Origin: Methanohalophilus sp. RSK
GTDB taxonomy: Archaea; Halobacteriota; Methanosarcinia; Methanosarcinales; Methanosarcinaceae
Length of the DNA: 64,000 nt
Assembly (NCBI RefSeq): GCF_003722075.1
Contig: NZ_RDSK01000012.1
Span: 1 to 64,000, forward strand
Reading direction: 5' to 3'
Shown: positions 1-64,000 of the stretch, one piece after another
Position numbering within the stretch: position 1 is the stretch's first letter
Layout: every line of letters begins with the position of its first letter
The notes under the pieces: model-generated
The model's input: the letters and a program-made list of their open reading frames with translations, nothing else
Told to the model about the DNA's origin: nothing
Databases searched by the model: none
Made by a program: the position numbers and the translations under genes

Positions 1-259
1 CGGATGATTCAGGCATATCGTCTTTAAGTTCGTCCACACCGGCCTGCATGGCTTCTGCAGCCATCATAACATGTGGAAGGAATAATTTACCCCTTTCAAA
101 AAGGGTACCGACTTCATTCATACCTGCTGCAAGACCATTCTCAATGATGTCGGGAGCCTCGAGTTCACCACGGGCTTTTTCGACAGCAGCAAGAACCTGG
201 TCCTTCTTGCAACTTACAATAGCGTCAGACAATTCTTTGTATAATTCTTCTTTTGTCGT
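1..259 (-). CDS. mtbC: Dimethylamine corrinoid protein MtbC, N-terminal part (cut by window edge)
   Basis: Corrinoid protein that accepts the methyl group from dimethylamine methyltransferase and passes it to the coenzyme M methyltransferase. Only about 86 N-terminal residues are in the window. They cover the helical cap domain with the LFERGKLFLPHVMMAAEAM stretch typical of MtbC. No ATG, GTG or TTG lies in frame near the ribosome site. The best candidate start is ACG at 259-257, 8 nt after GGAGG, giving a protein beginning TKEELYKEL. It is the last gene seen in the mttB-mttC-permease operon, or it has its own promoter, since TATA-like sequence lies at about 370-385 on the minus strand. Identity is firm; the start is not. 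Confidence 0.85.
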
Positions 260-280
260 TGTTACAACCTCCTTAAAAAG

Positions 281-301
281 TTCTATAGTGGAACTATAGA
301 A
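281..301 (-). promoter_or_regulatory. Perfect inverted repeat just before the mtbC ribosome site
   Basis: Nine-base arms (TTCTATAGT and ACTATAGAA) with a 3-nt centre. It lies directly upstream of AAGGAGG at 268-274, in the 5' leader of mtbC. It could be a protein-binding operator or an RNA hairpin affecting translation. A second, weaker inverted repeat (TTGGCA and TGCCAA arms) lies at about 326-351. The repeat is visible; its role is inferred. Confidence 0.5.
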
Positions 302-394
302 AAAACACAATCAGCGATGGATATTGGCATGTGAACACCCACCTGCCAACTCCATCAACTGCTTAATATCTATATATATTTTACGTTTTAAAGT

Positions 395-532
395 TTAGAA
401 TTTAGATACCCAGGTCCTTGCCTGCCAGAGTGCCAGAAAGGCAATAACCAGTACAACTAACATCCACACATATTCCCCTGCAGGGACATGTGAAGAGCCA
501 AAGAATGCTGTATATGCTTCCATTTGTGTCAT
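395..532 (-). CDS. Small single-span membrane protein in the methylamine operon
   Basis: A 45-residue open frame with ATG at 532, preceded by a strong GGAGG site at a good distance. Residues 21-37 form one hydrophobic span (WMLVVLVIAFLALW), with a short polar N-terminus and a basic C-terminal tail (QARTWVSKF). It lies between the permease and winged-helix-like genes on one side and mtbC on the other, on the same strand and with short gaps, so it is probably cotranscribed. The position suggests an accessory subunit of the methylamine permease, but no family is recognised. It could also be a chance frame, though the ribosome site, span and spacing argue against that. Confidence 0.65.
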   Translation of the reverse strand: MTQMEAYTAFFGSSHVPAGEYVWMLVVLVIAFLALWQARTWVSKF

Positions 533-545
533 TTACAAAGCCTCC

Positions 546-839
546 TTAGATTGCGTACATACATGCATCGGAAAGTCTGGCTTTTCCATCTTCAGTGATT
601 ACATACTTGTGCAGAAGGAATCCCTTCTTGTAAGCACCTTCATCGTCGACCTTAAGATCGACTTCCTTGATGAAACCTATTGCTGCGAGTTCAATCAGGT
701 CCATGTTCAGAGTGTCACGAGCAAAGTCACCCTGCATACCATAATCCTGCATTGCCTGCTTGATGGCCTCATAATTCCAGTATTCATTGCCATCCTGCAT
801 AATTTCCATCAATCTAATCTTTCTTGGTAAGTTAGACAT
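546..839 (-). CDS. Small winged-helix-like protein of unknown function
   Basis: 97 residues, starting at an ATG with AGGAGG about 9 nt upstream. The protein is soluble and has helix-turn-helix-like character. A first helix follows MEIMQDGNEYWNYEAI, and the stretch TLNMDLIELAAIGFIKEVDLKVDDEG followed by VITEDGKARLSD reads like the last helix and wing of a small winged-helix domain. It lies 16 nt from the permease gene and 13 nt from the 45-residue membrane protein, in the methylamine operon. A regulatory or adaptor role is possible, but I do not recognise a named family. Confidence 0.6.
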   Translation of the reverse strand: MSNLPRKIRLMEIMQDGNEYWNYEAIKQAMQDYGMQGDFARDTLNMDLIELAAIGFIKEVDLKVDDEGAYKKGFLLHKYVITEDGKARLSDACMYAI

Positions 840-855
840 TCTTGCTACCTCCTGA

Positions 856-1899
856 TCACCTAAGTGTTTCGAGTTCCAGACTCTCTTCGGAGAACATTAT
901 GAAGCTACCAGCAATACAGAGAGCACCACCAACCAGCACAGTCCACTGTGGTACGTCACCGAAGAACAAAATGGTGGAAATCACAGCAAACATACCGTAG
1001 AGGTTTGCAATACCCTGACCACGTCCTACACCGATAAGTGGGAAGGATTTGTACCAGGAAACATAACAGAATCCGAAAGTGATTCCTGCAAATATGAACA
1101 TGAGTATTGTCAGAGGCTGGAATACCTGGAATGCATATGTGAAGACCGGGTAACCCATGATTGCGAGCAATGGCAGCGCAATGATTATCCAGATGGCAAG
1201 TTCAGAGATGAAACGCAGATGAAGTCCGACATCGGCATTTGCAACGTCAAGACCCTTATCGGCAACAGCACCTTCAATACCCCATCCTGTTGCAGCCATA
1301 AGGCCACCAACACATCCTATCCAGCCAACACTACCGGCCTGGAGTTCGGAAATCACACCGCCACCAAAGATGGTAATACCACCGGCGATGATAACAATAA
1401 TACCCATTGCTGCCCTCTTACTGATCTTCTCCCCATGCCATACATTGGCAAGTGCGGAACCAACAACAGGATAAAGCAATGCTGCAACCGCTGCGAAAGC
1501 TCCTCCGACAAATCCCATTGCCATAAAGGAACCAAGAATTGCAACCGGTCCGCCAAATACAGATGCAAATAAGAACCACTTGGAACAGGGCTGGAATGAC
1601 TTGGCTGTCCTTACCATTTCACCATAGTTACCAAGCACACCATTCCATACGAACAGTGCAAGTACAACTGTCACAGCATTTAGTGCAGTAATCAATACTG
1701 CAGTAACTAACAATGCCATACTGTCGCCGCTTGTTGATGCGACTTCAGTGTACATTTCTACGAAGGGTGCAAGACCCCATACGACGGTACCTGGTATATA
1801 CCAGATACCCCAAAGTACAGCACAGAAAAGTGCCCACATATATCCATTGCGGATACGTCTTCCATGTTCTGCTTGTCTTAATGCTTGTAGATCTACCAA
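856..1899 (-). CDS. mttP: Methylamine permease of the MttP type
   Basis: Integral membrane protein of 347 residues with about ten hydrophobic spans, resembling the drug/metabolite-transporter fold. It lies directly downstream of mttC in the order known from Methanosarcina, where the gene is called mttP and is thought to import trimethylamine. The start is TTG at 1899, with GGAGGAG 5 nt before it. Two repeat-like halves each contain a Gly-rich span (for example GGGVISELQAGSVGWIG near the middle). The substrate is inferred from operon position only; dimethylamine is also possible. Confidence 0.8.
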   Translation of the reverse strand: MVDLQALRQAEHGRRIRNGYMWALFCAVLWGIWYIPGTVVWGLAPFVEMYTEVASTSGDSMALLVTAVLITALNAVTVVLALFVWNGVLGNYGEMVRTAKSFQPCSKWFLFASVFGGPVAILGSFMAMGFVGGAFAAVAALLYPVVGSALANVWHGEKISKRAAMGIIVIIAGGITIFGGGVISELQAGSVGWIGCVGGLMAATGWGIEGAVADKGLDVANADVGLHLRFISELAIWIIIALPLLAIMGYPVFTYAFQVFQPLTILMFIFAGITFGFCYVSWYKSFPLIGVGRGQGIANLYGMFAVISTILFFGDVPQWTVLVGGALCIAGSFIMFSEESLELETLR

Positions 1900-1978
1900 A
1901 CAAACTCCTCCAGTTCATTTACAAATATTTATAGTTGATATGGCAAATATATATAGATATTAGAGAGGTTATAAATTT

Positions 1979-2004
1979 GTGGGTGTATTAAACAACACAC
2001 CCAC
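1979..2004 (-). promoter_or_regulatory. Stem-loop between mttC and the permease gene
   Basis: Eight-base arms (GTGGGTGT and ACACCCAC) around a 10-nt loop, followed on the minus strand by an AT-rich stretch. It sits in the 119-nt gap after mttC. It may be an RNA-processing or partial-termination signal that sets a higher mttBC level than permease level. Only the hairpin is directly visible. Confidence 0.5.
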
Positions 2005-2018
2005 GCACATCAACGGAA

Positions 2019-2669
2019 TTATTCCATTGCTGCCTTACATTTGGTGACTGCGTCAGCTGCGTTCTCGGCGTAGATGTCTGCACCGATCTTGTTTGCCCAA
2101 TCCTGAGTAACAGGTGCTCCACCGACCATTGTCTTGACGCCGTCACGTAAACCAGCTTCCTTGAGCTGTTCTTCTATCTGAGTCTGAAGGACCATTGTGG
2201 TGGTCATCAGGGCAGAAGAACCAATGATATCTGGTTTATTTTCTTTTACAGCGGTGACGTAGTCAGCTATTGGTATATCTCTTCCGAGATTGATTACATT
2301 GAAACCAGCGATCTTGAGCATGGTTGCAACGATATCCTTACCGATGGTGTGAATGTCACCTTCGATGGTACCGATTGCGATTGTACCTTTGTCTTCGGAT
2401 TTTGCGCCGAGTTTCTCAAGTTCGGGGGTCAGAACTTCAACACCTGCACTCATTGCTTCGGATGCAGCAATGACGTGGGGAAGGAAAAGAGTACCCTGCT
2501 CGAACTGGTCACCGATTTCGTTCATTCCGGCTGTGAAGCCTTCCTGAATGAGTGCGACCGGATCAAGTCCTGCGGAGATACATTCTTCTGCAACTTCTAC
2601 AACTGCTTCGTCATCAAAATCCATGACTGCAGCTTTTCCTTTTTCTTGTAACTCTTCCTGTGTAGCCAT
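2019..2669 (-). CDS. mttC: Trimethylamine corrinoid protein MttC
   Basis: 216 residues. It carries the corrinoid that MttB methylates with trimethylamine and that MtbA demethylates to make methyl-coenzyme M. The N-terminal helical cap (about 1-90) is followed by a B12-binding Rossmann domain. The cobalt-ligand motif is visible as EGDIHTIGKDIV (DxHxxG form), and GGAPVTQDWANKIGAD lies near the C-terminus. It is 34 nt downstream of mttB on the same strand. The N-terminal wording (FTAGMNEIGDQFEQG, LFLPHVIAASEAM) separates it from the MtbC-type gene at the window edge. Confidence 0.95.
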   Translation of the reverse strand: MATQEELQEKGKAAVMDFDDEAVVEVAEECISAGLDPVALIQEGFTAGMNEIGDQFEQGTLFLPHVIAASEAMSAGVEVLTPELEKLGAKSEDKGTIAIGTIEGDIHTIGKDIVATMLKIAGFNVINLGRDIPIADYVTAVKENKPDIIGSSALMTTTMVLQTQIEEQLKEAGLRDGVKTMVGGAPVTQDWANKIGADIYAENAADAVTKCKAAME

Positions 2670-2703
2670 TTTTATTCTCCTAAAAATTTAAATTGAAACT
2701 AAA

Positions 2704-4194
2704 TTACATTGCGTTCCTGACGTCTTCGTCTGCCCTGTCCATGACAGCCTTCATGTCTTTCATGAGGTCAGCATCTACAGGTGTAACTTCATGGTTCTTC
2801 ATGACGTCAACTACCTTTTCGTGAGCAACGGTTGCAATCTCTTTGGAACCTGCTGCTTCCCAGTCACCGAACATGTCCCTGTTGATGACTTTTGGATCAG
2901 ATACTCTGTCGATATAGTTCCTTGTCTGCTTGTGTGCAAGGAAGTTATTACCAATTCCTACCTTCTGGATGGATTCTACACCAAGGGTCAGTTCGTCAAC
3001 AGGAATTCCCCTCATTGCGGACTTGGTCATCTCGATCATGTCATTGTCGAATACGAGCTGCTCAAGAGAGAAGGTCATACCGAGTTCAAGCATACCTGCA
3101 CCATAAAGGGTGTTACATCCGGCAAATGCAGGAAGCAGGGTAGTCATTGTCTTCTCGTGACCTGCCTGGCCATCTGGGACCTTGGCATCTGCCTAGGTAC
3201 CTGCAACAAAGGACGGGAGGCCATAGAACTGTGCAAGTTTACCAACTGCCGCACTGATAAGACCAAGTTCTGGTGCACCTACTGGAGCAGTACCCCTCTT
3301 CAGGTCGAAGGTTGTGGTGGAACTACCATACCATACTGAAGTACCTGGTACTACAAGCTGTGCAAGTACGATACCTGCAAGGACCTCTGCATTGTGTGTA
3401 ACAAGGGTACCAGCACGGAATACCGGGGAAGAACCGCCGGACATAGCCATACTCAGAACATTTACAGGGATACCAAAGCGTGCACCCTTTATGATAACCT
3501 GACATGCGTTGCTGCTGAGTTCAAGAGGGCTGGTTGGGCAGAGAAGCATGGAGAAAATTGGTTTCTTACGGGCTTCTTCTTCGTCTCCACCATAGTAGGC
3601 ATGGACCATGTCTCTGTAGTACTCAACACTATCACCGACAGGGTCAATGTGGTGGTAATGCTTGGAAGTGTTGGTCAATGGTGTGAATGTTTCGTGAACA
3701 TCCTGTGCACCCTTACCTGCCCAGTCTCTGGCAGATACTGCGAGGGAGTAGTAGTCAATGTTGTCTGCCCAGTCACAGAGTTTGGCAGTGTCTGCTACAT
3801 CCTGTTCAACGGAATCGACAGTCTTGTACTTACCTGGTGCTTCATAATTGCACATCTTGACACCGGTACCAAAGCAGGTCCAGTTGACCTTACCCTTATG
3901 CTCCTGCACAGTATTGTGTTTCTTATCCCGTCCCCAGAGAGTAAACTTTGAGGGACAGTCCATAAGAGCTCTGTTTACAAGGAATTCAGGGATCTTTACG
4001 ACCTGATTCTTTTCATCGACTTCACAGCCGGCTTCCTTGAAAACCTGTCTTGCTTCAGCATCAGAAACCTGAATACCAGGGTTCATGAAACTTTCCATTG
4101 TTGCATAATGGATCTTTCTTAAGTCCTCTTCGGAGAAGAGATTAAGTTCGACACCTTCCAATGGGCGTGCGCCTGGATAGTAGTGTTCTTTCAT
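2704..4194 (-). CDS. mttB: Trimethylamine methyltransferase MttB, with an in-frame pyrrolysine (amber) codon
   Basis: Transfers a methyl group from trimethylamine to the corrinoid of MttC. The reading frame is 333 codons, then TAG at 3195-3193, then 162 more codons in the same frame before TAA, giving 496 residues with pyrrolysine at 334. Size and position match known MttB proteins of methanogens. The residues around the amber codon (FVAGT before, [14 protein letters not shown] after) follow the family and show that translation must read through. A plain gene finder would split it in two. The start ATG at 4194 has GGAGCGAAAGG upstream. It heads the operon and needs the pyl genes, which are outside this window. 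Confidence 0.97.
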
Positions 4195-4231
4195 TTCCTT
4201 TCGCTCCTATATTTATTCGATGTTTCGCGGT

Positions 4232-4249
4232 TTGGTGGATAGCCACCAA
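4232..4249 (-). promoter_or_regulatory. Hairpin in the mttB leader
   Basis: Perfect 7-bp stem (TTGGTGG with CCACCAA, 4-nt loop), about 40 nt before the mttB start and upstream of its ribosome site. It lies inside a predicted long 5' leader of roughly 245 nt. Long leaders are known for methylamine genes in Methanosarcina. A regulatory role is inferred. Confidence 0.45.
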
Positions 4250-4462
4250 CACAGGTTTACATCGGACCAGGAGATGGGTGATCCGCATCCCATGCAATTT
4301 TTTAGCCAACAAATTACGGGAAGGTAAATCCAACCCTTATTCATTGGCAAACTTACAACCTCCATAGTAAACATAACAAACTTTGCCGAATATCCGTCAA
4401 ATTTGCAGTGCTGTAAGTTCCATCTCCATTACTAGCTGTCATAATCTGATTTTTAATACGCC

Positions 4463-4473
4463 CATATATATTT
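4463..4473 (-). promoter_or_regulatory. Predicted TATA box for the mttB operon
   Basis: An AAATATATATG-like box on the minus strand. With the usual spacing of about 25 nt, transcription would begin near 4440, giving a leader of about 245 nt. No closer TATA box of similar quality is seen before mttB. Confidence 0.4.
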
Positions 4474-4833
4474 GTCGGTGAAAAACAGACTAGGGGGTCA
4501 CCATTAATTATCACAAAAGGGAAAGAATAGTAGATATTATTCGATTCAGGATCTATAAATCAACTGAAAATCAATTCTATTTGTCATCGTCCCAATGTTA
4601 TCAATGTTGAATCATCAATGATAACGGACACTGTTTATATCAAATCAATTTTGCAACAAAATTACATTACAAAAACAAGGCAATTTGCTCCAAAACCCCC
4701 AATAACACACAAGTATTATCCAACATATTAATATTGATTATAAAGACAATGTTGTTTCTAAATATCAATTTAGAGTACAATAGGAATACAGAATTATAAG
4801 TGACACAAACGGAAATTATAAATAAGAAGAAAA
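4474..4833. other. AT-rich intergenic stretch without a visible gene
   Basis: About 360 nt between the mttB promoter and the ramA terminator. I see no convincing frame, tRNA or repeat. It probably holds upstream regulatory sequence for the methylamine operon. Confidence 0.4.
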
Positions 4834-4850
4834 GCGCGCTCCACACGCGC
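4834..4850 (-). terminator. Terminator-like hairpin after ramA
   Basis: Five-base GC arms (GCGCG with CGCGC, 7-nt loop), followed on the minus strand by a pyrimidine-rich, T-rich run. It lies about 20 nt past the ramA stop codon, so it probably ends that transcript. Confidence 0.5.
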
Positions 4851-4869
4851 CTGCTAAAAAAGAGAGATA

Positions 4870-6495
4870 TCAGATTGTTTTGATATCAATGTCTATGTAA
4901 TGAATTGCGTCCACCGGACAAATTGCAACACAGCGATGGCAGGAAGTTCCAAGGCATTTTTCACTATCATAATGCACATATTTCTTACCGCCTTCTTCCA
5001 GCGCTATAATAGCATCCTCAGGGCATTCCTCCTCACACTTACGGCAAAGAATACATTCCGGAGCCTCCTCTTCTATTACGATTCCTAGATTGCTCACAAC
5101 TTCAAGGCCTTCTTTGCCTACTTCATCAATATCCTTTACAACCCTCTTTTCAATTACAGGATCCTTATAAGGCTCAGGTAATGTCGGAAGACCATACATT
5201 TCAAGCATCTGATTGTATGTTTCAATGGGCATTCCCTGAGTCCAGTAAGAAAGTTCACAAACATAGAAACTCGAAAACGTCTTGCTCTCGGCCATCATCA
5301 AATGATCGGCCTTTATTCTGTTGGCTACTTCCTTAACTTCCTCGAGACGACCTCCATCAAATACAAGCTCCCTTGCAAGTGAGATAGAAGTGTTACCAAA
5401 TTGCACGATTGATTTGGAGAAATTCGGGCAGGACCCCAGTATTCTGGCTTTATCCGCATCAATATATGCACCTGTTGCACCGGACATATACATATAATCA
5501 AGGTCTTCATATGCAAGACCTGCTTCAACAAGTAAAGTCAGGTGTGCAGCACGTATCGCACCAATAGCTTTGCCTGCTTCTTCAATATCCCTGTCATAAA
5601 TTTCCACACCATCGGCCAGGATAATTTTACCGTTGGGTAGATTTGGAAGTTTCTTGATTAATCCAGTATCCAGGGCAACCGAAATTGCCGCAATTACACC
5701 CGTACCGGTAATCCCTTTTGCAATTATGTCACTGGATTCTTTTACATCACCGTTAGTCGGATCAATCAGATGGGCTTTACGGGGAGACATATCCTCATCC
5801 AGAATAGTAATTCTCCAATAATCACCCTCAGGATTTACGTCGGATATTGCACCGGGACTTGCAAGCATACCACAGGATATACCCTGCCCCTCAATTGCAG
5901 GACCCGCAGCTGCACTGCCAGTAATAATCTTTTCCCCTATTTTCAGCGCCATTTCGGCATTTGTACCATAATCTGTTACAAGAGAAGGTTTTTCCTGCTC
6001 ATAGAAATCAGTCTTAATCATCATTGCCAGTGCATCGGCACCTATTTCATGCTTGATTGCGGGAGGGACTATGATTTCACAATTTGGAAGAGAGATTACA
6101 CCATCAAATATCTCAGAAGCATTGAAAACCCGGGCATCACGCACCACATTTTCGACACCAAGCTTCTTTTGCTTGTTTTTACCTGCATAAGCCAGATCGC
6201 GGATTTCAATGTTCTGGAAAATTGAAAGCTGTATAGGATTTCCACATATAGCAATACGTCTGATATCTGCCGGATCAACATCAAATCTTTCGATTATTTT
6301 CTTTACCGTATCCATCATTATTTCATGTGAAATATCGGGACCTACCTGAATGGAAAAATCCAGATGATCCATCACATTTCCGCCCGGCAGTGGATGGCGC
6401 ATTGTAATAGCAGTCTTTAAAACATCCTTCGTATCAAGATCGATCAATTGTGCCCGAAAGCCACTTGTTCCCAAATCTAGAGCAATACCATACAT
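4870..6495 (-). CDS. ramA: Methylamine methyltransferase corrinoid reductive activator RamA
   Basis: 541 residues. RamA uses ATP to reduce the oxidised Co(II) corrinoid of MtmC, MtbC or MttC back to Co(I). The N-terminal part has ASKHA-type ATPase features (ALDLGTSGFRAQL near the start, VTDYGTNAEMAL mid-protein). The C-terminal 60 residues carry two [4Fe-4S] motifs (CILCRKCEEECP and CLGTSCHRCVAICP). The chosen ATG at 6495 has GAGGTG just before it; the GTG inside that sequence is less likely as a start. It lies upstream of the mtt operon on the same strand, separated by its own terminator and a long gap. Confidence 0.95.
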   Translation of the reverse strand: MYGIALDLGTSGFRAQLIDLDTKDVLKTAITMRHPLPGGNVMDHLDFSIQVGPDISHEIMMDTVKKIIERFDVDPADIRRIAICGNPIQLSIFQNIEIRDLAYAGKNKQKKLGVENVVRDARVFNASEIFDGVISLPNCEIIVPPAIKHEIGADALAMMIKTDFYEQEKPSLVTDYGTNAEMALKIGEKIITGSAAAGPAIEGQGISCGMLASPGAISDVNPEGDYWRITILDEDMSPRKAHLIDPTNGDVKESSDIIAKGITGTGVIAAISVALDTGLIKKLPNLPNGKIILADGVEIYDRDIEEAGKAIGAIRAAHLTLLVEAGLAYEDLDYMYMSGATGAYIDADKARILGSCPNFSKSIVQFGNTSISLARELVFDGGRLEEVKEVANRIKADHLMMAESKTFSSFYVCELSYWTQGMPIETYNQMLEMYGLPTLPEPYKDPVIEKRVVKDIDEVGKEGLEVVSNLGIVIEEEAPECILCRKCEEECPEDAIIALEEGGKKYVHYDSEKCLGTSCHRCVAICPVDAIHYIDIDIKTI

Positions 6496-6622
6496 GTTAT
6501 ACACCTCTGTTAATGCAGAAAGTAATGTAAAGAGAAGATAAAATCCGAAGATATATAAGGTTTTGTGAAGTGATCACAAAACCACACTGTTACATAATAA
6601 TTAAATTGCTATACGCTGTAAA

Positions 6623-7207
6623 TCAGCTTTTGTTCTCAAAATCAAATCCCAGCAGGAATGTACCGCTCCCACATTCGTTCTTCTCATACATCCTTTCTTT
6701 AATGTATTCATCAGTCGGGGGTGAAGGAGAAGCCAGAATTGCATCACTAACGCCTTCAATACAGCCGACAGATTCACATTCTTTAGGTGGGAGGACAACT
6801 ACAAGCGGCTCCTTACTGCTATTGGCCTCCATAAGGACCCCCTTATCATAAATGATGATATTGCCTATTACAAGAGAATCAGCGGACTTTTCCACTTCTT
6901 CAAGCCTTTCAGCATCCTCAGTATCTTCACCTACTTTTTTATCTTTATGCTTTAAGATTACATTTGGGCCACAGGGCCATTCATAATCCATGTCCGTAAG
7001 GAAAGACACAAGTACGTCCATATCAAGTACTTTTTTCACACCCTGATTATCACCTCTACCCAGACCCATTAAAGTCATCTGATCAGCCTTTTCCTCCATT
7101 TTCCTTATGGTATCCCTGTCCTCTGAAGAAAGTAACTTTGTAGCACCTACACCTTTTACCTGACCCAGTTTTTCAAGAACCTGTTCTGTTATTTTATCTC
7201 TATCCAA
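6623..7207 (-). CDS. Conserved-looking protein of unknown function next to ramA
   Basis: About 194 residues, soluble and acidic. A basic/acidic N-terminal helical part (DRDKITEQVLEKLGQVKGVGATKL) leads to a central segment with YEWPCGPNVILKH and a C-terminal part rich in Asp and Pro with PPKECESVGCIEG. Four cysteines are spread along the chain. The start is uncertain. TTG at 7207 has GAGGG 7 nt upstream and a TATTAAAA box further up. An open frame continues to 7375 but lacks a ribosome site there and would overlap the promoter of the divergent gene. No family is recognised. The neighbourhood points to methylotrophic metabolism but does not prove it. Confidence 0.6.
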   Translation of the reverse strand: MDRDKITEQVLEKLGQVKGVGATKLLSSEDRDTIRKMEEKADQMTLMGLGRGDNQGVKKVLDMDVLVSFLTDMDYEWPCGPNVILKHKDKKVGEDTEDAERLEEVEKSADSLVIGNIIIYDKGVLMEANSSKEPLVVVLPPKECESVGCIEGVSDAILASPSPPTDEYIKERMYEKNECGSGTFLLGFDFENKS

Positions 7208-7358
7208 TTTGTATCCCTCATAAAAGAATGAATTTAATCTTTTTAATAGACTGCTAATAATCTCTTTCTTTTGGATATTTAAGGATGTCGAATTATTACC
7301 ACTGAAAACTATAGCTAGGAACATAACATAGTGGTTTTGTAAGAATCGTGCATAACTA

Positions 7359-7367
7359 TTATATAAG
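7359..7367 (+). promoter_or_regulatory. TATA box for the 7421 gene
   Basis: TTATATAAG, about 25 nt before an expected start site near 7390. AGGAGTG follows at about 7410, then the ATG at 7421. The spacing fits a standard archaeal promoter. Confidence 0.5.
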
Positions 7368-7420
7368 ACCAGCAAACATAATTATCAGATAGAAGCATCA
7401 ATCTTAACAGGAGTGAAAAT

Positions 7421-7750
7421 ATGACAGAAGTTACTGTAAACTCAAGAATCTGTGGTTACAAACATAAAATTAACGCAGAAAAAGAAGGTAAAATGATTAA
7501 CGTCGATATTGCCAGTCCCTGCAAAAAAATACAGGGAATGTCAAAGATGGAAGTACCCAGAATGGAAATTTTTGACATCCGGGACAACTACATCACCAAA
7601 AGGGCACAGGAAGCACACACATGTCCGACCTGTATCGTACCCAGTGGAGCAATTCATGCCTGCCATCTGGAATCAGGATTTATTTCCAAAACACTGGCAA
7701 AAGAATCAGGTAGCGTCAGTATCGACTTTGATGAAGAAATTGATGATTAA
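7421..7750 (+). CDS. Small cysteine-containing methanogen protein of unknown function
   Basis: 109 residues with an ATG and AGGAGTG upstream. It starts TEVTVNSRICGYKHKI and has cysteines at about 11, 34, 68, 71 and 80, including a CPTC pair and a later GAIHAC. These could bind a metal or Fe-S cluster. It resembles short conserved proteins found only in methanogens, but no function is known to me. It is 42 nt upstream of the histone gene on the same strand and may share its transcript. Confidence 0.7.
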   Translation: MTEVTVNSRICGYKHKINAEKEGKMINVDIASPCKKIQGMSKMEVPRMEIFDIRDNYITKRAQEAHTCPTCIVPSGAIHACHLESGFISKTLAKESGSVSIDFDEEIDD

Positions 7751-7792
7751 CCCAACAATACAATTATTCTCTAAAAGGAGATAAAGAATAGA

Positions 7793-8014
7793 ATGACAAT
7801 AATACCAGTTGCACCGGTTGGAAGAGTAATCAGAGAAGCAGGTGCAGAGAGAATTAGTGAAAATGCAAGTGCAGAGCTTGCCAGGATACTGGAAGAATAT
7901 GGCATAAAAATATCGAATGAAGCCATTGCTCTTGCCAGGCACGCAGGAAGGAAAACCGTTAAAGAAGAAGATATAAAAATGGCAGTTGATATTGCACGCA
8001 AGACACGTGACTAA
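7793..8014 (+). CDS. Archaeal histone
   Basis: 73 residues, one histone fold. The pattern is that of HMf-type histones: PVAPVGRVIREAGAERISENA for helix 1 and its loop, a long central helix around AELARILEEYGIKISNEAIALARHAGRKTV, then KEEDIKMAVDIARK as the last helix. It wraps DNA as homo- or hetero-oligomers. The start ATG follows AAAGGAGAT. The gene converges with the membrane protein gene downstream, with only 3 nt between the stop codons. Confidence 0.95.
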   Translation: MTIIPVAPVGRVIREAGAERISENASAELARILEEYGIKISNEAIALARHAGRKTVKEEDIKMAVDIARKTRD

Positions 8015-8017
8015 AGT

Positions 8018-8524
8018 TTAAACTATAAGATCCATAACACCAATCCCCACCAGTGTGGATATGGTAACTATAAAACCGGCAATCATGACCCCTGCCAGAA
8101 TGGCAATAAGAGCGTGTCTGAATTTTATTCCAAAAACAAAAGCTGCTGCACAGCCGGTCCATGCACCGGTAATCGGAAGCGGGATGGCCACAAACATTAC
8201 CAGTGCCATGGTCCCGTATTTTTCAAATCTCTCCGAATGGTTACGATGGGTGCGTGCAAAAAGCCACCCAAAAAACCTGTCTAAAATGTAAAAACGCCTG
8301 AGCCGGAATGAAACGGGCTCAAGAAACAATAAAAGAGGCACCACTGGAAGCATATTACCAAAAACAGCCAGAAAATATGCTTCCAGAGGGGACATATTGT
8401 ATAAACCTATAGCTATTGGAACTGCACCCCTGAGCTCGGCTACCGGCAAAGCAGCCATTACTATGGTAGCAAGCCAGGAAGGCACAGTACCCAGTAAATC
8501 GATAAGATGGTTACCAAAAAGCAT
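8018..8524 (-). CDS. Small multi-drug export family membrane protein
   Basis: 168 residues with four or five hydrophobic spans. It has features of the small multidrug exporter-like family (Pfam group often named 'putative small multi-drug export'): MAALPVAELRGAVPIAIGLYN near the N-terminus and AIPLPITGAWTGCAAAFVFGI later. Transport activity has not been shown for the family in general. It is 9 nt downstream of the RFC small-subunit gene on the same strand. Confidence 0.8.
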   Translation of the reverse strand: MLFGNHLIDLLGTVPSWLATIVMAALPVAELRGAVPIAIGLYNMSPLEAYFLAVFGNMLPVVPLLLFLEPVSFRLRRFYILDRFFGWLFARTHRNHSERFEKYGTMALVMFVAIPLPITGAWTGCAAAFVFGIKFRHALIAILAGVMIAGFIVTISTLVGIGVMDLIV

Positions 8525-8533
8525 TCAATAACC

Positions 8534-9490
8534 TTATTTCTCACCTTCGATGGAGAGATGGGCAAGTAAAGCATCCAGCTGGATGCGCTCGTCAGCCCCT
8601 TCAGTTATCCTGAAATCGATTTCACCCAACACATCGACAATTGAGACAAGTTTCCGGGCAGGCATGTCAATGTCAAAGAGTGACCTGTAAACCTGACCTA
8701 CAACGTCTTCCCCCGACAAACCCCTTAAAACCATTAAATCGTCGAGTTTTTTGCGAGATGAAACAAAGTTGCCTCCAAGAGCACTTTCCAAAAGGGCCTT
8801 TATTTCTTCAGGATGGGCCGTGGCAGTAATCCGATAAATACTGTCCGCATGGATACTGGTATCAAACATTGAAGCAGCCTGAACGGCGTTTATTGCTTTG
8901 CGCATATCCCCTTCTGCAACATATTTGATGGCTTCGATACCATCATCTGCAATATCCAGACCTTCCTTTTCTGCTATATGCCGACAACGTTTGCCTATTG
9001 CATCATCGGAAAGAGGACGGAACCTGTAAACCGCACATCTGGATTGGATTGGCTCAATGATCTTGGAAGAATAGTTACATGAAAGAATAAATCTGCAGTT
9101 GTTCGTATAGCGTTCCATAGTACGTCTCAATGCAGACTGTGCATCAGGCGTAAGAGCATCGGCCTCGTCAAGAAAGATTATCTTAAAATCCGCTCCACCT
9201 ATTGGAGAAGTTTTTGCAAAATTCTTTATTTTGGTCCTGACCACATCAATACCGCGCTCATCCGAGGCATTCAGTTCAGTGAAATTTTCCCGCCAATCAT
9301 CCCCAAAGAGTTCTCTGGCAATTGATACGGCAGTAGCTGTTTTTCCTACACCGGGCGGACCTGAAAAAAGTAAGTGTGGAAGATTATTGGTTTTTATATA
9401 GGACCGCAATCTTTCAATTGTATCTGATTGTCCCACCACATCTTCAAGCCTGTAAGGCCTGTATTTTTCAATCCATATTTCTTCTTTCAT
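8534..9490 (-). CDS. rfcS: Replication factor C small subunit
   Basis: 318 residues. Clamp-loader AAA+ ATPase that opens PCNA and places it on primed DNA. Walker A (GPPGVGKTA, about residue 46), Walker B with the RFC box (FLDEADALT), the arginine-finger motif SRC (QSRCAVYRF) and sensor 2 region are all visible. The ATG at 9490, preceded by GAGGAT, begins [12 protein letters not shown] as in the family; an upstream extension in frame is not needed. The large subunit is not in the window. Confidence 0.96.
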
Positions 9491-9591
9491 AGCTATCCTC
9501 CAAATACAAAGAGCAAGGGGGAGCAAGAATAAGAGTTAATTAGAGTTTAAATTTTCGCAAAACATGAGAGAAGATGAAGCCAGAAGTGACT

Positions 9592-9933
9592 TCATCTATA
9601 AATCTTTTCATAGGCAAGTTTTCCTGAAAAAGGCAACCTGAACTTTGCACCCCTCCATGCCATAATTACAAGAACAAGTGTCAGGAAGAGGGAAAAGAAT
9701 CCTGCAAAATCAGCAAGCAACCAGCCTACATATGGAATCCAACCAATAAGGTAGATACCTATAGAAAGAGGCAAAAAGGTCAGCATAGACTGCAATGCAT
9801 GGAATTGTACAAACCTGTTCTCCCTTTCTATAAGAAGGAATATAAGACCTGTGATCCAGAAACCTACATAACAAAGCACAGCTTCAACGTTTTCATCCAA
9901 GCCGGTAACTGTTGAATAACCAAGACGACCCAT
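9592..9933 (-). CDS. Tic20-like (DUF4870 type) membrane protein
   Basis: 113 residues, three or four hydrophobic spans. The text GLDENVEAVLCYVGFWITGLIFLLIE followed by NRFVQFHALQSML is the signature of the DUF4870/Tic20-like family, whose function in archaea is unknown. ATG at 9933; GAGGTGATTTG before it overlaps the end of rnfB, so it is probably the last gene of the Rnf operon transcript. Conserved linkage to Rnf would be worth noting but is not shown here. Confidence 0.8.
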   Translation of the reverse strand: MGRLGYSTVTGLDENVEAVLCYVGFWITGLIFLLIERENRFVQFHALQSMLTFLPLSIGIYLIGWIPYVGWLLADFAGFFSLFLTLVLVIMAWRGAKFRLPFSGKLAYEKIYR

Positions 9934-9937
9934 CAAA

Positions 9938-10735
9938 TCACCTCATTTCAATACAGCCCTGTGGGCATTTTTCCACGCACTTACCACAGGATATACATTT
10001 TTCCTGATCGATCTCTGCAAGGAATTTGGTTACATGTACTGCATCCACAGGACATGCCTTCTCACAAAGTTTGCAACCAATACAACCATTTTCACATACT
10101 GCTTTTACAGTCTTTCCCTTGTCATGGGACATGCAAACTACATGCACCTTTTCAGATTCCTTTGCAAATACAAGGATATCGTTGGGACAGGATTCAATAC
10201 AAAGACCGCAACTTGTACACAAATTCTTGTTAATTTTAGGTAACCGATCCTCTCCGATATGGATAGCATCGAATGGACAAGCCCGTACACAGGTTCCCCT
10301 ACCCATACATCCGTAGTTGCAACCTTTTTCACCTTCAGAAAGCATCATTACGGCTTTACAATCTTCAATACCCTCATAATTGAACCGGTCTACACAGTGC
10401 ACACCGCCATTGCATCTAACATAAGGGTATTCAGCTTCACCTTCGGAAACTTCCTTTCCCAGAATACCTCCTATTTCCTTTGCTACATCAAAACCGCCAA
10501 CCGGACATCCGGTAAGTGGGGCATTGTCCTCCACCACATGTTCAGCGAAGTCAGAACATCCGGCATAACCACATGCACCACAATTCACGCCCGGCAGGAT
10601 TTCAGTTACTTCTTCCACAAGAGGATTTACATCAACCTTGAATTTTTTGGAAGCAACAATCAACATGACACCGATTGCAAGGGTAAGGCCTCCAAGAATG
10701 GCCATTGACTGGATTAGCAGGGTTGGCATGCTCAT
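9938..10735 (-). CDS. rnfB: Rnf complex subunit B (polyferredoxin)
   Basis: 265 residues. One N-terminal membrane span, then the Fe-S domain with VNCGACGYAGC and GCPVGG, followed by several ferredoxin-type CxxCxxCxxxCP clusters (around CMGRGTCVRACP, CTSCGLCIESCP, CIGCKLCEKACP, CISCGKCVEKCP). It takes electrons from ferredoxin for the Rnf complex. Its ATG overlaps the rnfA stop by 4 nt (ATGA), indicating coupled translation. Confidence 0.96.
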   Translation of the reverse strand: MSMPTLLIQSMAILGGLTLAIGVMLIVASKKFKVDVNPLVEEVTEILPGVNCGACGYAGCSDFAEHVVEDNAPLTGCPVGGFDVAKEIGGILGKEVSEGEAEYPYVRCNGGVHCVDRFNYEGIEDCKAVMMLSEGEKGCNYGCMGRGTCVRACPFDAIHIGEDRLPKINKNLCTSCGLCIESCPNDILVFAKESEKVHVVCMSHDKGKTVKAVCENGCIGCKLCEKACPVDAVHVTKFLAEIDQEKCISCGKCVEKCPQGCIEMR

Positions 10736-11319
10736 AAGGGTATCACCTTGAAGTAATTAACAAAAGCCATCGAAAGCATTGCAGCAATCAGGAATGCCTG
10801 CGGAAGTCCCCTCATTGCAGAAGGTACAGGAAGAATTGTGGTTTTTTCCCTTATACTTGACATCATTACCATGACGATTGTATAGCCCAGCCCTGCCGAT
10901 ATACCAAATACAAGACTCTGCAGGAATGAATATTCATTCATAACGTTCAGCAAAACCACACCCAAAACCGCACAGTTAGTGGTAATAAGAGGGAGGTAGA
11001 TACCAAGTGACCTGTACAGGGAAGGGATATTCTTCCGCACTACGAATTCAACAAGCTGCACAAGAGCAGCAATTACTACAATGAAACTGATAAGTCTCAA
11101 AAACTGAAGATCCAGTGGAACGAGAATGAAAGTATAAATTACATATGAAACAATTGAAGCCATTGTCATTACAAAAATAACAGCTCCGGACATACCTGCT
11201 GCACTCTTGGTATCTTTGGTTACACCCAGGAATGAGCACAGTCCAAGAAACTGTATTAAAAGAAAGTTCTTTATGAAAAGACCATCCATGAAAACGGCAA
11301 ATAGAGCTTTTTCTACCAT
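10732..11319 (-). CDS. rnfA: Rnf complex subunit A
   Basis: 195 residues, six hydrophobic spans; paired with RnfE, which shares its fold, in the membrane core that holds a [2Fe-2S] cluster between them. The half-site motif LGLCSFLGVTK and TTNCAVLGVVLLN contain the conserved cysteines. The start ATG at 11319 follows GAGGTG at a good distance; an upstream in-frame extension is not supported. It follows rnfE after 1 nt. Confidence 0.95.
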   Translation of the reverse strand: MVEKALFAVFMDGLFIKNFLLIQFLGLCSFLGVTKDTKSAAGMSGAVIFVMTMASIVSYVIYTFILVPLDLQFLRLISFIVVIAALVQLVEFVVRKNIPSLYRSLGIYLPLITTNCAVLGVVLLNVMNEYSFLQSLVFGISAGLGYTIVMVMMSSIREKTTILPVPSAMRGLPQAFLIAAMLSMAFVNYFKVIPL

Positions 11320-11320
11320 T

Positions 11321-11938
11321 TTATTCACCTCTTGCAAGTTTTTTTGCACGTCTGTGGTTGATAATAGCCATAAGAATACCTATTGTAAGGAAAGCTCCCG
11401 GAGGCAATATCATATAAGAAGCTGGAGACATCATTGGAATGCTCACTATCATCTGGCCAAACACCACAATCTGACCTGTACCCAGAAGTTCACGGATACC
11501 ACCTATTGTAACCAGAGCCAGCAGGAAACCTGCAGAAATTCCCAACGCATCTATCAGGGAATAAAACATGTTATTCTTATTAGCATAAGCCTCTGCACGT
11601 CCAATAATTATACAATTTACAACGATCAAGGGAATAAAAACACCCAGTGCTGCATATAAAGGAGGTGTATAGGCCTCCATAACCATGTCCACGATTGACA
11701 CAAATGTCGCAATGATCAGGATAAAGATCGGAAGCCTTACAGTGGATGGAATATAATTCCTCAAAGCAGAAACCATTAGGTTGGCTCCAACCAATACAAA
11801 AGCTGTACCAGCAGACATTCCTATCGCATTATCAACCGATGTGGTTACCGCCAGAGCAGGACATAAACCCAGTACAAGGCCAAATGTAGGATTGTCTTTT
11901 GTAATTCCACGAATGAATTCGTTGAATGCTTTACTCAT
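11321..11938 (-). CDS. rnfE: Rnf complex subunit E
   Basis: 205 residues, six spans, homologous to RnfA. The conserved stretches LVLGLCPALAVTTS and PLIVVNCIIIGRAEAYA hold the cluster cysteines. N-terminal FIRGITKDNPTFGLVLG is typical of RnfE. It lies between rnfG (13 nt) and rnfA (1 nt) in the methanogen gene order C-D-G-E-A-B. Confidence 0.95.
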   Translation of the reverse strand: MSKAFNEFIRGITKDNPTFGLVLGLCPALAVTTSVDNAIGMSAGTAFVLVGANLMVSALRNYIPSTVRLPIFILIIATFVSIVDMVMEAYTPPLYAALGVFIPLIVVNCIIIGRAEAYANKNNMFYSLIDALGISAGFLLALVTIGGIRELLGTGQIVVFGQMIVSIPMMSPASYMILPPGAFLTIGILMAIINHRRAKKLARGE

Positions 11939-11951
11939 ACTATCACCTGTT

Positions 11952-12521
11952 TTACGTTTCCTGCTCCTTTATTTCATCGATCTTTGCATTAAGGGCATCC
12001 ACCACAGCCTGCGAGGATATTGTTGCACCTGTAATAGCATCAACTGAACCACCGGCACTGGAAAGCTGAAGGTCACTTATGGGGAGTTGCCGGAACTGGC
12101 CCTTAAAGTGCTCTTCCATAATTTTAGCACCAAGACCAGGTGTTTCGGATTGCTTCATTACTTCCATTCCTGTAACTTTATTGAAAGAAGTATCTACCCC
12201 CCCTGCCAGTTGAATCACATCCTGAGCACCGGATTGAGTCTTGAAGAAAGCATAACCTACCACATTACCCGATGAATCCAGTGCTTTGTAATAAAGAATC
12301 TTGCGATCTCCTTCCTCACTTACCTCATTGCCATACACTGGTTCAAAATCAGAAGCAGAAGGAACTACCTGGGAGAGAGCCTCTTTTTTGGCTGCTATTT
12401 CATTCTTCTCAAGCTGCTCCTGCGTAGGTACATAGGTCAGGCCTAGCAGTAGAGATGCAATCAGACCAACAAGAACCAGCTTTCCTATGATTACTGCAAT
12501 GTCTTTACGGGACTCAGTCAT
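11952..12521 (-). CDS. rnfG: Rnf complex subunit G (flavoprotein)
   Basis: 189 residues with an N-terminal membrane span and an outward FMN-binding domain. The flavinylation motif VDAITGATISS near the C-terminus puts the covalent FMN on Thr167. ApbE, encoded nearby at 16650, would attach it. Start ATG at 12521 overlaps the rnfD stop codon; a TTG one codon upstream is also in frame but less likely. It passes electrons between the membrane subunits and, in methanogens, probably MmcA. Confidence 0.94.
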   Translation of the reverse strand: MTESRKDIAVIIGKLVLVGLIASLLLGLTYVPTQEQLEKNEIAAKKEALSQVVPSASDFEPVYGNEVSEEGDRKILYYKALDSSGNVVGYAFFKTQSGAQDVIQLAGGVDTSFNKVTGMEVMKQSETPGLGAKIMEEHFKGQFRQLPISDLQLSSAGGSVDAITGATISSQAVVDALNAKIDEIKEQET

Positions 12522-13437
12522 CAATTTTCACCCCCAGTTTTTCAAGGGGTATTTTATTCATCATTAAGCGGTATTTACGTTGAAGTAAGGATTCTTCCCC
12601 GAATGAGCGAGGCAGAGTGCTATTATCAATAAATGATGCTACACAGTTTGCCAGGAATATACCATAGAAAACCGCAAATACATAGTTTGCAAAGTGACCA
12701 TATATCACAGTCAACAGGCCACAGAGAATACCATAAATTATTCTTCCGTTCTTTGTCACGGGAGATGAAGGAGAATCAATTGCAAGGAATAACACACCAA
12801 ATATAAATGCACCGGTTACCACATGACCGATCTTATCCCCAATCAACAGGGCAAGCACAAGAGTTGTCAACGCATAAAAAAGCGGGATCTTCCATTCCAC
12901 ATATCTTTTTAAAATCAGGTATAATCCGCCAGCTAAAGCAATCGGGGATACACCGACAAGCATACCTGCTCCATTTTCAAGAAACAGATCGGATATGCCA
13001 CCCAATTCGGGGAAAGATGCAGGATGCATGGCAGACCAGTAAGCCAGCTGCAGGAAAACCCAGGCAACAAGCACAGGATTGAAAATGTATGAACCTATAC
13101 CGCCAAAGGCGTGTTTTCCAATAGCCACTGCAAAAAAGGCACCGACGATCGGAATCCATATAGGAGCTTCACCCGGCACCAGCAGGGCAACCATTAGCCC
13201 GATCAGTGCGGCATGGCCATTGGTTACTGTTACTTCCTTTTTGAAGGCTTTCTGTATTACCACTTCCGTAACTACCGCCATACCAATCCCTGCAAGGATA
13301 AGGGCAAGGGCATATAGTCCGAAAAAGTAAACCGATACAAGACTTACCGGCAGAAGAGCCAAAAATTTAATCCAGGTTATTTTTCTGAATGTGGTATCTT
13401 GCTTGATATGAGGGGGAGCCGATATTGTAAGAGTCAT
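12514..13437 (-). CDS. rnfD: Rnf complex subunit D
   Basis: 307 residues with about nine spans. The proline- and glycine-rich segment ALIGLMVALLVPGEAPIWIP and the stretch GGIGSYIFNPVLVAW are typical. Bacterial RnfD carries covalent FMN on the Thr of an S/T-G-A-T motif; I find no such motif anywhere in this sequence (the nearest is VTGAF in a span). ATG at 13437 lies 1 nt after the rnfC stop. The tail overlaps rnfG. Confidence 0.94.
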   Translation of the reverse strand: MTLTISAPPHIKQDTTFRKITWIKFLALLPVSLVSVYFFGLYALALILAGIGMAVVTEVVIQKAFKKEVTVTNGHAALIGLMVALLVPGEAPIWIPIVGAFFAVAIGKHAFGGIGSYIFNPVLVAWVFLQLAYWSAMHPASFPELGGISDLFLENGAGMLVGVSPIALAGGLYLILKRYVEWKIPLFYALTTLVLALLIGDKIGHVVTGAFIFGVLFLAIDSPSSPVTKNGRIIYGILCGLLTVIYGHFANYVFAVFYGIFLANCVASFIDNSTLPRSFGEESLLQRKYRLMMNKIPLEKLGVKIDD

Positions 13438-13438
13438 G

Positions 13439-14794
13439 TTATTCACTTCCGCATGCACATCCTGATTTAAGATTCGATGATTCCTTTTCAGACAGATCTT
13501 CATATGCTTTTGCAATGGCTTCCTTGGAATATTGCAACAACTGCATTATGTGTATCTTGCTGGGGCAGACCGAGGAACATCTACCGCATTCTATACAATT
13601 TTCCACATACATCTGCTTGCATTCATCAAAACGACCCTGATTTGCAAGAGCTGCTATCCTGTTTGGGATCAGGTCTACGGGGCACACATCGACACAACGG
13701 GCACAATGGATACATTCCTTTGAGATATCCTTTAGTACTTCATCTTTGCCCTGAACTATAATCGAGGTAGTCATTTTGGTAACCGGGACTTCTTCCTCAT
13801 ACTGTGCCACTCCCGTGATTACGCCATTTGAAATCAGTTTCGCAGGTTCACCCCTATAACCCCCACAGGCTTCGATGACATCTCTGAAAGGAGTGCCTAT
13901 TTTTACCAGTAGATGCTGAGGATTATTCACCTGACCGGATACAGTGACCACGGTTTCTATATATGGCATTCCGGTATTGACCAGGTCATGAATGGCTTTT
14001 GCGGATTTTACCCCACATATAGCAACCCCTGCACTGGCCGGTGTGCAACGGAAAGGTACTTTCCTGCCTGTCACATTATAAGTGAAATATTCAAAAATAT
14101 TTTTGCCGTATATCTTGTCCTGTGAAACTACGATAATATCAGTATCCTGGTCATTGAAATAATAATCAACCCTTCTTTTACCGATAAGAGGGGCCACCAT
14201 TATAGTTTTACCTTCATAATCCAGCCCATCAAAGGCATCGATTGAATCCTTATCATCATTTCTCAGAACAATGACCCCCCGGCTGGCACCGGCAGCTTCC
14301 ATCAACAAACGGAGCGAATCAAGCATCTGTGATGCGTATTCCAGAGGAGTTTCATAGCTATGCCCAACCCATTCAGATGCAGTGGCATTGACCAGGACTG
14401 TATCTATATCACAATCAGGAGGATTCAATACCAGTTGAGTGGGAGTACCGTAATTTTCCACGATACCTGCCTCTTTGATAGCCGAGATTAACTGTTCCTT
14501 ACCGGAATCTTTGAAGGGAATGAAACTTTCACATTCTGTTTTTTCTACCGGATGGATTATCACGCTGTTTATCCTGTTGCCGGATGGATGTGAACTTTCC
14601 TCAACTGAAACCACTTCCCCGCAGACACTGGAATGGATTGCAGCACATTTATCGGAAGGACACTCACCGATCTTCTGGCCAACCTTAACAACGTCCCCCT
14701 TACTTACAAGAGGTTCACAAATATCCCCATTGTGCTGCTTGAGAGGAATTATCATTTTTTCAGGGATTGTTTCCATTACATTAATTTCTGTCAT
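13439..14794 (-). CDS. rnfC: Rnf complex subunit C
   Basis: 451 residues, peripheral subunit. An N-terminal barrel-sandwich domain (PLVSKGDVVKVGQKIGE) is followed by the Nuo51-like flavin/nucleotide fold and two C-terminal [4Fe-4S] motifs (CIHCARCVDVCP and CIECGRCSSVCP). In bacteria RnfC meets NADH; in methanogens its partner is less clear because the ferredoxin route dominates. AAGGAG lies 10 nt before the ATG. It follows mmcA after 14 nt. Confidence 0.95.
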   Translation of the reverse strand: MTEINVMETIPEKMIIPLKQHNGDICEPLVSKGDVVKVGQKIGECPSDKCAAIHSSVCGEVVSVEESSHPSGNRINSVIIHPVEKTECESFIPFKDSGKEQLISAIKEAGIVENYGTPTQLVLNPPDCDIDTVLVNATASEWVGHSYETPLEYASQMLDSLRLLMEAAGASRGVIVLRNDDKDSIDAFDGLDYEGKTIMVAPLIGKRRVDYYFNDQDTDIIVVSQDKIYGKNIFEYFTYNVTGRKVPFRCTPASAGVAICGVKSAKAIHDLVNTGMPYIETVVTVSGQVNNPQHLLVKIGTPFRDVIEACGGYRGEPAKLISNGVITGVAQYEEEVPVTKMTTSIIVQGKDEVLKDISKECIHCARCVDVCPVDLIPNRIAALANQGRFDECKQMYVENCIECGRCSSVCPSKIHIMQLLQYSKEAIAKAYEDLSEKESSNLKSGCACGSE

Positions 14795-14808
14795 CTGGTA
14801 CCAGCTCC

Positions 14809-16395
14809 TTAGAATGCGGGCTCCCTTTCTACCTCAGGTGGCTTTGCGCCGGGTATTGTAATATCTATGGTCTTTGCGGAGAAATTGGTTGGAGGATCGG
14901 TTTCTGCAGGATCGCTGTCATATCCCAGGGCTGCCCAATCAACCACAGGCCGCACTTCATGACAGGTCAGGCAATCCGGCCTTACCTCAAAGTGGACTTG
15001 CTGAAGGGTTTCCGAAGCAGGGACTCCATGACAGTCGTCACACATAAGGGGCTCTGCCATTCCGGTTTCGGGACCTGCTATATTGTGCCCCAGTTTATAG
15101 TGAAGATCAACCTGCCTCAGGACAGCATTCGGGTAATCCGGTGTACCGTCATTGTCACCATCATAAGTCTGCATTTCCTCAGAAGTCACATTTCCATCAC
15201 CATTGGAATCAGCTGCCTTTACCTCGGGTATCGGTATCGGATCACCCTTTGAGGCACTGGTATCCGGATTGGCAAGGATATCGGGATCCTGGCCTGCGTC
15301 CCACCAGCTGCCTGTTACCACATTGAAAGGAGCAAGTTTGACATTACTGTCATTCTTGCTGTCAGGTACCTTGATCTCACTTTCCTGCACACCATCTGAC
15401 CAGGCAAGTTGTGGAGTAAAGTTTTCCATTCTGTAAGAATCCACACGTTCACCTGACGACCAGTTAAAGGACTTAAGTGGTGGAGTTGTCCCGGGCAATT
15501 TCCCCCCGGGCAGGGCTGGAATATGGCACGACTGACACTCCAGGAATTCCAGGTGTGCATCTGCAATTGGGCCGTGAGAGATTCCCTCATGACAACCCGC
15601 GGCCTCACAACTTTTCATGGAACTCAGCTCACCGTGCACCGACTCTCCCTGTTCACCATTAATCTGATCGTTATCTGTTGCCGGTACGGGTATTTCACTT
15701 CCGGCAATGTTGTGTTCTTCTGTGTTGTGGCATTCCACACAGTTGACTTCAGAATGCACATCGTATTCTTCATAATCCTCTGAAGCCCACATCACAGCAG
15801 TTGTCGGGACATTCATCTCATGACAGCTGTCTATGCATGAAGTCCTGGTCGGAGCTGCGTTCACAGCATCATGGAAAGTTACAAGCATAGGCAGAGGCGT
15901 TAACACATCCAGGGTATAGGTGGCCACATGTAGAGGGTCTTGCTGGACCACAGGAATGGCGTCTTCCATAGCAGCATCGTTAGCAGCGGAGAAATTACCT
16001 GATTCAAAAGCCATTGCTCTCTTTTCAGCATCATATAAACCATATTGTTCATGACAGCTCATACAATCGATATCAACGCCGTATTCTTCCAGTTCACCTC
16101 CGCCCGGATTATATCGACCATATTCTTTGACCCACTGTTCTTCTCCCTGGACATCAACATTGTAATTGGTTAGGGGTTCCCACTGGGCGATATCCCTCTG
16201 TACATGAGAGGATTCGGCAACTTCTTCATACACACCCATATGACAGCCACCACAACTTGAGTCTGTCCATTCTCCATCTGTCATATAGTGCTGTGCAAGA
16301 AGATCGTTTCCACTGTATCCCAAATACAGGTTTATCCCTGCTAATACAAGGACTATAAATGAAACCGCAACGAGACTTGCTTTCAAACTTGCCAT
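14809..16395 (-). CDS. mmcA: Multiheme c-type cytochrome MmcA
   Basis: 528 residues, exported, with an N-terminal signal/anchor helix (LVAVSFIVLVLAGINLYLG). I count six CXXCH motifs (CGGCH, CMSCH, CVECH, CQSCH, CDDCH, CLTCH), one CX3CH (CIDSCH) and one CX4CH (CEAAGCH), so up to eight hemes; the Methanosarcina acetivorans homologue is described as having seven. Around residues 390-415 is an EF-hand-like loop (DSNGDGNVTSEE, then DGDNDGTPD). It heads the rnf operon and moves electrons between Rnf and methanophenazine or outside acceptors. Start ATG at 16395 follows GTGATC. Confidence 0.95.
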   Translation of the reverse strand: MASLKASLVAVSFIVLVLAGINLYLGYSGNDLLAQHYMTDGEWTDSSCGGCHMGVYEEVAESSHVQRDIAQWEPLTNYNVDVQGEEQWVKEYGRYNPGGGELEEYGVDIDCMSCHEQYGLYDAEKRAMAFESGNFSAANDAAMEDAIPVVQQDPLHVATYTLDVLTPLPMLVTFHDAVNAAPTRTSCIDSCHEMNVPTTAVMWASEDYEEYDVHSEVNCVECHNTEEHNIAGSEIPVPATDNDQINGEQGESVHGELSSMKSCEAAGCHEGISHGPIADAHLEFLECQSCHIPALPGGKLPGTTPPLKSFNWSSGERVDSYRMENFTPQLAWSDGVQESEIKVPDSKNDSNVKLAPFNVVTGSWWDAGQDPDILANPDTSASKGDPIPIPEVKAADSNGDGNVTSEEMQTYDGDNDGTPDYPNAVLRQVDLHYKLGHNIAGPETGMAEPLMCDDCHGVPASETLQQVHFEVRPDCLTCHEVRPVVDWAALGYDSDPAETDPPTNFSAKTIDITIPGAKPPEVEREPAF

Positions 16396-16404
16396 AAAGA
16401 TCAC

Positions 16405-16649
16405 ACATTATAATTTTGCAACTTCTTCAGATACTGGTCATAATACCAATCGAGTCATTCAGGCAACAATATATTCCTTCTATATAACCTGCTTTCACAT
16501 CAGACATCCGCCATTGTAGCGAGTATACAACCATAAAGCAGGAATGATGACATAGTCGTGATTTGTTATTATTAAGGCAGAACTGACCAATTGAATATAT
16601 TTATAGATTTCGAATTAAGTTTAAAATAAAACACCTCATTTCCCTTCGC
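16405..16649. promoter_or_regulatory. Divergent promoter region of mmcA-rnf and apbE
   Basis: The minus strand has GGTTATATAGAAGG at about 16475-16490, giving an mmcA leader of about 60 nt. The plus strand has GAATATATTTATAG near 16593-16606 for apbE. Both boxes lie in one 245-nt gap, so the cytochrome/Rnf operon and the gene that flavinylates it could be co-regulated. Confidence 0.5.
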
Positions 16650-17672
16650 ATGAACCCGAAATACCTGTTGATTCTTACATTAATAATCATTATAACTGTT
16701 GGGTTTGCATTCGTGCAATCCACCTCAGATGATAATTCTGAAGGATACCGTACATATAGCCAGACAAGAATGTTGATGGACACAAGTGTCACAATAACGG
16801 TTGTGGACAACAATGAAGTACATGCATATAACAGCATTGAAGATGCTTTCATGAAAATGCAAAGAGCATCCAACCTGCTTGATTCCTATAACAGTAGCAG
16901 TGAGGTCTACATTCTCAATGAGAACAAGAAAATAAAAAATGCCAGTGATGATCTAATATACGTAATCGAACGTGGAATGTACTATTCACAGATCAGCGAC
17001 GGGGCATTTGACATAACTGTAAAGCCTGTACTGGACCTGTGGGCAAGCAAATTCGGACCTGATAAACCTAATATTCCCCCTACAGAAAAAGAAATAAACA
17101 ACACACTTCCCCTCGTAAATTCCTCGAATATTACTATAAAAAATAACACGGTATATATTGGGAAGAATATGGGAATCGTTCTGGGAGGAATCGCCAAGGG
17201 ATATACCGTGGACAGGGCAATAGAGAGCCTGCAGGAAAACGGAATTGACGACGGATTTGTCAATGCTGGTGGAGACGGACGATATATAGGAGAAAAACCT
17301 GATGGACAGGAATGGTTTGTCGGGCTTCAGGACCCGGATAAAAAAGCAGAACCTATAACCAGAATAAATGCCCGCAATATAGCTGTTGCGACCAGTGGCA
17401 ACTACGAACGCTATTACAACAAATCCGCCAGCGCATCACACATAGCAGATCCTCGCACAGGCTACCCGGTTTCACACCTGATCAGTGCAACAATAATAGC
17501 TCCTACAGCCACAGAGGCAGATGCACTTGCAACTACCGTTTTTGTGATGGAGGAAGAAAAGGGACTTGAAATGATAGAAAAACTGGAAGGAGTGGAATGC
17601 CTCCTTATAAACAGTGAGAGAGAAATTACCAGATCAAGCGGGTTTGCTAAATACGAACAACTTAAAGATTGA
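16650..17672 (+). CDS. apbE: FAD:protein FMN transferase ApbE
   Basis: 340 residues with an N-terminal signal/anchor helix, so it acts outside the membrane. It transfers FMN from FAD to a Thr in target proteins. Family motifs are present: the N-terminal MDTSVTITV stretch, SDGAFDITVKPV, GGIAKGYTVDRA, VNAGGDGRYIG, and the C-terminal HIADPRTGYPV with TATEADALATTVFVM. Divergent from mmcA-rnf, its natural target is RnfG (TGAT motif). Its 3' end overlaps thpR by 11 nt on opposite strands. Confidence 0.95.
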   Translation: MNPKYLLILTLIIIITVGFAFVQSTSDDNSEGYRTYSQTRMLMDTSVTITVVDNNEVHAYNSIEDAFMKMQRASNLLDSYNSSSEVYILNENKKIKNASDDLIYVIERGMYYSQISDGAFDITVKPVLDLWASKFGPDKPNIPPTEKEINNTLPLVNSSNITIKNNTVYIGKNMGIVLGGIAKGYTVDRAIESLQENGIDDGFVNAGGDGRYIGEKPDGQEWFVGLQDPDKKAEPITRINARNIAVATSGNYERYYNKSASASHIADPRTGYPVSHLISATIIAPTATEADALATTVFVMEEEKGLEMIEKLEGVECLLINSEREITRSSGFAKYEQLKD

Positions 17673-18207
17673 ACTGCCGAAGGGTTTCGTATACAGGCCC
17701 TTCTGGCGTCAATATACTTTTTTTCAACCTGAAATTGTCAACCGTAAATTTCCCGAATTCGACATCCTCCATCTCCTTAACGATACTGGCAAACTGGTTC
17801 ATGTTGGAACGAGGAATATGTCTTATTCGTGCAATGGTTGCATGAGCGGTAAACTCGCGTTTATCAGGTTCAAAACCTTCTTTTTCAAGGTAGTATTCAA
17901 CCTGCTTGTGTAAAGAATTAAAATTGCCTTCGATACCAAGCCACAATACACGCGGTCTTTTGACGCTGGGAAATACCCCCACCCCTTTAATAAGGCATAT
18001 GAAAGGCTCACAGGAAATATTTTCAAGTGATTGTTCTATGTCCGCAATTTTGCCTTCATCAACTTCCCCCAGGAATTTCAAGGTGACATGAACCAATTCC
18101 GCAGGGACAATTTTCATCTTTCCCAGTTCCCTGAAACTTTCCTGTACTTCTATTACTATCTGCGTAAAATCCACAGGGAACTCCACAGCAACAAATATCC
18201 TTACCAA
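17662..18207 (-). CDS. thpR: RNA 2',3'-cyclic phosphodiesterase (LigT-like)
   Basis: 181 residues. It opens 2',3'-cyclic phosphate RNA ends and belongs to the 2H phosphoesterases. The two catalytic HxT motifs are HVTLKFLGEV (about residue 43) and HATIARIRHI (about residue 124). Family opening MVRIFVAVEFP is intact. It converges with apbE. The physiological RNA substrate in archaea is not settled. Confidence 0.93.
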   Translation of the reverse strand: MVRIFVAVEFPVDFTQIVIEVQESFRELGKMKIVPAELVHVTLKFLGEVDEGKIADIEQSLENISCEPFICLIKGVGVFPSVKRPRVLWLGIEGNFNSLHKQVEYYLEKEGFEPDKREFTAHATIARIRHIPRSNMNQFASIVKEMEDVEFGKFTVDNFRLKKSILTPEGPVYETLRQFNL

Positions 18208-18341
18208 ACAAAATCACCATAGTCAAATTAATGGTATTCTTTAATAGAATAACGACACAGAATACTAAACCTTATTTTATTATATAGACAAAAATTAATA
18301 GTAGCAAAAATATAATCTGAATAAAAGAAAATGGGGATGAA

Positions 18342-19211
18342 ATGGACACCGCTGACATACTTGTAAAATCCGCACTTGAAACTGCAACACAAATTAAAGC
18401 CTCTGCAATAATCGTATCAGGAGATGTTGACAGGAATTTATTTCGTTGTGACCTGCCCGTCTACTTTGCTGCTAATCCATCAAGAAATGCTGTCGAAAGC
18501 CTGATACCTCTTGATGAAGAAGAAGGAAGGTTAAAACAAATTGTCAACCAGATCCAGAGAGATGCCGCGGTTTCCATAGAAGATGTAGAAAATGCAGCAG
18601 CTATTGAGCAGGCAATCGGGAATATCAAAAAAGGAAAGGTTGTAGGACTGATAATTACAGATGATTCAGGTGCTGTGATTATCCACAATATTTCAGGGAA
18701 TCCACTATTAAAAGCGCTGGAAAAATTTGAACAGAGGGTCTCCCCTGAAGTAATAAGGGCAGTTCTTAAAATTGCTCTGGAAATTGCTTCCACGGGCAGG
18801 GAAGGCAGTCCCGTAGGTACAGCTTTTATAATCGGTGATCTTGAAGAAGTGATGCAGCGCTCCCACCAGATGATCCTCAACCCTTATTCAGGCCATCCTG
18901 AAGATGAAAGGAACATCTTAAAGAAAAACAACCGGGAATCCATAAAAGAATTTGCTCTACTTGATGGTGTATTTATAATATCTAAAGAAGGAGTAGTGCA
19001 TGCCGCAGGTCGTTATCTGGATGTTGATGCAAAGGACATAGGGATAAATAAGGGACTGGGAGGCAGGCATGTATCAGCAGCTGCGATCACCCGGGACACC
19101 GTGGCAGTTGCAATAACTGTTTCAGAAAGTGGTGGTACTGTCCGGATGTTCATGGACGGCAAGGAAATGGCCTCTATAGAGTGTAACGACAGGGCCATCC
19201 GCAAACACTAA
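18342..19211 (+). CDS. dacZ: Diadenylate cyclase DacZ (c-di-AMP synthase)
   Basis: 289 residues. Makes cyclic di-AMP from two ATP. The C-terminal DAC domain has DGVFI at about 208 and GGRHVSAAAIT with Arg242-His243, which match the DGA and RHR catalytic motifs. The N-terminal half is an archaeal pyruvate-kinase-like alpha/beta domain. c-di-AMP in halophilic archaea has been linked to osmotic balance. A single gene with a promoter of its own; it converges on pelA with no gap. Confidence 0.92.
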   Translation: MDTADILVKSALETATQIKASAIIVSGDVDRNLFRCDLPVYFAANPSRNAVESLIPLDEEEGRLKQIVNQIQRDAAVSIEDVENAAAIEQAIGNIKKGKVVGLIITDDSGAVIIHNISGNPLLKALEKFEQRVSPEVIRAVLKIALEIASTGREGSPVGTAFIIGDLEEVMQRSHQMILNPYSGHPEDERNILKKNNRESIKEFALLDGVFIISKEGVVHAAGRYLDVDAKDIGINKGLGGRHVSAAAITRDTVAVAITVSESGGTVRMFMDGKEMASIECNDRAIRKH

Positions 19212-20261
19212 TTAAACTTTAAATCTCAGGAGTGCGGCAATTCCACCAAGCGCTTCCAGTTTTTGCCCTGGTTCAAACTCTGTACTGAAAACCACAAGCT
19301 TGCCCTGAGAGTATTCTACATTCCTTATGAAAGAATCAATTCCTCCCCCTTCGCCTTTCTCCCGTTCATGCAGCAGGAATTCATCGGAAATGAGAAGCGT
19401 TTCAATTGAACCGTAATTGTTTGCCCGCTTAACTTCCTCTGCCCCGTAGGCAACTTTGCCATCCATAGCCATTTCCTTGAGCAGGGAATCCATGAGGGAT
19501 GCTTCCCGGGCTATACGTGATTGTTCCATTATCCTGTCAACCGCACCCCTGCGCAGCACTTCCTGGAAACCAGATGTGCCTATCGAAGAAGTGTCCTCCA
19601 CGATAATACCCGCCGCAAGCTCAGGATCGTTTGATTCAACATATTTGAGAAAATCATCCTTGGTAAAGCCGGGTCCTGCAACCACGACAGACTGGGAATC
19701 TGAAACCACATATTTAAGCTTGTCAAGAACCTCATTGAAAAAGACCTCTCTTAAAGTGCCTTCCCCTTTACCCGAAGACTGGCATATATGGGCATAGGAT
19801 TCCACACCATAGTGGCGCACAAGCCCGATGTCGGCATCCCCCTCCTCGACTGCAACAATTATTACGCCCGGTTTTTTCGAGGATGCCTCGGCCTCATTGA
19901 TCCTTTCAACCTGGTCCTTTTTCCAGCGCTTTATTATGGAAATATCAACGCCGTCCTCGACATTCAGGGTATGATAAGAACCGGCATCCATTCCGTGCTC
20001 AATTGGACCATGAATCCTGAGACGATTGGAAAACTTATGGAATTCCAGGTTTTCGACCCTGATACCAAGCCGCACAGTCTTCTTCTCGGTTTTTTCAGGG
20101 CGTATCTTGTCGTTTGAAGAATCGGATTTGCGTTTGGTCAAGGCAAATACAAGATCCCCCTTCTCGATTATGTACTTAAGATGCCAGAGGTCATCCAGGG
20201 TCTCCGGAACAACGGTGATCTCCCCTTCATTTCCTTTCAGGTTTTTTTTGGTTACTCTCAT
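19212..20261 (-). CDS. pelA: mRNA surveillance protein Pelota
   Basis: 349 residues. Works with aEF1alpha or ABCE1 to free stalled ribosomes. Three eRF1-like domains are visible: a N-terminal Sm-like part (GEITVVPETLDDLWHLKYIIEKGD), a middle domain (VIIVAVEEGDADIGLVRHYGV) without GGQ, and a C-terminal L7Ae-like part (EVKRANNYGSIETLLISDEFL). ATG at 20261 follows GTGAT. It lies 11 nt after rqcH on the same strand, a sensible pairing of two ribosome-rescue factors. Confidence 0.95.
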   Translation of the reverse strand: MRVTKKNLKGNEGEITVVPETLDDLWHLKYIIEKGDLVFALTKRKSDSSNDKIRPEKTEKKTVRLGIRVENLEFHKFSNRLRIHGPIEHGMDAGSYHTLNVEDGVDISIIKRWKKDQVERINEAEASSKKPGVIIVAVEEGDADIGLVRHYGVESYAHICQSSGKGEGTLREVFFNEVLDKLKYVVSDSQSVVVAGPGFTKDDFLKYVESNDPELAAGIIVEDTSSIGTSGFQEVLRRGAVDRIMEQSRIAREASLMDSLLKEMAMDGKVAYGAEEVKRANNYGSIETLLISDEFLLHEREKGEGGGIDSFIRNVEYSQGKLVVFSTEFEPGQKLEALGGIAALLRFKV

Positions 20262-20272
20262 ACAATCACGAT

Positions 20273-22261
20273 TCACTCTTTGATATCAGATTCACCCGGA
20301 GGCAGTACATTGGCAATCTTGTCAGGGGATGCTATCTGTTTTACAAAATGTACATCCTTTAACCTTTCTACATATATACGGTATATTTTCTTTGCTATAT
20401 CGTTCTGGTTGAATTTGCCGGGTGTCAGTTCTACCACGTGTTCACCCCACGCTTTCACAGCCGAGACAGGACCCCCAATTGCCCGGGTCTCTGGTTTGAG
20501 TTCCAGGCCCACCGCAGCCCTGACAGGCACATCACGGTAATAATTACGCTCACCACGAATAATAAAGGAACCTTTCTTGAGATACTCTCCGGATTCCGGC
20601 GTCTTTGTGACCTGTTCGGGATAGATCCAGTAGCAATCCCCGCTAAACTGCCCGCCTTTCCAGATACTTGAAAATGAAACCACGAACTCCGCTGCTTCCT
20701 GCAAGGTTGTGTCGGGAATGTCCTTTCCCTCTGTCTTGACAACAGTAATCGGGGCACCCGGTGCCTGAGTATGGAATACGAGGTCCCGTTTTTCCATGTA
20801 CTTCTTTACAAGTTCCTCGTTGGTTGTGGCATCCCTGCCACCTACCACCAGGAAACCATCTGAAGAAAAGAACCATCTGAAACGTTCATACCAGTGTTTC
20901 TTATGCACCACCTTGAAATGCTTTTTAGGTGCAGCTTTTTTCTTTTGCATTGCCTTTTTCGTATCCTCGATTGCAGCAAGGGCCCCTTTACGCTTCTTTT
21001 CCAGTTTCTTGGCTTTCTCGTAATAGCGCATGGCATTCTGGGGGACTGTCAGCCGTACATCAATATTCACCTTCTTGCCGTCAAGGTCAAGCAGGACAAG
21101 ACCCTGTGATCCATCGATGTTTACTATTTTTTTAGCCGTAGGCAATTCATCCTTTGCATCCGAAATTATTGACTGGATTTCTTTCCAGGAATAATCTTTT
21201 TCACGGGCACCAAGCAGGGTTTGCAGTAATTGCTCTATGTCCTGATAGTGCTCATATATCTTCTCGGCAATGGAGGTGTTTTTCTCTATATCCTTCTCAA
21301 ACTTCTTAATGGCACCCTCTTGTTGTTTGAGCCTGCGCTGGAAAACATCTTCTGTTTTTTCTTTCACAGTAGCTTCCTTTTTTTGTTCCAGGGATTTTGC
21401 AGCCCTTTTGCCAAAGAAATCATCCAGTGCCTTGTTGAATGAATCATAGTAATTCTTTTCAAAATCCGTATATTTTTCCAGATCAAAAGGTACTACATCA
21501 AAAGTTTCCTTTGAATCGGGTTTGCTGACAGTACAGGGTTTTAACTGCCCTTTTTCCAGAGGGGAGAATAGGACACCGATTGCTTCAATCAATTTAGAGG
21601 CGACCTGCGGATTAACTTCCGAGGCAGGAAGGGTTTTGTCGACAACACTTCGCAAACAGACTTCTTCTGAGAGGATGCCTCCCAGATTAAAACGCGTTGC
21701 CAGGGTTCGTACTACATCCGAATCGGAATGGGAAAACACTTCACATAACTGATCCTCATTCACATCAAGAGGTGTCAACTGCGCTTCAGGGTACTGGTAT
21801 ATCTCACCGCTCCTGATGCGTCTGCCCTTAAAAGTAACAGGGTTCATAGGCAGAATGATTTTTCTATCGGAGTCAAGCAATATTATATTGCCCTGCCCAA
21901 ATATCTCTATGACAAGAACGGTCTCATCGTCCCCTCTTTTTATACCAATCTCAATAATACGGTCAAAATCATATTGCCTGAAATAAGTTATACGCCCACC
22001 CATTATATGTTTACGTAAAAGCATAGGAAAGGATTGCGGGTTTTTAGGACTGGGAGGAATATATTCACTAAGGTGCAACCTGCTTCCGGCCTCAATTAAA
22101 AGATTGGCCTTACCTTTCTTAAAAATATAGAGGTGGATACGCAGAAGGCTCTCACCGGGCTGATAAATCTTGCCGATCTTGGAGTCGACCAGGGAATCCT
22201 CCCCTGTGCCAAGTTCCGTTGCCAGTGCTGCCACATCCGCACTTGTCATCTCTTCTTTCAT
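20273..22261 (-). CDS. rqcH: Ribosome quality control protein RqcH (NEMF/Rqc2 family)
   Basis: 662 residues. Binds split large ribosomal subunits carrying stuck peptidyl-tRNA; in bacteria it adds Ala tails. NFACT-N at the N-terminus, a paired helix-hairpin region, a long coiled coil (KQQEGAIKKFEKDIEKNTS and AKKLEKKRKGALAAIEDTKK), and NFACT-R with WYERFRWFFSSDGFLVVGGRDA near 480 are in order. The start could be ATG at 22261 or the ATG four codons later. It is in an operon with pelA. Confidence 0.94.
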   Translation of the reverse strand: MKEEMTSADVAALATELGTGEDSLVDSKIGKIYQPGESLLRIHLYIFKKGKANLLIEAGSRLHLSEYIPPSPKNPQSFPMLLRKHIMGGRITYFRQYDFDRIIEIGIKRGDDETVLVIEIFGQGNIILLDSDRKIILPMNPVTFKGRRIRSGEIYQYPEAQLTPLDVNEDQLCEVFSHSDSDVVRTLATRFNLGGILSEEVCLRSVVDKTLPASEVNPQVASKLIEAIGVLFSPLEKGQLKPCTVSKPDSKETFDVVPFDLEKYTDFEKNYYDSFNKALDDFFGKRAAKSLEQKKEATVKEKTEDVFQRRLKQQEGAIKKFEKDIEKNTSIAEKIYEHYQDIEQLLQTLLGAREKDYSWKEIQSIISDAKDELPTAKKIVNIDGSQGLVLLDLDGKKVNIDVRLTVPQNAMRYYEKAKKLEKKRKGALAAIEDTKKAMQKKKAAPKKHFKVVHKKHWYERFRWFFSSDGFLVVGGRDATTNEELVKKYMEKRDLVFHTQAPGAPITVVKTEGKDIPDTTLQEAAEFVVSFSSIWKGGQFSGDCYWIYPEQVTKTPESGEYLKKGSFIIRGERNYYRDVPVRAAVGLELKPETRAIGGPVSAVKAWGEHVVELTPGKFNQNDIAKKIYRIYVERLKDVHFVKQIASPDKIANVLPPGESDIKE

Positions 22262-22350
22262 AAACTGTACTAATTGGGGAAGGGGCTATAAAGTTTTGTG
22301 CAATAGATTAATATCCCCGATAAAAATTAGAGATGGAGAAGGCACTGAAG

Positions 22351-23577
22351 ATGAACACATCAACAAAACGCTATCTCAAATCAAGGTTCCATGATTATTA
22401 CAGGGAAGCAAAAATACATGTTCCCCATTCCCTGACCAAACGTGAATGGGGATTCATATCGTATGATTCCATGCCTGAAACCATGATGTACAGGCATAAA
22501 GCATTCGGTACGGGAGGAGAACTCAGAGATTATCTTGTATCAATGCAACCGGCCCATGTGTATCACTCGGTTGCCCTTTATGATTATCCCGATGCACCTA
22601 CTATGAAAGAGAAAAAATGGAAGGGCGCAGACCTTATTTTTGATCTGGATGCTGATCACTTGCAGGATGCACCTACTTCCTATGCAGCAATGCTGGAAAT
22701 GGTTAAAGCAGAATCGCTGAGACTGCTGGATTTTCTGGTAGATGATTTTGGTTTTGACGAAGATAATATAAAAGCCGTCTTTTCCGGCGGAAGAGGATAT
22801 CATTTCCATATAACTGATCCTCTTATATGGGAACTGGAGAGTTCCCAGAGAAGGGAAATTGTGGATTACGTGGGAGGAAAGGGGATTAAATCTGAATATT
22901 TCTACCAGAAAGAATTCATGATCGGAGACCATGGAACCGGCACACGAACCTTCAATGATCGAACGGAGATACTTTCCAAGTATGTCATCAAAAATCCCGA
23001 TACAGGATGGGGGAAAAGACTTGCTGAGTATATTGCCTCATATCTTGAAGAAGAAGGACAAAAGGAAGAAAAAGAACGATTTGCGGATATAAAGCACATA
23101 AAAGGATTCGGCAAAAAAACACAGCAACAGATGAACCGGATATCCAAAGACAGTAAAGCCCTGGAAGACATACGCAGAGGGAGACTGGATTTTGGGAAAA
23201 TCAGGGATTTTAAAGCTATAATGGCCCGATTTTTTGATAATACGATAGACCAGCATCGTGTCACTTTGGCAGGATCGGCACAGGTGGATGAACCGGTCAC
23301 CGCAGATATAAAGAGATTGATACGATTACCGGGTTCCCTGCATGGCGGCTCCGGAATGAAGGTAATTCCATTAAGTCTGGAAGACATGGAGGATTTCAAA
23401 CCACTTCAGGATGCTGTTGCTTTTTCGGACAGGCCGGTAACGTTAAAAGCCATAAAACCTTTAGAAGTACAAATGATGGATCTGGATATCCGGGTTGAAG
23501 AGGGAGTACAGGAACTTCCCGAATATGCAGCGGTGTATTTAATGTGCAGAGGGGTTGCCGAATATGGATCGTACTGA
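22351..23577 (+). CDS. priS: DNA primase small (catalytic) subunit PriS
   Basis: 408 residues. Makes primers for replication. The metal-binding DLDADHL (family DxD) is at about residue 96-104, followed by FSGGRGYHFHI with the catalytic SGGRG, and RLPGSLHGGSG near the C-terminus. I chose ATG at 22351, which has GGAGAAGG upstream; an ATG 18 nt earlier is in frame. Its end overlaps the GINS gene by 14 nt. The gene group priS-gins-L44e-S27e-aIF2alpha-Nop10 is a common archaeal cluster. Confidence 0.95.
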   Translation: MNTSTKRYLKSRFHDYYREAKIHVPHSLTKREWGFISYDSMPETMMYRHKAFGTGGELRDYLVSMQPAHVYHSVALYDYPDAPTMKEKKWKGADLIFDLDADHLQDAPTSYAAMLEMVKAESLRLLDFLVDDFGFDEDNIKAVFSGGRGYHFHITDPLIWELESSQRREIVDYVGGKGIKSEYFYQKEFMIGDHGTGTRTFNDRTEILSKYVIKNPDTGWGKRLAEYIASYLEEEGQKEEKERFADIKHIKGFGKKTQQQMNRISKDSKALEDIRRGRLDFGKIRDFKAIMARFFDNTIDQHRVTLAGSAQVDEPVTADIKRLIRLPGSLHGGSGMKVIPLSLEDMEDFKPLQDAVAFSDRPVTLKAIKPLEVQMMDLDIRVEEGVQELPEYAAVYLMCRGVAEYGSY

Positions 23578-24232
23578 ACTAAAGAGTATTCTCCGCCAGG
23601 AAAACAGCTCGTCTTTAAATTCCCTTCCCTACGATTTTTATGAAAAAGTTGATGAATATATACGGGAATTGGAAGAGGAGATCAAAAAGATCAACAATCC
23701 GCGATCGGTCGAATCAAAGATTCTAGAAGACGAAATGCAAAGTGCCCTCAATGATGTGGAAACGATCTTTATCAGGAGAATCCGTAAAATAACATCCAGA
23801 GCAACCTCAAATGCATTTTCCAATATCTCATCCAGACAGGACCTTGACAAGCTCCTGGAATCCGAACACAAAGTTTTTGAGGCCACCCTTTCAGCAATTC
23901 AGGTTGCAAGATCCGAATTACTCGAACCTATCATGAACCCGCAGGATCGGCAGGACAAGGGGTTTGTGGAAGAAAGTGTAATATCCGATGAAGCACATGA
24001 AGAAGAGGAAATCGGGACCATCTCGCAGGAACTCCCTGCAGAGGAAGAAACAGGCAAAAACAATATAAGTAAGGAATACTTTGTTGTCCGAATATTGAAA
24101 GACCTTCCTACCATAAAAGCGATGGATAATCTCAATTATACACTTGCAGCAGAAGACGTTGTGGTTTTGCCTTCCATGAATGCTCAGGGACTGGTTAAAC
24201 GCGGTGCTGCATATCCAATAAATCAGGAATAA
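23564..24232 (+). CDS. GINS complex subunit (Gins51 type)
   Basis: 222 residues. A helical N-terminal A domain ([35 protein letters not shown] is visible in pieces) and a short C-terminal B domain ([32 protein letters not shown]) with an acidic linker between match archaeal Gins51. GINS links MCM helicase with GAN/Cdc45 and the primase. Overlap with priS and the usual archaeal priS-gins order support the call. Start ATG at 23564 follows GAGGGG. Confidence 0.88.
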
Positions 24233-24258
24233 AAATCAACATTAAAGGTGTGAAGATA

Positions 24259-24537
24259 ATGAAGATCCCAAAAAGGTTCAGAACATACTGCCCTTACTGC
24301 AAAACCCATACAGAACATGTTGCTGAAAAGGTTAAAAAGGGCAGGGAATCAATGACCACACGTATCAGAAGGCAGAAGAAAAGGCATACTGGTATAGGAA
24401 ACAGTGGGAAGTTCTCCAAGGTCCCCAGTGGTGACAAACCAACAAAAAGGATTGCACTGCGATACCGTTGCAGCAAGTGCAACAAGGCACATCAGAGACC
24501 CTGCTTCCGTGCAAAGAAATTCGATTTCAAGGAGTGA
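24259..24537 (+). CDS. rpl44e: Ribosomal protein L44e (eL42)
   Basis: 92 residues, strongly basic. Zinc-binding cysteine pairs are CPYC near the N-terminus and CSKC near the C-terminus, with the family text [20 protein letters not shown]. The ATG at 24259 is preferred over the in-frame GTG at 24250, which belongs to the GGTG ribosome site. It is followed after 6 nt by S27e. Confidence 0.97.
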
Positions 24538-24543
24538 GCATAA

Positions 24544-24720
24544 ATGGCCGAACCAAACAGCAGATTTTTGAAAGTAAAATGCAATGATTGCTCCAATGAG
24601 CAGGTTATTTTTGGCAGTGCAAGCCAGAAAGTAAACTGTCTTGTATGCGGCAGGACCCTTGCAGAACCAACTGGTGGAAAATCTACAATTACAACACATA
24701 TACTGGAAGTACTCGAATAA
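24544..24720 (+). CDS. rps27e: Ribosomal protein S27e (eS27)
   Basis: 58 residues, easily missed because it is short. The zinc finger is [12 protein letters not shown] followed by [15 protein letters not shown], exactly as in archaeal S27e. ATG at 24544 follows AAGGAGTGAGCATAA, which overlaps the end of L44e. It lies 10 nt before aIF2alpha. Confidence 0.97.
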
Positions 24721-24730
24721 AGGGATATTA

Positions 24731-25528
24731 ATGGACAACAACAAATGGCCTGAAGTCGGTGATTTTGTAGTCTGTGCGGTAAAAAATGTCACTGACTTTG
24801 GCGCCTACACGACTCTTGAGGAATACGACGGAAAAGAAGGATTCATCCATATATCTGAGATTAAGGCAGGATGGGTCAAATATGTCAGGGATCACGTCAG
24901 GGAAGGACAGAAAATTGTCTGTAAGGTCCTGAGAGTAGATACCTCACGTCGCCATATTGATCTTTCCCTCAAAGATGTAAACGAACATCAGAAAAGGTCA
25001 AAAATACAGGAGTGGAAGAACGAACAGAAGGCTGACAAATGGCTGCAGTTCGTCGCAGAAGAAGCAAGACTCGACAAACAGCAACTTCAGGAAATAGAAG
25101 ATTCTTTTTACACAGAATTCGGAAGCAAATATTCTGCCTTTGAAGAAGCTGCCATGCGCGGGGAAGATGCCTTTAGCAATCTCAAGATCAATAAAAACGT
25201 TGTTGAAATCATTGTTAAACTCGCACAGGATAATATCAAACTGCCGTTTGTGGAGATTGCCGGACATATAGACCTTACAAGTTCTGCACCGAACGGGATC
25301 GAGATCATCAAGGAGGCCTTACGGGCCGCCAGTGAAGTGAAGATGGAAGATGTCCGTCTGGATATAACATATACCGGTGCACCCAGATACCGCATAAGGG
25401 TGATCGCTCCCGATTATAAGGTTGCAGAATCTGTCCTGAAGGAATCTGCAGAAAAAGCCATCGAGAAAATAGAATATCTTGGCGGAGAAGGTGCCTTCCA
25501 CAGGCATGCGGAAACTGCCAAGGCGTGA
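24731..25528 (+). CDS. eif2a: Translation initiation factor 2 alpha subunit
   Basis: 265 residues. The S1 domain (NVTDFGAYTTLEEYDGKEGFIHISEI) at 15-85 is followed by a helical domain and a C-terminal alpha/beta domain that binds aIF2gamma. The start ATG at 24731 gives the conserved opening NKWPEVGDFVVC. The gene follows S27e and precedes Nop10, as in most Euryarchaeota. Confidence 0.96.
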   Translation: MDNNKWPEVGDFVVCAVKNVTDFGAYTTLEEYDGKEGFIHISEIKAGWVKYVRDHVREGQKIVCKVLRVDTSRRHIDLSLKDVNEHQKRSKIQEWKNEQKADKWLQFVAEEARLDKQQLQEIEDSFYTEFGSKYSAFEEAAMRGEDAFSNLKINKNVVEIIVKLAQDNIKLPFVEIAGHIDLTSSAPNGIEIIKEALRAASEVKMEDVRLDITYTGAPRYRIRVIAPDYKVAESVLKESAEKAIEKIEYLGGEGAFHRHAETAKA

Positions 25529-25534
25529 TTACGA

Positions 25535-25690
25535 TTGGGTAAAAAAATTTTGAAATGCATTTCCTGTGGGGAATACACCCTGCAGGAAACGTGTCCCAAA
25601 TGCGGGGAAAGGACCATCAAACCTTCGCCTGCACGCTATTCTCCCCGTGACCCATACGGGAAATATCGCAGATTGAGCAAAAGGAATTGA
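25535..25690 (+). CDS. nop10: H/ACA RNP protein Nop10
   Basis: 51 residues, short but clear. The zinc-ribbon half has CISCGEYTLQETCPKCG and the second half has KPSPARYSPRDPYGKYRR, the Nop10 signature. It belongs to the RNA-guided pseudouridylation complex. TTG start at 25535 with GGCGTGAT upstream. It starts 6 nt after the aIF2alpha stop. Confidence 0.95.
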   Translation: MGKKILKCISCGEYTLQETCPKCGERTIKPSPARYSPRDPYGKYRRLSKRN

Positions 25691-25695
25691 TTCCA

Positions 25696-26478
25696 ATGCA
25701 GAATACAAAAATCGTGCGTCAAAATACTGAGATTGAAATTCAGGATTCTACCCTGCTTGTCGGCCTGCCGGGTGTGGGGCATGTAGGCAAACTTGTTGTT
25801 GATCATCTCATCGAGCAATTCGAAGCAGAAAAACTTCTGGAGATATATTCCACCTCATTCCCGCCCCAGGTACTTGTGGATGAAAATAGTACTGTGAGAC
25901 TTGTAAGTAACGCATTCTATACATTTCAGGTAAATGGCAAGGATATTCTGTTACTTGCAGGCGACCAGCAGAGTACAAGTTCAGATGGGCATTACGAACT
26001 GTGTGACCTGTACCTGGATATTGCCGAAGAGTACGGAGTTTCCAAAATCTTTACCCTCGGAGGATTCCCAACGGGACAGCTGGAGCATGTTGATGAAGTC
26101 CTGGGTGCCGTGAATCAGGAAGACCTTACAGAAAGTCTAAAAGAGCACGGAGTTACCTTCAAGGAAAAAGAACCCAACGGCGGCATTGTTGGAGCTTCTG
26201 GACTTCTTCTTGGCCTGAGCAAATTCAGGGAGATTGATGCTGCTTGCCTTATGGGATACACATCCGGTTATCTTGTAGATCCTAAAAGTGCCCAGTCACT
26301 GATCGCTGTGCTGAGCAGTATACTTGATATCGAGGTTGATATCAGTGAACTTGAGGAACGTGCTAAAGAAATGGAGAAAATCGTGGCCAACCTCGTAGAA
26401 GCCAAGCAGCAGCAACAACAGCAACAGATGCTTCCGGAAACATCACCGAATGATGAGGACCTGGGTTATATCGGATAA
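25696..26478 (+). CDS. PAC2-family proteasome assembly chaperone homologue
   Basis: 260 residues. Family text LLVGLPGVGHVGKLVVDHLI near the N-terminus, ILLLAGDQQ mid-domain, GGFPTGQ and GASGLLLGL. A C-terminal tail has a long helix and a run of glutamines (about 8). Archaeal PbaB-type proteins help assemble the 20S proteasome. ATG at 25696 is taken; a TTG three codons earlier is in frame. It follows Nop10 and precedes EndoQ by 2 nt. Confidence 0.88.
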   Translation: MQNTKIVRQNTEIEIQDSTLLVGLPGVGHVGKLVVDHLIEQFEAEKLLEIYSTSFPPQVLVDENSTVRLVSNAFYTFQVNGKDILLLAGDQQSTSSDGHYELCDLYLDIAEEYGVSKIFTLGGFPTGQLEHVDEVLGAVNQEDLTESLKEHGVTFKEKEPNGGIVGASGLLLGLSKFREIDAACLMGYTSGYLVDPKSAQSLIAVLSSILDIEVDISELEERAKEMEKIVANLVEAKQQQQQQQMLPETSPNDEDLGYIG

Positions 26479-26480
26479 GC

Positions 26481-27734
26481 ATGTTGATCAATGCCGACCT
26501 GCACCTGCATTCCAAATATTCCATGGCCTGTTCCCCAAAGATGGAACTGCCGGTAATGGCCCGGGAAGCCGCTAAAAAGGGAATCAATCTTGTGGCAACA
26601 GGAGATTGCATACATCCCAGATGGCTTTGTGAGATCAAGGGATATGCACAGGATGACGAGACGGTCGCCATTGATGATACTTCTTTTATTCTTACAACTG
26701 AGATTGAGGACAAAAACCGGGTACACCATCTGCTGCTGGTTCCCTCCATATCCAAAGCAGAGGAACTGGCAGAAAAGATGGCCGGATACGGGGACCTCGC
26801 CGTTGACGGCAGGCCAACTCTGAAACTGGACGGAGGCCAGATCGCAGAGATTGCAGCCGATGTCGGAGCCCTCATCGGCCCCTGTCATGCGTTTACCCCC
26901 TGGACTGCCATGTATGCCTACCATGACAGCCTGGAAAGTTGCTACGGGGATATGACCGATAGTATTGCCTTCCTGGAACTGGGCCTGAGCGCTGACAGTG
27001 ATTATGCGGACAGGATAGAAGAACTGCAGGATCTGACATTCCTTTCAAATTCGGATGCCCATTCCCCCTGGTCCAACAAACTGGCCCGGGAATTCAACCG
27101 CCTGGAAGTCCCTGAGGTATCCTTTGAAGGTGTGGAAAAGGCAATCCTGAGGAAAGAGGGGTATGGCTGTGTGCTCAATGTGGGTTTCTTCCCGCAGGAA
27201 GGCAAGTACAACGAGTCGGCCTGTATCAGGTGTTACCGGCATTACCCGAGGGAAGAAGCAATGAACCTGGACTGGAATTGCCGGGTTTGTGGTGGCCAGA
27301 TCAAGAAAGGAGTGGCAGACCGGGTGAACGAACTGGCCAACCATGATACCCCGACACATCCTTCCCACCGTCCGGATTACCTGCACCTGATACCCCTGGC
27401 AGAGATTATCATGATGGCCCTGGGTCATGCAAGCATCAATACAAAGGGTGTGACCACTGCCTGGAAGGCTCTGGTGGAGCGTTTCGGCAGTGAGACCGCT
27501 GTGTTGCTGGAGGCCGACATCTCACAGCTGGATTTCGTGGACCCCCGGATTGTGAGAAGCATCGAGGCCTTCAGGAATGAGGACGTGGTCCTGCACCCCG
27601 GCGGAGGGGGCAAATACGGCTGGATAGAGCTGCCCGACAATTTGAAAGCAAACACAAAATCCAGTTCCCATAAAGCCGACCCCGATGACCCGACACCAGA
27701 GGCAAAGAACCAGAAAAGCCTCTTTGATTTCTAA
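26481..27734 (+). CDS. Endonuclease Q (deaminated-base DNA repair)
   Basis: 417 residues. EndoQ cuts 5' of uracil, hypoxanthine, xanthine or abasic sites. PHP metal motifs are DLHLHSKYS (start), ATGDCIHP and SNSDAHSP. A zinc site is formed by CIRCYRHYP and CRVCGG, then a helix-hairpin-like stretch (LIPLAEIIMMALGH). The last seven residues, QKSLFDF, look like a PCNA-interacting (PIP) box. It is the last gene of the cluster before tRNA-Ser. Confidence 0.93.
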   Translation: MLINADLHLHSKYSMACSPKMELPVMAREAAKKGINLVATGDCIHPRWLCEIKGYAQDDETVAIDDTSFILTTEIEDKNRVHHLLLVPSISKAEELAEKMAGYGDLAVDGRPTLKLDGGQIAEIAADVGALIGPCHAFTPWTAMYAYHDSLESCYGDMTDSIAFLELGLSADSDYADRIEELQDLTFLSNSDAHSPWSNKLAREFNRLEVPEVSFEGVEKAILRKEGYGCVLNVGFFPQEGKYNESACIRCYRHYPREEAMNLDWNCRVCGGQIKKGVADRVNELANHDTPTHPSHRPDYLHLIPLAEIIMMALGHASINTKGVTTAWKALVERFGSETAVLLEADISQLDFVDPRIVRSIEAFRNEDVVLHPGGGGKYGWIELPDNLKANTKSSSHKADPDDPTPEAKNQKSLFDF

Positions 27735-27792
27735 TAATTGCGCCCTTCGATACCTTTTTAAGCCATAAACTCCTTCAAGCCAAGCACATTGT

Positions 27793-27912
27793 GCCGGGGT
27801 GGCAGAGCGGACTAATCCAACGGCTTACAAAGTTGCCGCGGAGTCCAAACGCGGCAGGCTCGAGACCTGTTTCCCCTAACGGGGTGCTTGGGTTCGAATC
27901 CCAACCCCGGCG
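27793..27912 (+). tRNA. tRNA-Ser(CGA) with an extra ~34 nt between D-loop and anticodon arm
   Basis: Acceptor stem GCCGGGG/CCCCGGC with discriminator G, anticodon arm GCAGG-CTCGAGA-CCTGT (anticodon CGA), a long variable arm (CCCC-TAA-CGGGG) and T arm TTGGG-TTCGAAT-CCCAA make this a serine tRNA. The total is 120 nt rather than about 86. Removing about 34 nt after ACTAAT would restore the D stem GCA/TGC. The extra part forms a 7-bp hairpin (TGCCGCG/CGCGGCA) and partly repeats the D-loop region. No bulge-helix-bulge at the normal 37/38 site is present, so an unusual intron or an insertion is possible. Confidence 0.8.
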
Positions 27913-27936
27913 CTCAGACTATTTTTGAATGATTTT

Positions 27937-28066
27937 GAGACTGTCGGAAAAGTGGTGAAATCGAAACATTTCAAGCAATGGCTGAAAGTAAAACGCTATG
28001 CTGTGTTGCACTGTATTTAATGAATATGTTATAATTTTCTTGAATATGGGCTTTTCCGACAATCTC
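27937..28066. mobile_element. MITE-like element with 16-nt terminal inverted repeats
   Basis: 130 bp bounded by GAGACTGTCGGAAAAG and its inverted copy (one mismatch). The interior has no reading frame of note. It lies 25 bp after tRNA-Ser and before the accessory gene pair. It is a non-autonomous transposon remnant; the parent IS is not in the window. Confidence 0.6.
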
Positions 28067-28142
28067 TCTATTGAGATTACTATTGGAAATAATGGATAAA
28101 TTCAAAATCTACTTATACCTTATATTAAAAAAGTGAAAGTGA

Positions 28143-28484
28143 TTAATGCAAAGCAGAGGATAAATTAACCACACTGCTTTCATCGGAGTTTACTACAACT
28201 GGTTTATCCCCTTTATTTTTGACAGTTTTGAACATCATTTCTACTTTTCGGGGTTTGTTTATGCAGGTGTATTCTTTATCCGAATTTTCCAATCTATAAA
28301 GGAATTGTTGTGCAAAAGATCGGCTGATACTCTGAACATCCTTAAAATCGATTGTTATATTGCCCGCATCATTTGTTTGTTTAAGTTCATCAAAGAACTG
28401 ATTTGCAGAATCCCTAAGAGATAAATGTGCACTCAATTTATCCTTGATGTTAATCCGTTCTGCTTCCAGCATATTCATTATCAT
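28143..28484 (-). CDS. STAS-like (DUF4325 type) protein
   Basis: 113 residues. The text ITIDFKDVQSISRSFAQQFLYRL matches the core of STAS-like DUF4325 domains, an anti-sigma-antagonist fold. It lies 10 nt after a GHKL ATPase gene on the same strand. Such ATPase/STAS pairs act in partner-switching systems in bacteria; what they control here is unknown. AT-rich codon use differs from the neighbours, in line with a transferred patch. Confidence 0.75.
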   Translation of the reverse strand: MIMNMLEAERINIKDKLSAHLSLRDSANQFFDELKQTNDAGNITIDFKDVQSISRSFAQQFLYRLENSDKEYTCINKPRKVEMMFKTVKNKGDKPVVVNSDESSVVNLSSALH

Positions 28485-28494
28485 AACCTCTTAT

Positions 28495-29274
28495 TCATGC
28501 AATATAATCATAAATGTTTACTTTACTTATCGGATAAGGTATCCTTAAGGACACTAAAGTACCACTAAAAGTATATAATCCTTCTGTGTTATAAAATGTT
28601 TCATCTATTTTTGATTTATGCCAGGCTCCATTTCTGGAAACTATAAAAAATTGGGCATTACAACCATTCACATAAAGGTTTGTAGTCGTGGCTAAGCCAT
28701 ATCCTCTTTCATCACTTTTTGTGGAACGGCCCTTCATGGCCTCTTCTATTGCCTGACAGTCATTTTGTATTGGAATATCGTGTTTTTCAAAACAAAAGGG
28801 TATCGACAATCCATCGTCATAAATCGTAATTTCAACAAATCCCAGTTTCTCATAGCGTTGTGCCATTATACTTGCATTTTCGAATTGTGAATGTTGGTAA
28901 ATGTTGTCTATTAGTTCACCAATCATATAATTAAAAGCATCTTGTCCACCATAGTCAATACCGTTATTATGATGCTTACGTAATATTTCAATTACCTCTT
29001 CTGCTTCTGAATATTTTTGTGGCAAATATATTGGTGGAACATATGTTGCATTTTCAGAATATCCCTTTTTATCAACGATTGACATGTATTTTTCTACATT
29101 ATAGGGCGCTGAAACGTATTCCATATCAGGGTTGTTATTTATGAAATTGATCAAAGGAAGCAAACATGTAGGGCACAAAAAAGAACAACCAGACAGATCT
29201 ATAATGTTGTTTTTACGAGCAAAATCTCGAATTACACAATACTTTTGGTATTGCTCCATTATTCCAGAAGACAT
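28495..29274 (-). CDS. GHKL-type ATPase (histidine-kinase-like) without a kinase dimer domain
   Basis: 259 residues. The N-terminal half (about 1-105) has a CxxC-like segment CSFLCPTCLLPL. The second half is a GHKL ATP-binding fold: N box GELIDNIYQHS, G1 IYDDGLSIP, G2 DERGYGLATTTNLY and G3 SGTLVSLRIP. No phosphoacceptor His region is seen, so it is closer to anti-sigma or Hsp90/MutL-like ATPases than to a sensor kinase. The start ATG at 29274 lacks a ribosome site but has a TTTTAAA box about 30 nt upstream, suggesting a leaderless transcript. It is paired with the STAS-like gene. Confidence 0.75.
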   Translation of the reverse strand: MSSGIMEQYQKYCVIRDFARKNNIIDLSGCSFLCPTCLLPLINFINNNPDMEYVSAPYNVEKYMSIVDKKGYSENATYVPPIYLPQKYSEAEEVIEILRKHHNNGIDYGGQDAFNYMIGELIDNIYQHSQFENASIMAQRYEKLGFVEITIYDDGLSIPFCFEKHDIPIQNDCQAIEEAMKGRSTKSDERGYGLATTTNLYVNGCNAQFFIVSRNGAWHKSKIDETFYNTEGLYTFSGTLVSLRIPYPISKVNIYDYIA

Positions 29275-29423
29275 TGAAATTAAATAGAACGCTTGCTTTA
29301 AAATGATTGTGATATTTTGAATATGAACTGCTCTATAAATCCACTCTTTCCTTTTTTACTTTCACTCGGCTTACTATATACTTAATATTTTTATTATGAC
29401 AATAAACTACCAAATTTCGACTG

Positions 29424-29582
29424 ATGAGTAAAATGTTTATTCGGACAAATTGCCCTCATTGCAGAAGGGCATCCTATCATGAGGTAGTAGTTAAGTCTAT
29501 GGAATACAAACTCACGTTTAATGATGGCAGCCAGATGTTGAGTTATCTGATAAACAATATGAAAGTAAATTTTACTTTTTAA
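29424..29582 (+). CDS. Possible small CxxC protein
   Basis: 52 residues beginning MSKMFIRTNCPHCRRASYHE. The CPHC pair near the N-terminus could bind a metal, and the remainder (KLTFNDGSQMLSYLI) is ordinary. There is no clear ribosome site. A TATA-like run ACTATATACTTAATATT lies about 40 nt upstream. It may be a small gene or the remnant of a larger zinc-ribbon protein in an accessory patch. Confidence 0.35.
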   Translation: MSKMFIRTNCPHCRRASYHEVVVKSMEYKLTFNDGSQMLSYLINNMKVNFTF

Positions 29583-29608
29583 ACTCCACAAAAAACCCAT
29601 TAAAAATA

Positions 29609-29638
29609 ATGCCAGACCCCGCAATAGGAGTCCGGCAT
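29609..29638 (-). terminator. Terminator after the chagasin-like gene
   Basis: Arms ATGCCAGACCCC and GGAGTCCGGCAT pair at 10 of 12 positions, and the minus strand continues with a T-rich run. It lies 16 nt past the stop codon of the lipoprotein gene. Confidence 0.55.
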
Positions 29639-29653
29639 CCAGATCATCCATCC

Positions 29654-30454
29654 TCACTCAAACACATTATCGGTCTGCAATTCAAAGGAATCCTGCACAC
29701 CATTCACATCCACGGTGTAGTTACCCTTCTCCAGACCATAGACATCAAGGGGTACGTTGATCTCGAAGGGCACGAGGGCCTGGGTACACATGGCATCCTT
29801 AGGGCGTTTGGTCGGGATATCTATATTGAAAGTGTTCCCTGTTTTTTCAGTTGTGATATTGGCCTCATCTATCACGGTACAACCATCCGACAGGTAGCCG
29901 GTGGCCTGGACACTGATCTGGACCGGGAAGGATTCCATGACCAGAATTTCTATGTTATCCACATTGGCTGTGCCGTAGATATACTCAACATCATCGCCAT
30001 CAACTTCCAGTGTCAGGCTGAAAGTGTCTTCCTCACCCGTGACGTTTTCCCAGGGACGCTTGTAGATGGCATCAATCTGCTGTTTTCCGTTTTCCATTAT
30101 CCTGAAGGTCCATATATGGAAACCTGCTGCACCCACAACATCCTCATTTGCCGGCGGCTCAAACTCATCTTCTACGATTTTGATGCCATCGGAGGTTGTC
30201 AGGTTCCACTGATACCCTGTTGAAGGGTTTTCCTCCAGGCGTATTGAGAAGGAATCCCCGGTGGAAGCATTCACTGTGCTGCCGTCCCACTGGCCGGATA
30301 ATTCCATACCGTCGTTCAACGTGTGGGCATCCACACTTTCATTCACACCTGTACCACCATCATCCGCACACCCCAGGGAAAGGACAACTGCGGCCACCAC
30401 AACGAAAAAGGCAATCAAAAGCAAGCCTGCTCCTGCATAAGTGTTAATCTTCAA
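29654..30454 (-). CDS. Lipoprotein with a chagasin-like (inhibitor I42) domain
   Basis: 266 residues. A membrane segment is followed by LSLGC, a lipobox. The I42 domain has the inhibitor loops NPSTGYQW, GAAGFHIWTFRI and KRPWE, as in chagasin inhibitors of papain-like proteases. A second beta-rich domain follows (about 150-266). The start is taken as TTG at 30454, with GGAGATGG 6 nt upstream; an ATG 24 nt earlier lacks a site. It faces the outside of the cell. The target protease is unknown; a surface or S-layer role is possible. Confidence 0.82.
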   Translation of the reverse strand: MKINTYAGAGLLLIAFFVVVAAVVLSLGCADDGGTGVNESVDAHTLNDGMELSGQWDGSTVNASTGDSFSIRLEENPSTGYQWNLTTSDGIKIVEDEFEPPANEDVVGAAGFHIWTFRIMENGKQQIDAIYKRPWENVTGEEDTFSLTLEVDGDDVEYIYGTANVDNIEILVMESFPVQISVQATGYLSDGCTVIDEANITTEKTGNTFNIDIPTKRPKDAMCTQALVPFEINVPLDVYGLEKGNYTVDVNGVQDSFELQTDNVFE

Positions 30455-30531
30455 GTAACCATCTCCATGTGAATACATGGCGCTTACATTATATATTTAT
30501 TTTTTAAGCTGCGGACCTATTCGAACCTTTA

Positions 30532-31746
30532 TCACTGGGTCCGCAGGGCTTCCACGGGATCGAGTTTCGAGGCCTTGTTGGCAGGATAGAGACCCGCAAC
30601 CAATCCTATGACCAGGGCAATCAGGAAACCCACAACTATGAGATAGAATGGGAAAATATAAGGTAAATCCAAAAAGTAACTTACACCATAGGAAGCAGCA
30701 ACTCCTAAAACTGTACCCAGCACGCCCCCGATGACACTCAGGACCACCGATTCTATGAGGAACAGGGTCAGTATATTCACACGGGTAAAGCCCAGGGACT
30801 TGAGCAAACCCACTTCCTTTGTCCTTTCAGTCACGCTAACAAGCATAATATTCATAATACCTATCGAACCCACAAGCAGGGCAATCAGTGCTACAGAGGT
30901 CAAGAGGGTTGTCAGGGCACTGGAAAGCTGATTCAGGTTATCCAGGATATCCGCCTGGTTGAAGATTGAATAGGGTTTCACATCCTCATTATCCAGTTCT
31001 CTCTCCGAAACGCCGAGACTTCTGGCAAGCCTGCGATCCACTTCATCCGAAACCTCCCTCACTGAACGGGATTCGTCAACGGTTGCGGAGATGCCCCCAT
31101 AATCCTCAAGGCCCAGCATGTCATTCATTGTGTCTATCGGAATGAAAATCCGCACATCGGATTCTGCCCCGCTCTGGATGAAAGTTGTCTTGGGACTGTC
31201 AATGATCCCGATAACCTTGAAAGAGCGGGAAACTTTTGTTCCGTCCCTGCGTACAAACTCAACATCAATGGAATTATGATTGGATACTTTCTGGTCGAAT
31301 TTCTCATAAGCCACATCCGAACCCAGCACTGCAACGTACTTATCCTTGTCACTGAGAAAAGTGCCTTCCGCAAACTGTATGTTCCCAATTTGCTTATAAT
31401 CCGCCGAACAGCCCTGTATATCAATTTGGCGCACTGTAGAGAGATAGGTCACACTGGCAAGCTGCTGCCGGATGCCGGATACACCCTCTATTCCCGGTAC
31501 ACTACGTACAACTTCCAGCTGGTTGTCATAGAAAATATCGATGTCCTGACTGTAAATGACAATAAAATTCGATCCCTGCGTACCCAGTTCCTCTACGAAG
31601 AACTGGTTGAGGCTGGCACCCAGAGACACATTGGCAATAACGGCAGCAACACCTATGATGATGCCAAGGGTCGTGAGGGTGGAACGCATCTTGGAACCGC
31701 TGATGCTTCCCAGGGAAAGCCGCAAAGCTTCCTTGAAATTCAACAT
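30532..31746 (-). CDS. MacB-type ABC exporter permease (second copy)
   Basis: 404 residues. N-terminal span, a large outside MacB-PCD domain (about 45-265), and three C-terminal spans of the FtsX domain (LLVGSIGIMNIMLVSVTERTKEVGLLK). It ends with PANKASKLDPVEALR. It is a close paralogue of the gene just upstream (12 nt apart), probably a tandem duplication that now forms a heterodimer. It works with the ATPase at 34246-34986. Confidence 0.92.
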   Translation of the reverse strand: MLNFKEALRLSLGSISGSKMRSTLTTLGIIIGVAAVIANVSLGASLNQFFVEELGTQGSNFIVIYSQDIDIFYDNQLEVVRSVPGIEGVSGIRQQLASVTYLSTVRQIDIQGCSADYKQIGNIQFAEGTFLSDKDKYVAVLGSDVAYEKFDQKVSNHNSIDVEFVRRDGTKVSRSFKVIGIIDSPKTTFIQSGAESDVRIFIPIDTMNDMLGLEDYGGISATVDESRSVREVSDEVDRRLARSLGVSERELDNEDVKPYSIFNQADILDNLNQLSSALTTLLTSVALIALLVGSIGIMNIMLVSVTERTKEVGLLKSLGFTRVNILTLFLIESVVLSVIGGVLGTVLGVAASYGVSYFLDLPYIFPFYLIVVGFLIALVIGLVAGLYPANKASKLDPVEALRTQ

Positions 31747-31758
31747 CTTCTGTCCACC

Positions 31759-32973
31759 TCACTCATAGTGCAATGCCTCCACAGGATCCATTTTTGCGGC
31801 TTTGTTGGCTGGGTAAACACCCGAGATCAGACCAACGGCAAATGAGATGCCAAAGCCCAGCAGTATGAGACTGATCGGGAAAATATTAGCAATATCAAGA
31901 TAACTGTTCACCGCCATTGAAGCCGCCAGACCCAGCAATACTCCAAGGATACCCCCAAAAAGACTGATCATAACAGATTCCACGATAAAAAGGGTCAATA
32001 TATCAAAATAATTGTAACCCAGAGCCTTCATCAGCCCGATCTCTTTTGTTCTTTCGGTAACCGTCACAAGCATAATATTCATGATACCTATAGAACCCAC
32101 AATAAGGGATATAAGCGCAACAGCAACCAGTATGGATGTCAGGGCACTTGATAGCTGGTTTATCTGGTCCAGGATATCCTGCTGGTTGAAGATTTCATAG
32201 GGTTTGGCGTCCTCGTTATCAATATCCCTGCTGGGCACTCCCACCGAACGGGCAAGGTTTTCATCCACATCATCGGTAACCCTATCCAGGATTTCAAGGG
32301 AATCCGCCTTAATGAAAAATCCCCCTATATCGTCCCTGTGCTGCATCTGCTGCATGACAGCAAGAGGAATAAAAACACGTCCAGAAGGATCCACTTCAGG
32401 AGCTACGAAGGAGGCATCCGGGTCCTGTATGATACCCTTTACACGAAACGTCCGTGTACTTATCCCCCCATCCACATTTCTTATACTTACTTTTATGAAA
32501 TTCTTGACAGATAGATTCCGGTCAAACTTATCATAGGCCACATCCGAACCGATTACAGCCACATTTCCGTCCTGACCGGTCAGAAACTGGCCATGTTCCA
32601 TATTTATATTCCCCACTTCCTCATAATCGGGAAGGACCCCACTGACAGTTGCGGTACGCTCCGCTGATTGGTACTTCAGGGTCGCTGATTGCTGGTTAAT
32701 AGAGGATACCGCAGCAACACCATTGGTATTCTCAACCACATTGAACTGGGAATCTCCGAATACATTGTTTTTCTGGGTAAATATAACGATAAAATTAGTA
32801 CCCGATGCCCCTATTTCCTCTTCGAAGTACTGCCCGAAACTGGCCCCCAGGGATATGTTGGCAATCACAGCGGCAACCCCTATGATAATACCCAGGGTAG
32901 TCAGGGCAGAGCGCAATTTCGCACTACCTATGCTGGCAAAAGCTAACTTTATCGCCTCTGAAAGCCTGACCAT
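31759..32973 (-). CDS. MacB-type ABC exporter permease (first copy)
   Basis: 404 residues, same layout and length as its neighbour: TTLGIIIGVAAVIANISLGASFG at the first span, an outside domain, then SLIVGSIGIMNIMLVTVTERTKEIGLMKALG and the ending YPANKAAKMDPVEALHYE. Part of a four-gene operon with an ATPase and a secreted CARDB/COG1361-like protein. The substrate is unknown, probably a lipid or surface component. Confidence 0.92.
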   Translation of the reverse strand: MVRLSEAIKLAFASIGSAKLRSALTTLGIIIGVAAVIANISLGASFGQYFEEEIGASGTNFIVIFTQKNNVFGDSQFNVVENTNGVAAVSSINQQSATLKYQSAERTATVSGVLPDYEEVGNINMEHGQFLTGQDGNVAVIGSDVAYDKFDRNLSVKNFIKVSIRNVDGGISTRTFRVKGIIQDPDASFVAPEVDPSGRVFIPLAVMQQMQHRDDIGGFFIKADSLEILDRVTDDVDENLARSVGVPSRDIDNEDAKPYEIFNQQDILDQINQLSSALTSILVAVALISLIVGSIGIMNIMLVTVTERTKEIGLMKALGYNYFDILTLFIVESVMISLFGGILGVLLGLAASMAVNSYLDIANIFPISLILLGFGISFAVGLISGVYPANKAAKMDPVEALHYE

Positions 32974-32987
32974 ACAAGATTACCCGA

Positions 32988-34232
32988 TCATTCCTTAGGA
33001 TTCCATTTCCTGCGATACATATAGACAGCAACTACCAGCAGGACAAGCCCCAACACAGCAGCCACGCTTATGGCCGTATTATTATCTTCCTGTACTTTCT
33101 CGAATTTCAGGGACCGCTCACCTGCAACAAACTCATGTTCGTTGAGACCATTACGGAAACTGGCAATAATTGTAACATTTTTGGTGCCTGTAAATTCCTT
33201 CTGGTCAGATTTGGCATCTATTTCTATAGTGAATAGTTCATCAGGGTCCATTGAACCCACGAAATAGTTAGAAGGAGAGAAACTAACCCCTTCTGCCTCA
33301 AGGCTTACGGCTACTGAGGAGAGAGCATTCGGATACACATTAGCCACATCAAATTCAAGTGTACCCTGCCCATTTTTTATTGTAAGAGGCTTTGAAGGTA
33401 TCACTTCCAGTGAATCGGAATCCACCACTATCGGTACACGCCAATTATTGTTGAAGGAATGTGAGTTACCTATTGTCAAAAGGTCCAGGTAATAAGTCCC
33501 ATCTTCTATATTTTTATCCACTTCGACATTATATGTTACCTGTACTGAATCCCCCGGACCGAGGACACCTTTACCTTCGTATGGTTGACTTGTTACTTCT
33601 ATCAGGTCAGTTCCCTCAAGGGTTGCGGACTGGACCCTTGCATAAGTATCATAGGTTTCACCATCAATTACTATGGTGTTGGACTGGGCGTTATTCTCCA
33701 ATGTAAAACTTACGGAACCCTCATCACCGGGCATGAAAACCTGGGGGTCTGAGATGACATTAGATAGTTCGACGGTTCCTTTACTGTCAAAAGTATTTGA
33801 ACCCACCTTTATATCGAAAGATTCCTTTACCCATGAAAGATCACTATCTGCCCGGTAAAGCACATCGAAACTCCCCGTGCCGGTTTTAGCATTTTCGTCA
33901 ACATACAACCTGTATTCATGGATTGCTGTGCGGTCGGGAGGAATCCTGCCAAAATTCTGGATTGCATTTGTTTCAGAATCCAGAGAGAGAGGATATTCCG
34001 GTTCTATTTTGATTGAAACATCCTCAGCTTCTCCAGAGGCGTAGTTTTCAACTTTTACCCACACCGATACATAATCCCCTATATCCGCAGGATACGGTTC
34101 ATATTTGAGTACATCTACCCTCAGGGTCGAACTTGATGAATCTTCCGCAGCAGTAGCAGGAATCACAGCTATTGCAGAAAACATCAGCAACAAAGAAAAT
34201 ACAAAAAGTATCAAAAATCCGGATTTTTTCAT
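32988..34232 (-). CDS. Secreted, membrane-anchored S-layer-like (COG1361 type) protein
   Basis: 414 residues. Signal peptide (LILFVFSLLLMFSAIAVIPATAAE), three or four Ig-like beta domains rich in Thr/Ser/Asn, and a C-terminal membrane span (ISVAAVLGLVLLVVAVYMYRRK). COG1361-type proteins in methanogens are often encoded with ABC exporters, probably as docking or adaptor parts. ATG at 34232 follows AGAGGT; an upstream frame extension has no ribosome site. It lies between ATPase and permease genes. Confidence 0.85.
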   Translation of the reverse strand: MKKSGFLILFVFSLLLMFSAIAVIPATAAEDSSSSTLRVDVLKYEPYPADIGDYVSVWVKVENYASGEAEDVSIKIEPEYPLSLDSETNAIQNFGRIPPDRTAIHEYRLYVDENAKTGTGSFDVLYRADSDLSWVKESFDIKVGSNTFDSKGTVELSNVISDPQVFMPGDEGSVSFTLENNAQSNTIVIDGETYDTYARVQSATLEGTDLIEVTSQPYEGKGVLGPGDSVQVTYNVEVDKNIEDGTYYLDLLTIGNSHSFNNNWRVPIVVDSDSLEVIPSKPLTIKNGQGTLEFDVANVYPNALSSVAVSLEAEGVSFSPSNYFVGSMDPDELFTIEIDAKSDQKEFTGTKNVTIIASFRNGLNEHEFVAGERSLKFEKVQEDNNTAISVAAVLGLVLLVVAVYMYRRKWNPKE

Positions 34233-34245
34233 GGTTATACCTCTA

Positions 34246-34986
34246 TTAAGCAGCATTGGGCATAGTAACCCTGTCATCAATTAAACCGTCTTTCAAGTAA
34301 GCTACCCGGTCTGCATATTTATTAGCAAGTTGTAAGTCATGAGTGATCATAATGACCGTACGCCCCTTTCGATGAAGATCTGTAAAAATATTCATTATCC
34401 CTTCCCCTGTTTTTGAATCCAGGTTGCCCGTGGGTTCATCGGCAAGTATTATGGAAGGGTCATTCACAAGCGCCCGGGCTATTGCCACCCTCTGGGACTG
34501 ACCCCCCGACAACTCGGTAGGTTTGTAATCCATACGCTCAGAAAGCCCTACTAGGTCCAGTAGTTCCCTGGCCTTACTCCTTACATCAACCCCCGGCCTT
34601 CTGTTGGCATAGGTAGGCAGTTCCACGTTTTCCAGGGCACTTAATCGTGAAACCAGATTGAAACTCTGGAACACAAAACCAATCTCCATTCCTCTCAATT
34701 TTGCAAGTTCACTATCGGAGATGCGGTTCACATTCTTTCCCATAATATAAACTGCACCACAGGTGGGCCTGTCCAGACATCCGATCATATTCATCAGGGT
34801 ACTTTTACCCGACCCCGACGGACCCATGATAGCTACAAACTCCCCCTTCCTGACAAGCAGATTCACATTACTGAGTACCTTGATTGTCATATCCCCTACT
34901 TCATAATCCCGGCAAACGTTTTCAGTTCGCACGACTATAGCATCCTGCGGAGGATTTTTTTCCAGTACCATCATCCTGTTATTCAA
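34246..34986 (-). CDS. ABC exporter ATPase (LolD/MacB type)
   Basis: 246 residues. Walker A GPSGSGKST (about residue 55), signature LSGGQSQRVAIARAL, Walker B IILADEPTGNLDSKTG and the switch H (MITHDLQLAN). LolD/MacB class by sequence. It starts the operon with the S-layer-like protein and two permeases. It may also drive the divergent permease at 38125, which has no ATPase of its own. Confidence 0.95.
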   Translation of the reverse strand: MNNRMMVLEKNPPQDAIVVRTENVCRDYEVGDMTIKVLSNVNLLVRKGEFVAIMGPSGSGKSTLMNMIGCLDRPTCGAVYIMGKNVNRISDSELAKLRGMEIGFVFQSFNLVSRLSALENVELPTYANRRPGVDVRSKARELLDLVGLSERMDYKPTELSGGQSQRVAIARALVNDPSIILADEPTGNLDSKTGEGIMNIFTDLHRKGRTVIMITHDLQLANKYADRVAYLKDGLIDDRVTMPNAA

Positions 34987-35229
34987 AAGTCACAGCCCTC
35001 CGATTGAAAAATACTGATAGGATATATGGAATGATTCATAGGAATAATATCGAAGATAAAAGTCGGAGAAACACCTAGATTCGATGTGATCATTTTGTAC
35101 CTCCTTTTAGCATAAAAATATGAAGAATTACCCACCATTTCTTTTTTGCACTTTTCCCTTTTAATAAAACTGTGATTGAATGGATATAAACATTTTTCTA
35201 CAAGATTTTCTGAAAGGATATTTGAACTA

Positions 35230-35249
35230 CTCCACGCTTACGCATGGAG
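35230..35249 (-). repeat. IS right-end hairpin and likely omega-RNA end
   Basis: CTCCA and TGGAG arms around a CGCTTACGCA loop. In this family the right end is folded for TnpA and also forms the 3' scaffold of the TnpB guide RNA. The tnpB stop falls inside it at 35238. The guide portion would be read from flanking DNA just below 35222. Confidence 0.55.
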
Positions 35250-36497
35250 ATTCCTACGAGTTGTTATATCATTCATTGGATGCATTTGGGATACATCAAA
35301 CGTCAATAACCCTGTTTGTCGTAGATTATGAGCAAAATGCTCATAGCCTGTCCAAGTGGCATAATTGGATAGGTAACGTATCATGATATTGATAGCACTG
35401 TTTCTATCTCTATCAATAACGTTACCACAATCACATGTCATATCACGTCTATATAATGGCATATTATGTTGTTTTCCACAAACATAACATGTTTTTGACG
35501 TATATCTTTCATCAATTTTAACTACTTGTTTACCTATAAGTTCTGCTTTATAGGTGAGAAATTCGATGAAACGTGATAAATAACCGTTGTTTTGTGTAGA
35601 ACGATTCAACGTTTTGTTTTTCGATTTACCCATGTTTTTAACGTTGAGTTTTCCTACAATAATTGTATTGGCTTTGGTATTTTCTAACATTGATTTAGAT
35701 AATTTGTGTTGCCAATCTTTTATCTGATTATTTTTCCTTCTTACCATAGTACGAATAGTTTTGTTTAATCGATGCCATTTTTTACTGTATTTTTTGCAAT
35801 GGTCACGTCTTGATTGAACTGCACTGATTTTAGAATCCCAATATAAATCATATCGTGGATTGGTTATTTCAAAAAATTTTCCTTTATCATTTATCGCAGT
35901 AATCGTTTTGGTAATCCCTAAATCAATTGCTTGAAAATGATTATTTTGAACATAAGGCACATTGATTTCAGGTTCATGAGTAATGGCAATAAAAAAGTCT
36001 CCATTACCCCTTTTATCGTCATTGAATATTTCAATTTGTTTGATTTTCAAACTTGAAACATCATGACCAATATCAATTATCAAATCTTCATTATTCATTT
36101 TATGTGAAAACTGAATGGTATTCCCAACTACTTTGAAACCACTTTGATTATATGTTATTGTAAAAAAGTATTTACGACTTCTAAATTTCGGTGGTCTTGC
36201 TTTTTTGTCCCCATTTTTGTGAAGTCCAAAAAATGATTTGTAGTTGGCATCTAATTTACGCAAAACCATCTGACATGTTTTAGAATAAAGAATATCTACA
36301 ACAGAGTATTGTTTTTTTAATTGTGGCAAATAGTTTTGTTGTCTTGTATATGAAATGGATTTTTTTTCATTTTTCCATGCGTCTTTTCTTTCAGATAATG
36401 CAATATTATAAAGATATGTACATGCATTGGATAACTCCCAAAGCATATTCTTTTGTAATTCCGTTGGATGAATTTTGTATTTTTTTGTTAATTGCAT
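35238..36497 (-). CDS. tnpB: TnpB (IS605 OrfB) RNA-guided nuclease, with a shifted catalytic glutamate
   Basis: 419 residues. N-terminal wedge/REC part, RuvC-I AIDLGITKTITAI with Asp, a RuvC-II strand where the usual Glu is absent (IIVGKLNVKNM), a zinc ribbon (CYVCGKQHN, CDCG) and RuvC-III Asp (VIDRDRNSA). A glutamate sits nearby in KIDERYTSKTC; some TnpBs are known to have a relocated RuvC-II glutamate, so the enzyme may still cut. TnpB uses an omega-RNA from the right end to cut the donor site and keep the IS. It starts in the tnpA stop (TAATG). Confidence 0.93.
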   Translation of the reverse strand: MQLTKKYKIHPTELQKNMLWELSNACTYLYNIALSERKDAWKNEKKSISYTRQQNYLPQLKKQYSVVDILYSKTCQMVLRKLDANYKSFFGLHKNGDKKARPPKFRSRKYFFTITYNQSGFKVVGNTIQFSHKMNNEDLIIDIGHDVSSLKIKQIEIFNDDKRGNGDFFIAITHEPEINVPYVQNNHFQAIDLGITKTITAINDKGKFFEITNPRYDLYWDSKISAVQSRRDHCKKYSKKWHRLNKTIRTMVRRKNNQIKDWQHKLSKSMLENTKANTIIVGKLNVKNMGKSKNKTLNRSTQNNGYLSRFIEFLTYKAELIGKQVVKIDERYTSKTCYVCGKQHNMPLYRRDMTCDCGNVIDRDRNSAINIMIRYLSNYATWTGYEHFAHNLRQTGLLTFDVSQMHPMNDITTRRNLHA

Positions 36498-36880
36498 TAT
36501 TTGCCCTGATTATCAACATATTTTTTCAACATATCCAGCGTAACCTGTCCAGTTGTAGCCAAAAAATATGACCTTGACCAGAATGCATCTTTCCCCAACT
36601 TCTCTTTTACTTCTGGAAAATTCCTTCTAATCTCTCTTGATGAAATTGTTTTGATTGCATTGATATATTTGGGTATATCCAATGTTTGTTTTGCTTTGAA
36701 TATCATGTGAAAATGGTCTTTATCACACTCAATGTTGAGAATATCTACTTCATAAGTTTTACTTACATTGTATATAGTTTTTTTCAAACAATCAACTACA
36801 AGAGGATTCACCAAGGTATCTCTTCTATATTTTACACATTGTACAAAATGATATTGTAATGAATATAAAGAATGGCTACC
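36497..36880 (-). CDS. tnpA: TnpA (IS200 HUH transposase), start codon missing or unusual
   Basis: The catalytic HUH (HFHMIF) and tyrosine (LKKYVDNQ) are intact, so it is a Y1 single-strand transposase. The family N-terminus continues upstream of the first usable TTG (36814): reading up to 36880 gives GSHSLYSLQYHFVQC and VKYRRDT, which match IS200 proteins. A TAG at 36883-36881 precedes it, and no ATG, GTG or TTG lies between. Either a rare start is used or the gene is damaged. From TTG at 36814 only 105 residues would be made, without the first strand. Confidence 0.8.
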   Translation of the reverse strand, partial: GSHSLYSLQYHFVQCVKYRRDTLVNPLVVDCLKKTIYNVSKTYEVDILNIECDKDHFHMIFKAKQTLDIPKYINAIKTISSREIRRNFPEVKEKLGKDAFWSRSYFLATTGQVTLDMLKKYVDNQGK

Positions 36881-36959
36881 CTATCCAGATTGTAGTTTAT
36901 AGTTACAAATATATAAATGTAAATAACTTATGCAATTATATTATTGTAGCACGGCTTTC

Positions 36960-36983
36960 ATCCCCTAACTTATGGAAGGGGAT
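36960..36983 (-). repeat. IS left-end hairpin
   Basis: ATCCCC and GGGGAT arms, 12-nt loop, about 80 nt upstream of tnpA. This is the sub-terminal palindrome that TnpA binds; the element end is probably within the next 15 nt. Confidence 0.55.
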
Positions 36984-37028
36984 TTCTCGCCTGTTAAGTT
37001 AAATACCATTAAAACAAATCAAAACAGG

Positions 37029-38117
37029 ATGGCCTGGAAAACTAAGTATTATATTTTTGTAACCACAGTATTGTTGCTATTAATTATCCCGGGGACAGCA
37101 TCTGGAAAAAGCGATATTACTATTGAGGAAGTCTACAGTGACGTGCAGAGCTGTGATGTCAGGATAATTTCAGAAACCACCTATAATAATCTCACAATAG
37201 AAGCATCATTGTTACATGAAGGAGTTGTCATTGATACACAATCAATTGATATAGAAATGTTAACACCTGCTTCTGCGCTTACCAGAGTATTCTACTGGGA
37301 AAATGCAATACGGGACGATGGGGCTTATGAAGTACAGGTAATCGTCAAAGACGAGAATGAAGTATTTGCCCAACAGGAAAAAACGTTTGTGCATGGCCAT
37401 CAGATACTTCCTGCTATAACAATTGACAGTCTGACACCCACACCAATTGGAATCGAAGCCATAATAACTCCTTATAAATCCACTCTGGTAGATATTGAAT
37501 ATATGCTGGTGGATGGCAACAAGGTAATAGACACAATAGAGGAAAAAGCCATTCCTGTGCATACACAACCTATCGCCCTGGACAAAAAATGGAACGTGGT
37601 ACTTAAAAATAAACATGTATATCAGGGGAGACTAAAAATCAGTATAAAAGACCCCTACAGTATATCATTGCTCAAAAGCCGCTCTTTTGTGGCAGAAGAA
37701 GATGTGGAAATCAGCGATATTTACAAGGATGAGATCGGTGCAAGTGCTACGATATCAGGCATGTCCCAGGTACCTTTCAGGGGTTCAATAAGATTCACTG
37801 TTTTTGATAACAATGGAAAACCAGTAGAAAATATCGTCCAAAAATGTCCGGTCCTGCTTGCAGAAGATGATGAAACTGTAGAGGCAATCTGGGAAAATAA
37901 ACTTGATCGTGGAGAATATACACTGCTAATCGAGGCTATCGGGGAATACGGAAAAGTCATAATATCAAAAGAAAGCATAATTGATGTCGAAAAAGACATT
38001 GGACCTGCCACAATAAATGAAAAAAAAGAAGAACAAACCAATGCTACACCTGCAATTGGTTCTCTTGTTTCAATAGTCCTGATTTTTCTGGCATACCTGA
38101 CAAAAACAAAATATTGA
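37029..38117 (+). CDS. Secreted, C-terminally anchored beta-domain protein
   Basis: 362 residues. Signal peptide (YIFVTTVLLLLIIPGTASG), several Ig-like beta domains and a single C-terminal span (SLVSIVLIFLAYLTKTKY). It resembles the COG1361-like protein of the opposite operon in plan and precedes an FtsX permease by 7 nt. The IS lies just upstream, so its original promoter may be separated from it. ATG at 37029 is favoured because the signal peptide begins there; a longer frame would start inside the IS end. Confidence 0.7.
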   Translation: MAWKTKYYIFVTTVLLLLIIPGTASGKSDITIEEVYSDVQSCDVRIISETTYNNLTIEASLLHEGVVIDTQSIDIEMLTPASALTRVFYWENAIRDDGAYEVQVIVKDENEVFAQQEKTFVHGHQILPAITIDSLTPTPIGIEAIITPYKSTLVDIEYMLVDGNKVIDTIEEKAIPVHTQPIALDKKWNVVLKNKHVYQGRLKISIKDPYSISLLKSRSFVAEEDVEISDIYKDEIGASATISGMSQVPFRGSIRFTVFDNNGKPVENIVQKCPVLLAEDDETVEAIWENKLDRGEYTLLIEAIGEYGKVIISKESIIDVEKDIGPATINEKKEEQTNATPAIGSLVSIVLIFLAYLTKTKY

Positions 38118-38124
38118 TCCAACC

Positions 38125-39288
38125 ATGCCATTGAAATTTGAGCTTTTTGTTGCATTAAGGCACATTGTATACAGGAAACGGCAGACCATACTTTCCGTAG
38201 GTGCTATAGGAATTGCGGTCATGATTCTTGTTGTGTCCAATGCATTCATGGCAGGTTTTACCGATAAATTGTATGAATCAACTGTCAATGATATGGCCCA
38301 TGTAACCGTTACACCGGAAGAAGACAGTGAATATATCCACCTATACAAAAATCTCCAGAGTGAACTGTATCAAATTAATGGTATCAAAGCAGTGTCCCCG
38401 TCCCTTTCAGGAGGTGCGGTATTACGCAATGAAGATAATATTAAAAACGTCTTATTAAAAGGAATTAATCCCCGTGACGAAGATGCAGTATTATCCACCA
38501 ATGAGGACATAATAGGAGGAAGTTTATTCGCCCTGGCTACTTCAGGCAATACAATTGTAATCGGGGATGACCTGGCAGATGAACTTGAGGTCACCCTTGA
38601 TGACACCATAGAAATATCCTTTCCGGGCTCTGAAACTAATCTTTATCGTATCATAGGGATATATGATACAAACACTCCCCTGGATTCCACACTGGTCTAC
38701 ACTTCCCTTCAAACAGCCCAGTCATTCTACGGAACATCTGATGTTGTCAATAGTATCAGCATAAAACTTTATGACTTCAATCGAGATAGGGAGATTGCAC
38801 AGCAAATTGAAGACAAAGGTTATTCTGCAGAAGGATGGACGGAAACAAATCCTGAAATCCTACAGACCATTGCAATTGAAACCATTTCCAATAATATCAT
38901 GCTGGGCTTTATTCTCCTGATAGCATCATTTGGCGTCATAAGTGCCCTGAACATGGTAGTAGTGGAAAAAACAAAGGAGATAGGCATTCTCATGGCCATG
39001 GGAACGGGCAAATCAGGCATAAGGAACATATTCATCCTTGAAAGTGGAATTCTGGGTTTTCTCGGGGCTGTCACAGGAACTATTGCCGGGATCGCAATCG
39101 CACTGTCAATCGGCAGCTATGATGTGCCCTCTGAACTTTACCACATAGATTCCATACCGGTGGTTATACGATATAATGATGTGTTACTAACCATCATCGC
39201 GGTTTTCATACTAAACCTGATTGCAGGGGTATATCCGGCAAGCAGAGCCGCAAAAATGGATCCTGTAGAAGCAATAGCAACACATTAA
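38125..39288 (+). CDS. FtsX/LolE-type ABC exporter permease
   Basis: 387 residues. First span with LSVGAIGIAVMILVVSNAFMAG, an outside domain, and three later spans with NMVVVEKTKEIGILMAMGTG, then YPASRAAKMDPVEAIATH, a permease signature. No ATPase gene follows. It forms the plus-strand arm of the divergent exporter cluster and may use the ATPase at 34246. Confidence 0.9.
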   Translation: MPLKFELFVALRHIVYRKRQTILSVGAIGIAVMILVVSNAFMAGFTDKLYESTVNDMAHVTVTPEEDSEYIHLYKNLQSELYQINGIKAVSPSLSGGAVLRNEDNIKNVLLKGINPRDEDAVLSTNEDIIGGSLFALATSGNTIVIGDDLADELEVTLDDTIEISFPGSETNLYRIIGIYDTNTPLDSTLVYTSLQTAQSFYGTSDVVNSISIKLYDFNRDREIAQQIEDKGYSAEGWTETNPEILQTIAIETISNNIMLGFILLIASFGVISALNMVVVEKTKEIGILMAMGTGKSGIRNIFILESGILGFLGAVTGTIAGIAIALSIGSYDVPSELYHIDSIPVVIRYNDVLLTIIAVFILNLIAGVYPASRAAKMDPVEAIATH

Positions 39289-39342
39289 GCCATAGAAACA
39301 GAGGGAAAAGTGTATATACGAGACTTGCGTTAGGTTGTATAG

Positions 39343-39394
39343 ATGAGCGGGTTTTAATCCCTTTTTTAGTACCCCCACTCCCCAGCCCGCTCAT
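39343..39394. ncRNA. Long hairpin in the gap before cofD
   Basis: Nine-base perfect arms (ATGAGCGGG and CCCGCTCAT) separated by a 34-nt loop rich in pyrimidines. It lies between the convergent permease and cofD genes. It may be a bidirectional terminator or a small RNA; there is no reading frame of note. Confidence 0.35.
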
Positions 39395-39498
39395 ACCACC
39401 CCATTAAGCAAGCATTTTGGTATAGTAAATATAGGAGATATTAACATATATACTCTTTGCTTCTGAATTTTAAGTATGTTTAAAATTTTCAAGCGCAC

Positions 39499-40422
39499 TT
39501 ATTGCAGGGACTCAAACAGATTCTTTACATAACCTGCTAATTGTATACTTATATCTACAGAAGACATCATCGTATCAGTTTTTACTACACTGCAAGCCAT
39601 ACTTTCAAAAGAATTACAAAACTGTGGCTCACGGATATCTGTTACAAACACATCCAGAAAGTCATGGTAGCACCTTGCAACTTCATCTGAAGAAATACCA
39701 TAACCACATGCATTCATAAGTTTACCTGCAGGACCGCTAACCGGTTCATTCCCGATAATAGGACTTATTGCAACCACATTTTTACTTTTAAGGATTTCAG
39801 GCATTCCATCAAGGGATATGATGGGCCCTATGCTTGTTATCGGATTGCTGGGGCCAATCAGGACATCGCTGTCTTCCCGAAGCTTTTCCATTACAGCAGG
39901 GGATACAGAAGCTTCACCAATTCCAACCATCTTAACTTCAAGTACATCGGGCTTGCCCTTATGCTTAATCCAGAAATCCTGGTAATGCATCCAGCCCTGG
40001 GGTGTGCGGATCATGGTGGATACCGGATTATCTGACATCGGCAGTATATTGGCCTTGATACCAAATCTTGAGCAAAGATTTGCAATTGCTTCACTAAGGG
40101 TAGCCCCATTGCGAATCATATCAGATCTCATGATATGTGTGGCCCGATCCCGGTCCCCCAGCATCATCTTCTCATCATAACCACAATCCTTCATAGCATT
40201 GAAAGTGCGGAATGTATCACCTGCTATACCCCACCATTTATCCCGGTCAATCATACCGGCAAAAAGGTAGAGTACTGTATCAATATCCGGTGTTACAAGA
40301 TTACCTGATACCCACAGATCTTCGGCGGTATTCACGACAACTGTAATTTCTTCTTCGTCCATTGTCCGCATCAGGCCATCAAGGAGCTTGGGGGTACCGG
40401 TTCCACCGGAAAATATTATCAT
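39499..40422 (-). CDS. cofD: 2-phospho-L-lactate transferase CofD
   Basis: 307 residues. Transfers the phospholactyl (or phosphoenolpyruvyl) group to the deazaflavin Fo in coenzyme F420 synthesis. N-terminal FSGGTGTPKLLDGL and VNTAEDLWVSG, and GPSNPITSIGPIISLDG mid-protein, are family motifs. F420 is central to methanogenesis, which agrees with the rest of the window. Single gene between convergent and divergent neighbours. Confidence 0.96.
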   Translation of the reverse strand: MIIFSGGTGTPKLLDGLMRTMDEEEITVVVNTAEDLWVSGNLVTPDIDTVLYLFAGMIDRDKWWGIAGDTFRTFNAMKDCGYDEKMMLGDRDRATHIMRSDMIRNGATLSEAIANLCSRFGIKANILPMSDNPVSTMIRTPQGWMHYQDFWIKHKGKPDVLEVKMVGIGEASVSPAVMEKLREDSDVLIGPSNPITSIGPIISLDGMPEILKSKNVVAISPIIGNEPVSGPAGKLMNACGYGISSDEVARCYHDFLDVFVTDIREPQFCNSFESMACSVVKTDTMMSSVDISIQLAGYVKNLFESLQ

Positions 40423-40489
40423 GATATTACCTCAACATTTCGCTACCAAAATCACAACATCATTATAATATGAACGGTTATTTAAAAAC

Positions 40490-41686
40490 ATGAAGGTCAT
40501 GAGGGACCCCGTACACGGTCATGTTGAACTTGACGAACTTGCAGTATCCCTTATGGATACACCCCGTATGCAACGTCTCAGGAGGATACACCAGCTCGGA
40601 TTGTCTAATCTGGTATATCCCGGTGCCAACCATACTCGTTTTGAACATTCACTGGGCGCACATCACCTGGCTACGACCCTTGCGGAAGAAATTGATTCCG
40701 TACAGCAATCTGAAATCGATGAACTCAGGGTTGCTGCAATGTTGCATGATATAGGACACGGCCCCCTTTCACACGTTACAGAAGGTGTCATCAAAAAATA
40801 TACCCGCAGGGAGCATGAAGATGTAAAACACCTGCTGCGCAAAGGGGATATAGCAGAAGTTTGCAGCGATGCCGGCCTCAACATCTCAAGGATCGCAGAC
40901 CATATTCTAGGCAAAACCTCCCTTGGACAGATAATAAACAGTGAGATTGATGTTGACCGTATGGATTACCTCATTCGTGATGCACATTACACAGGTGTTG
41001 CATACGGTCTTGTAGATCATAGCCGCCTGATCCACAAAATGCAATTCTACGAAGATAAACTGGTTGTAACAGAAGGCGGACTCAATGCGGCCGAGTCCCT
41101 GCTTGTATCACGTTTTTTAATGCATCCTTCGGTATATTTCCATCATGTGACACGCATTTCAGAAACAATGATAACAAGAGGCATCGAATATTTGATAGAG
41201 CAGGAGAAACTCAATCCCTCCAGCCTTCAGGACATGGATGATTACCGCCTGTTTGAAACCATGCGCCAGGATGGCGGTTACGCCGGTGAGATGATCAACA
41301 GGATTGATGAGAGAAAACTGTACAAACGTGCCCTCTACGTAGGGTTTGATGACGTTGATGAGAAGGTTTTGAACTATCGCAAAGCCATCCAGAGGGTAGA
41401 AAAAGAAATAGCAGAAGAGGCGGGAATTGATGAAGAAGAAATCCTCATAGATATTCCGAAATTGCCCCGGATAGAGGAGATGAAAGCATTGATCAAGGTC
41501 AATGGAAAGAAAATGACCCTTGATAAAGCCTCCCATCTTGTAGCAACTCTTGAAAAAGCACACCGTGACAACTGGAAACTTGGGGTTTATACCCCCAGGG
41601 AACACAGGGACAAGGTGAAGAAAATAGCAAACGATTTTTTCGAGGTCAAAAAACAGACCCGACAATACAAGTTAACGGATATATAA
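40490..41686 (+). CDS. HD-domain phosphohydrolase (dNTPase/SAMHD1-like)
   Basis: 398 residues. N-terminal DPVHGHVELDELAVSLMDTPRMQRLRRIHQL is cut short here as the family opening; metal-binding H..HD..D residues are HTRFEHSLGAHHLA, AAMLHDIGHGPLSH and DVDRMDYLIRDA. This is the family that includes archaeal relatives of SAMHD1 and YwfO. The substrate is unknown. It is followed after 10 nt by the LpdD-like gene and ubiX. Confidence 0.9.
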   Translation: MKVMRDPVHGHVELDELAVSLMDTPRMQRLRRIHQLGLSNLVYPGANHTRFEHSLGAHHLATTLAEEIDSVQQSEIDELRVAAMLHDIGHGPLSHVTEGVIKKYTRREHEDVKHLLRKGDIAEVCSDAGLNISRIADHILGKTSLGQIINSEIDVDRMDYLIRDAHYTGVAYGLVDHSRLIHKMQFYEDKLVVTEGGLNAAESLLVSRFLMHPSVYFHHVTRISETMITRGIEYLIEQEKLNPSSLQDMDDYRLFETMRQDGGYAGEMINRIDERKLYKRALYVGFDDVDEKVLNYRKAIQRVEKEIAEEAGIDEEEILIDIPKLPRIEEMKALIKVNGKKMTLDKASHLVATLEKAHRDNWKLGVYTPREHRDKVKKIANDFFEVKKQTRQYKLTDI

Positions 41687-41696
41687 GGGGATATAA

Positions 41697-42032
41697 GTGG
41701 AATTTATTGAAAAAGAAACTGGGGGAAGGAAACTATCTCTAAAATGGCGCAATATTGGAGACGGTTTGCTTGTAACACTTACAGGCGGCGATGAGCATAT
41801 AGGAGCAGTTGCTGTGGGCAATTCAGGTGCTTCCTCGGTCATTACCCTGCCCGGACACAGGGATGACGAGATTGCACACAGACAGGCAGGCCGCATTAAC
41901 AGGAAAACCGGCAATGATACTGTTTTCCTTGTAGGGATACATTTCAACAACATACAGCCTGATGAGATCAGTAAAATCTGCGATACCGCAGAACTTATGG
42001 TTGACGAACTTATAGATATAATTGAGGAATAA
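41697..42032 (+). CDS. LpdD-like protein next to UbiX
   Basis: 111 residues, GTG start with GGGGAT upstream. Text such as LLVTLTGGDEHIGAVAVG and ITLPGHRDDEIAHRQAGRI matches small archaeal proteins related to LpdD, proposed to assist prenylated-FMN enzymes. It ends 1 nt before ubiX, whose product makes prenylated FMN. The link is by family and position; the function itself is not proven. Confidence 0.65.
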   Translation: MEFIEKETGGRKLSLKWRNIGDGLLVTLTGGDEHIGAVAVGNSGASSVITLPGHRDDEIAHRQAGRINRKTGNDTVFLVGIHFNNIQPDEISKICDTAELMVDELIDIIEE

Positions 42033-42033
42033 T

Positions 42034-42597
42034 ATGGAAGTTGTAGTGGGAATCAGCGGGGCCTCCGGGGCACAGTACGGGATCAGGTTACTTGAAATAT
42101 TTGCAGAAAAGGGAATTTATACACACCTGGTAATAACCTCTGCAGCCAGGCAAATAATACATATAGAAACAAACTGGAAGATCGAAGAGGTGGAAAAACT
42201 TGCCTGTGAGGTGCATGAGGAAAAAGATTTTACAGCTTCTGTAGCAAGCGGATCCCATCCTTACAATGCTTTGGTGATAGCCCCCTGTAGCATGAAAACT
42301 GCTGCTTCCATTGCACACGGAATCTCCGACAATCTTCTTACAAGGGCTGCTGATGTGTGTCTCAAGGAAGGCAGGAATGTCATCCTGATGGTACGGGAGA
42401 CTCCCTACAGCCGAATACATCTGGAAAACCTGCTCAAACTCAAGGAATCCGGCACCCAGGTTTTACCTGCATGTCCTGCATTCTACAACAAACCGCAATC
42501 AATAGACGACTTAATTGATTTCATGGCCGGGCGGGTGCTGGATCTTCTGAATATTGATAATGATGTATATCCCAGATGGGAAGGAGAGGATAACTGA
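42034..42597 (+). CDS. ubiX: Flavin prenyltransferase UbiX
   Basis: 187 residues. Joins dimethylallyl phosphate to FMN to make prenylated FMN for UbiD decarboxylases. GISGASGAQYGIRLLE binds FMN, APCSMKTAASIAHGISDNLL and RETPYSRIHLENLL complete the family pattern. Overlaps no gene but starts 1 nt after the LpdD-like stop. No ubiD is in the window. Confidence 0.95.
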   Translation: MEVVVGISGASGAQYGIRLLEIFAEKGIYTHLVITSAARQIIHIETNWKIEEVEKLACEVHEEKDFTASVASGSHPYNALVIAPCSMKTAASIAHGISDNLLTRAADVCLKEGRNVILMVRETPYSRIHLENLLKLKESGTQVLPACPAFYNKPQSIDDLIDFMAGRVLDLLNIDNDVYPRWEGEDN

Positions 42598-42682
42598 ACC
42601 AATTTTCACCCTCTTCTGCGCCCTTCAATAGTTAGATATATCTAGGAGAAGTGCATTTAGGGGGGATGCCCCTATATCATGT

Positions 42683-42760
42683 GGGATAGTAGGGTAGCCT
42701 GGCCGATCCTCGAGCGTTTGGGACGCTTGGACTGCGGTTCAAATCCGCGCTATCCCACCA
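42683..42760 (+). tRNA. tRNA-Pro(TGG), CCA end encoded
   Basis: Acceptor GGGATAG/CTATCCC with discriminator A and encoded CCA; D arm GGGT/ATCC; anticodon arm GAGCG-TTTGGGA-CGCTT (anticodon TGG); T arm TGCGG-TTCAAAT-CCGCG. TTAGATATATCTA at about 42630 may serve as promoter. No intron. Confidence 0.93.
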
Positions 42761-42825
42761 CTATTCTTCATGTAACTACTAATTTTAACGAATATTTTAT
42801 AAACCAGCCAGACATGGGAAAAGCT

Positions 42826-43101
42826 ATGGCTGCCAAGAAGGTAAGATTGTTTGCCAATATCAGGGAAAAGGCCGGAACTTCCGAAGTAGAGGTCAACGGA
42901 GACACCGTTTCTGAGATATTGGATGAAATAATTACAAAATACCCGGATCTTGAAGAACTTATATTTGAGGATGGCAAAAAACTCAGAGGGTACATAAACA
43001 TCCTGATCAACGGGGAAAATGTCCAGCATCTTGAAGGTACAGATTCAGCGATTACAGAAAAAGATGAAGTCGCTATATTCCCCCCTGTTTCCGGTGGATA
43101 A
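42826..43101 (+). CDS. MoaD/SAMP-like ubiquitin-fold sulfur carrier
   Basis: 91 residues ending in PPVSGG, so the C-terminal glycine can be adenylated and turned into a thiocarboxylate. KVRLFANIREKAG at the start and DGKKLRGYINILINGENV are typical of MoaD. A TTTTATAAA box about 26 nt before the ATG at 42826 suggests a leaderless transcript; an ATG 12 nt earlier is also in frame. It may supply sulfur for molybdopterin, tungstopterin or tRNA, or act as a protein tag. Confidence 0.85.
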   Translation: MAAKKVRLFANIREKAGTSEVEVNGDTVSEILDEIITKYPDLEELIFEDGKKLRGYINILINGENVQHLEGTDSAITEKDEVAIFPPVSGG

Positions 43102-43123
43102 ATAAAGATGGTGGGACAATTCC

Positions 43124-43492
43124 ATGGAATACCGGGATGTTACCAATCTCTTTTTGCTAGGAACTGGCGGATTCCTGGGAGCTGTATGCAGATATGGTAC
43201 GTCCACCATTATCCAGGGAACCCATGGAACATTTGTTGTGAACGTGCTGGGAAGTTTCTTGCTGGGGTTGTTACTGTTCTACTCTGACTATATCGGTTAC
43301 CTGACCCCACACATCCGAATGTTTGCAGGCATCGGGTTTTTAGGCGCATTCACCACATTCTCCACATTCATTGTACAGACTGTGCAAATGCAGCCTGTAC
43401 ACGGGTTTGCAAACATAATGATAAATCTGTTACCCGGCCTATTTGCAATCTTTCTTGCAAGAGGGGTGGTAATATACATCGGAGGCGAGTGA
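43124..43492 (+). CDS. crcB: Fluoride channel subunit CrcB/Fluc
   Basis: 122 residues, four spans. Family motifs GGFLGAVCRYG, GTFVVNVLGSFLLG (with the pore Asn) and GFLGAFTTFSTF are all present. Fluoride-specific export channel. It is paired with a second copy 1 nt downstream; such pairs act as heterodimers. No fluoride riboswitch is seen in the 22 nt upstream. Confidence 0.93.
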   Translation: MEYRDVTNLFLLGTGGFLGAVCRYGTSTIIQGTHGTFVVNVLGSFLLGLLLFYSDYIGYLTPHIRMFAGIGFLGAFTTFSTFIVQTVQMQPVHGFANIMINLLPGLFAIFLARGVVIYIGGE

Positions 43493-43493
43493 A

Positions 43494-43850
43494 GTGTATC
43501 CAGCAGGCTATTTACTTGTTGGTATCGGCGGGTTTATCGGTGCAACACTCAGGTATATAATCGCGGGAATGATCCCTAGAAAGGCAGATATACCTACAGG
43601 TACACTCGCAGTAAACATAATTGGTACAACAATACTCTCATATCTTACATATTCCCATTCCCTGCAGCATCTTTACCTGTTGAATATAGGCATTCTGGGT
43701 TCATTCACCACTTTTTCCACTTTTACTTATGAATCATTTGCACTCCTGGAACAACAGTCAAACCGGAGTTTTATTACAAATATAATGCTTAACTGCATGT
43801 TCTGCATGCTCGGTGCCGGACTCGGGCAGTTAATGGCAAACTTAATTTAA
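43494..43850 (+). CDS. crcB: Second fluoride channel subunit CrcB/Fluc
   Basis: 118 residues, GTG start. GGFIGATLRYIIAG, GTLAVNIIGTTILS and GSFTTFSTFTYE match the family. Its sequence differs enough from the first copy for a dual-topology pair. It directly follows crcB and precedes the DUF190 gene. Confidence 0.92.
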   Translation: MYPAGYLLVGIGGFIGATLRYIIAGMIPRKADIPTGTLAVNIIGTTILSYLTYSHSLQHLYLLNIGILGSFTTFSTFTYESFALLEQQSNRSFITNIMLNCMFCMLGAGLGQLMANLI

Positions 43851-43879
43851 AAAGAGATTGAATAAAGAAAGGGGACTAT

Positions 43880-44203
43880 ATGCAATCCAAAATACTGAAA
43901 ATTTATCTTAGTGAAAATGATACATACAAAGGTAAAAGTGCCCATCAGGCCATCATCGAGTTCTTGCTTGAAAAAGATGTTGCCGGTGTCACCGCAATCA
44001 GGGGAATCGAGGGATATGGAGTACACAGTGTAATCCACAAAACAAGTATCCTCAGGCTCGGAATGGACCTCCCCATCATAGTACAGGCCGTGGATGAAGA
44101 AGAGAAGTTGCGTAATATCCTGCCTGAACTCAAGAAAGTGGCTCCTGGTGAACTCATTGTGATGCAGGATGTGGAAATTCTGGCAGGGCATAAAAGGGAT
44201 TAA
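43880..44203 (+). CDS. DUF190 protein
   Basis: 107 residues, resembling PII in fold. Text KILKIYLSENDTYKGKSAHQAIIEFLLEK and GVTAIRGIEGYGVHS is the DUF190 signature. These genes very often accompany crcB, so a role in fluoride response or channel control is likely but unproven. Its stop abuts the end of the convergent YhbY gene. Confidence 0.88.
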   Translation: MQSKILKIYLSENDTYKGKSAHQAIIEFLLEKDVAGVTAIRGIEGYGVHSVIHKTSILRLGMDLPIIVQAVDEEEKLRNILPELKKVAPGELIVMQDVEILAGHKRD

Positions 44204-44461
44204 TTACCTGTAGAGGACTATCGCCCTTCCACGCACATCTATCAGGGTAGTGGATGTGAGAGAGGCCAGTTCCTCTGCAATTGAATCCATACTTTCACCG
44301 GGAAAACTCTTGAGGATTTTAACCTTGACAAGATGATTGGCTTTAATTTGTTTTTTCAATTCAGTTACAACCGCATCATCAATTCCCTTTTTACCCAGAG
44401 TAAGAATGGGTTTCAGGTGAGTTGCTTCTGACCTAAATTTCCTTATTTTATCCTTATCCAT
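44204..44461 (-). CDS. YhbY/CRM-domain RNA-binding protein
   Basis: 85 residues. One CRM domain with LGKKGIDDAVVTELKKQIKANHLVKVKIL; the family GxxG loop is GKKG. Probably binds pre-50S ribosomal RNA. ATG at 44461 follows AGGTGT; the longer in-frame start upstream is not needed. Confidence 0.88.
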   Translation of the reverse strand: MDKDKIRKFRSEATHLKPILTLGKKGIDDAVVTELKKQIKANHLVKVKILKSFPGESMDSIAEELASLTSTTLIDVRGRAIVLYR

Positions 44462-44523
44462 CAAATAACACCTGCCTATAGGGACCTGCATGAAGTATAT
44501 ATAACTAACCTAAAGAAAAGCAT

Positions 44524-45231
44524 TCAGTCTTCCTTGATGCCCTGAATGGATATTGAACCATCTTCCACCAAATACTCAAACCAGGGAGTGGGTTTTGAAG
44601 ATATTCCTACTGCACGTAGGTAATGACTGCCGTTATCTTCCTGCACCTCAATCATACCATCATAAAGCTGTTTTAAGGTAGCAATTGTGCGGGAGTCATG
44701 CATCTGGTCTTCAAGTACGAATAAACCCAGACCTTTTATGGCTTTGATTCTGCCTGTGAACACGTGCATGAAACGAAATACCGTCTGGATATTAGAGTAC
44801 ATAAGAATAGTCGAGACAGAATTAATACAGAGGATATTATGAGAAATCTGGCGTTTCATCCAGAATTGTTCAAAAAACTGACTTATTCGAACACCTATAC
44901 CGGTAAGGTCCACAGGACTAGAAGCACGTTTTATGTTCTCAGTATCATCAGCCGCCATGCCCAGCGTCTTGGTTACACAGTCCACAATCCCGATATTGGA
45001 CACAGGTATGGTTTTGTCAAAGGAGGTGAACCATTCCAGAACATGCTCACCGGGTTCTCTTGTAGAAACAATGACCGAAGATTCTTCCTTTTTGAGACCG
45101 TTTTTAAGTATATGGTATGCAACATCTTCCTTTCCGCTCATAGGAGGGCCTATTACCATCAGATTGCTTCCTTCACGGATTTCCCCGATAATATTATCCA
45201 GTTCTTCAATGCCCAGTGAATAGGATGCCAT
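44524..45231 (-). CDS. RecA/KaiC-superfamily ATPase-like protein
   Basis: 235 residues. A KaiC/RadA-type fold starting SLGIEELDNIIGEIREGSNLMVIGPPMSGKEDVA. The Walker A loop is GPPMSGKE, where the usual Thr/Ser after Lys is Glu, so ATPase activity is doubtful. Later strand NILCINSVSTILMYSN is the Walker B-like part. Proteins of this type in archaea are often linked with signal transduction. No partner gene is adjacent. Confidence 0.78.
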   Translation of the reverse strand: MASYSLGIEELDNIIGEIREGSNLMVIGPPMSGKEDVAYHILKNGLKKEESSVIVSTREPGEHVLEWFTSFDKTIPVSNIGIVDCVTKTLGMAADDTENIKRASSPVDLTGIGVRISQFFEQFWMKRQISHNILCINSVSTILMYSNIQTVFRFMHVFTGRIKAIKGLGLFVLEDQMHDSRTIATLKQLYDGMIEVQEDNGSHYLRAVGISSKPTPWFEYLVEDGSISIQGIKED

Positions 45232-45313
45232 ATACTCCAGCCGAACTCTCTATTTTAATTTACTATATAAGGATAGTCCTTAATAACATTATTCCCGATA
45301 ATACCCTCGGTTA

Positions 45314-45850
45314 TTACGATCTTGCATGTTTGACTATATGCCCGGCTTCAGGAATTACGATTTTCTCAACTGCAAGTTCGACTGCCTTTGGAGAACCAGG
45401 AAGGCAGAATACAGCACAGCCCTGAATGATACCTGCAGTTGCCCTGCTCAATATTGTGGCAGACCCTATCTGATCCAGGCTTTTAAGGCGGAAAAGTTCT
45501 CCGAAGCCTTCAAGTTCCTTTTCAAATAGCGGGCAAAGGGCCTCTATAGTCACATCGGAGGCAGACAAGCCCGTCCCGCCGGTCGTAATCACAACATCGG
45601 CTCCATTAAATATCGCTGACAGGACTTCGTTCCTTATATCTGCGATATTATCTGCCACAAGACTGTAGCACAATACATTGTGATGGGCAGCCTCTATAAG
45701 ATCTGACATTCGTTGCCCCGAGACATCATCCGCAGCAGAAGGCGATTCTATAGATCCATATGTATTAAAACGAGAAGTTGAGATAGTTACAAGGCTAAAG
45801 GCATATGCTTTATCAGTCCCTTTTTTATGCTCTTTGGTGCTGGAGCTCAT
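45314..45850 (-). CDS. moaB: Molybdopterin adenylyltransferase MoaB
   Basis: 178 residues. Adenylates molybdopterin before metal insertion. Motif DVVITTGGTGLSASDVT and CLPGSPKAVELA are in place. The ATG at 45850 has a TTATAATATATG box about 28 nt upstream, suggesting leaderless expression; an ATG 24 nt earlier overlaps that box. Methanogens need Mo/W cofactor for formylmethanofuran dehydrogenase. Confidence 0.93.
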   Translation of the reverse strand: MSSSTKEHKKGTDKAYAFSLVTISTSRFNTYGSIESPSAADDVSGQRMSDLIEAAHHNVLCYSLVADNIADIRNEVLSAIFNGADVVITTGGTGLSASDVTIEALCPLFEKELEGFGELFRLKSLDQIGSATILSRATAGIIQGCAVFCLPGSPKAVELAVEKIVIPEAGHIVKHARS

Positions 45851-46076
45851 AAAAGAACATATAGAAAACTGCATATATTATAATTCTGCTGCATACCCTT
45901 TACAAATACAACAGATGACCGATAAGACTTATAAACTACCAGGCAATATGGGGGGCAATATAAGATAGTACACCATCCCATCAATACATTAAAATATGTA
46001 AATCTCAATAAGAAACCAAAACTTTCGAGAATGGGATAATTCTACATCATTATCATTCCAAGGAGGCTTTTAGTCC

Positions 46077-46595
46077 ATGACAAGAAAACCAGCAAGTATG
46101 TACAGGAACATTAAACAGCGCTCATATACACGCAGAAAGTACATGGGTGGTGTTCCGGGAAGCCAGGTAATACACTACGACATGGGAAATAAGACCGCAG
46201 ATTTCCAGGTCAAGATGTCACTTATATCTGAAGAGAAATGTCAGATGAGACACACAGCTCTCGAAGCAGCAAGGATATCAGCTAACAGGCATATGATCTC
46301 CAAAGTAGGCCGTATCAGTTACCATTTCAAATTAAGAGTTTACCCCCACGAGGTCCTGAGAGAAAACAAACAGGCAACTGGCGCAGGTGCAGACCGTGTA
46401 TCCAGTGGTATGAGAAAAGCATTCGGAAAAGCTGTAGGTACTGCAGCAAGGGTCTCTGCCGGGCAGAAGATATTCACTGTTTCTGTCAATAAGAAGAACT
46501 TCAAGCATGCAAAAGCTGCACTTAAAAAAGCAGGACAGAAGCTTCCAACACCAATAAGAATTGTTGTTGACGAAGGCGCAGAGCTGGTACAATAA
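46077..46595 (+). CDS. rpl10e: Ribosomal protein L10e (uL16)
   Basis: 172 residues, basic. [21 protein letters not shown] at the N-terminus (shown in part), [14 protein letters not shown] and [16 protein letters not shown] with [17 protein letters not shown] are exact family features. AAGGAGG upstream of ATG 46077. It heads a short operon with aIF2beta. Confidence 0.97.
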
Positions 46596-46621
46596 AACCA
46601 GCTTTTGAGGAGGGAACACTT

Positions 46622-47230
46622 ATGGAAGATTATGAATCCTTGCTTGACCGGGCAATGGAAAACCTGCCGGAAACCGAAACAACAGATGAACGTTTTGTAA
46701 TTCCGGAACCCAAGATTTATTTTGAGGGAAAAACAACGGTACTGGACAATTTTGCACAGATCAGAAGTATCCTTAACCGTGATGCAGATCATCTGATGAA
46801 GTACCTCACAAGGGAACTGGGTACCGCCGGTAAGGTCGAAGGTGGCAAGGCCATATTCCAGGGGAAGTTCCCTGTCCAGGCTATCAAGTCCAACATAAAT
46901 GCCTATGCTGATGAATATGTTATATGTTCAGAATGTAACAGGCCAGATACGGAACTTGTGAAGGTTGACAGAGTCCTTATGATGAAATGCGCCGCATGTG
47001 GTGCACACAGGCCTGTCAAAAAGAGAAAAGCCGCTGCACCCACTCCCGAAGCCGCTCTTGAAGAAGGGAAGGAATACGAAGTCAAGATTGATGCTGTTGG
47101 TTCCAAGGGAGACGGAATCGCCAAGATGGCAAAATTCACCATTTTCGTTCCTGGTACTGCCAGGGGCGATGTCTTAAAGATCAGGATCAAAAAGATCAGT
47201 GGAAACCTGGCCTTTGCAGAAAAGGCATAA
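46622..47230 (+). CDS. eif2b: Translation initiation factor 2 beta subunit with C-terminal TRAM domain
   Basis: 202 residues. aIF2beta core with a C4 zinc finger (CSECNRPDT and CAACGAHRP), then an extra C-terminal TRAM domain ([34 protein letters not shown] in parts), known in several methanogens. Binds aIF2gamma and Met-tRNA. Start ATG follows GGAGGGAAC. It is followed after 18 nt by a radical SAM gene. Confidence 0.95.
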
Positions 47231-47248
47231 TTAAGGAGCAAAACCCCA

Positions 47249-48439
47249 ATGTCAGGCGATGAAAAGGGCCAGGGGATCAATGTATTTTCGATTCCCGGCC
47301 TAAACATTGACCTCGAAAATTCAAACGGCTCTTTACAGTTAAATTCCCGGGGCCAGCTTAAATATGCCTGCTCACCTATCCTGAAAAAAATTAATGAAAG
47401 ATTACGGAAGGAAAAACCCGTACATATGGGCACGGACAGGGTAATTGCTTCTACCTGGCTGCCTCCGATCCCCAGCGGTCCTTTCAAAAGGCTCCTGAGC
47501 GCTGAAGTACAACATGCATTGGGAAAAAGGGTTCCTGAAACTGTTTCTTTTGAGATCACACGACAATGCAAATGTAATTGCGACCATTGCATTATAAGTG
47601 GAGGAGAGGAAGATATTGACACAGAAACTGTCAAGAAGACCATAGATGATGCTCTTGATATGGGTGCATTCATAATTATTTTTACAGAAGGAGACCCTCT
47701 GCTCAGGGAAGATATTTTTGAATTGATAGAGTATGTCGACAAGGAACGTGCAATTGTCAATATGTACACGCCTGGAACAGACATGAATCCGCAGACGGCA
47801 AGAAAACTAAAGGAAGCCGGGCTCCATAATCTTCTGGTCAGTATATATTCTACCGATCCCGAAAAGCATAATGCGGTAAGGAAACTTGATGGAGCATTTG
47901 ATATGGCCACAGATGCCATGAAATATGGCCTGGATGCCGGTTTATTAGTCACTATGTGCACTCATGCATCCCCGAAAAATATGGATGAACTCCCACAACT
48001 CTATGCTCTTGCAACAGAGATGGGAGTGAGCGAATTTTCAATCTGGGAAAGTGCTCCGAAAAAAAAGGGAGATCCTATTATCTCATCTGAGGACAGGGAA
48101 AAAGTCCTTGAAATGCACCATGAAGCCAATTCCACAGAAACCGGCCCCAGAATATTTACCAATAGTTATTTTGAAGGTGAAATGCTGGGTTGCATGGCGG
48201 CTCAGCGCTGGATGCATATCTGCGTGGACGGGTCGGTCAAGCCCTGCCCATATATCCCATTCAGTTTTGGGAACATCCAGGACCAACAATTAAAAGACAT
48301 CTGGAAGAACATGAAGAAAGCACCCCGATTTGAATCAGGGGATGTATTCTGCCAGATGCAGATGCCACAATATCTTGAACTTGTGGATAAGATTCCAGAT
48401 GGAGTTGTTCCCCCCTATCCGTTTGACAAAATCGAATAA
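47249..48439 (+). CDS. Radical SAM protein with a SPASM-like C-terminus
   Basis: 396 residues. The radical SAM cysteines are CKCNCDHC (CxxxCxxC) at about residue 108, and GGEEDIDTETVKK leads into the barrel. The C-terminus has further cysteines (GCMAAQRWMHICVDGSVKPCPYIP and CQMQMP), typical of a SPASM/Twitch auxiliary cluster. An N-terminal leader of about 100 residues precedes the core. The product is unknown; peptide modification or a heme-like pathway are both possible. It sits between aIF2beta and trpS on the same strand. Confidence 0.85.
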   Translation: MSGDEKGQGINVFSIPGLNIDLENSNGSLQLNSRGQLKYACSPILKKINERLRKEKPVHMGTDRVIASTWLPPIPSGPFKRLLSAEVQHALGKRVPETVSFEITRQCKCNCDHCIISGGEEDIDTETVKKTIDDALDMGAFIIIFTEGDPLLREDIFELIEYVDKERAIVNMYTPGTDMNPQTARKLKEAGLHNLLVSIYSTDPEKHNAVRKLDGAFDMATDAMKYGLDAGLLVTMCTHASPKNMDELPQLYALATEMGVSEFSIWESAPKKKGDPIISSEDREKVLEMHHEANSTETGPRIFTNSYFEGEMLGCMAAQRWMHICVDGSVKPCPYIPFSFGNIQDQQLKDIWKNMKKAPRFESGDVFCQMQMPQYLELVDKIPDGVVPPYPFDKIE

Positions 48440-48484
48440 ATCATACCAATGACAAAATAAACCAGATAAATCATGAGGATATGC

Positions 48485-49783
48485 ATGAATGTGAAACTAG
48501 ATCCATGGGGCTCGTCAAATATCGACGACTATTCGAAATTGTTCGATGAGTTTGGAATACAGCGTTTTGATGAACTTCTGCCCGGGATCGAGCAACCCAG
48601 CGCTTACATGAGAAGGAAGATTATCTTTGGCCACAGGGATTATGACATGATAACCCGGGCTATGAAAGACAATGACCCGTTTGCGGTAATGAGTGGGTTC
48701 ATGCCTTCCGGAAAAGTCCATCTTGGCGGTAAAATGGTCATGGACCAGATCGTCTGGCACCAGCAGATGGGCGGTGAGGCTTTTGTGGGTATTGCCGACA
48801 GGGAAGCATATTCTGTCAGGGGATTTTCCTGGGAAAAATGTAAACAGATTGGGATTGAAGAATATATCCTTAGCCTGATTGCCCTGGGATTTGAACCAGA
48901 GGGGCATATTTATTTTCAGTCCCAATCCAAAAATGTAAAGGACCTGGCCTTTGAACTGGGTGTCAAGGCAAATTTCTCGGAACTCAGCGCCATCTATGGC
49001 TTCAATGGACAGACAAATATAGCACATATGGTCAGTGCCCTCTCCCAGAGTGCGGATATCCTCCAGCCCGAACTGGAAGAATTCGGCGGACCCAAGCCTA
49101 CAGTTGTTCCTGCCGGGGCCGATCAGGACCCGCACATGAGACTCACCCGGGGACTTGCCAACAAAATGAACATGTTCCTTATCGAGGAAAGGACGGATAA
49201 GAATAATGTGCCCTTTGTCAGTGTCCGAAGCAAGACCGCACCTGTTGATGCACTTGAAGAGGTTTCAGAGGCATTGCCCTGGGATACGAAACTGTTCGAG
49301 GGGCATGTGGATATCGTTGGCGTGGACGACCTGACTAAACTTAAGGAAATCACAATGGAAGTCGAAATGAATAACGGAGGATATGGATTCCTTCCACCGG
49401 CTTCGACCTATCATCGCTTTATGTCCGGTTTGCAGGGCGGCAAGATGTCAAGCAGTGTACCCGACAGCCTGATAGCCCTTACCGATGATCCGGATGATGC
49501 CGCCCGCAAGGTTAAGAAAGCAAAGACGGGCGGGCGTATGACCCTGAAAGATCAAAAAGAACTCGGGGGACAGCCCGACGAATGTTCTGTCTATGAGTTA
49601 CTCGTATTCCATCTTAGCGACGACGACGGGGAACTGGCACAGATCCATTCCGAGTGTTTGGATGGCAGTCGCATGTGCGGAAGTTGCAAGATCCTAGCAG
49701 CAGAACGTATGGCAGAATTTTTGAAAGACCATCAGGAAAAAAGAGAACTGGCACGCGAGAGACTTGAAGAATACGGACTCTGA
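48485..49783 (+). CDS. trpS: Tryptophanyl-tRNA synthetase
   Basis: 432 residues. Class I synthetase with the HIGH-like SGKVHLGG and the KMSSS motif ([11 protein letters not shown]). ATG at 48485, with GAGGAT as ribosome site, gives [15 protein letters not shown], the usual archaeal start. Directly upstream of pheS. Confidence 0.96.
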
Positions 49784-49801
49784 TACTTAAAGGGAGATAC
49801 T

Positions 49802-51277
49802 ATGGAAGACCTCAATCTTACACTGAATGAAAAAGAAGCACTTCTCTTCCTCGAACAAAAAGGTACTGCAAGTCCCGCAGACATAGCCGATGAAACATCC
49901 CTGAAAATAGAAAATGCTACACAGGCCTCTTTTTTACTTGAAGAAAAGGGACTTGCAGAAGTTAAGGATGAAGTATCGGAAAAATATCACCTCAGTTCAG
50001 AAGGAACCGAATATGCCGAGAAGGGACTCCCTGAAAGGCAGGTGCTCAACGGGATCGATGGGCCTACTTCTATAAAGGATTTGCAGGAAATGCTTTCCCC
50101 CGGGATGGTGGGAATTGCTACAGGCTGGCTTAAGAGAAAAGGCTGGGCATCCATTGAGAAAGGAAATATCATACCCGCAGCAGATGTATCCGAAACCGCA
50201 GACGAGATTGCCCTGGCAAAACTCGGTGAGACGGCAGTCTCCCTTGAAGAAACCGGAATTGACCAGAAGGTTATGAAGGACCTGATCAAACGCAAACTGG
50301 TAGAAAAAGAAGAAACCAAAAGCCGTACTATCACAATTACAGCCGATGGGCAAAAAATCGCTGCATCCGGCCTCGAACTTACCGAAGATATCACTCAGCT
50401 GACATCCCGGATGCTCAAGAGCGGAGAATGGAAGAACAAGACGTTCCGTTCATATAATATCGACAAACCGCCAAAAAAAGTTTTTGCAGCAAAGGTCCAT
50501 CCCTACCAGCGCCTGATAGACCAGATGCGCCAGATATTCCTGGAAATGGGATTCACTGAAATCAAGGGAGATATTATACAGAGCTCTTTCTGGAACTTTG
50601 ATGCCCTTTTCCAGCCACAGGACCACCCTGCCCGGGAAATGCAGGATACATTCCATCTGGAATCCCGGTCACAGTTGCCGGGCGAATACGTGGAAACCGT
50701 ATGTTCCATGCATGAAAAGGGCGGTGACATTGAATCCAGGGGTTGGGGCGGCAAATGGGATAGTGATGTCGCAAAACGCAACGTATTGCGCACCCACACC
50801 ACTTCGGTCAGTATCAAACACCTGGCAGATAATCCCGAACCACCGGTCAAAGCTTTCTGTATAGACCGGGCCTATCGCCGGGAAACAATTGATCCCACAC
50901 ATACCCCGGAATTCGAGCAGCTGGAAGGTGTGGTAATGGACAGGAATATGTCTTTTGCCAATCTGCTGGGATGCCTGAAGGAATTCTATCACAGGATGGG
51001 ATTCGAGAACGTCAGGTTCAGACCCGGGTACTTCCCCTATACCGAGCCCAGTGTCGAACCCGAGGTCTATATTGAGGAACTGGGTTGGGTTGAACTCGGT
51101 GGTGCCGGAATATTCAGGAAAGAAGTAACTGAGCCCCTCGGCATTAAAGAACCGGTTTTGGCATGGGGCCTTGGTGTCAGCCGTCTGGCAATGCTGAGAT
51201 TGGGTTTGAAGGACCTGCGTGAATTATACCAGTCCGACATTGAGTGGTTGCGCCGGAGTCCGGTCTGCAAACTCTGA
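49802..51277 (+). CDS. pheS: Phenylalanyl-tRNA synthetase alpha subunit
   Basis: 491 residues. Class II catalytic part in the second half: [14 protein letters not shown] (cut), [25 protein letters not shown]-type LRTHTTSVS, and the end [13 protein letters not shown] (motif 3). The first 200 residues are winged-helix repeats typical of archaeal PheS. ATG 49802 follows AGGGAGAT. The beta subunit is not in the window. Confidence 0.96.
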
Positions 51278-51365
51278 TTCAAAGCAGCCGGGCCAGCAGT
51301 GACTTTCTGTGGAGAGAGATAAAACAAATGTCAATTGTCTCAGATATTTCATTGATCTTATTTAA

Positions 51366-51817
51366 AAAATAGATTTTAGAATTAAGTTTCTTTGCTTGGA
51401 CAGAGAGTTCTATTCAGTAGATGTCTTTGAGTTTTTGCAAGATAAAGAAAATCCCCATATTACTCCAGTCGTAAGAAGAAGAAACAAGATCAAACAGATG
51501 CTTATCGGGAGAAAGACCAGAAAAGTTAGCACAGTATATCGAAGGAGATTTACTATTGAATCATCATACAGATGAGGATCATTGTAAGACCAGGAATTTC
51601 TACTAGAAACGTTACTATAAGATACTTTTTTACATTGACCTCATTCTTAATTAGAAATACATGGCTCTTGATCCAGAAAAAGCATTTTACCAGAGTAAAA
51701 CAAGTTCCTCCTACTACCAATGAGGATATGTTCAGGTTCGATAAATTCATTCTCTTAATAGAGGATTGGCTTAGGAGAAAGCTGAGAATTCGAGTAGTAT
51801 TGGAGTGTTTGAGGTGA
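51366..51817 (+). pseudogene. Decayed DDE transposase, C-terminal part
   Basis: The first frame reads LCLDREFYSVDVFEFL, with the second catalytic Asp, then YRRRFTIESSYR with the catalytic Glu, and hits a stop at 51573. The sequence continues in another frame from 51572 (VRPGISTRNVTIRYFF, LIRNTWLLIQKKHF), which is the C-terminus of the same protein family. The N-terminal half is gone. A frameshift and truncation mark it as dead. Confidence 0.75.
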
Positions 51818-51975
51818 ATTATAATCGATTAAACACAAAAAAGGAAAAATTAGTGAACTACTGAATTTTTATGGCCATTTCATTTGTCTGTTCTTTGCAA
51901 GATTTATGGCATTGGCAGAAAGTATTTATTATGTGACATAGTTAGAACATAATGCAACATCATAACGATGTTAGT

Positions 51976-52026
51976 GGGGTTCAGCCAGTCTTGACGGAAT
52001 AACTGAACCCCATGCCCGGAGGCATG
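51976..52026 (+). ncRNA. Two hairpins upstream of the secreted-protein gene
   Basis: A 9-bp perfect stem (GGGGTTCAG with CTGAACCCC, 18-nt loop) is followed at once by CATGCC-CGGA-GGCATG, a 6-bp stem with a 4-nt loop. They lie about 75 nt before the gene at 52100. They could be a leader RNA, a small RNA or remains of a mobile element end. I see no promoter or riboswitch family that I recognise. Confidence 0.4.
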
Positions 52027-52099
52027 ATTATGTTGGCTTTGAGGATACTTAAAGTTTGGCTTATCTTGCCTCTGGAGAATGAAATTGAGGTAAGAAGAA

Positions 52100-52828
52100 A
52101 TGAAGAATGGTAAAGGTATAAGAATAGGCTCACTTTTCATGGCGATGCTTATTTTGAGTATGGCTTTTGTTCCTGGTGTGATGGCACAAGCTGAAATATC
52201 AGAAAAAGATGAATATGTTAATACAATAGACATTACAGATGAAGTATCATTGTCTAAAGAAGACATTGTACAAAAATCAAAAAATATTAAAGTACTAAAA
52301 GAAACTGAATACGAAAAAATTGTATCAATCAATGCAGATGATGGGTCAGTTGCATATGCGATTTCTTGGGTAGATGACAAGAATCCTAAAAGAACTAATT
52401 TTGCATTTGTAAACAAGAGCGAGCTGAAATCTGTTAAAAAATTATCCTCGGAGCAATTCAACGATGATTTATTAGTTGCCTCCACAATCTCAGCAGCAAG
52501 ATCTGAATTTTGGAATGGAAGTTATGTGGAATCATATGGAGATGCATTGACAGGCGGTGTTCATATATATTTCTCTCCTCGTGATGCATCATATGTTGCG
52601 AATGTGGGTTCCGCTTGTGCAGGAGCTTTGGCTGCTTCACTAGATGGAGTACTTCCATTTGCTGATATAATAGCTGCAGTGCTGGTTATTGCAATACAGA
52701 CGGTATATTGGTCGGAACAAAATTCAGATGAGAGCCTGGATGTTAAAATACCTTATGCAGACGCACTTAGTTATCCCACATTAGGATTCGGTTATGTTAA
52801 AATAGGTTCTAATTGGTATAAGATTTAA
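52100..52828 (+). CDS. Secreted protein with a hydrophobic C-terminal segment, unknown
   Basis: 242 residues. Signal peptide (GSLFMAMLILSMAFVPGVMA), a Lys/Asp/Ser-rich middle part (about 30-130), then a hydrophobic Gly/Ala-rich segment (VGSACAGALAASLDG and LPFADIIAAVLVIAIQ) and a polar end. A pro-region followed by a membrane-active core resembles precursors of archaeal or bacterial antimicrobial peptides, but no family is recognised. The ATG at 52100 lies about 10 nt downstream of a weak GAGGT site. It is followed by a 60-residue membrane protein. Confidence 0.6.
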   Translation: MKNGKGIRIGSLFMAMLILSMAFVPGVMAQAEISEKDEYVNTIDITDEVSLSKEDIVQKSKNIKVLKETEYEKIVSINADDGSVAYAISWVDDKNPKRTNFAFVNKSELKSVKKLSSEQFNDDLLVASTISAARSEFWNGSYVESYGDALTGGVHIYFSPRDASYVANVGSACAGALAASLDGVLPFADIIAAVLVIAIQTVYWSEQNSDESLDVKIPYADALSYPTLGFGYVKIGSNWYKI

Positions 52829-52881
52829 ATAAAGTAGCTTGACTGATTTTCAAATCAGCCTATTTAATTTTGGTGATACAT

Positions 52882-53064
52882 ATGAAGAACACTAAATTAT
52901 GGGGTTTTTTACTTCAATCTTTTGTATTAATTGCAATGATTTTTTTCAGTATTTTTTTGCCACGATATGAAAATGTAACTTTTCTTGCTGTTTGGATCGG
53001 TTTTTTTTGTGGAAGTCTCTTTAGATATGCTAGTTACTATCGAAAAACCGGCAAATATTATTAA
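52882..53064 (+). CDS. Small two-span membrane protein, possible partner of the secreted protein
   Basis: 60 residues with two hydrophobic spans (LLQSFVLIAMIFFSIFLP and FLAVWIGFFCGSLF) and a basic tail (YYRKTGKYY). ATG at 52882 follows GGTGAT at 5 nt. It lies 53 nt after the secreted-protein gene, an arrangement like toxin or bacteriocin with immunity protein. This is only a suggestion; the protein is not recognised. Confidence 0.6.
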   Translation: MKNTKLWGFLLQSFVLIAMIFFSIFLPRYENVTFLAVWIGFFCGSLFRYASYYRKTGKYY

Positions 53065-53760
53065 TAGTTTGACTTTAAAATTTTTATAATTGGTAATAAG
53101 TTTACCTCTGGAGGGACCAGCCCCCTCCATTCCCACAATCGCATCAACAAGTGATAGCTGTGGAGTTACCACATTGTAAATATCGAGAATAACTTCACTG
53201 AAGACCAGAGGATCGGCCATCATATGTGCTTCCTTCCTGATGCGCAGGGGAACAGCACCGAACATATTTTTCACTGCGCAGGTCATCGTTGTGAGTTCAT
53301 GGGTCTTGAGTTTGGGCAGGTTAATGATATAATCAGCATCCAATACGCTGTCACTCACATAGATCTCATCCAAACGCAGGGGGTTTTCAGGTTTTACTTT
53401 ACTAAAACCTGCAGTCTGGAAATTTACAACTTCACCTCCACCATCCAGAGCAGCCTGCCTTATACCGGATTCCTCGAGCGCTTCTGCAGTTGCTCCGGCA
53501 GATGTAATACCGGCACAATCCCCTACCACCGGATGAGCACCCGCCTCCCTCACAATTTCACATACTGCACGAACAAGAGAGGGATGGGTCGTAGCTGCAT
53601 CTTCTGGTTTCCGGGCAGCAAGCACATTGGGTTTAATCAAGATGCGCATACCTGCTTTGATTTCATCAAAACATCCAAGCAGGTCGATTGCCTCCCTGAC
53701 TGCCTTTTTGGAGGCGGAATAATCCATACAGCGAACTAATGCTACCCGGTTATGACTCAT
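52927..53760 (-). pseudogene. DUF362 gene with its 3' part lost
   Basis: The first 220 residues (to about 53101) are a normal DUF362 protein: ILIKPNVLAARKPEDAATTHPSLV, NLPKLKTHELTTMTCAVKNMFG and GMEGAGPSRGK. The frame then runs for 57 codons through unrelated AT-rich DNA that lies antisense to the 60-residue membrane protein, before it stops. The family usually continues well past GPSRG, so the end was replaced by a rearrangement. The remaining 220 residues may still fold. Confidence 0.75.
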
Positions 53761-53771
53761 TGTAGGAATTA

Positions 53772-54341
53772 TCAGGAAAAGTGGTTAAAAGATTTATGGG
53801 ACTTATGTTTATTACTTTTTATTCCCTCGACTATGCCCATTATATAGGCAGGGATTGCCCCCATAGCCGTGCACGTCTCACAGGAAGTACCCCCGCTACT
53901 TATATCAAGATGATTTGGGGCCTGTTTTATAATTGATTTTGGCAATCCTTTCCTGCCAAGTCCAACCAGGAAGAGGTAGGAATCATGATGCAATATTCCC
54001 TGTGCAGCATCCATAGCTGTCATTCGTTTTGATTCGTCTGCTCTGGAAGTGGTTGCAACAGGTTTGCCAAAATGTGCCAGAAAACCTTTTTTTGGAAGGT
54101 CCTGTACAAAAAAATGATGGTCCTCATTGAGCTGTTGCAGATAGGCTCCTGATTCTCCTATTGTTGTCTTTTCCACAACGTACCTCACAAGTTCATCTTT
54201 TTCCATATCAAAAGGAAAATCAAAAAGGGCAAGGCTAAAACCAAATATCTTGCAAATAGGGGCTGCCCGGGCAATGGCCCTATAATGGGCATCAAGGACC
54301 TTTATACGATCATAAGTGTTGACAATTCCAAGGGTCTGCAT
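53772..54341 (-). CDS. DUF531 methanogen protein
   Basis: 189 residues. LGIVNTYDRIKVLDAHYRAIARAAP is cut here; other family text is FLVGLGRKGLPKSIIKQAPNHLDISSGG and TSCETCTAMGAIP. DUF531 is found mainly in methanogens and its function is unknown. The C-terminus has a CETC pair. It lies 11 nt upstream of the DUF362 gene and 1 nt after the GNAT gene on the same strand. Confidence 0.85.
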   Translation of the reverse strand: MQTLGIVNTYDRIKVLDAHYRAIARAAPICKIFGFSLALFDFPFDMEKDELVRYVVEKTTIGESGAYLQQLNEDHHFFVQDLPKKGFLAHFGKPVATTSRADESKRMTAMDAAQGILHHDSYLFLVGLGRKGLPKSIIKQAPNHLDISSGGTSCETCTAMGAIPAYIMGIVEGIKSNKHKSHKSFNHFS

Positions 54342-54342
54342 A

Positions 54343-54771
54343 TTATTCTCTCCTCCATACCATCACATGTTGGCTACAATTTTCCAGATATTCACAGCAT
54401 GCACAGTCATCCCACAATTCTTCCCTGGAAGGGCTGGTTACTTCAATAAAACCTGATTTCCTGAAAAAGGATGTTGCTGTGGTTCTTGCATATACTTCAC
54501 TTCCCAATGAGAGGTTCAGGGCACTGGAGACCAGCAAAGCACCTATTCCTTTATTCCTGAATGAAGGGTGAACTGCAACACTATGTACCTCCTCAATGTA
54601 ATCCCTTACAAATGCGACTGTGCCCACTATTTTGTCATCGACTCTTGCCAGTAGAAAGTCCCCTGTATCCAGATCTTGCCCATCGAGAAAATAGGTAGAG
54701 AGCAACGAGTCTATAGCTGCCCTATCACCCGCAGCTGCCTGACAAACTGTGATGTCCTGTGTAAGATGCAT
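54343..54771 (-). CDS. GNAT-family acetyltransferase
   Basis: 142 residues. Acetyl-CoA loop HPSFRNKGIGALLVSSAL is intact. A cysteine-rich end (CACCEYLENC) is unusual and may bind metal. ATG at 54771 is chosen: a CTATTTATAG box about 45 nt upstream fits transcription starting shortly before it, and the longer frame has no family match. The substrate is unknown. Confidence 0.82.
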   Translation of the reverse strand: MHLTQDITVCQAAAGDRAAIDSLLSTYFLDGQDLDTGDFLLARVDDKIVGTVAFVRDYIEEVHSVAVHPSFRNKGIGALLVSSALNLSLGSEVYARTTATSFFRKSGFIEVTSPSREELWDDCACCEYLENCSQHVMVWRRE

Positions 54772-54920
54772 AATCTCTGAATCCTGTCCCTGAGGAGAGG
54801 GATTTTCTATAAATAGGTGTTGCAGATACCATCCGCCAATTATAAATACAAATCCATTTATTCCTGCCTTCAACCTTCCTTCGACCAGGAAGACGATTCT
54901 TCTCATTGTCGGGGTATAAC

Positions 54921-55493
54921 ATGTTAGAAATACTCAAGAAATCCCTGAAAAAAGCCCCTATTGTAAAACGTGGTAAATACCCCTATTTCATACATCCAAT
55001 TACAGATGGTGTACCTGCAATCGATCCCAAACTGCTTGATGAGATCAGTGACTACATCATAGAGTACTGCGATATGAACGTTGACCGGATCCTGTCTATT
55101 GAAGCGATGGGAATTCCCCTTGCAACAGCAATCTCCCTGAAAACCGGCATCCCATTTTCTATCGTGCGCAAAAGACAATACCAATTGCCCGGTGAAATAA
55201 AGATATCCCAGAGCACCGGGTATTCTAAAGGCGAACTCTATATAAACGGTGTTGGAAAAGGAAACAGGATACTGCTTGTTGATGATGTGATCAGCACAGG
55301 AGGTACCCTGCGCTTTCTGGTAAAGGCCCTGGAAGAAAAAGGAGTTACTATAAGCGATATAATAGTAATTGTAGGCAGGGGAGACGGCGTACAGCAACTT
55401 GCAGAACAAGGAATAAAAGTCAAAACACTTGTGGATATAAATGTAAGTGAGGACGGGGTTTCAATACTGGAGGACACCGGTGAAACTAATTGA
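54921..55493 (+). CDS. hpt: Archaeal hypoxanthine/guanine phosphoribosyltransferase
   Basis: 190 residues. The PRPP loop [21 protein letters not shown], the flexible loop [10 protein letters not shown] and [14 protein letters not shown] are present, as in archaeal Hpt of the Apt-like type. Purine salvage. ATG at 54921; dph2 overlaps its end by 14 nt. Confidence 0.92.
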
Positions 55494-56463
55494 GAATTTT
55501 GACATTGACCTGGAATCCATTGTTAATATGATTATTCAGGAAAAAGCCACAAAGGTTGGTCTCCAGCTGCCCGAAGGCTTCAAACGCCAGGCAATGAAGA
55601 TCGCAGGATATATAGAGGAGAATACCGATGCAGAAACTCTCATTTCAGGCAACCCCTGTTATGGGGCATGCGATCTTGATGTTCAACTTATCAAAGATAC
55701 TGATATTGTATTCCACTTCGGCCATTCCAAGCTTGAACCTTTTGAAAATGTAGTTTATATTGAAGCACCTTCACATCTCGATATAAGTAATGTGGTTTTT
55801 CAGGCTGCAGACAAACTTAAAGGAAAAAGGATAGGCCTCCTTACGACTGTACAGCACGTGCATAAACTGGAAGAAGTCAGGAAAATCCTTGAAGAAAAAG
55901 GATTTGAAACCATTATCGGAGAAGGAGATGGAAGGATCGTGCATCCGGGACAGGTACTTGGCTGCAATTTTTCAGCTGCATATGACATAACCTGTGAAGA
56001 ATACCTGTATATTGGCGGCGGGAAATTTCATCCGCTGGGTATAGCCCTTTCAACAGGCAAACCTGTACTCTGTGCTAATCCGTTTACCTCGTCTATCGAG
56101 TACATCGACCTCAAGCAAATCATGAAACAGCGATATGCAGCAATTGCAAAAACAATGGAAGGAAAGAGGTTCTGCATACTGGTGTCCACTAAACCCGGTC
56201 AGGAAAGAATGGAACTTGCCAGGAATATAAGGGACATTGCCAGGGAAAAAGGAAAAGAGGCATCAATTGTAACAATGGATCTCATAACACCCGACCAGCT
56301 CCTGCAATTCCAGGCGGATGCATATGTCAATACTGCATGTCCCAGGATTGCAATCGATGAGGCAGGGAGATTCCCGGCCCCCATGTTAACTCCCCCTGAA
56401 TTTGAGATCGTACTGGGGATACGTGAATGGGAAGAACTGGTTTTTGATGAGATAAGGGAATGA
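55480..56463 (+). CDS. dph2: Diphthamide synthase subunit Dph2
   Basis: 327 residues. Non-canonical radical SAM enzyme that adds the aminocarboxypropyl group to a histidine of EF2. Conserved cysteines are in [19 protein letters not shown] and [13 protein letters not shown] start at 55480 with GGAGG 6 nt upstream, overlapping hpt. First step of diphthamide synthesis. Confidence 0.95.
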
Positions 56464-56466
56464 TAG

Positions 56467-57072
56467 ATGAAACAGCGAAAACTCGAGATGTTACTGCAAA
56501 AGGTCAGGGGGTTTGATGACCCCGATCCTGCACTGGAACAATATGCCACACCCGCACCTCTTGCTGCGGAATTATTACATTTTGCATACATGAAGGGGGA
56601 TCTTGAAGATACGGTTTTTGATATGGGATGTGGCACCGGGATACTGGCAATCGGTGCCGCACTGCTGGGAGCCCCGGAGGTCGTCGGATATGATAGTGAC
56701 CCGGAAGCAATAAATGTTGCAAGAGAAAATGCCGTGTTGATGGATGTTGAAGTCGAATTTGTTAATTGCCCTATAGAAAAGGTAAATGGAAAAGCGAACA
56801 CTGTTGTAATGAATCCCCCGTTTGGCGCCCAATGTAAGGGAAGTGACAGACCTTTCCTCTCAGCTGCCCTAAATGCAGGGAATACTATCTATTCGATTCA
56901 TAACAGCGGAAGTTTTAACTTTATAAGGCAATACATAAAGCCATCAGTTATTACCGAGTGGTATACTACATCTTTCCCGCTAAAAAGAACATTTAAATTC
57001 CATAAAAAAGATGTAGAACAAATTGAGGTAGAAATATACAGAATAAGCTCCTTATCACATCATAATTATTGA
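56467..57072 (+). CDS. METTL5-like N6-adenine methyltransferase
   Basis: 201 residues. Rossmann fold with [15 protein letters not shown] and the NPPF catalytic motif ([10 protein letters not shown]). [15 protein letters not shown] at the N-terminus is shared with METTL5 family rRNA methyltransferases. It overlaps the csl4 start by 4 nt and follows dph2 closely. Confidence 0.9.
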
Positions 57073-57845
57073 AACCAAGAGGGATTATTATTAGGATACG
57101 CAACAAAAAGAAGGCCACAAGAAGGAAAATAAAAGGTTCTTCAAAGAAGGATGAAAAAGAAGAAAATCGAAATCCCAAAAACAAGGGCCAGCAAAAAGAA
57201 AAGAAAGAGGCCAAGGGGAAGAATCCTGAGAACCTGAAAAAAGAGAAGCCTCAAAAGCACCTCAAAGAAGAAGCTGAAAAGCACATTGAAGAGCAGTTTG
57301 TGCTGCCCGGTGATGTTGTTGGTACTAACGAAGAGTTTGAAGCCGGTGAAGGGACCTATACATTAAGAGGAAACATATATTCGACCAGGACAGGAAATGT
57401 TGAGGTTGACAGGAAAAAGCGTAGTGTTTCCGTGCGGGCTACATCCGAACTTCCACCTGTAATAAAAAAAGATGATATTGTAGTCGGCAATGTGGTGAAT
57501 GTACGTGATTCAATGGCACTTGTACAGATAGCAGCCATAAAAGGTCATGGAGAAAGGGAAGTCAACAATCCGGGAATTGCCGCTATCCACATATCAAATA
57601 TCAAGGAAGATTATGTCAAAAACATAGCCAATGAACTTGCCCTCATGGATGTTGTTAAGGCAAAGGTGATTGATACTGATAGCATGCGCCTGAGCATTGC
57701 CGCCAAGGAACTGGGAGTTATGTCCGCAATTTGTGGCAGATGTGGTGAACCCCTGGCTATTGAAGAGGGAAAACTGAAATGTCCCGCCTGTGGCAAGACT
57801 GAAAAGCGTAAACTTTCAGCTGATTATGGAACAGGAATTATCTAA
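57069..57845 (+). CDS. csl4: Exosome subunit Csl4 with a long charged N-terminal extension
   Basis: 258 residues. Residues from about 75 onward are Csl4: [20 protein letters not shown], an S1 domain ([22 protein letters not shown]) and a zinc ribbon (CGRCGEPL and CPACGK). Residues 1-72 are mostly Lys, Glu and Asn and extend the normal protein. The start is a TTG that overlaps the METTL5-like stop (TTGA); a start further on is possible, for example near the Csl4 core, but no ATG with a ribosome site is seen there. Csl4 binds the RNA exosome cap. Confidence 0.9.
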
Positions 57846-57869
57846 CACAACAGGGACAGGAGATTTATC

Positions 57870-59328
<1,459 letters not shown>

Positions 59329-59394
59329 GGGGCAGAGGGCAATGCCTTCTCCCACGAAACCTTTATTATCTACAGGACCTATAGAATTTTATGA

Positions 59395-59466
59395 GCGGCT
59401 GTGGTTTAGTGGCTATGACCTGAGCTTCCCAAGCTTAGAACCCGGGTTCGAATCCCGGCAGCCGCA
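59395..59466 (+). tRNA. tRNA-Gly(CCC), likely island integration site
   Basis: 72 nt: acceptor GCGGCTG/CAGCCGC, anticodon arm TGAGC-TTCCCAA-GCTTA (anticodon CCC), T arm CCGGG-TTCGAAT-CCCGG, discriminator A, no encoded CCA. Its 3' half is repeated about 4 kb away at 63428-63463. Confidence 0.95.
59426..59461 (+). repeat. Left attachment-site candidate inside tRNA-Gly
   Basis: 36 nt from the anticodon loop through the T arm and into the acceptor stem. It matches 63428-63463 at 32 of 36 positions. Confidence 0.6.
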
Positions 59467-59558
59467 TTTTATTTTGACTTAATTGCTCATAGCATGCAAT
59501 TCGTGTGCACCAGGATTATCTTGCATAATGAAGATTTCTGCAAAATCAAGCCCCAATA

Positions 59559-59568
59559 ATATATAAAG
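59559..59568 (+). promoter_or_regulatory. TATA box of the ergothioneine-like cassette
   Basis: ATATATAAAG, about 25 nt before the ATG at 59589, so transcription and translation probably begin together (leaderless). No ribosome site precedes that ATG. Confidence 0.55.
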
Positions 59569-59588
59569 ATTTGAACCAATTGTACAGT

Positions 59589-60851
59589 ATGGGGAAAATT
59601 ACAACTAAAGAGTTAGTGAAAAACTTGAACAACTACAAGGTAATTGATATAAGATCCATTGATGCCTATAATGGATGGAAAGAATGTGGAGAGATAAAAG
59701 GTGGACATATAAAAGGTGCAAAATCACTGCCTTATAAGTGGCTACACTATATTGACTGGATAGAGATTGTCAGGAATAAAGAAATTTTGCCGGAAGATTC
59801 CCTGGTAATTTATGGGTATGACCCACAGAAGGCAGAAAAAGTAGCAAAACAATTTGAAAGGGCCGGATACTCAGATATAACTGATTTCAACGATTTTTAT
59901 GAATGGGCAGAAAAAGATTTGCCCATGGAGCATCTTGAAAGATATGAACATCTGGTTTCAGCAGATTGGCTTAACCAGTTGATCACAACAAATAATGCTC
60001 CGGAATACAACAATAATAAATTCGTTATCTGTCATTCTCATTACAGGAACCCCTCGGATTATGATGAAGGCCATATTCCCGGAGCAATCCCAATTGACAC
60101 AAATTGCCTTGAATCTCCAGAGACATGGAATCGCCGCTCACCCGGGGAACTAAAGGATGCACTGGAAGAGGCAGGCATAGCACATGACACAACAGTCATA
60201 CTTTATGGAAAATTCTCTTCACCAAATAATGATGATCCGTTCCCGGGAAGCAGCGCAGGCCATCTCGGTGCAATGAGATGTGCTTTCATCATGCTTTATG
60301 CAGGCGTGAAAGATGTGCGCATACTCAATGGCGGTCTTCAGTCATGGCTGGATTCCGGTTATGAAATAACTACAGTTCCTTCTAAAAACAAGAAAGTGTC
60401 TTTTGGAGTTGACATACCGCAAAAGCCGGAAATTGCTGTTGATCTTGAAGAAGCAAAAGAGATTCTTGCATCCCCTGACAAGAACCTGGTGAGTGTCAGA
60501 AGCTGGAGAGAACACATTGGAGAAGTAAGTGGATACAATTATATTGAAAAGAAGGGGAGGATTCCGGGAGCAATATTCGGAGATTGCGGGACAGATGCCT
60601 ACCACATGGAAAACTACAGGAACCTGGACCATACCATGCGTGAATACCATGAAGTTGCATCAAACTGGAAAAAAATTGGAATTACTCCTGATAAGCGCAA
60701 TGCATTTTACTGTGGAACTGGCTGGAGGGGCAGTGAAGCCTTCCTTAATGCATGGCTTATGGGCTGGGATAAAGCAGCTGTCTATGACGGCGGATGGTTT
60801 GAATGGAGCAATAATAACCTTCCTTTTGAAACCGGGGTCCCTAAACAATGA
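59589..60851 (+). CDS. Multi-rhodanese sulfurtransferase, EanB-like
   Basis: 420 residues with three rhodanese-like domains (about 1-112, 120-262 and 275-415). Only the last has the catalytic cysteine, in FYCGTGWRGSEAF (Cys375 from this start); the first two loops lack it. In Chlorobium limicola, EanB is a rhodanese-like enzyme that puts sulfur directly on hercynine through an active-site cysteine and polysulfide. Here the gene overlaps an EgtD-type gene by 4 nt, as partners in the same step. The function is inferred from this pairing. A plain thiosulfate sulfurtransferase is the alternative. Confidence 0.75.
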   Translation: MGKITTKELVKNLNNYKVIDIRSIDAYNGWKECGEIKGGHIKGAKSLPYKWLHYIDWIEIVRNKEILPEDSLVIYGYDPQKAEKVAKQFERAGYSDITDFNDFYEWAEKDLPMEHLERYEHLVSADWLNQLITTNNAPEYNNNKFVICHSHYRNPSDYDEGHIPGAIPIDTNCLESPETWNRRSPGELKDALEEAGIAHDTTVILYGKFSSPNNDDPFPGSSAGHLGAMRCAFIMLYAGVKDVRILNGGLQSWLDSGYEITTVPSKNKKVSFGVDIPQKPEIAVDLEEAKEILASPDKNLVSVRSWREHIGEVSGYNYIEKKGRIPGAIFGDCGTDAYHMENYRNLDHTMREYHEVASNWKKIGITPDKRNAFYCGTGWRGSEAFLNAWLMGWDKAAVYDGGWFEWSNNNLPFETGVPKQ

Positions 60852-61810
60852 TCATAGACGATTTTATGCCAAAAGTTGGAGAAAGTTCTATCAGGGAAGA
60901 GATGATAGCTTGTCTAAGAACTAATCCTAAAACACTTCCTTCCATGTTTTTCTACGACCATCATGGTTCGGAATTGTTTGAGATGATCACTAATTTAGAA
61001 GAATACTATCCTCCAAAAATTGAGATTCCATTGCTCAGGTCAACTGCCCAAAAATTGAAACGAGAATTGAAAGACTCCGATCTTGTAGAGCTGGGAAGCG
61101 GAGACTGCTCCAAAATTTCTGTATTCCTCGATGAAATACCTGAAGAGATTCGCCAGACCATAGTGTATTACCCGGTTGATGTATGCAAACAAGCTATAGA
61201 GAAATCTGCCTGTAATCTTCAGGACAGGTATCCTGAAATGAATATCCATGGGATTACTGCTGACTTCCTTGGGCACATTGAAAAAATCCCTGCAAAAAGG
61301 AGACGATTCTTCTGTTTCTTCGGAAGCACAATCGGTAATCTTACTGAAGTACAGGCAATGAAATTCATGACAGACCTTGGCAAAGTCATGAATAATAACG
61401 ACAGGCTTCTTCTGGGTGTGGATATGGTAAAAGATATTGACATCATCGAAAAAGCCTATAATGATAGTCAGGGGATTACTGCGAAATTTAATAAGAACAT
61501 ACTGAATGTTGCAAATGATCACCTTATGACTGATTTCAATCCGGAGGAATTTGAGCATGTTGCATTCTTCAATAAAAAATATTCCCGAATCGAGATGCAC
61601 CTGAAGGCAAAGAAAGACCTGGAAGTAACAAGCCCCTTCTTAAAAGATCAGATAGTATTCAAAAAAGGCGAGACCATTCACACAGAGAACTCTCATAAAT
61701 ATACTGTTGACGGTATCAATAAAATGGCAAATGCTGCAGGGCTTTCTGTAGAAAGCATCTTTAACGATGATAAGAAATGGTTCTCCCTTGTTGAAATGGT
61801 GAAACAATGA
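60848..61810 (+). CDS. egtD: L-histidine N-alpha-trimethylase (EgtD/EanA type)
   Basis: 320 residues. Makes hercynine from histidine with three SAM. Motifs: SMFFYDHHGSELFEMITNLEEYYPP is shown in pieces, VELGSGDCSK for SAM, FFGSTIGNL, AYNDSQGITAKFNKNIL and the histidine-binding TENSHKYT with Glu and Ser as in mycobacterial EgtD. It has no EgtB partner in the window. Overlaps the sulfurtransferase (ATGA) and the desulfurase (ATGA). Confidence 0.9.
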   Translation: MIIDDFMPKVGESSIREEMIACLRTNPKTLPSMFFYDHHGSELFEMITNLEEYYPPKIEIPLLRSTAQKLKRELKDSDLVELGSGDCSKISVFLDEIPEEIRQTIVYYPVDVCKQAIEKSACNLQDRYPEMNIHGITADFLGHIEKIPAKRRRFFCFFGSTIGNLTEVQAMKFMTDLGKVMNNNDRLLLGVDMVKDIDIIEKAYNDSQGITAKFNKNILNVANDHLMTDFNPEEFEHVAFFNKKYSRIEMHLKAKKDLEVTSPFLKDQIVFKKGETIHTENSHKYTVDGINKMANAAGLSVESIFNDDKKWFSLVEMVKQ

Positions 61811-62988
61811 CAGGTTTTGCAAAAGATTTCCCAATACTTGAACAAAAAGTCTATGGAAAACAATTGGTTTATCTTGATAATGCGGCAACAACCCAGAAAC
61901 CAAACTCCGTGATTGATACCATATCTGATTTTTATAGGACAGATTACAGTAATATCCATAGAGGTGTGCATTACCTGAGTGAAAGGTCCAGTGAGAGGTA
62001 TGAAGAAGCAAGGAAAAAGATAAGTGACTTCATCGGTGCTCGCAACCCCGGTGAAGTGACATTTACTGCCGGGACTACCGATTCCATTAATCAGGTCGCA
62101 CGTTCGCTTGAACCTTCCTTAAAGGGAAATGAAGTCCTGGTAACCGGTGTGGAACACCACTCAAATATCGTTCCCTGGCAGATGGCAGGAGCGAAACCAA
62201 GGGCAATTGAGATGGATGAGGATTGTAATTTGCTGTTGGACTCTATAGATATCACAAAGAAGACAAAATTGATTGCTATAAGTCATGTCTCAAATGTTCT
62301 TGGTTCTGTAAACGATATCAAGAAGATAACTGAAATTGCAAAGGATCATGATGTCCCGGTCCTGGTGGATGCAGCCCAGTCGATACAGCATCTACCCCTT
62401 GACGTAAAAGATATCGGTTGTGACTTTTTGGCTGCTTCGGGCCACAAGATGTATGCATCAACTGGAGTAGGGGTGCTTTATACAAGCGATCGCTTCAGTG
62501 ACCTCATGCCGGCAAAAGGCGGAGGAGGGATGGTTGATAAAGTAAGTCTTGAAAAAACAACATATCAAGAGCCTCCTTTAAGATATGAAGCAGGCACACC
62601 GCACATTGCAGGAGCAATAAGCATGGGTGCAGCAATTGATTACATGCAAAAAATTGGTCTGGATAAAATAGAAAAGCATGAGAGTGACGTTTATTCTTAC
62701 GCAAGAGACAGACTGCTGGAAATGGATAATGTGACTGTTTACGGAAATACTGACCGGATGTGCGGATCAATCTCCTTTAATATGGACCAGATCCACCATT
62801 ATGATGCAGGCCTGATAATGGATAAGATGGGAGTAGCTGTGAGGACAGGGCATCATTGTGCCCAACCATTGATGAAATCCTTCGCAATAGAAGGTACAGT
62901 ACGAGCAAGTTTTGCATTGTATAATACAAAAGAAGATGTGGACAGGCTTATTGAAGGGATTGAAAAAGTAGAGATGATGTACACGTGA
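61807..62988 (+). CDS. sufS: Cysteine desulfurase of the SufS/CsdA class
   Basis: 393 residues. PLP enzyme that takes sulfur from cysteine as a persulfide. PLP lysine in AASGHKMYASTG; catalytic cysteine in RTGHHCAQPL. N-terminal LVYLDNAATTQKP is standard. It overlaps egtD and sufE by 4 nt each. In this cassette it would provide sulfur to the sulfurtransferase. Many methanogens do without a SufS/SufE pair. Confidence 0.95.
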   Translation: MTGFAKDFPILEQKVYGKQLVYLDNAATTQKPNSVIDTISDFYRTDYSNIHRGVHYLSERSSERYEEARKKISDFIGARNPGEVTFTAGTTDSINQVARSLEPSLKGNEVLVTGVEHHSNIVPWQMAGAKPRAIEMDEDCNLLLDSIDITKKTKLIAISHVSNVLGSVNDIKKITEIAKDHDVPVLVDAAQSIQHLPLDVKDIGCDFLAASGHKMYASTGVGVLYTSDRFSDLMPAKGGGGMVDKVSLEKTTYQEPPLRYEAGTPHIAGAISMGAAIDYMQKIGLDKIEKHESDVYSYARDRLLEMDNVTVYGNTDRMCGSISFNMDQIHHYDAGLIMDKMGVAVRTGHHCAQPLMKSFAIEGTVRASFALYNTKEDVDRLIEGIEKVEMMYT

Positions 62989-63404
62989 CAGATGCTATCC
63001 AGGATGAAATAATAAGGGAATTTGATGGTCTTGAATGGCTTGACAAGTATGGCCTACTTATCGCTTCGGCCAAAAAACTTGAACCCATGGATGAAGATTC
63101 CAGAACCGACGAAAATTCAATCAGCGGATGCCAATCCAAGGTCTGGATTCAAAGTTATAAGAGAGATGGCAAACTGAACTTTAATCTCGATAGTGATGCC
63201 ATGATAACCAAAGGGATTATGGCCCTTTTACTCAGGGTCGTAAACAATCGGTATCCTCAGGAGATTGCAAATATTAATCTTTACTTTATTGAAGAAATCG
63301 GATTGAAATCAAATCTCTCACCCGCCAGATCGAATGGACTGGAGTCGATCATCAAGAGGATAAAAGAAATCGCTAAGAATGAGGCTCTGAAGGATAATGT
63401 TTGA
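62985..63404 (+). CDS. sufE: SufE sulfur-acceptor protein
   Basis: 139 residues. Stimulates SufS and accepts its persulfide on the cysteine of SISGCQSKVW (Cys49). LSPARSNGLESII is the C-terminal family mark. GTG start overlapping the sufS stop (GTGA). Last gene of the cassette; the repeat copy begins 24 nt after its stop. Confidence 0.93.
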   Translation: MTDAIQDEIIREFDGLEWLDKYGLLIASAKKLEPMDEDSRTDENSISGCQSKVWIQSYKRDGKLNFNLDSDAMITKGIMALLLRVVNNRYPQEIANINLYFIEEIGLKSNLSPARSNGLESIIKRIKEIAKNEALKDNV

Positions 63405-63427
63405 TAAGATAAATAATCCGGACAGTA

Positions 63428-63463
63428 TTCCCAAACTTAGAAACCGGATTCGAATCCCAGCAG
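63428..63463 (+). repeat. Degenerate copy of the tRNA-Gly 3' half (right attachment candidate)
   Basis: TTCCCAA, CTTAGAA, TTCGAATCCC and GCAG blocks in the same order as tRNA-Gly(CCC), with four changes, three of them G to A. The 5' half of a tRNA is absent, and the acceptor end is not paired, so this is not a working tRNA. Confidence 0.7.
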
Positions 63464-63478
63464 GTATATCTTATTTTT

Positions 63479-64000
63479 TCAGGCATTCTCAACGCCAGAT
63501 ATTCTCCCGTTTTTCAGAAAGACAATCCTATGACACACTTTTCTCAAGACGTCGATGTCATGTGATATCAATAGGTATGAAACGCCTTTTTCTTGCTGAA
63601 TTTTCTCCATAATTCTTAATACCTGAGCCTGTACAGAAACATCCAACATTGATGTCGGTTCATCAGCTACAATGAATTCTGGATTTATAGAAAGAATACG
63701 TGCAAGTACTACCCTTTGTATCTCCCCTCCACTAAGGTGGGCAGGATAGCGAGCAAGATGTTCCCGTCTCAAACCTACAAGATTTATTAATTCTTCAACT
63801 TTATTTTCAAGAGAACACTTGTCATCCCAACCATGTATTTTCAAAGGCTCTACAAGACTATCAAATGCTTTCATTCTCGGATTAAGAGATATCTCAGGAT
63901 GCTGAAAAATCATCTGGATTTGAGGACGTACTTTTTTCTTTTCCCGACGACTCATTGCCTGTAAATCCTTCCCTTTGAAAAAAATACTTCCTGAATCAGA
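63479..64000 (-). CDS. Oligopeptide/nickel-type ABC transporter ATPase, C-terminal part
   Basis: About 174 residues; the N-terminus lies beyond the window edge. Q-loop region PQIQMIFQHPEISLNPR, signature LSGGEIQRVVLARIL, Walker B FIVADEPTSMLDVSVQAQ, switch His in LLISHDIDV. This is the Opp/Dpp/Nik ATPase class. Nickel or peptide import is possible. It is probably the original neighbour of tRNA-Gly before the island arrived. Confidence 0.9.
   Translation of the reverse strand, partial: SDSGSIFFKGKDLQAMSRREKKKVRPQIQMIFQHPEISLNPRMKAFDSLVEPLKIHGWDDKCSLENKVEELINLVGLRREHLARYPAHLSGGEIQRVVLARILSINPEFIVADEPTSMLDVSVQAQVLRIMEKIQQEKGVSYLLISHDIDVLRKVCHRIVFLKNGRISGVENA

Follow-up and report, generated by a model that had tools for sequence, protein, structure and literature searches.

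Non-canonical tRNA introns, lying outside position 37/38, have been described in the Crenarchaeota, Thaumarchaeota and Nanoarchaeota, where they occur in many tRNAs per genome (PMC4090602; PMC8450103). For the Euryarchaeota, two reviews published in 2014 give the rule that in species whose endonuclease is of the alpha4 or alpha2 type introns are single and sit at the canonical position (PMC4090602), with these enzymes cleaving canonical bulge-helix-bulge (BHB) motifs only (PMC4033280). The alpha'2 enzymes have likewise been described as limited to canonical motifs (PMC4033280; PMC12397907). Homodimeric enzymes have also been credited with cleavage of bulge-helix-loop (BHL)-like motifs (PMC8707768), and the Archaeoglobus fulgidus enzyme was reported to cleave a BHL at 37/38 in full-length pre-tRNA (PMC6379350). 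The only archaeon named as combining non-canonical introns with a homodimeric (alpha2) enzyme is Korarchaeum cryptofilum (PMC4033280), whose enzyme is said to bear a specific loop known from (alpha-beta)2 enzymes.

The window analysed here, a 64,000-nt stretch of DNA from Methanohalophilus sp. RSK, carries a tRNA-Ser(CGA) gene with 34 extra nucleotides, which in all likelihood form an intron at position 21/22, outside the canonical site, of a tRNA that is ordinary in other respects and probably functional, to be spliced by the endonuclease EndA and the ligase RtcB. Like the introns of the Crenarchaeota, Thaumarchaeota and Nanoarchaeota, it has a 4-bp central helix and a 3-nt bulge and lies in the D-arm; unlike them, it belongs to a euryarchaeal class, the Methanosarcinia, is accompanied by an enzyme of the alpha'2 layout, and is confined across that class to one tRNA and one position. 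In the same genome tRNA-Met (G000:C1:972-1081) and tRNA-Tyr (G000:C18:52537-52645) carry canonical introns, likewise one per tRNA and presumably removed by the same enzyme, but these interrupt the anticodon loop rather than the D-loop. Non-canonical tRNA introns are known as a kind; what would be new is a class-wide D-loop intron in Euryarchaeota with only an alpha'2-type endonuclease, breaking the rule of the 2014 reviews at one gene in a class made up of common methanogens and of archaea that oxidise methane or ethane anaerobically. No published report of a D-loop intron in tRNA-Ser(CGA) was found in a limited literature search that covered mostly open-access papers. The description of tRNAscan-SE 2.0 counts 673 non-canonical introns in 217 genomes and its models include the Euryarchaeota (PMC8450103), so it is quite possible that the intron is already listed in GtRNAdb.

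The tRNA-Ser(CGA) gene and its extra nucleotides

The Rfam tRNA model (RF00005) matches the 120-nt gene exactly from end to end (38.5 bits, model positions 1-71 complete) and places the excess nucleotides in the D-arm (Table 1). The gene has the long V-arm, 7-bp acceptor stem and G73 of a tRNA-Ser, and the mature D-stem contains an A12-C23 mismatch that is common to the intronless orthologues. Compared with these 86-nt orthologues the excess is 34 nt lying between A21 and A22, in keeping with an earlier note made from the letters alone, which had described a tRNA-Ser(CGA) of 120 nt with about 34 extra nucleotides between the D-loop and the 3' strand of the D-stem. The anticodon loop, CTCGAGA, is uninterrupted, so that the insert is not a canonical 37/38 intron, and with only 34 nt inserted, no group I or group II catalytic core was found here among the Rfam matches, which comprised the tRNA alone.

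Removal of the insert yields GCAGAGCGGACTAACGCGGCAGGCTCGAGA, which is identical to the intronless orthologues in most genomes of two sister families (f3 and f5); these read GGACTA followed directly by ACGC. In a DNA search of 60 related genomes the whole gene was recovered in many, the matches in f3 and f5 falling into two directly adjoining pieces (query 1-23 and 56-120). The identical 120 nt are present in two other genomes of the genus with close variants in many more, which disposes of the sequencing artefact that had been named as a possible refutation. Of the explanations first offered for the excess, it is the non-canonical intron that is well supported, the predicted 86-nt form matching natural tRNAs.

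That the gene is disabled or a pseudogene, as was also suggested, is extremely unlikely. Its score is the lowest in the tRNA list of the genome and ARAGORN missed it when run on the window, while given the gene alone the program named it tRNA-Leu(tag) with an intron. However, the intronless orthologues score only about 47 bits, the exons are strongly conserved across genera, a promoter-like stretch upstream is conserved in the genus, and no other tRNA-Ser(CGA) was found in the genome. In this genome, which is 99.6% complete, the tRNA search lists 48 genes, with no second CGA anticodon among the others. A pattern for a CGA anticodon loop plus T-loop, run genome-wide, gave one tRNA match, the other match lying outside any listed tRNA. 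The list itself is incomplete, since a tRNA-Pro(TGG) gene with encoded CCA in the window (42683-42760; Rfam 44.3 bits) is missing from it.

Table 1. Features of the tRNA-Ser(CGA) locus in window coordinates; intron, splice motif and promoter features are predicted.
Feature	Position	Strand	Basis or remark
Putative box A-like promoter element, around TTTTTAAGCCATAA	27754..27768	+	some 30 to 40 nt upstream of tRNA-Ser(CGA)
tRNA-Ser(CGA) gene including intron	27793..27912	+	120 nt; mature form 86 nt without CCA; RF00005 38.5 bits and orthologues
Exon 1, nt 1-21 (acceptor 5' strand, D-stem 5' strand, most of D-loop)	27793..27814	+	
Central helix H, 5' strand GGAC (G18, G19, A20, C20a)	27809..27812	+	pairs with 27843-27846 in 114/114 distinct relatives, Watson-Crick or G-U
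5' bulge UAA, predicted cut between UA and A	27813..27815	+	3 nt in all relatives; in minimum-energy fold of junction region
Probable intron, 34 nt, position 21/22	27815..27848	+	absent in orthologues of two sister families; paired junctions
Intron inner helix and loop, UCC...CGGC / GCCG...GGA	27816..27842	+	fold; first three pairs conserved
Central helix H, 3' strand GUCC	27843..27846	+	
3' bulge AAA (AUA in most relatives), predicted cut between AA and A	27847..27849	+	
Exon 2, nt 22-73 (D-stem 3' strand, anticodon arm, V-arm, T-arm, acceptor 3' strand, G73)	27849..27912	+	
Anticodon CGA	27861..27863	+	sequence; Rfam alignment

A putative splice motif at the exon-intron junctions

In the precursor the invariant G18-G19-A20-C20a would pair with a GUCC at the intron's 3' end, creating the 4-bp central helix (helix H) of a BHB or BHL motif. 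The alpha'2 EndA would then cut after the second base of a 3-nt bulge on both sides and RtcB would join the exons to give the 86-nt tRNA. We infer that the gene is transcribed, that cutting takes place at these exact bonds, and that the ligated tRNA-Ser(CGA) is charged with serine. As in archaeal BHB-type introns, removing the insert restores a standard stretch between D-arm and anticodon, and both a 4-bp junction helix and a 3-nt 5' bulge are present. When the junction region is folded locally, the minimum-energy structure, GGAC-UAA-UCC...GGA-GUCC, likewise consists of a 4-bp helix, a 3-nt 5' bulge and an inner helix.

The pairing is conserved among 114 distinct versions of the gene. All four pairs of helix H form without exception (GGAC/GUYY), with G-U replacing G-C at two of them, variation being restricted to the intron side because the tRNA itself dictates the exon side, G18-G19-A20-C20a. 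In the inner helix the first three pairs are formed in 99.7% of cells, compared with at most 72% when the partner is slid by one, and the seven pairs together in more than 99%; overall pairing drops from 83% to 46% once the 3' partners are shifted by one. In 2000 shuffles the observed inner-helix pairing was never equalled, while random 34-nt inserts gave the 4+3 pairing in 181 of 200,000. Double-sided changes are seen at h'1 to h'5: h'1 goes from U-A to C-G, h'2 and h'3 both go from C-G to U-A, and h'4 occurs as four different Watson-Crick pairs. This variation came from Methanotrichaceae and Methanolobus rows, and a 22-row alignment of order-level relatives, in which the seven pairs hardly vary, gave no covariation. 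The search patterns preset part of the helix bases; versions recovered by plain DNA similarity show the same pairing.

A 7-bp hairpin (27834-27840 with 27850-27856), pointed out in the earlier note, is present in this gene and appears in the minimum-energy fold of the naked 120-mer, from which the splice motif is absent. That it is a functional element, for example a switch acting on splicing, is nevertheless exceedingly improbable, since all seven pairs form in 14 of 106 distinct relatives, three or fewer form in 42 of the 106, and its covariation does not rise above shuffles. The observation that the insert looks like a partial repeat of the D-loop region, with GCGGACTAATCCAACGGC and GCGGAGTCCAAACGCGGC resembling each other, likewise stands for the window gene and a few relatives but fails for most. 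A slippage duplication of the D-loop region has virtually no chance of being the explanation, the likeness having gone from most Methanolobus, Argoarchaeum and Methanotrichaceae introns found at the same site, whereas position and pairing are conserved.

A further alternative, in which the insert is left unspliced and a tRNA-Ser with an enlarged D-arm works as it is, would agree with stable retention over the class and is very unlikely on other grounds. Insert length ranges from 17 to 47 nt among relatives and the loop sequence varies freely while the pairs of the splice motif stay, an almost identical tRNA lacks the insert in sister families, and in the unspliced form G18-G19 would be locked in helix H and could not pair with the T-loop. 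Removal of the insert as an intron, most likely by the usual archaeal splicing enzyme, is also in keeping with the bases left at the junction. If each bulge is cut between its second and third base, GGACNA ends up joined to A, and A21 and A22 are kept, in all versions (114 relatives). Two neighbouring splice registers were rejected, each altering base 21 or 22 in some relatives.

The 3' side of the motif reads AWA followed by YGC, where the sole candidate closing pairs are G15-C25 and C16-G24 with a fourth base bulged and there is no sequence variation to judge them by. The 3' outer helix may be weak (2 bp plus a 4-nt bulge) or replaced by an open loop. Since the 3' bulge has at best a weak closure, 'relaxed' (BHL-like) describes the motif better than strict BHB.

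Splicing enzymes and distribution in the Methanosarcinia

A single EndA gene was found in the genome (L096:1270-2331), coding for a protein of 353 aa with two PF01974 and two PF02778 domains, and a gene for RtcB ligase is also present. The layout predicted from the sequence is alpha'2, as there are two N-terminal and two catalytic domains and the A. fulgidus enzyme (2gjw, 1r0v) is among the closest solved relatives. All 13 relatives tested have the same layout, whether or not they carry the intron. As judged from gene content, the present case leans towards the view that homodimers cut relaxed motifs.

Among 238 genomes belonging to the class, about 125 have an insert at the same place, a figure made up of 82 found by a first pattern, 42 of 50 Methanotrichaceae found by a second, and one genome (G132) with a variant insert that the first pattern missed. 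Carriers include Methanohalophilus, Methanolobus, Methanococcoides, Methanomethylovorans, Methanosalsum, Methanohalobium, ANME-2 and Candidatus Argoarchaeum. The statement that such introns are rare in Euryarchaeota, though it agrees with the reviews, does not hold within the Methanosarcinia, where this one is common. One strict pattern applied to 393 genomes of the phylum found no insert outside the class. The intronless version is present in more than 40 genomes, almost all of f3 and f5. A different intronless tRNA-Ser(CGA), of the type GCCCAGGTAGTCTAGTGGTAAGGCG, is carried by the Methanosarcina-like genus g8 and by g2, g9, g10 and g11 (unrelated intronless loci L215, L221, L223, L227, L228, L231, L234, L236, L237 and L240), and since this gene is unrelated, tRNA-Ser(CGA) appears to have been replaced in g8, which is probably Methanosarcina, and in the neighbouring genera.

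In the Methanotrichaceae tRNA-Ser(CGA) contains a second, hairpin-forming T-loop insert, about 30 nt long, which is conserved over the family (L186, L187, L188, L189, L190, L191, L192, L194, L195 and others) and runs from GGGTTCAAA through ATGG...CCAGGAA to AATCCC, the cut sites between these three segments being approximate. The one doubly interrupted version tested, L186, scores below the Rfam tRNA cut-off. In one genome (G221; L178 / L195) the D-loop intron fits the pattern of the other families (TAATCCCGCCGC...GCGGGAGTCTAAA), yet the T-loop insert of the Methanotrichaceae is there too. In family f2, copies of tRNA-Ser(CGA) in three genomes (L062, L067 and L068 in G056, G052 and G040) are interrupted at differing places by a repeat-like stretch, TCGAAAATCG...CGATTTTCTTATC..CGGC...GCCTCAG.

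Taken together, we consider it somewhat more probable than its negation that the D-loop intron in tRNA-Ser(CGA) is ancestral and class-wide in the Methanosarcinia, that a second, T-loop intron was added in the Methanotrichaceae, that the D-loop intron is removed by an alpha'2-type endonuclease acting on a relaxed motif, and that it was later cleanly lost in two families and the gene replaced in the Methanosarcina-like genera. The natural intronless and doubly interrupted versions would allow a clean test of the cutting range of alpha'2 enzymes and of the gain and loss of tRNA introns. For annotation, tRNA-Ser(CGA) may look absent from such genomes, as the behaviour of ARAGORN and the Rfam score of the doubly interrupted version indicate.

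Flanking sequences and other tRNA genes

The box A-like stretch upstream of the gene is kept in the genus and partly beyond, and is likely to be a promoter element. Just 3' of tRNA-Ser(CGA) is an AT-rich stretch (window 27939-28065) with an 11-bp inverted repeat (TGTCGGAAAAG) on both sides. It could be a small mobile element, because the bases downstream of the gene vary between relatives of the same genus. Elsewhere in the genome three tRNA-Cys genes of identical sequence are found at the ends of contigs (G000:C3:51750-51821, C5:10-81 and C8:47-118), and are probably either a repeat or one copy common to broken contigs.
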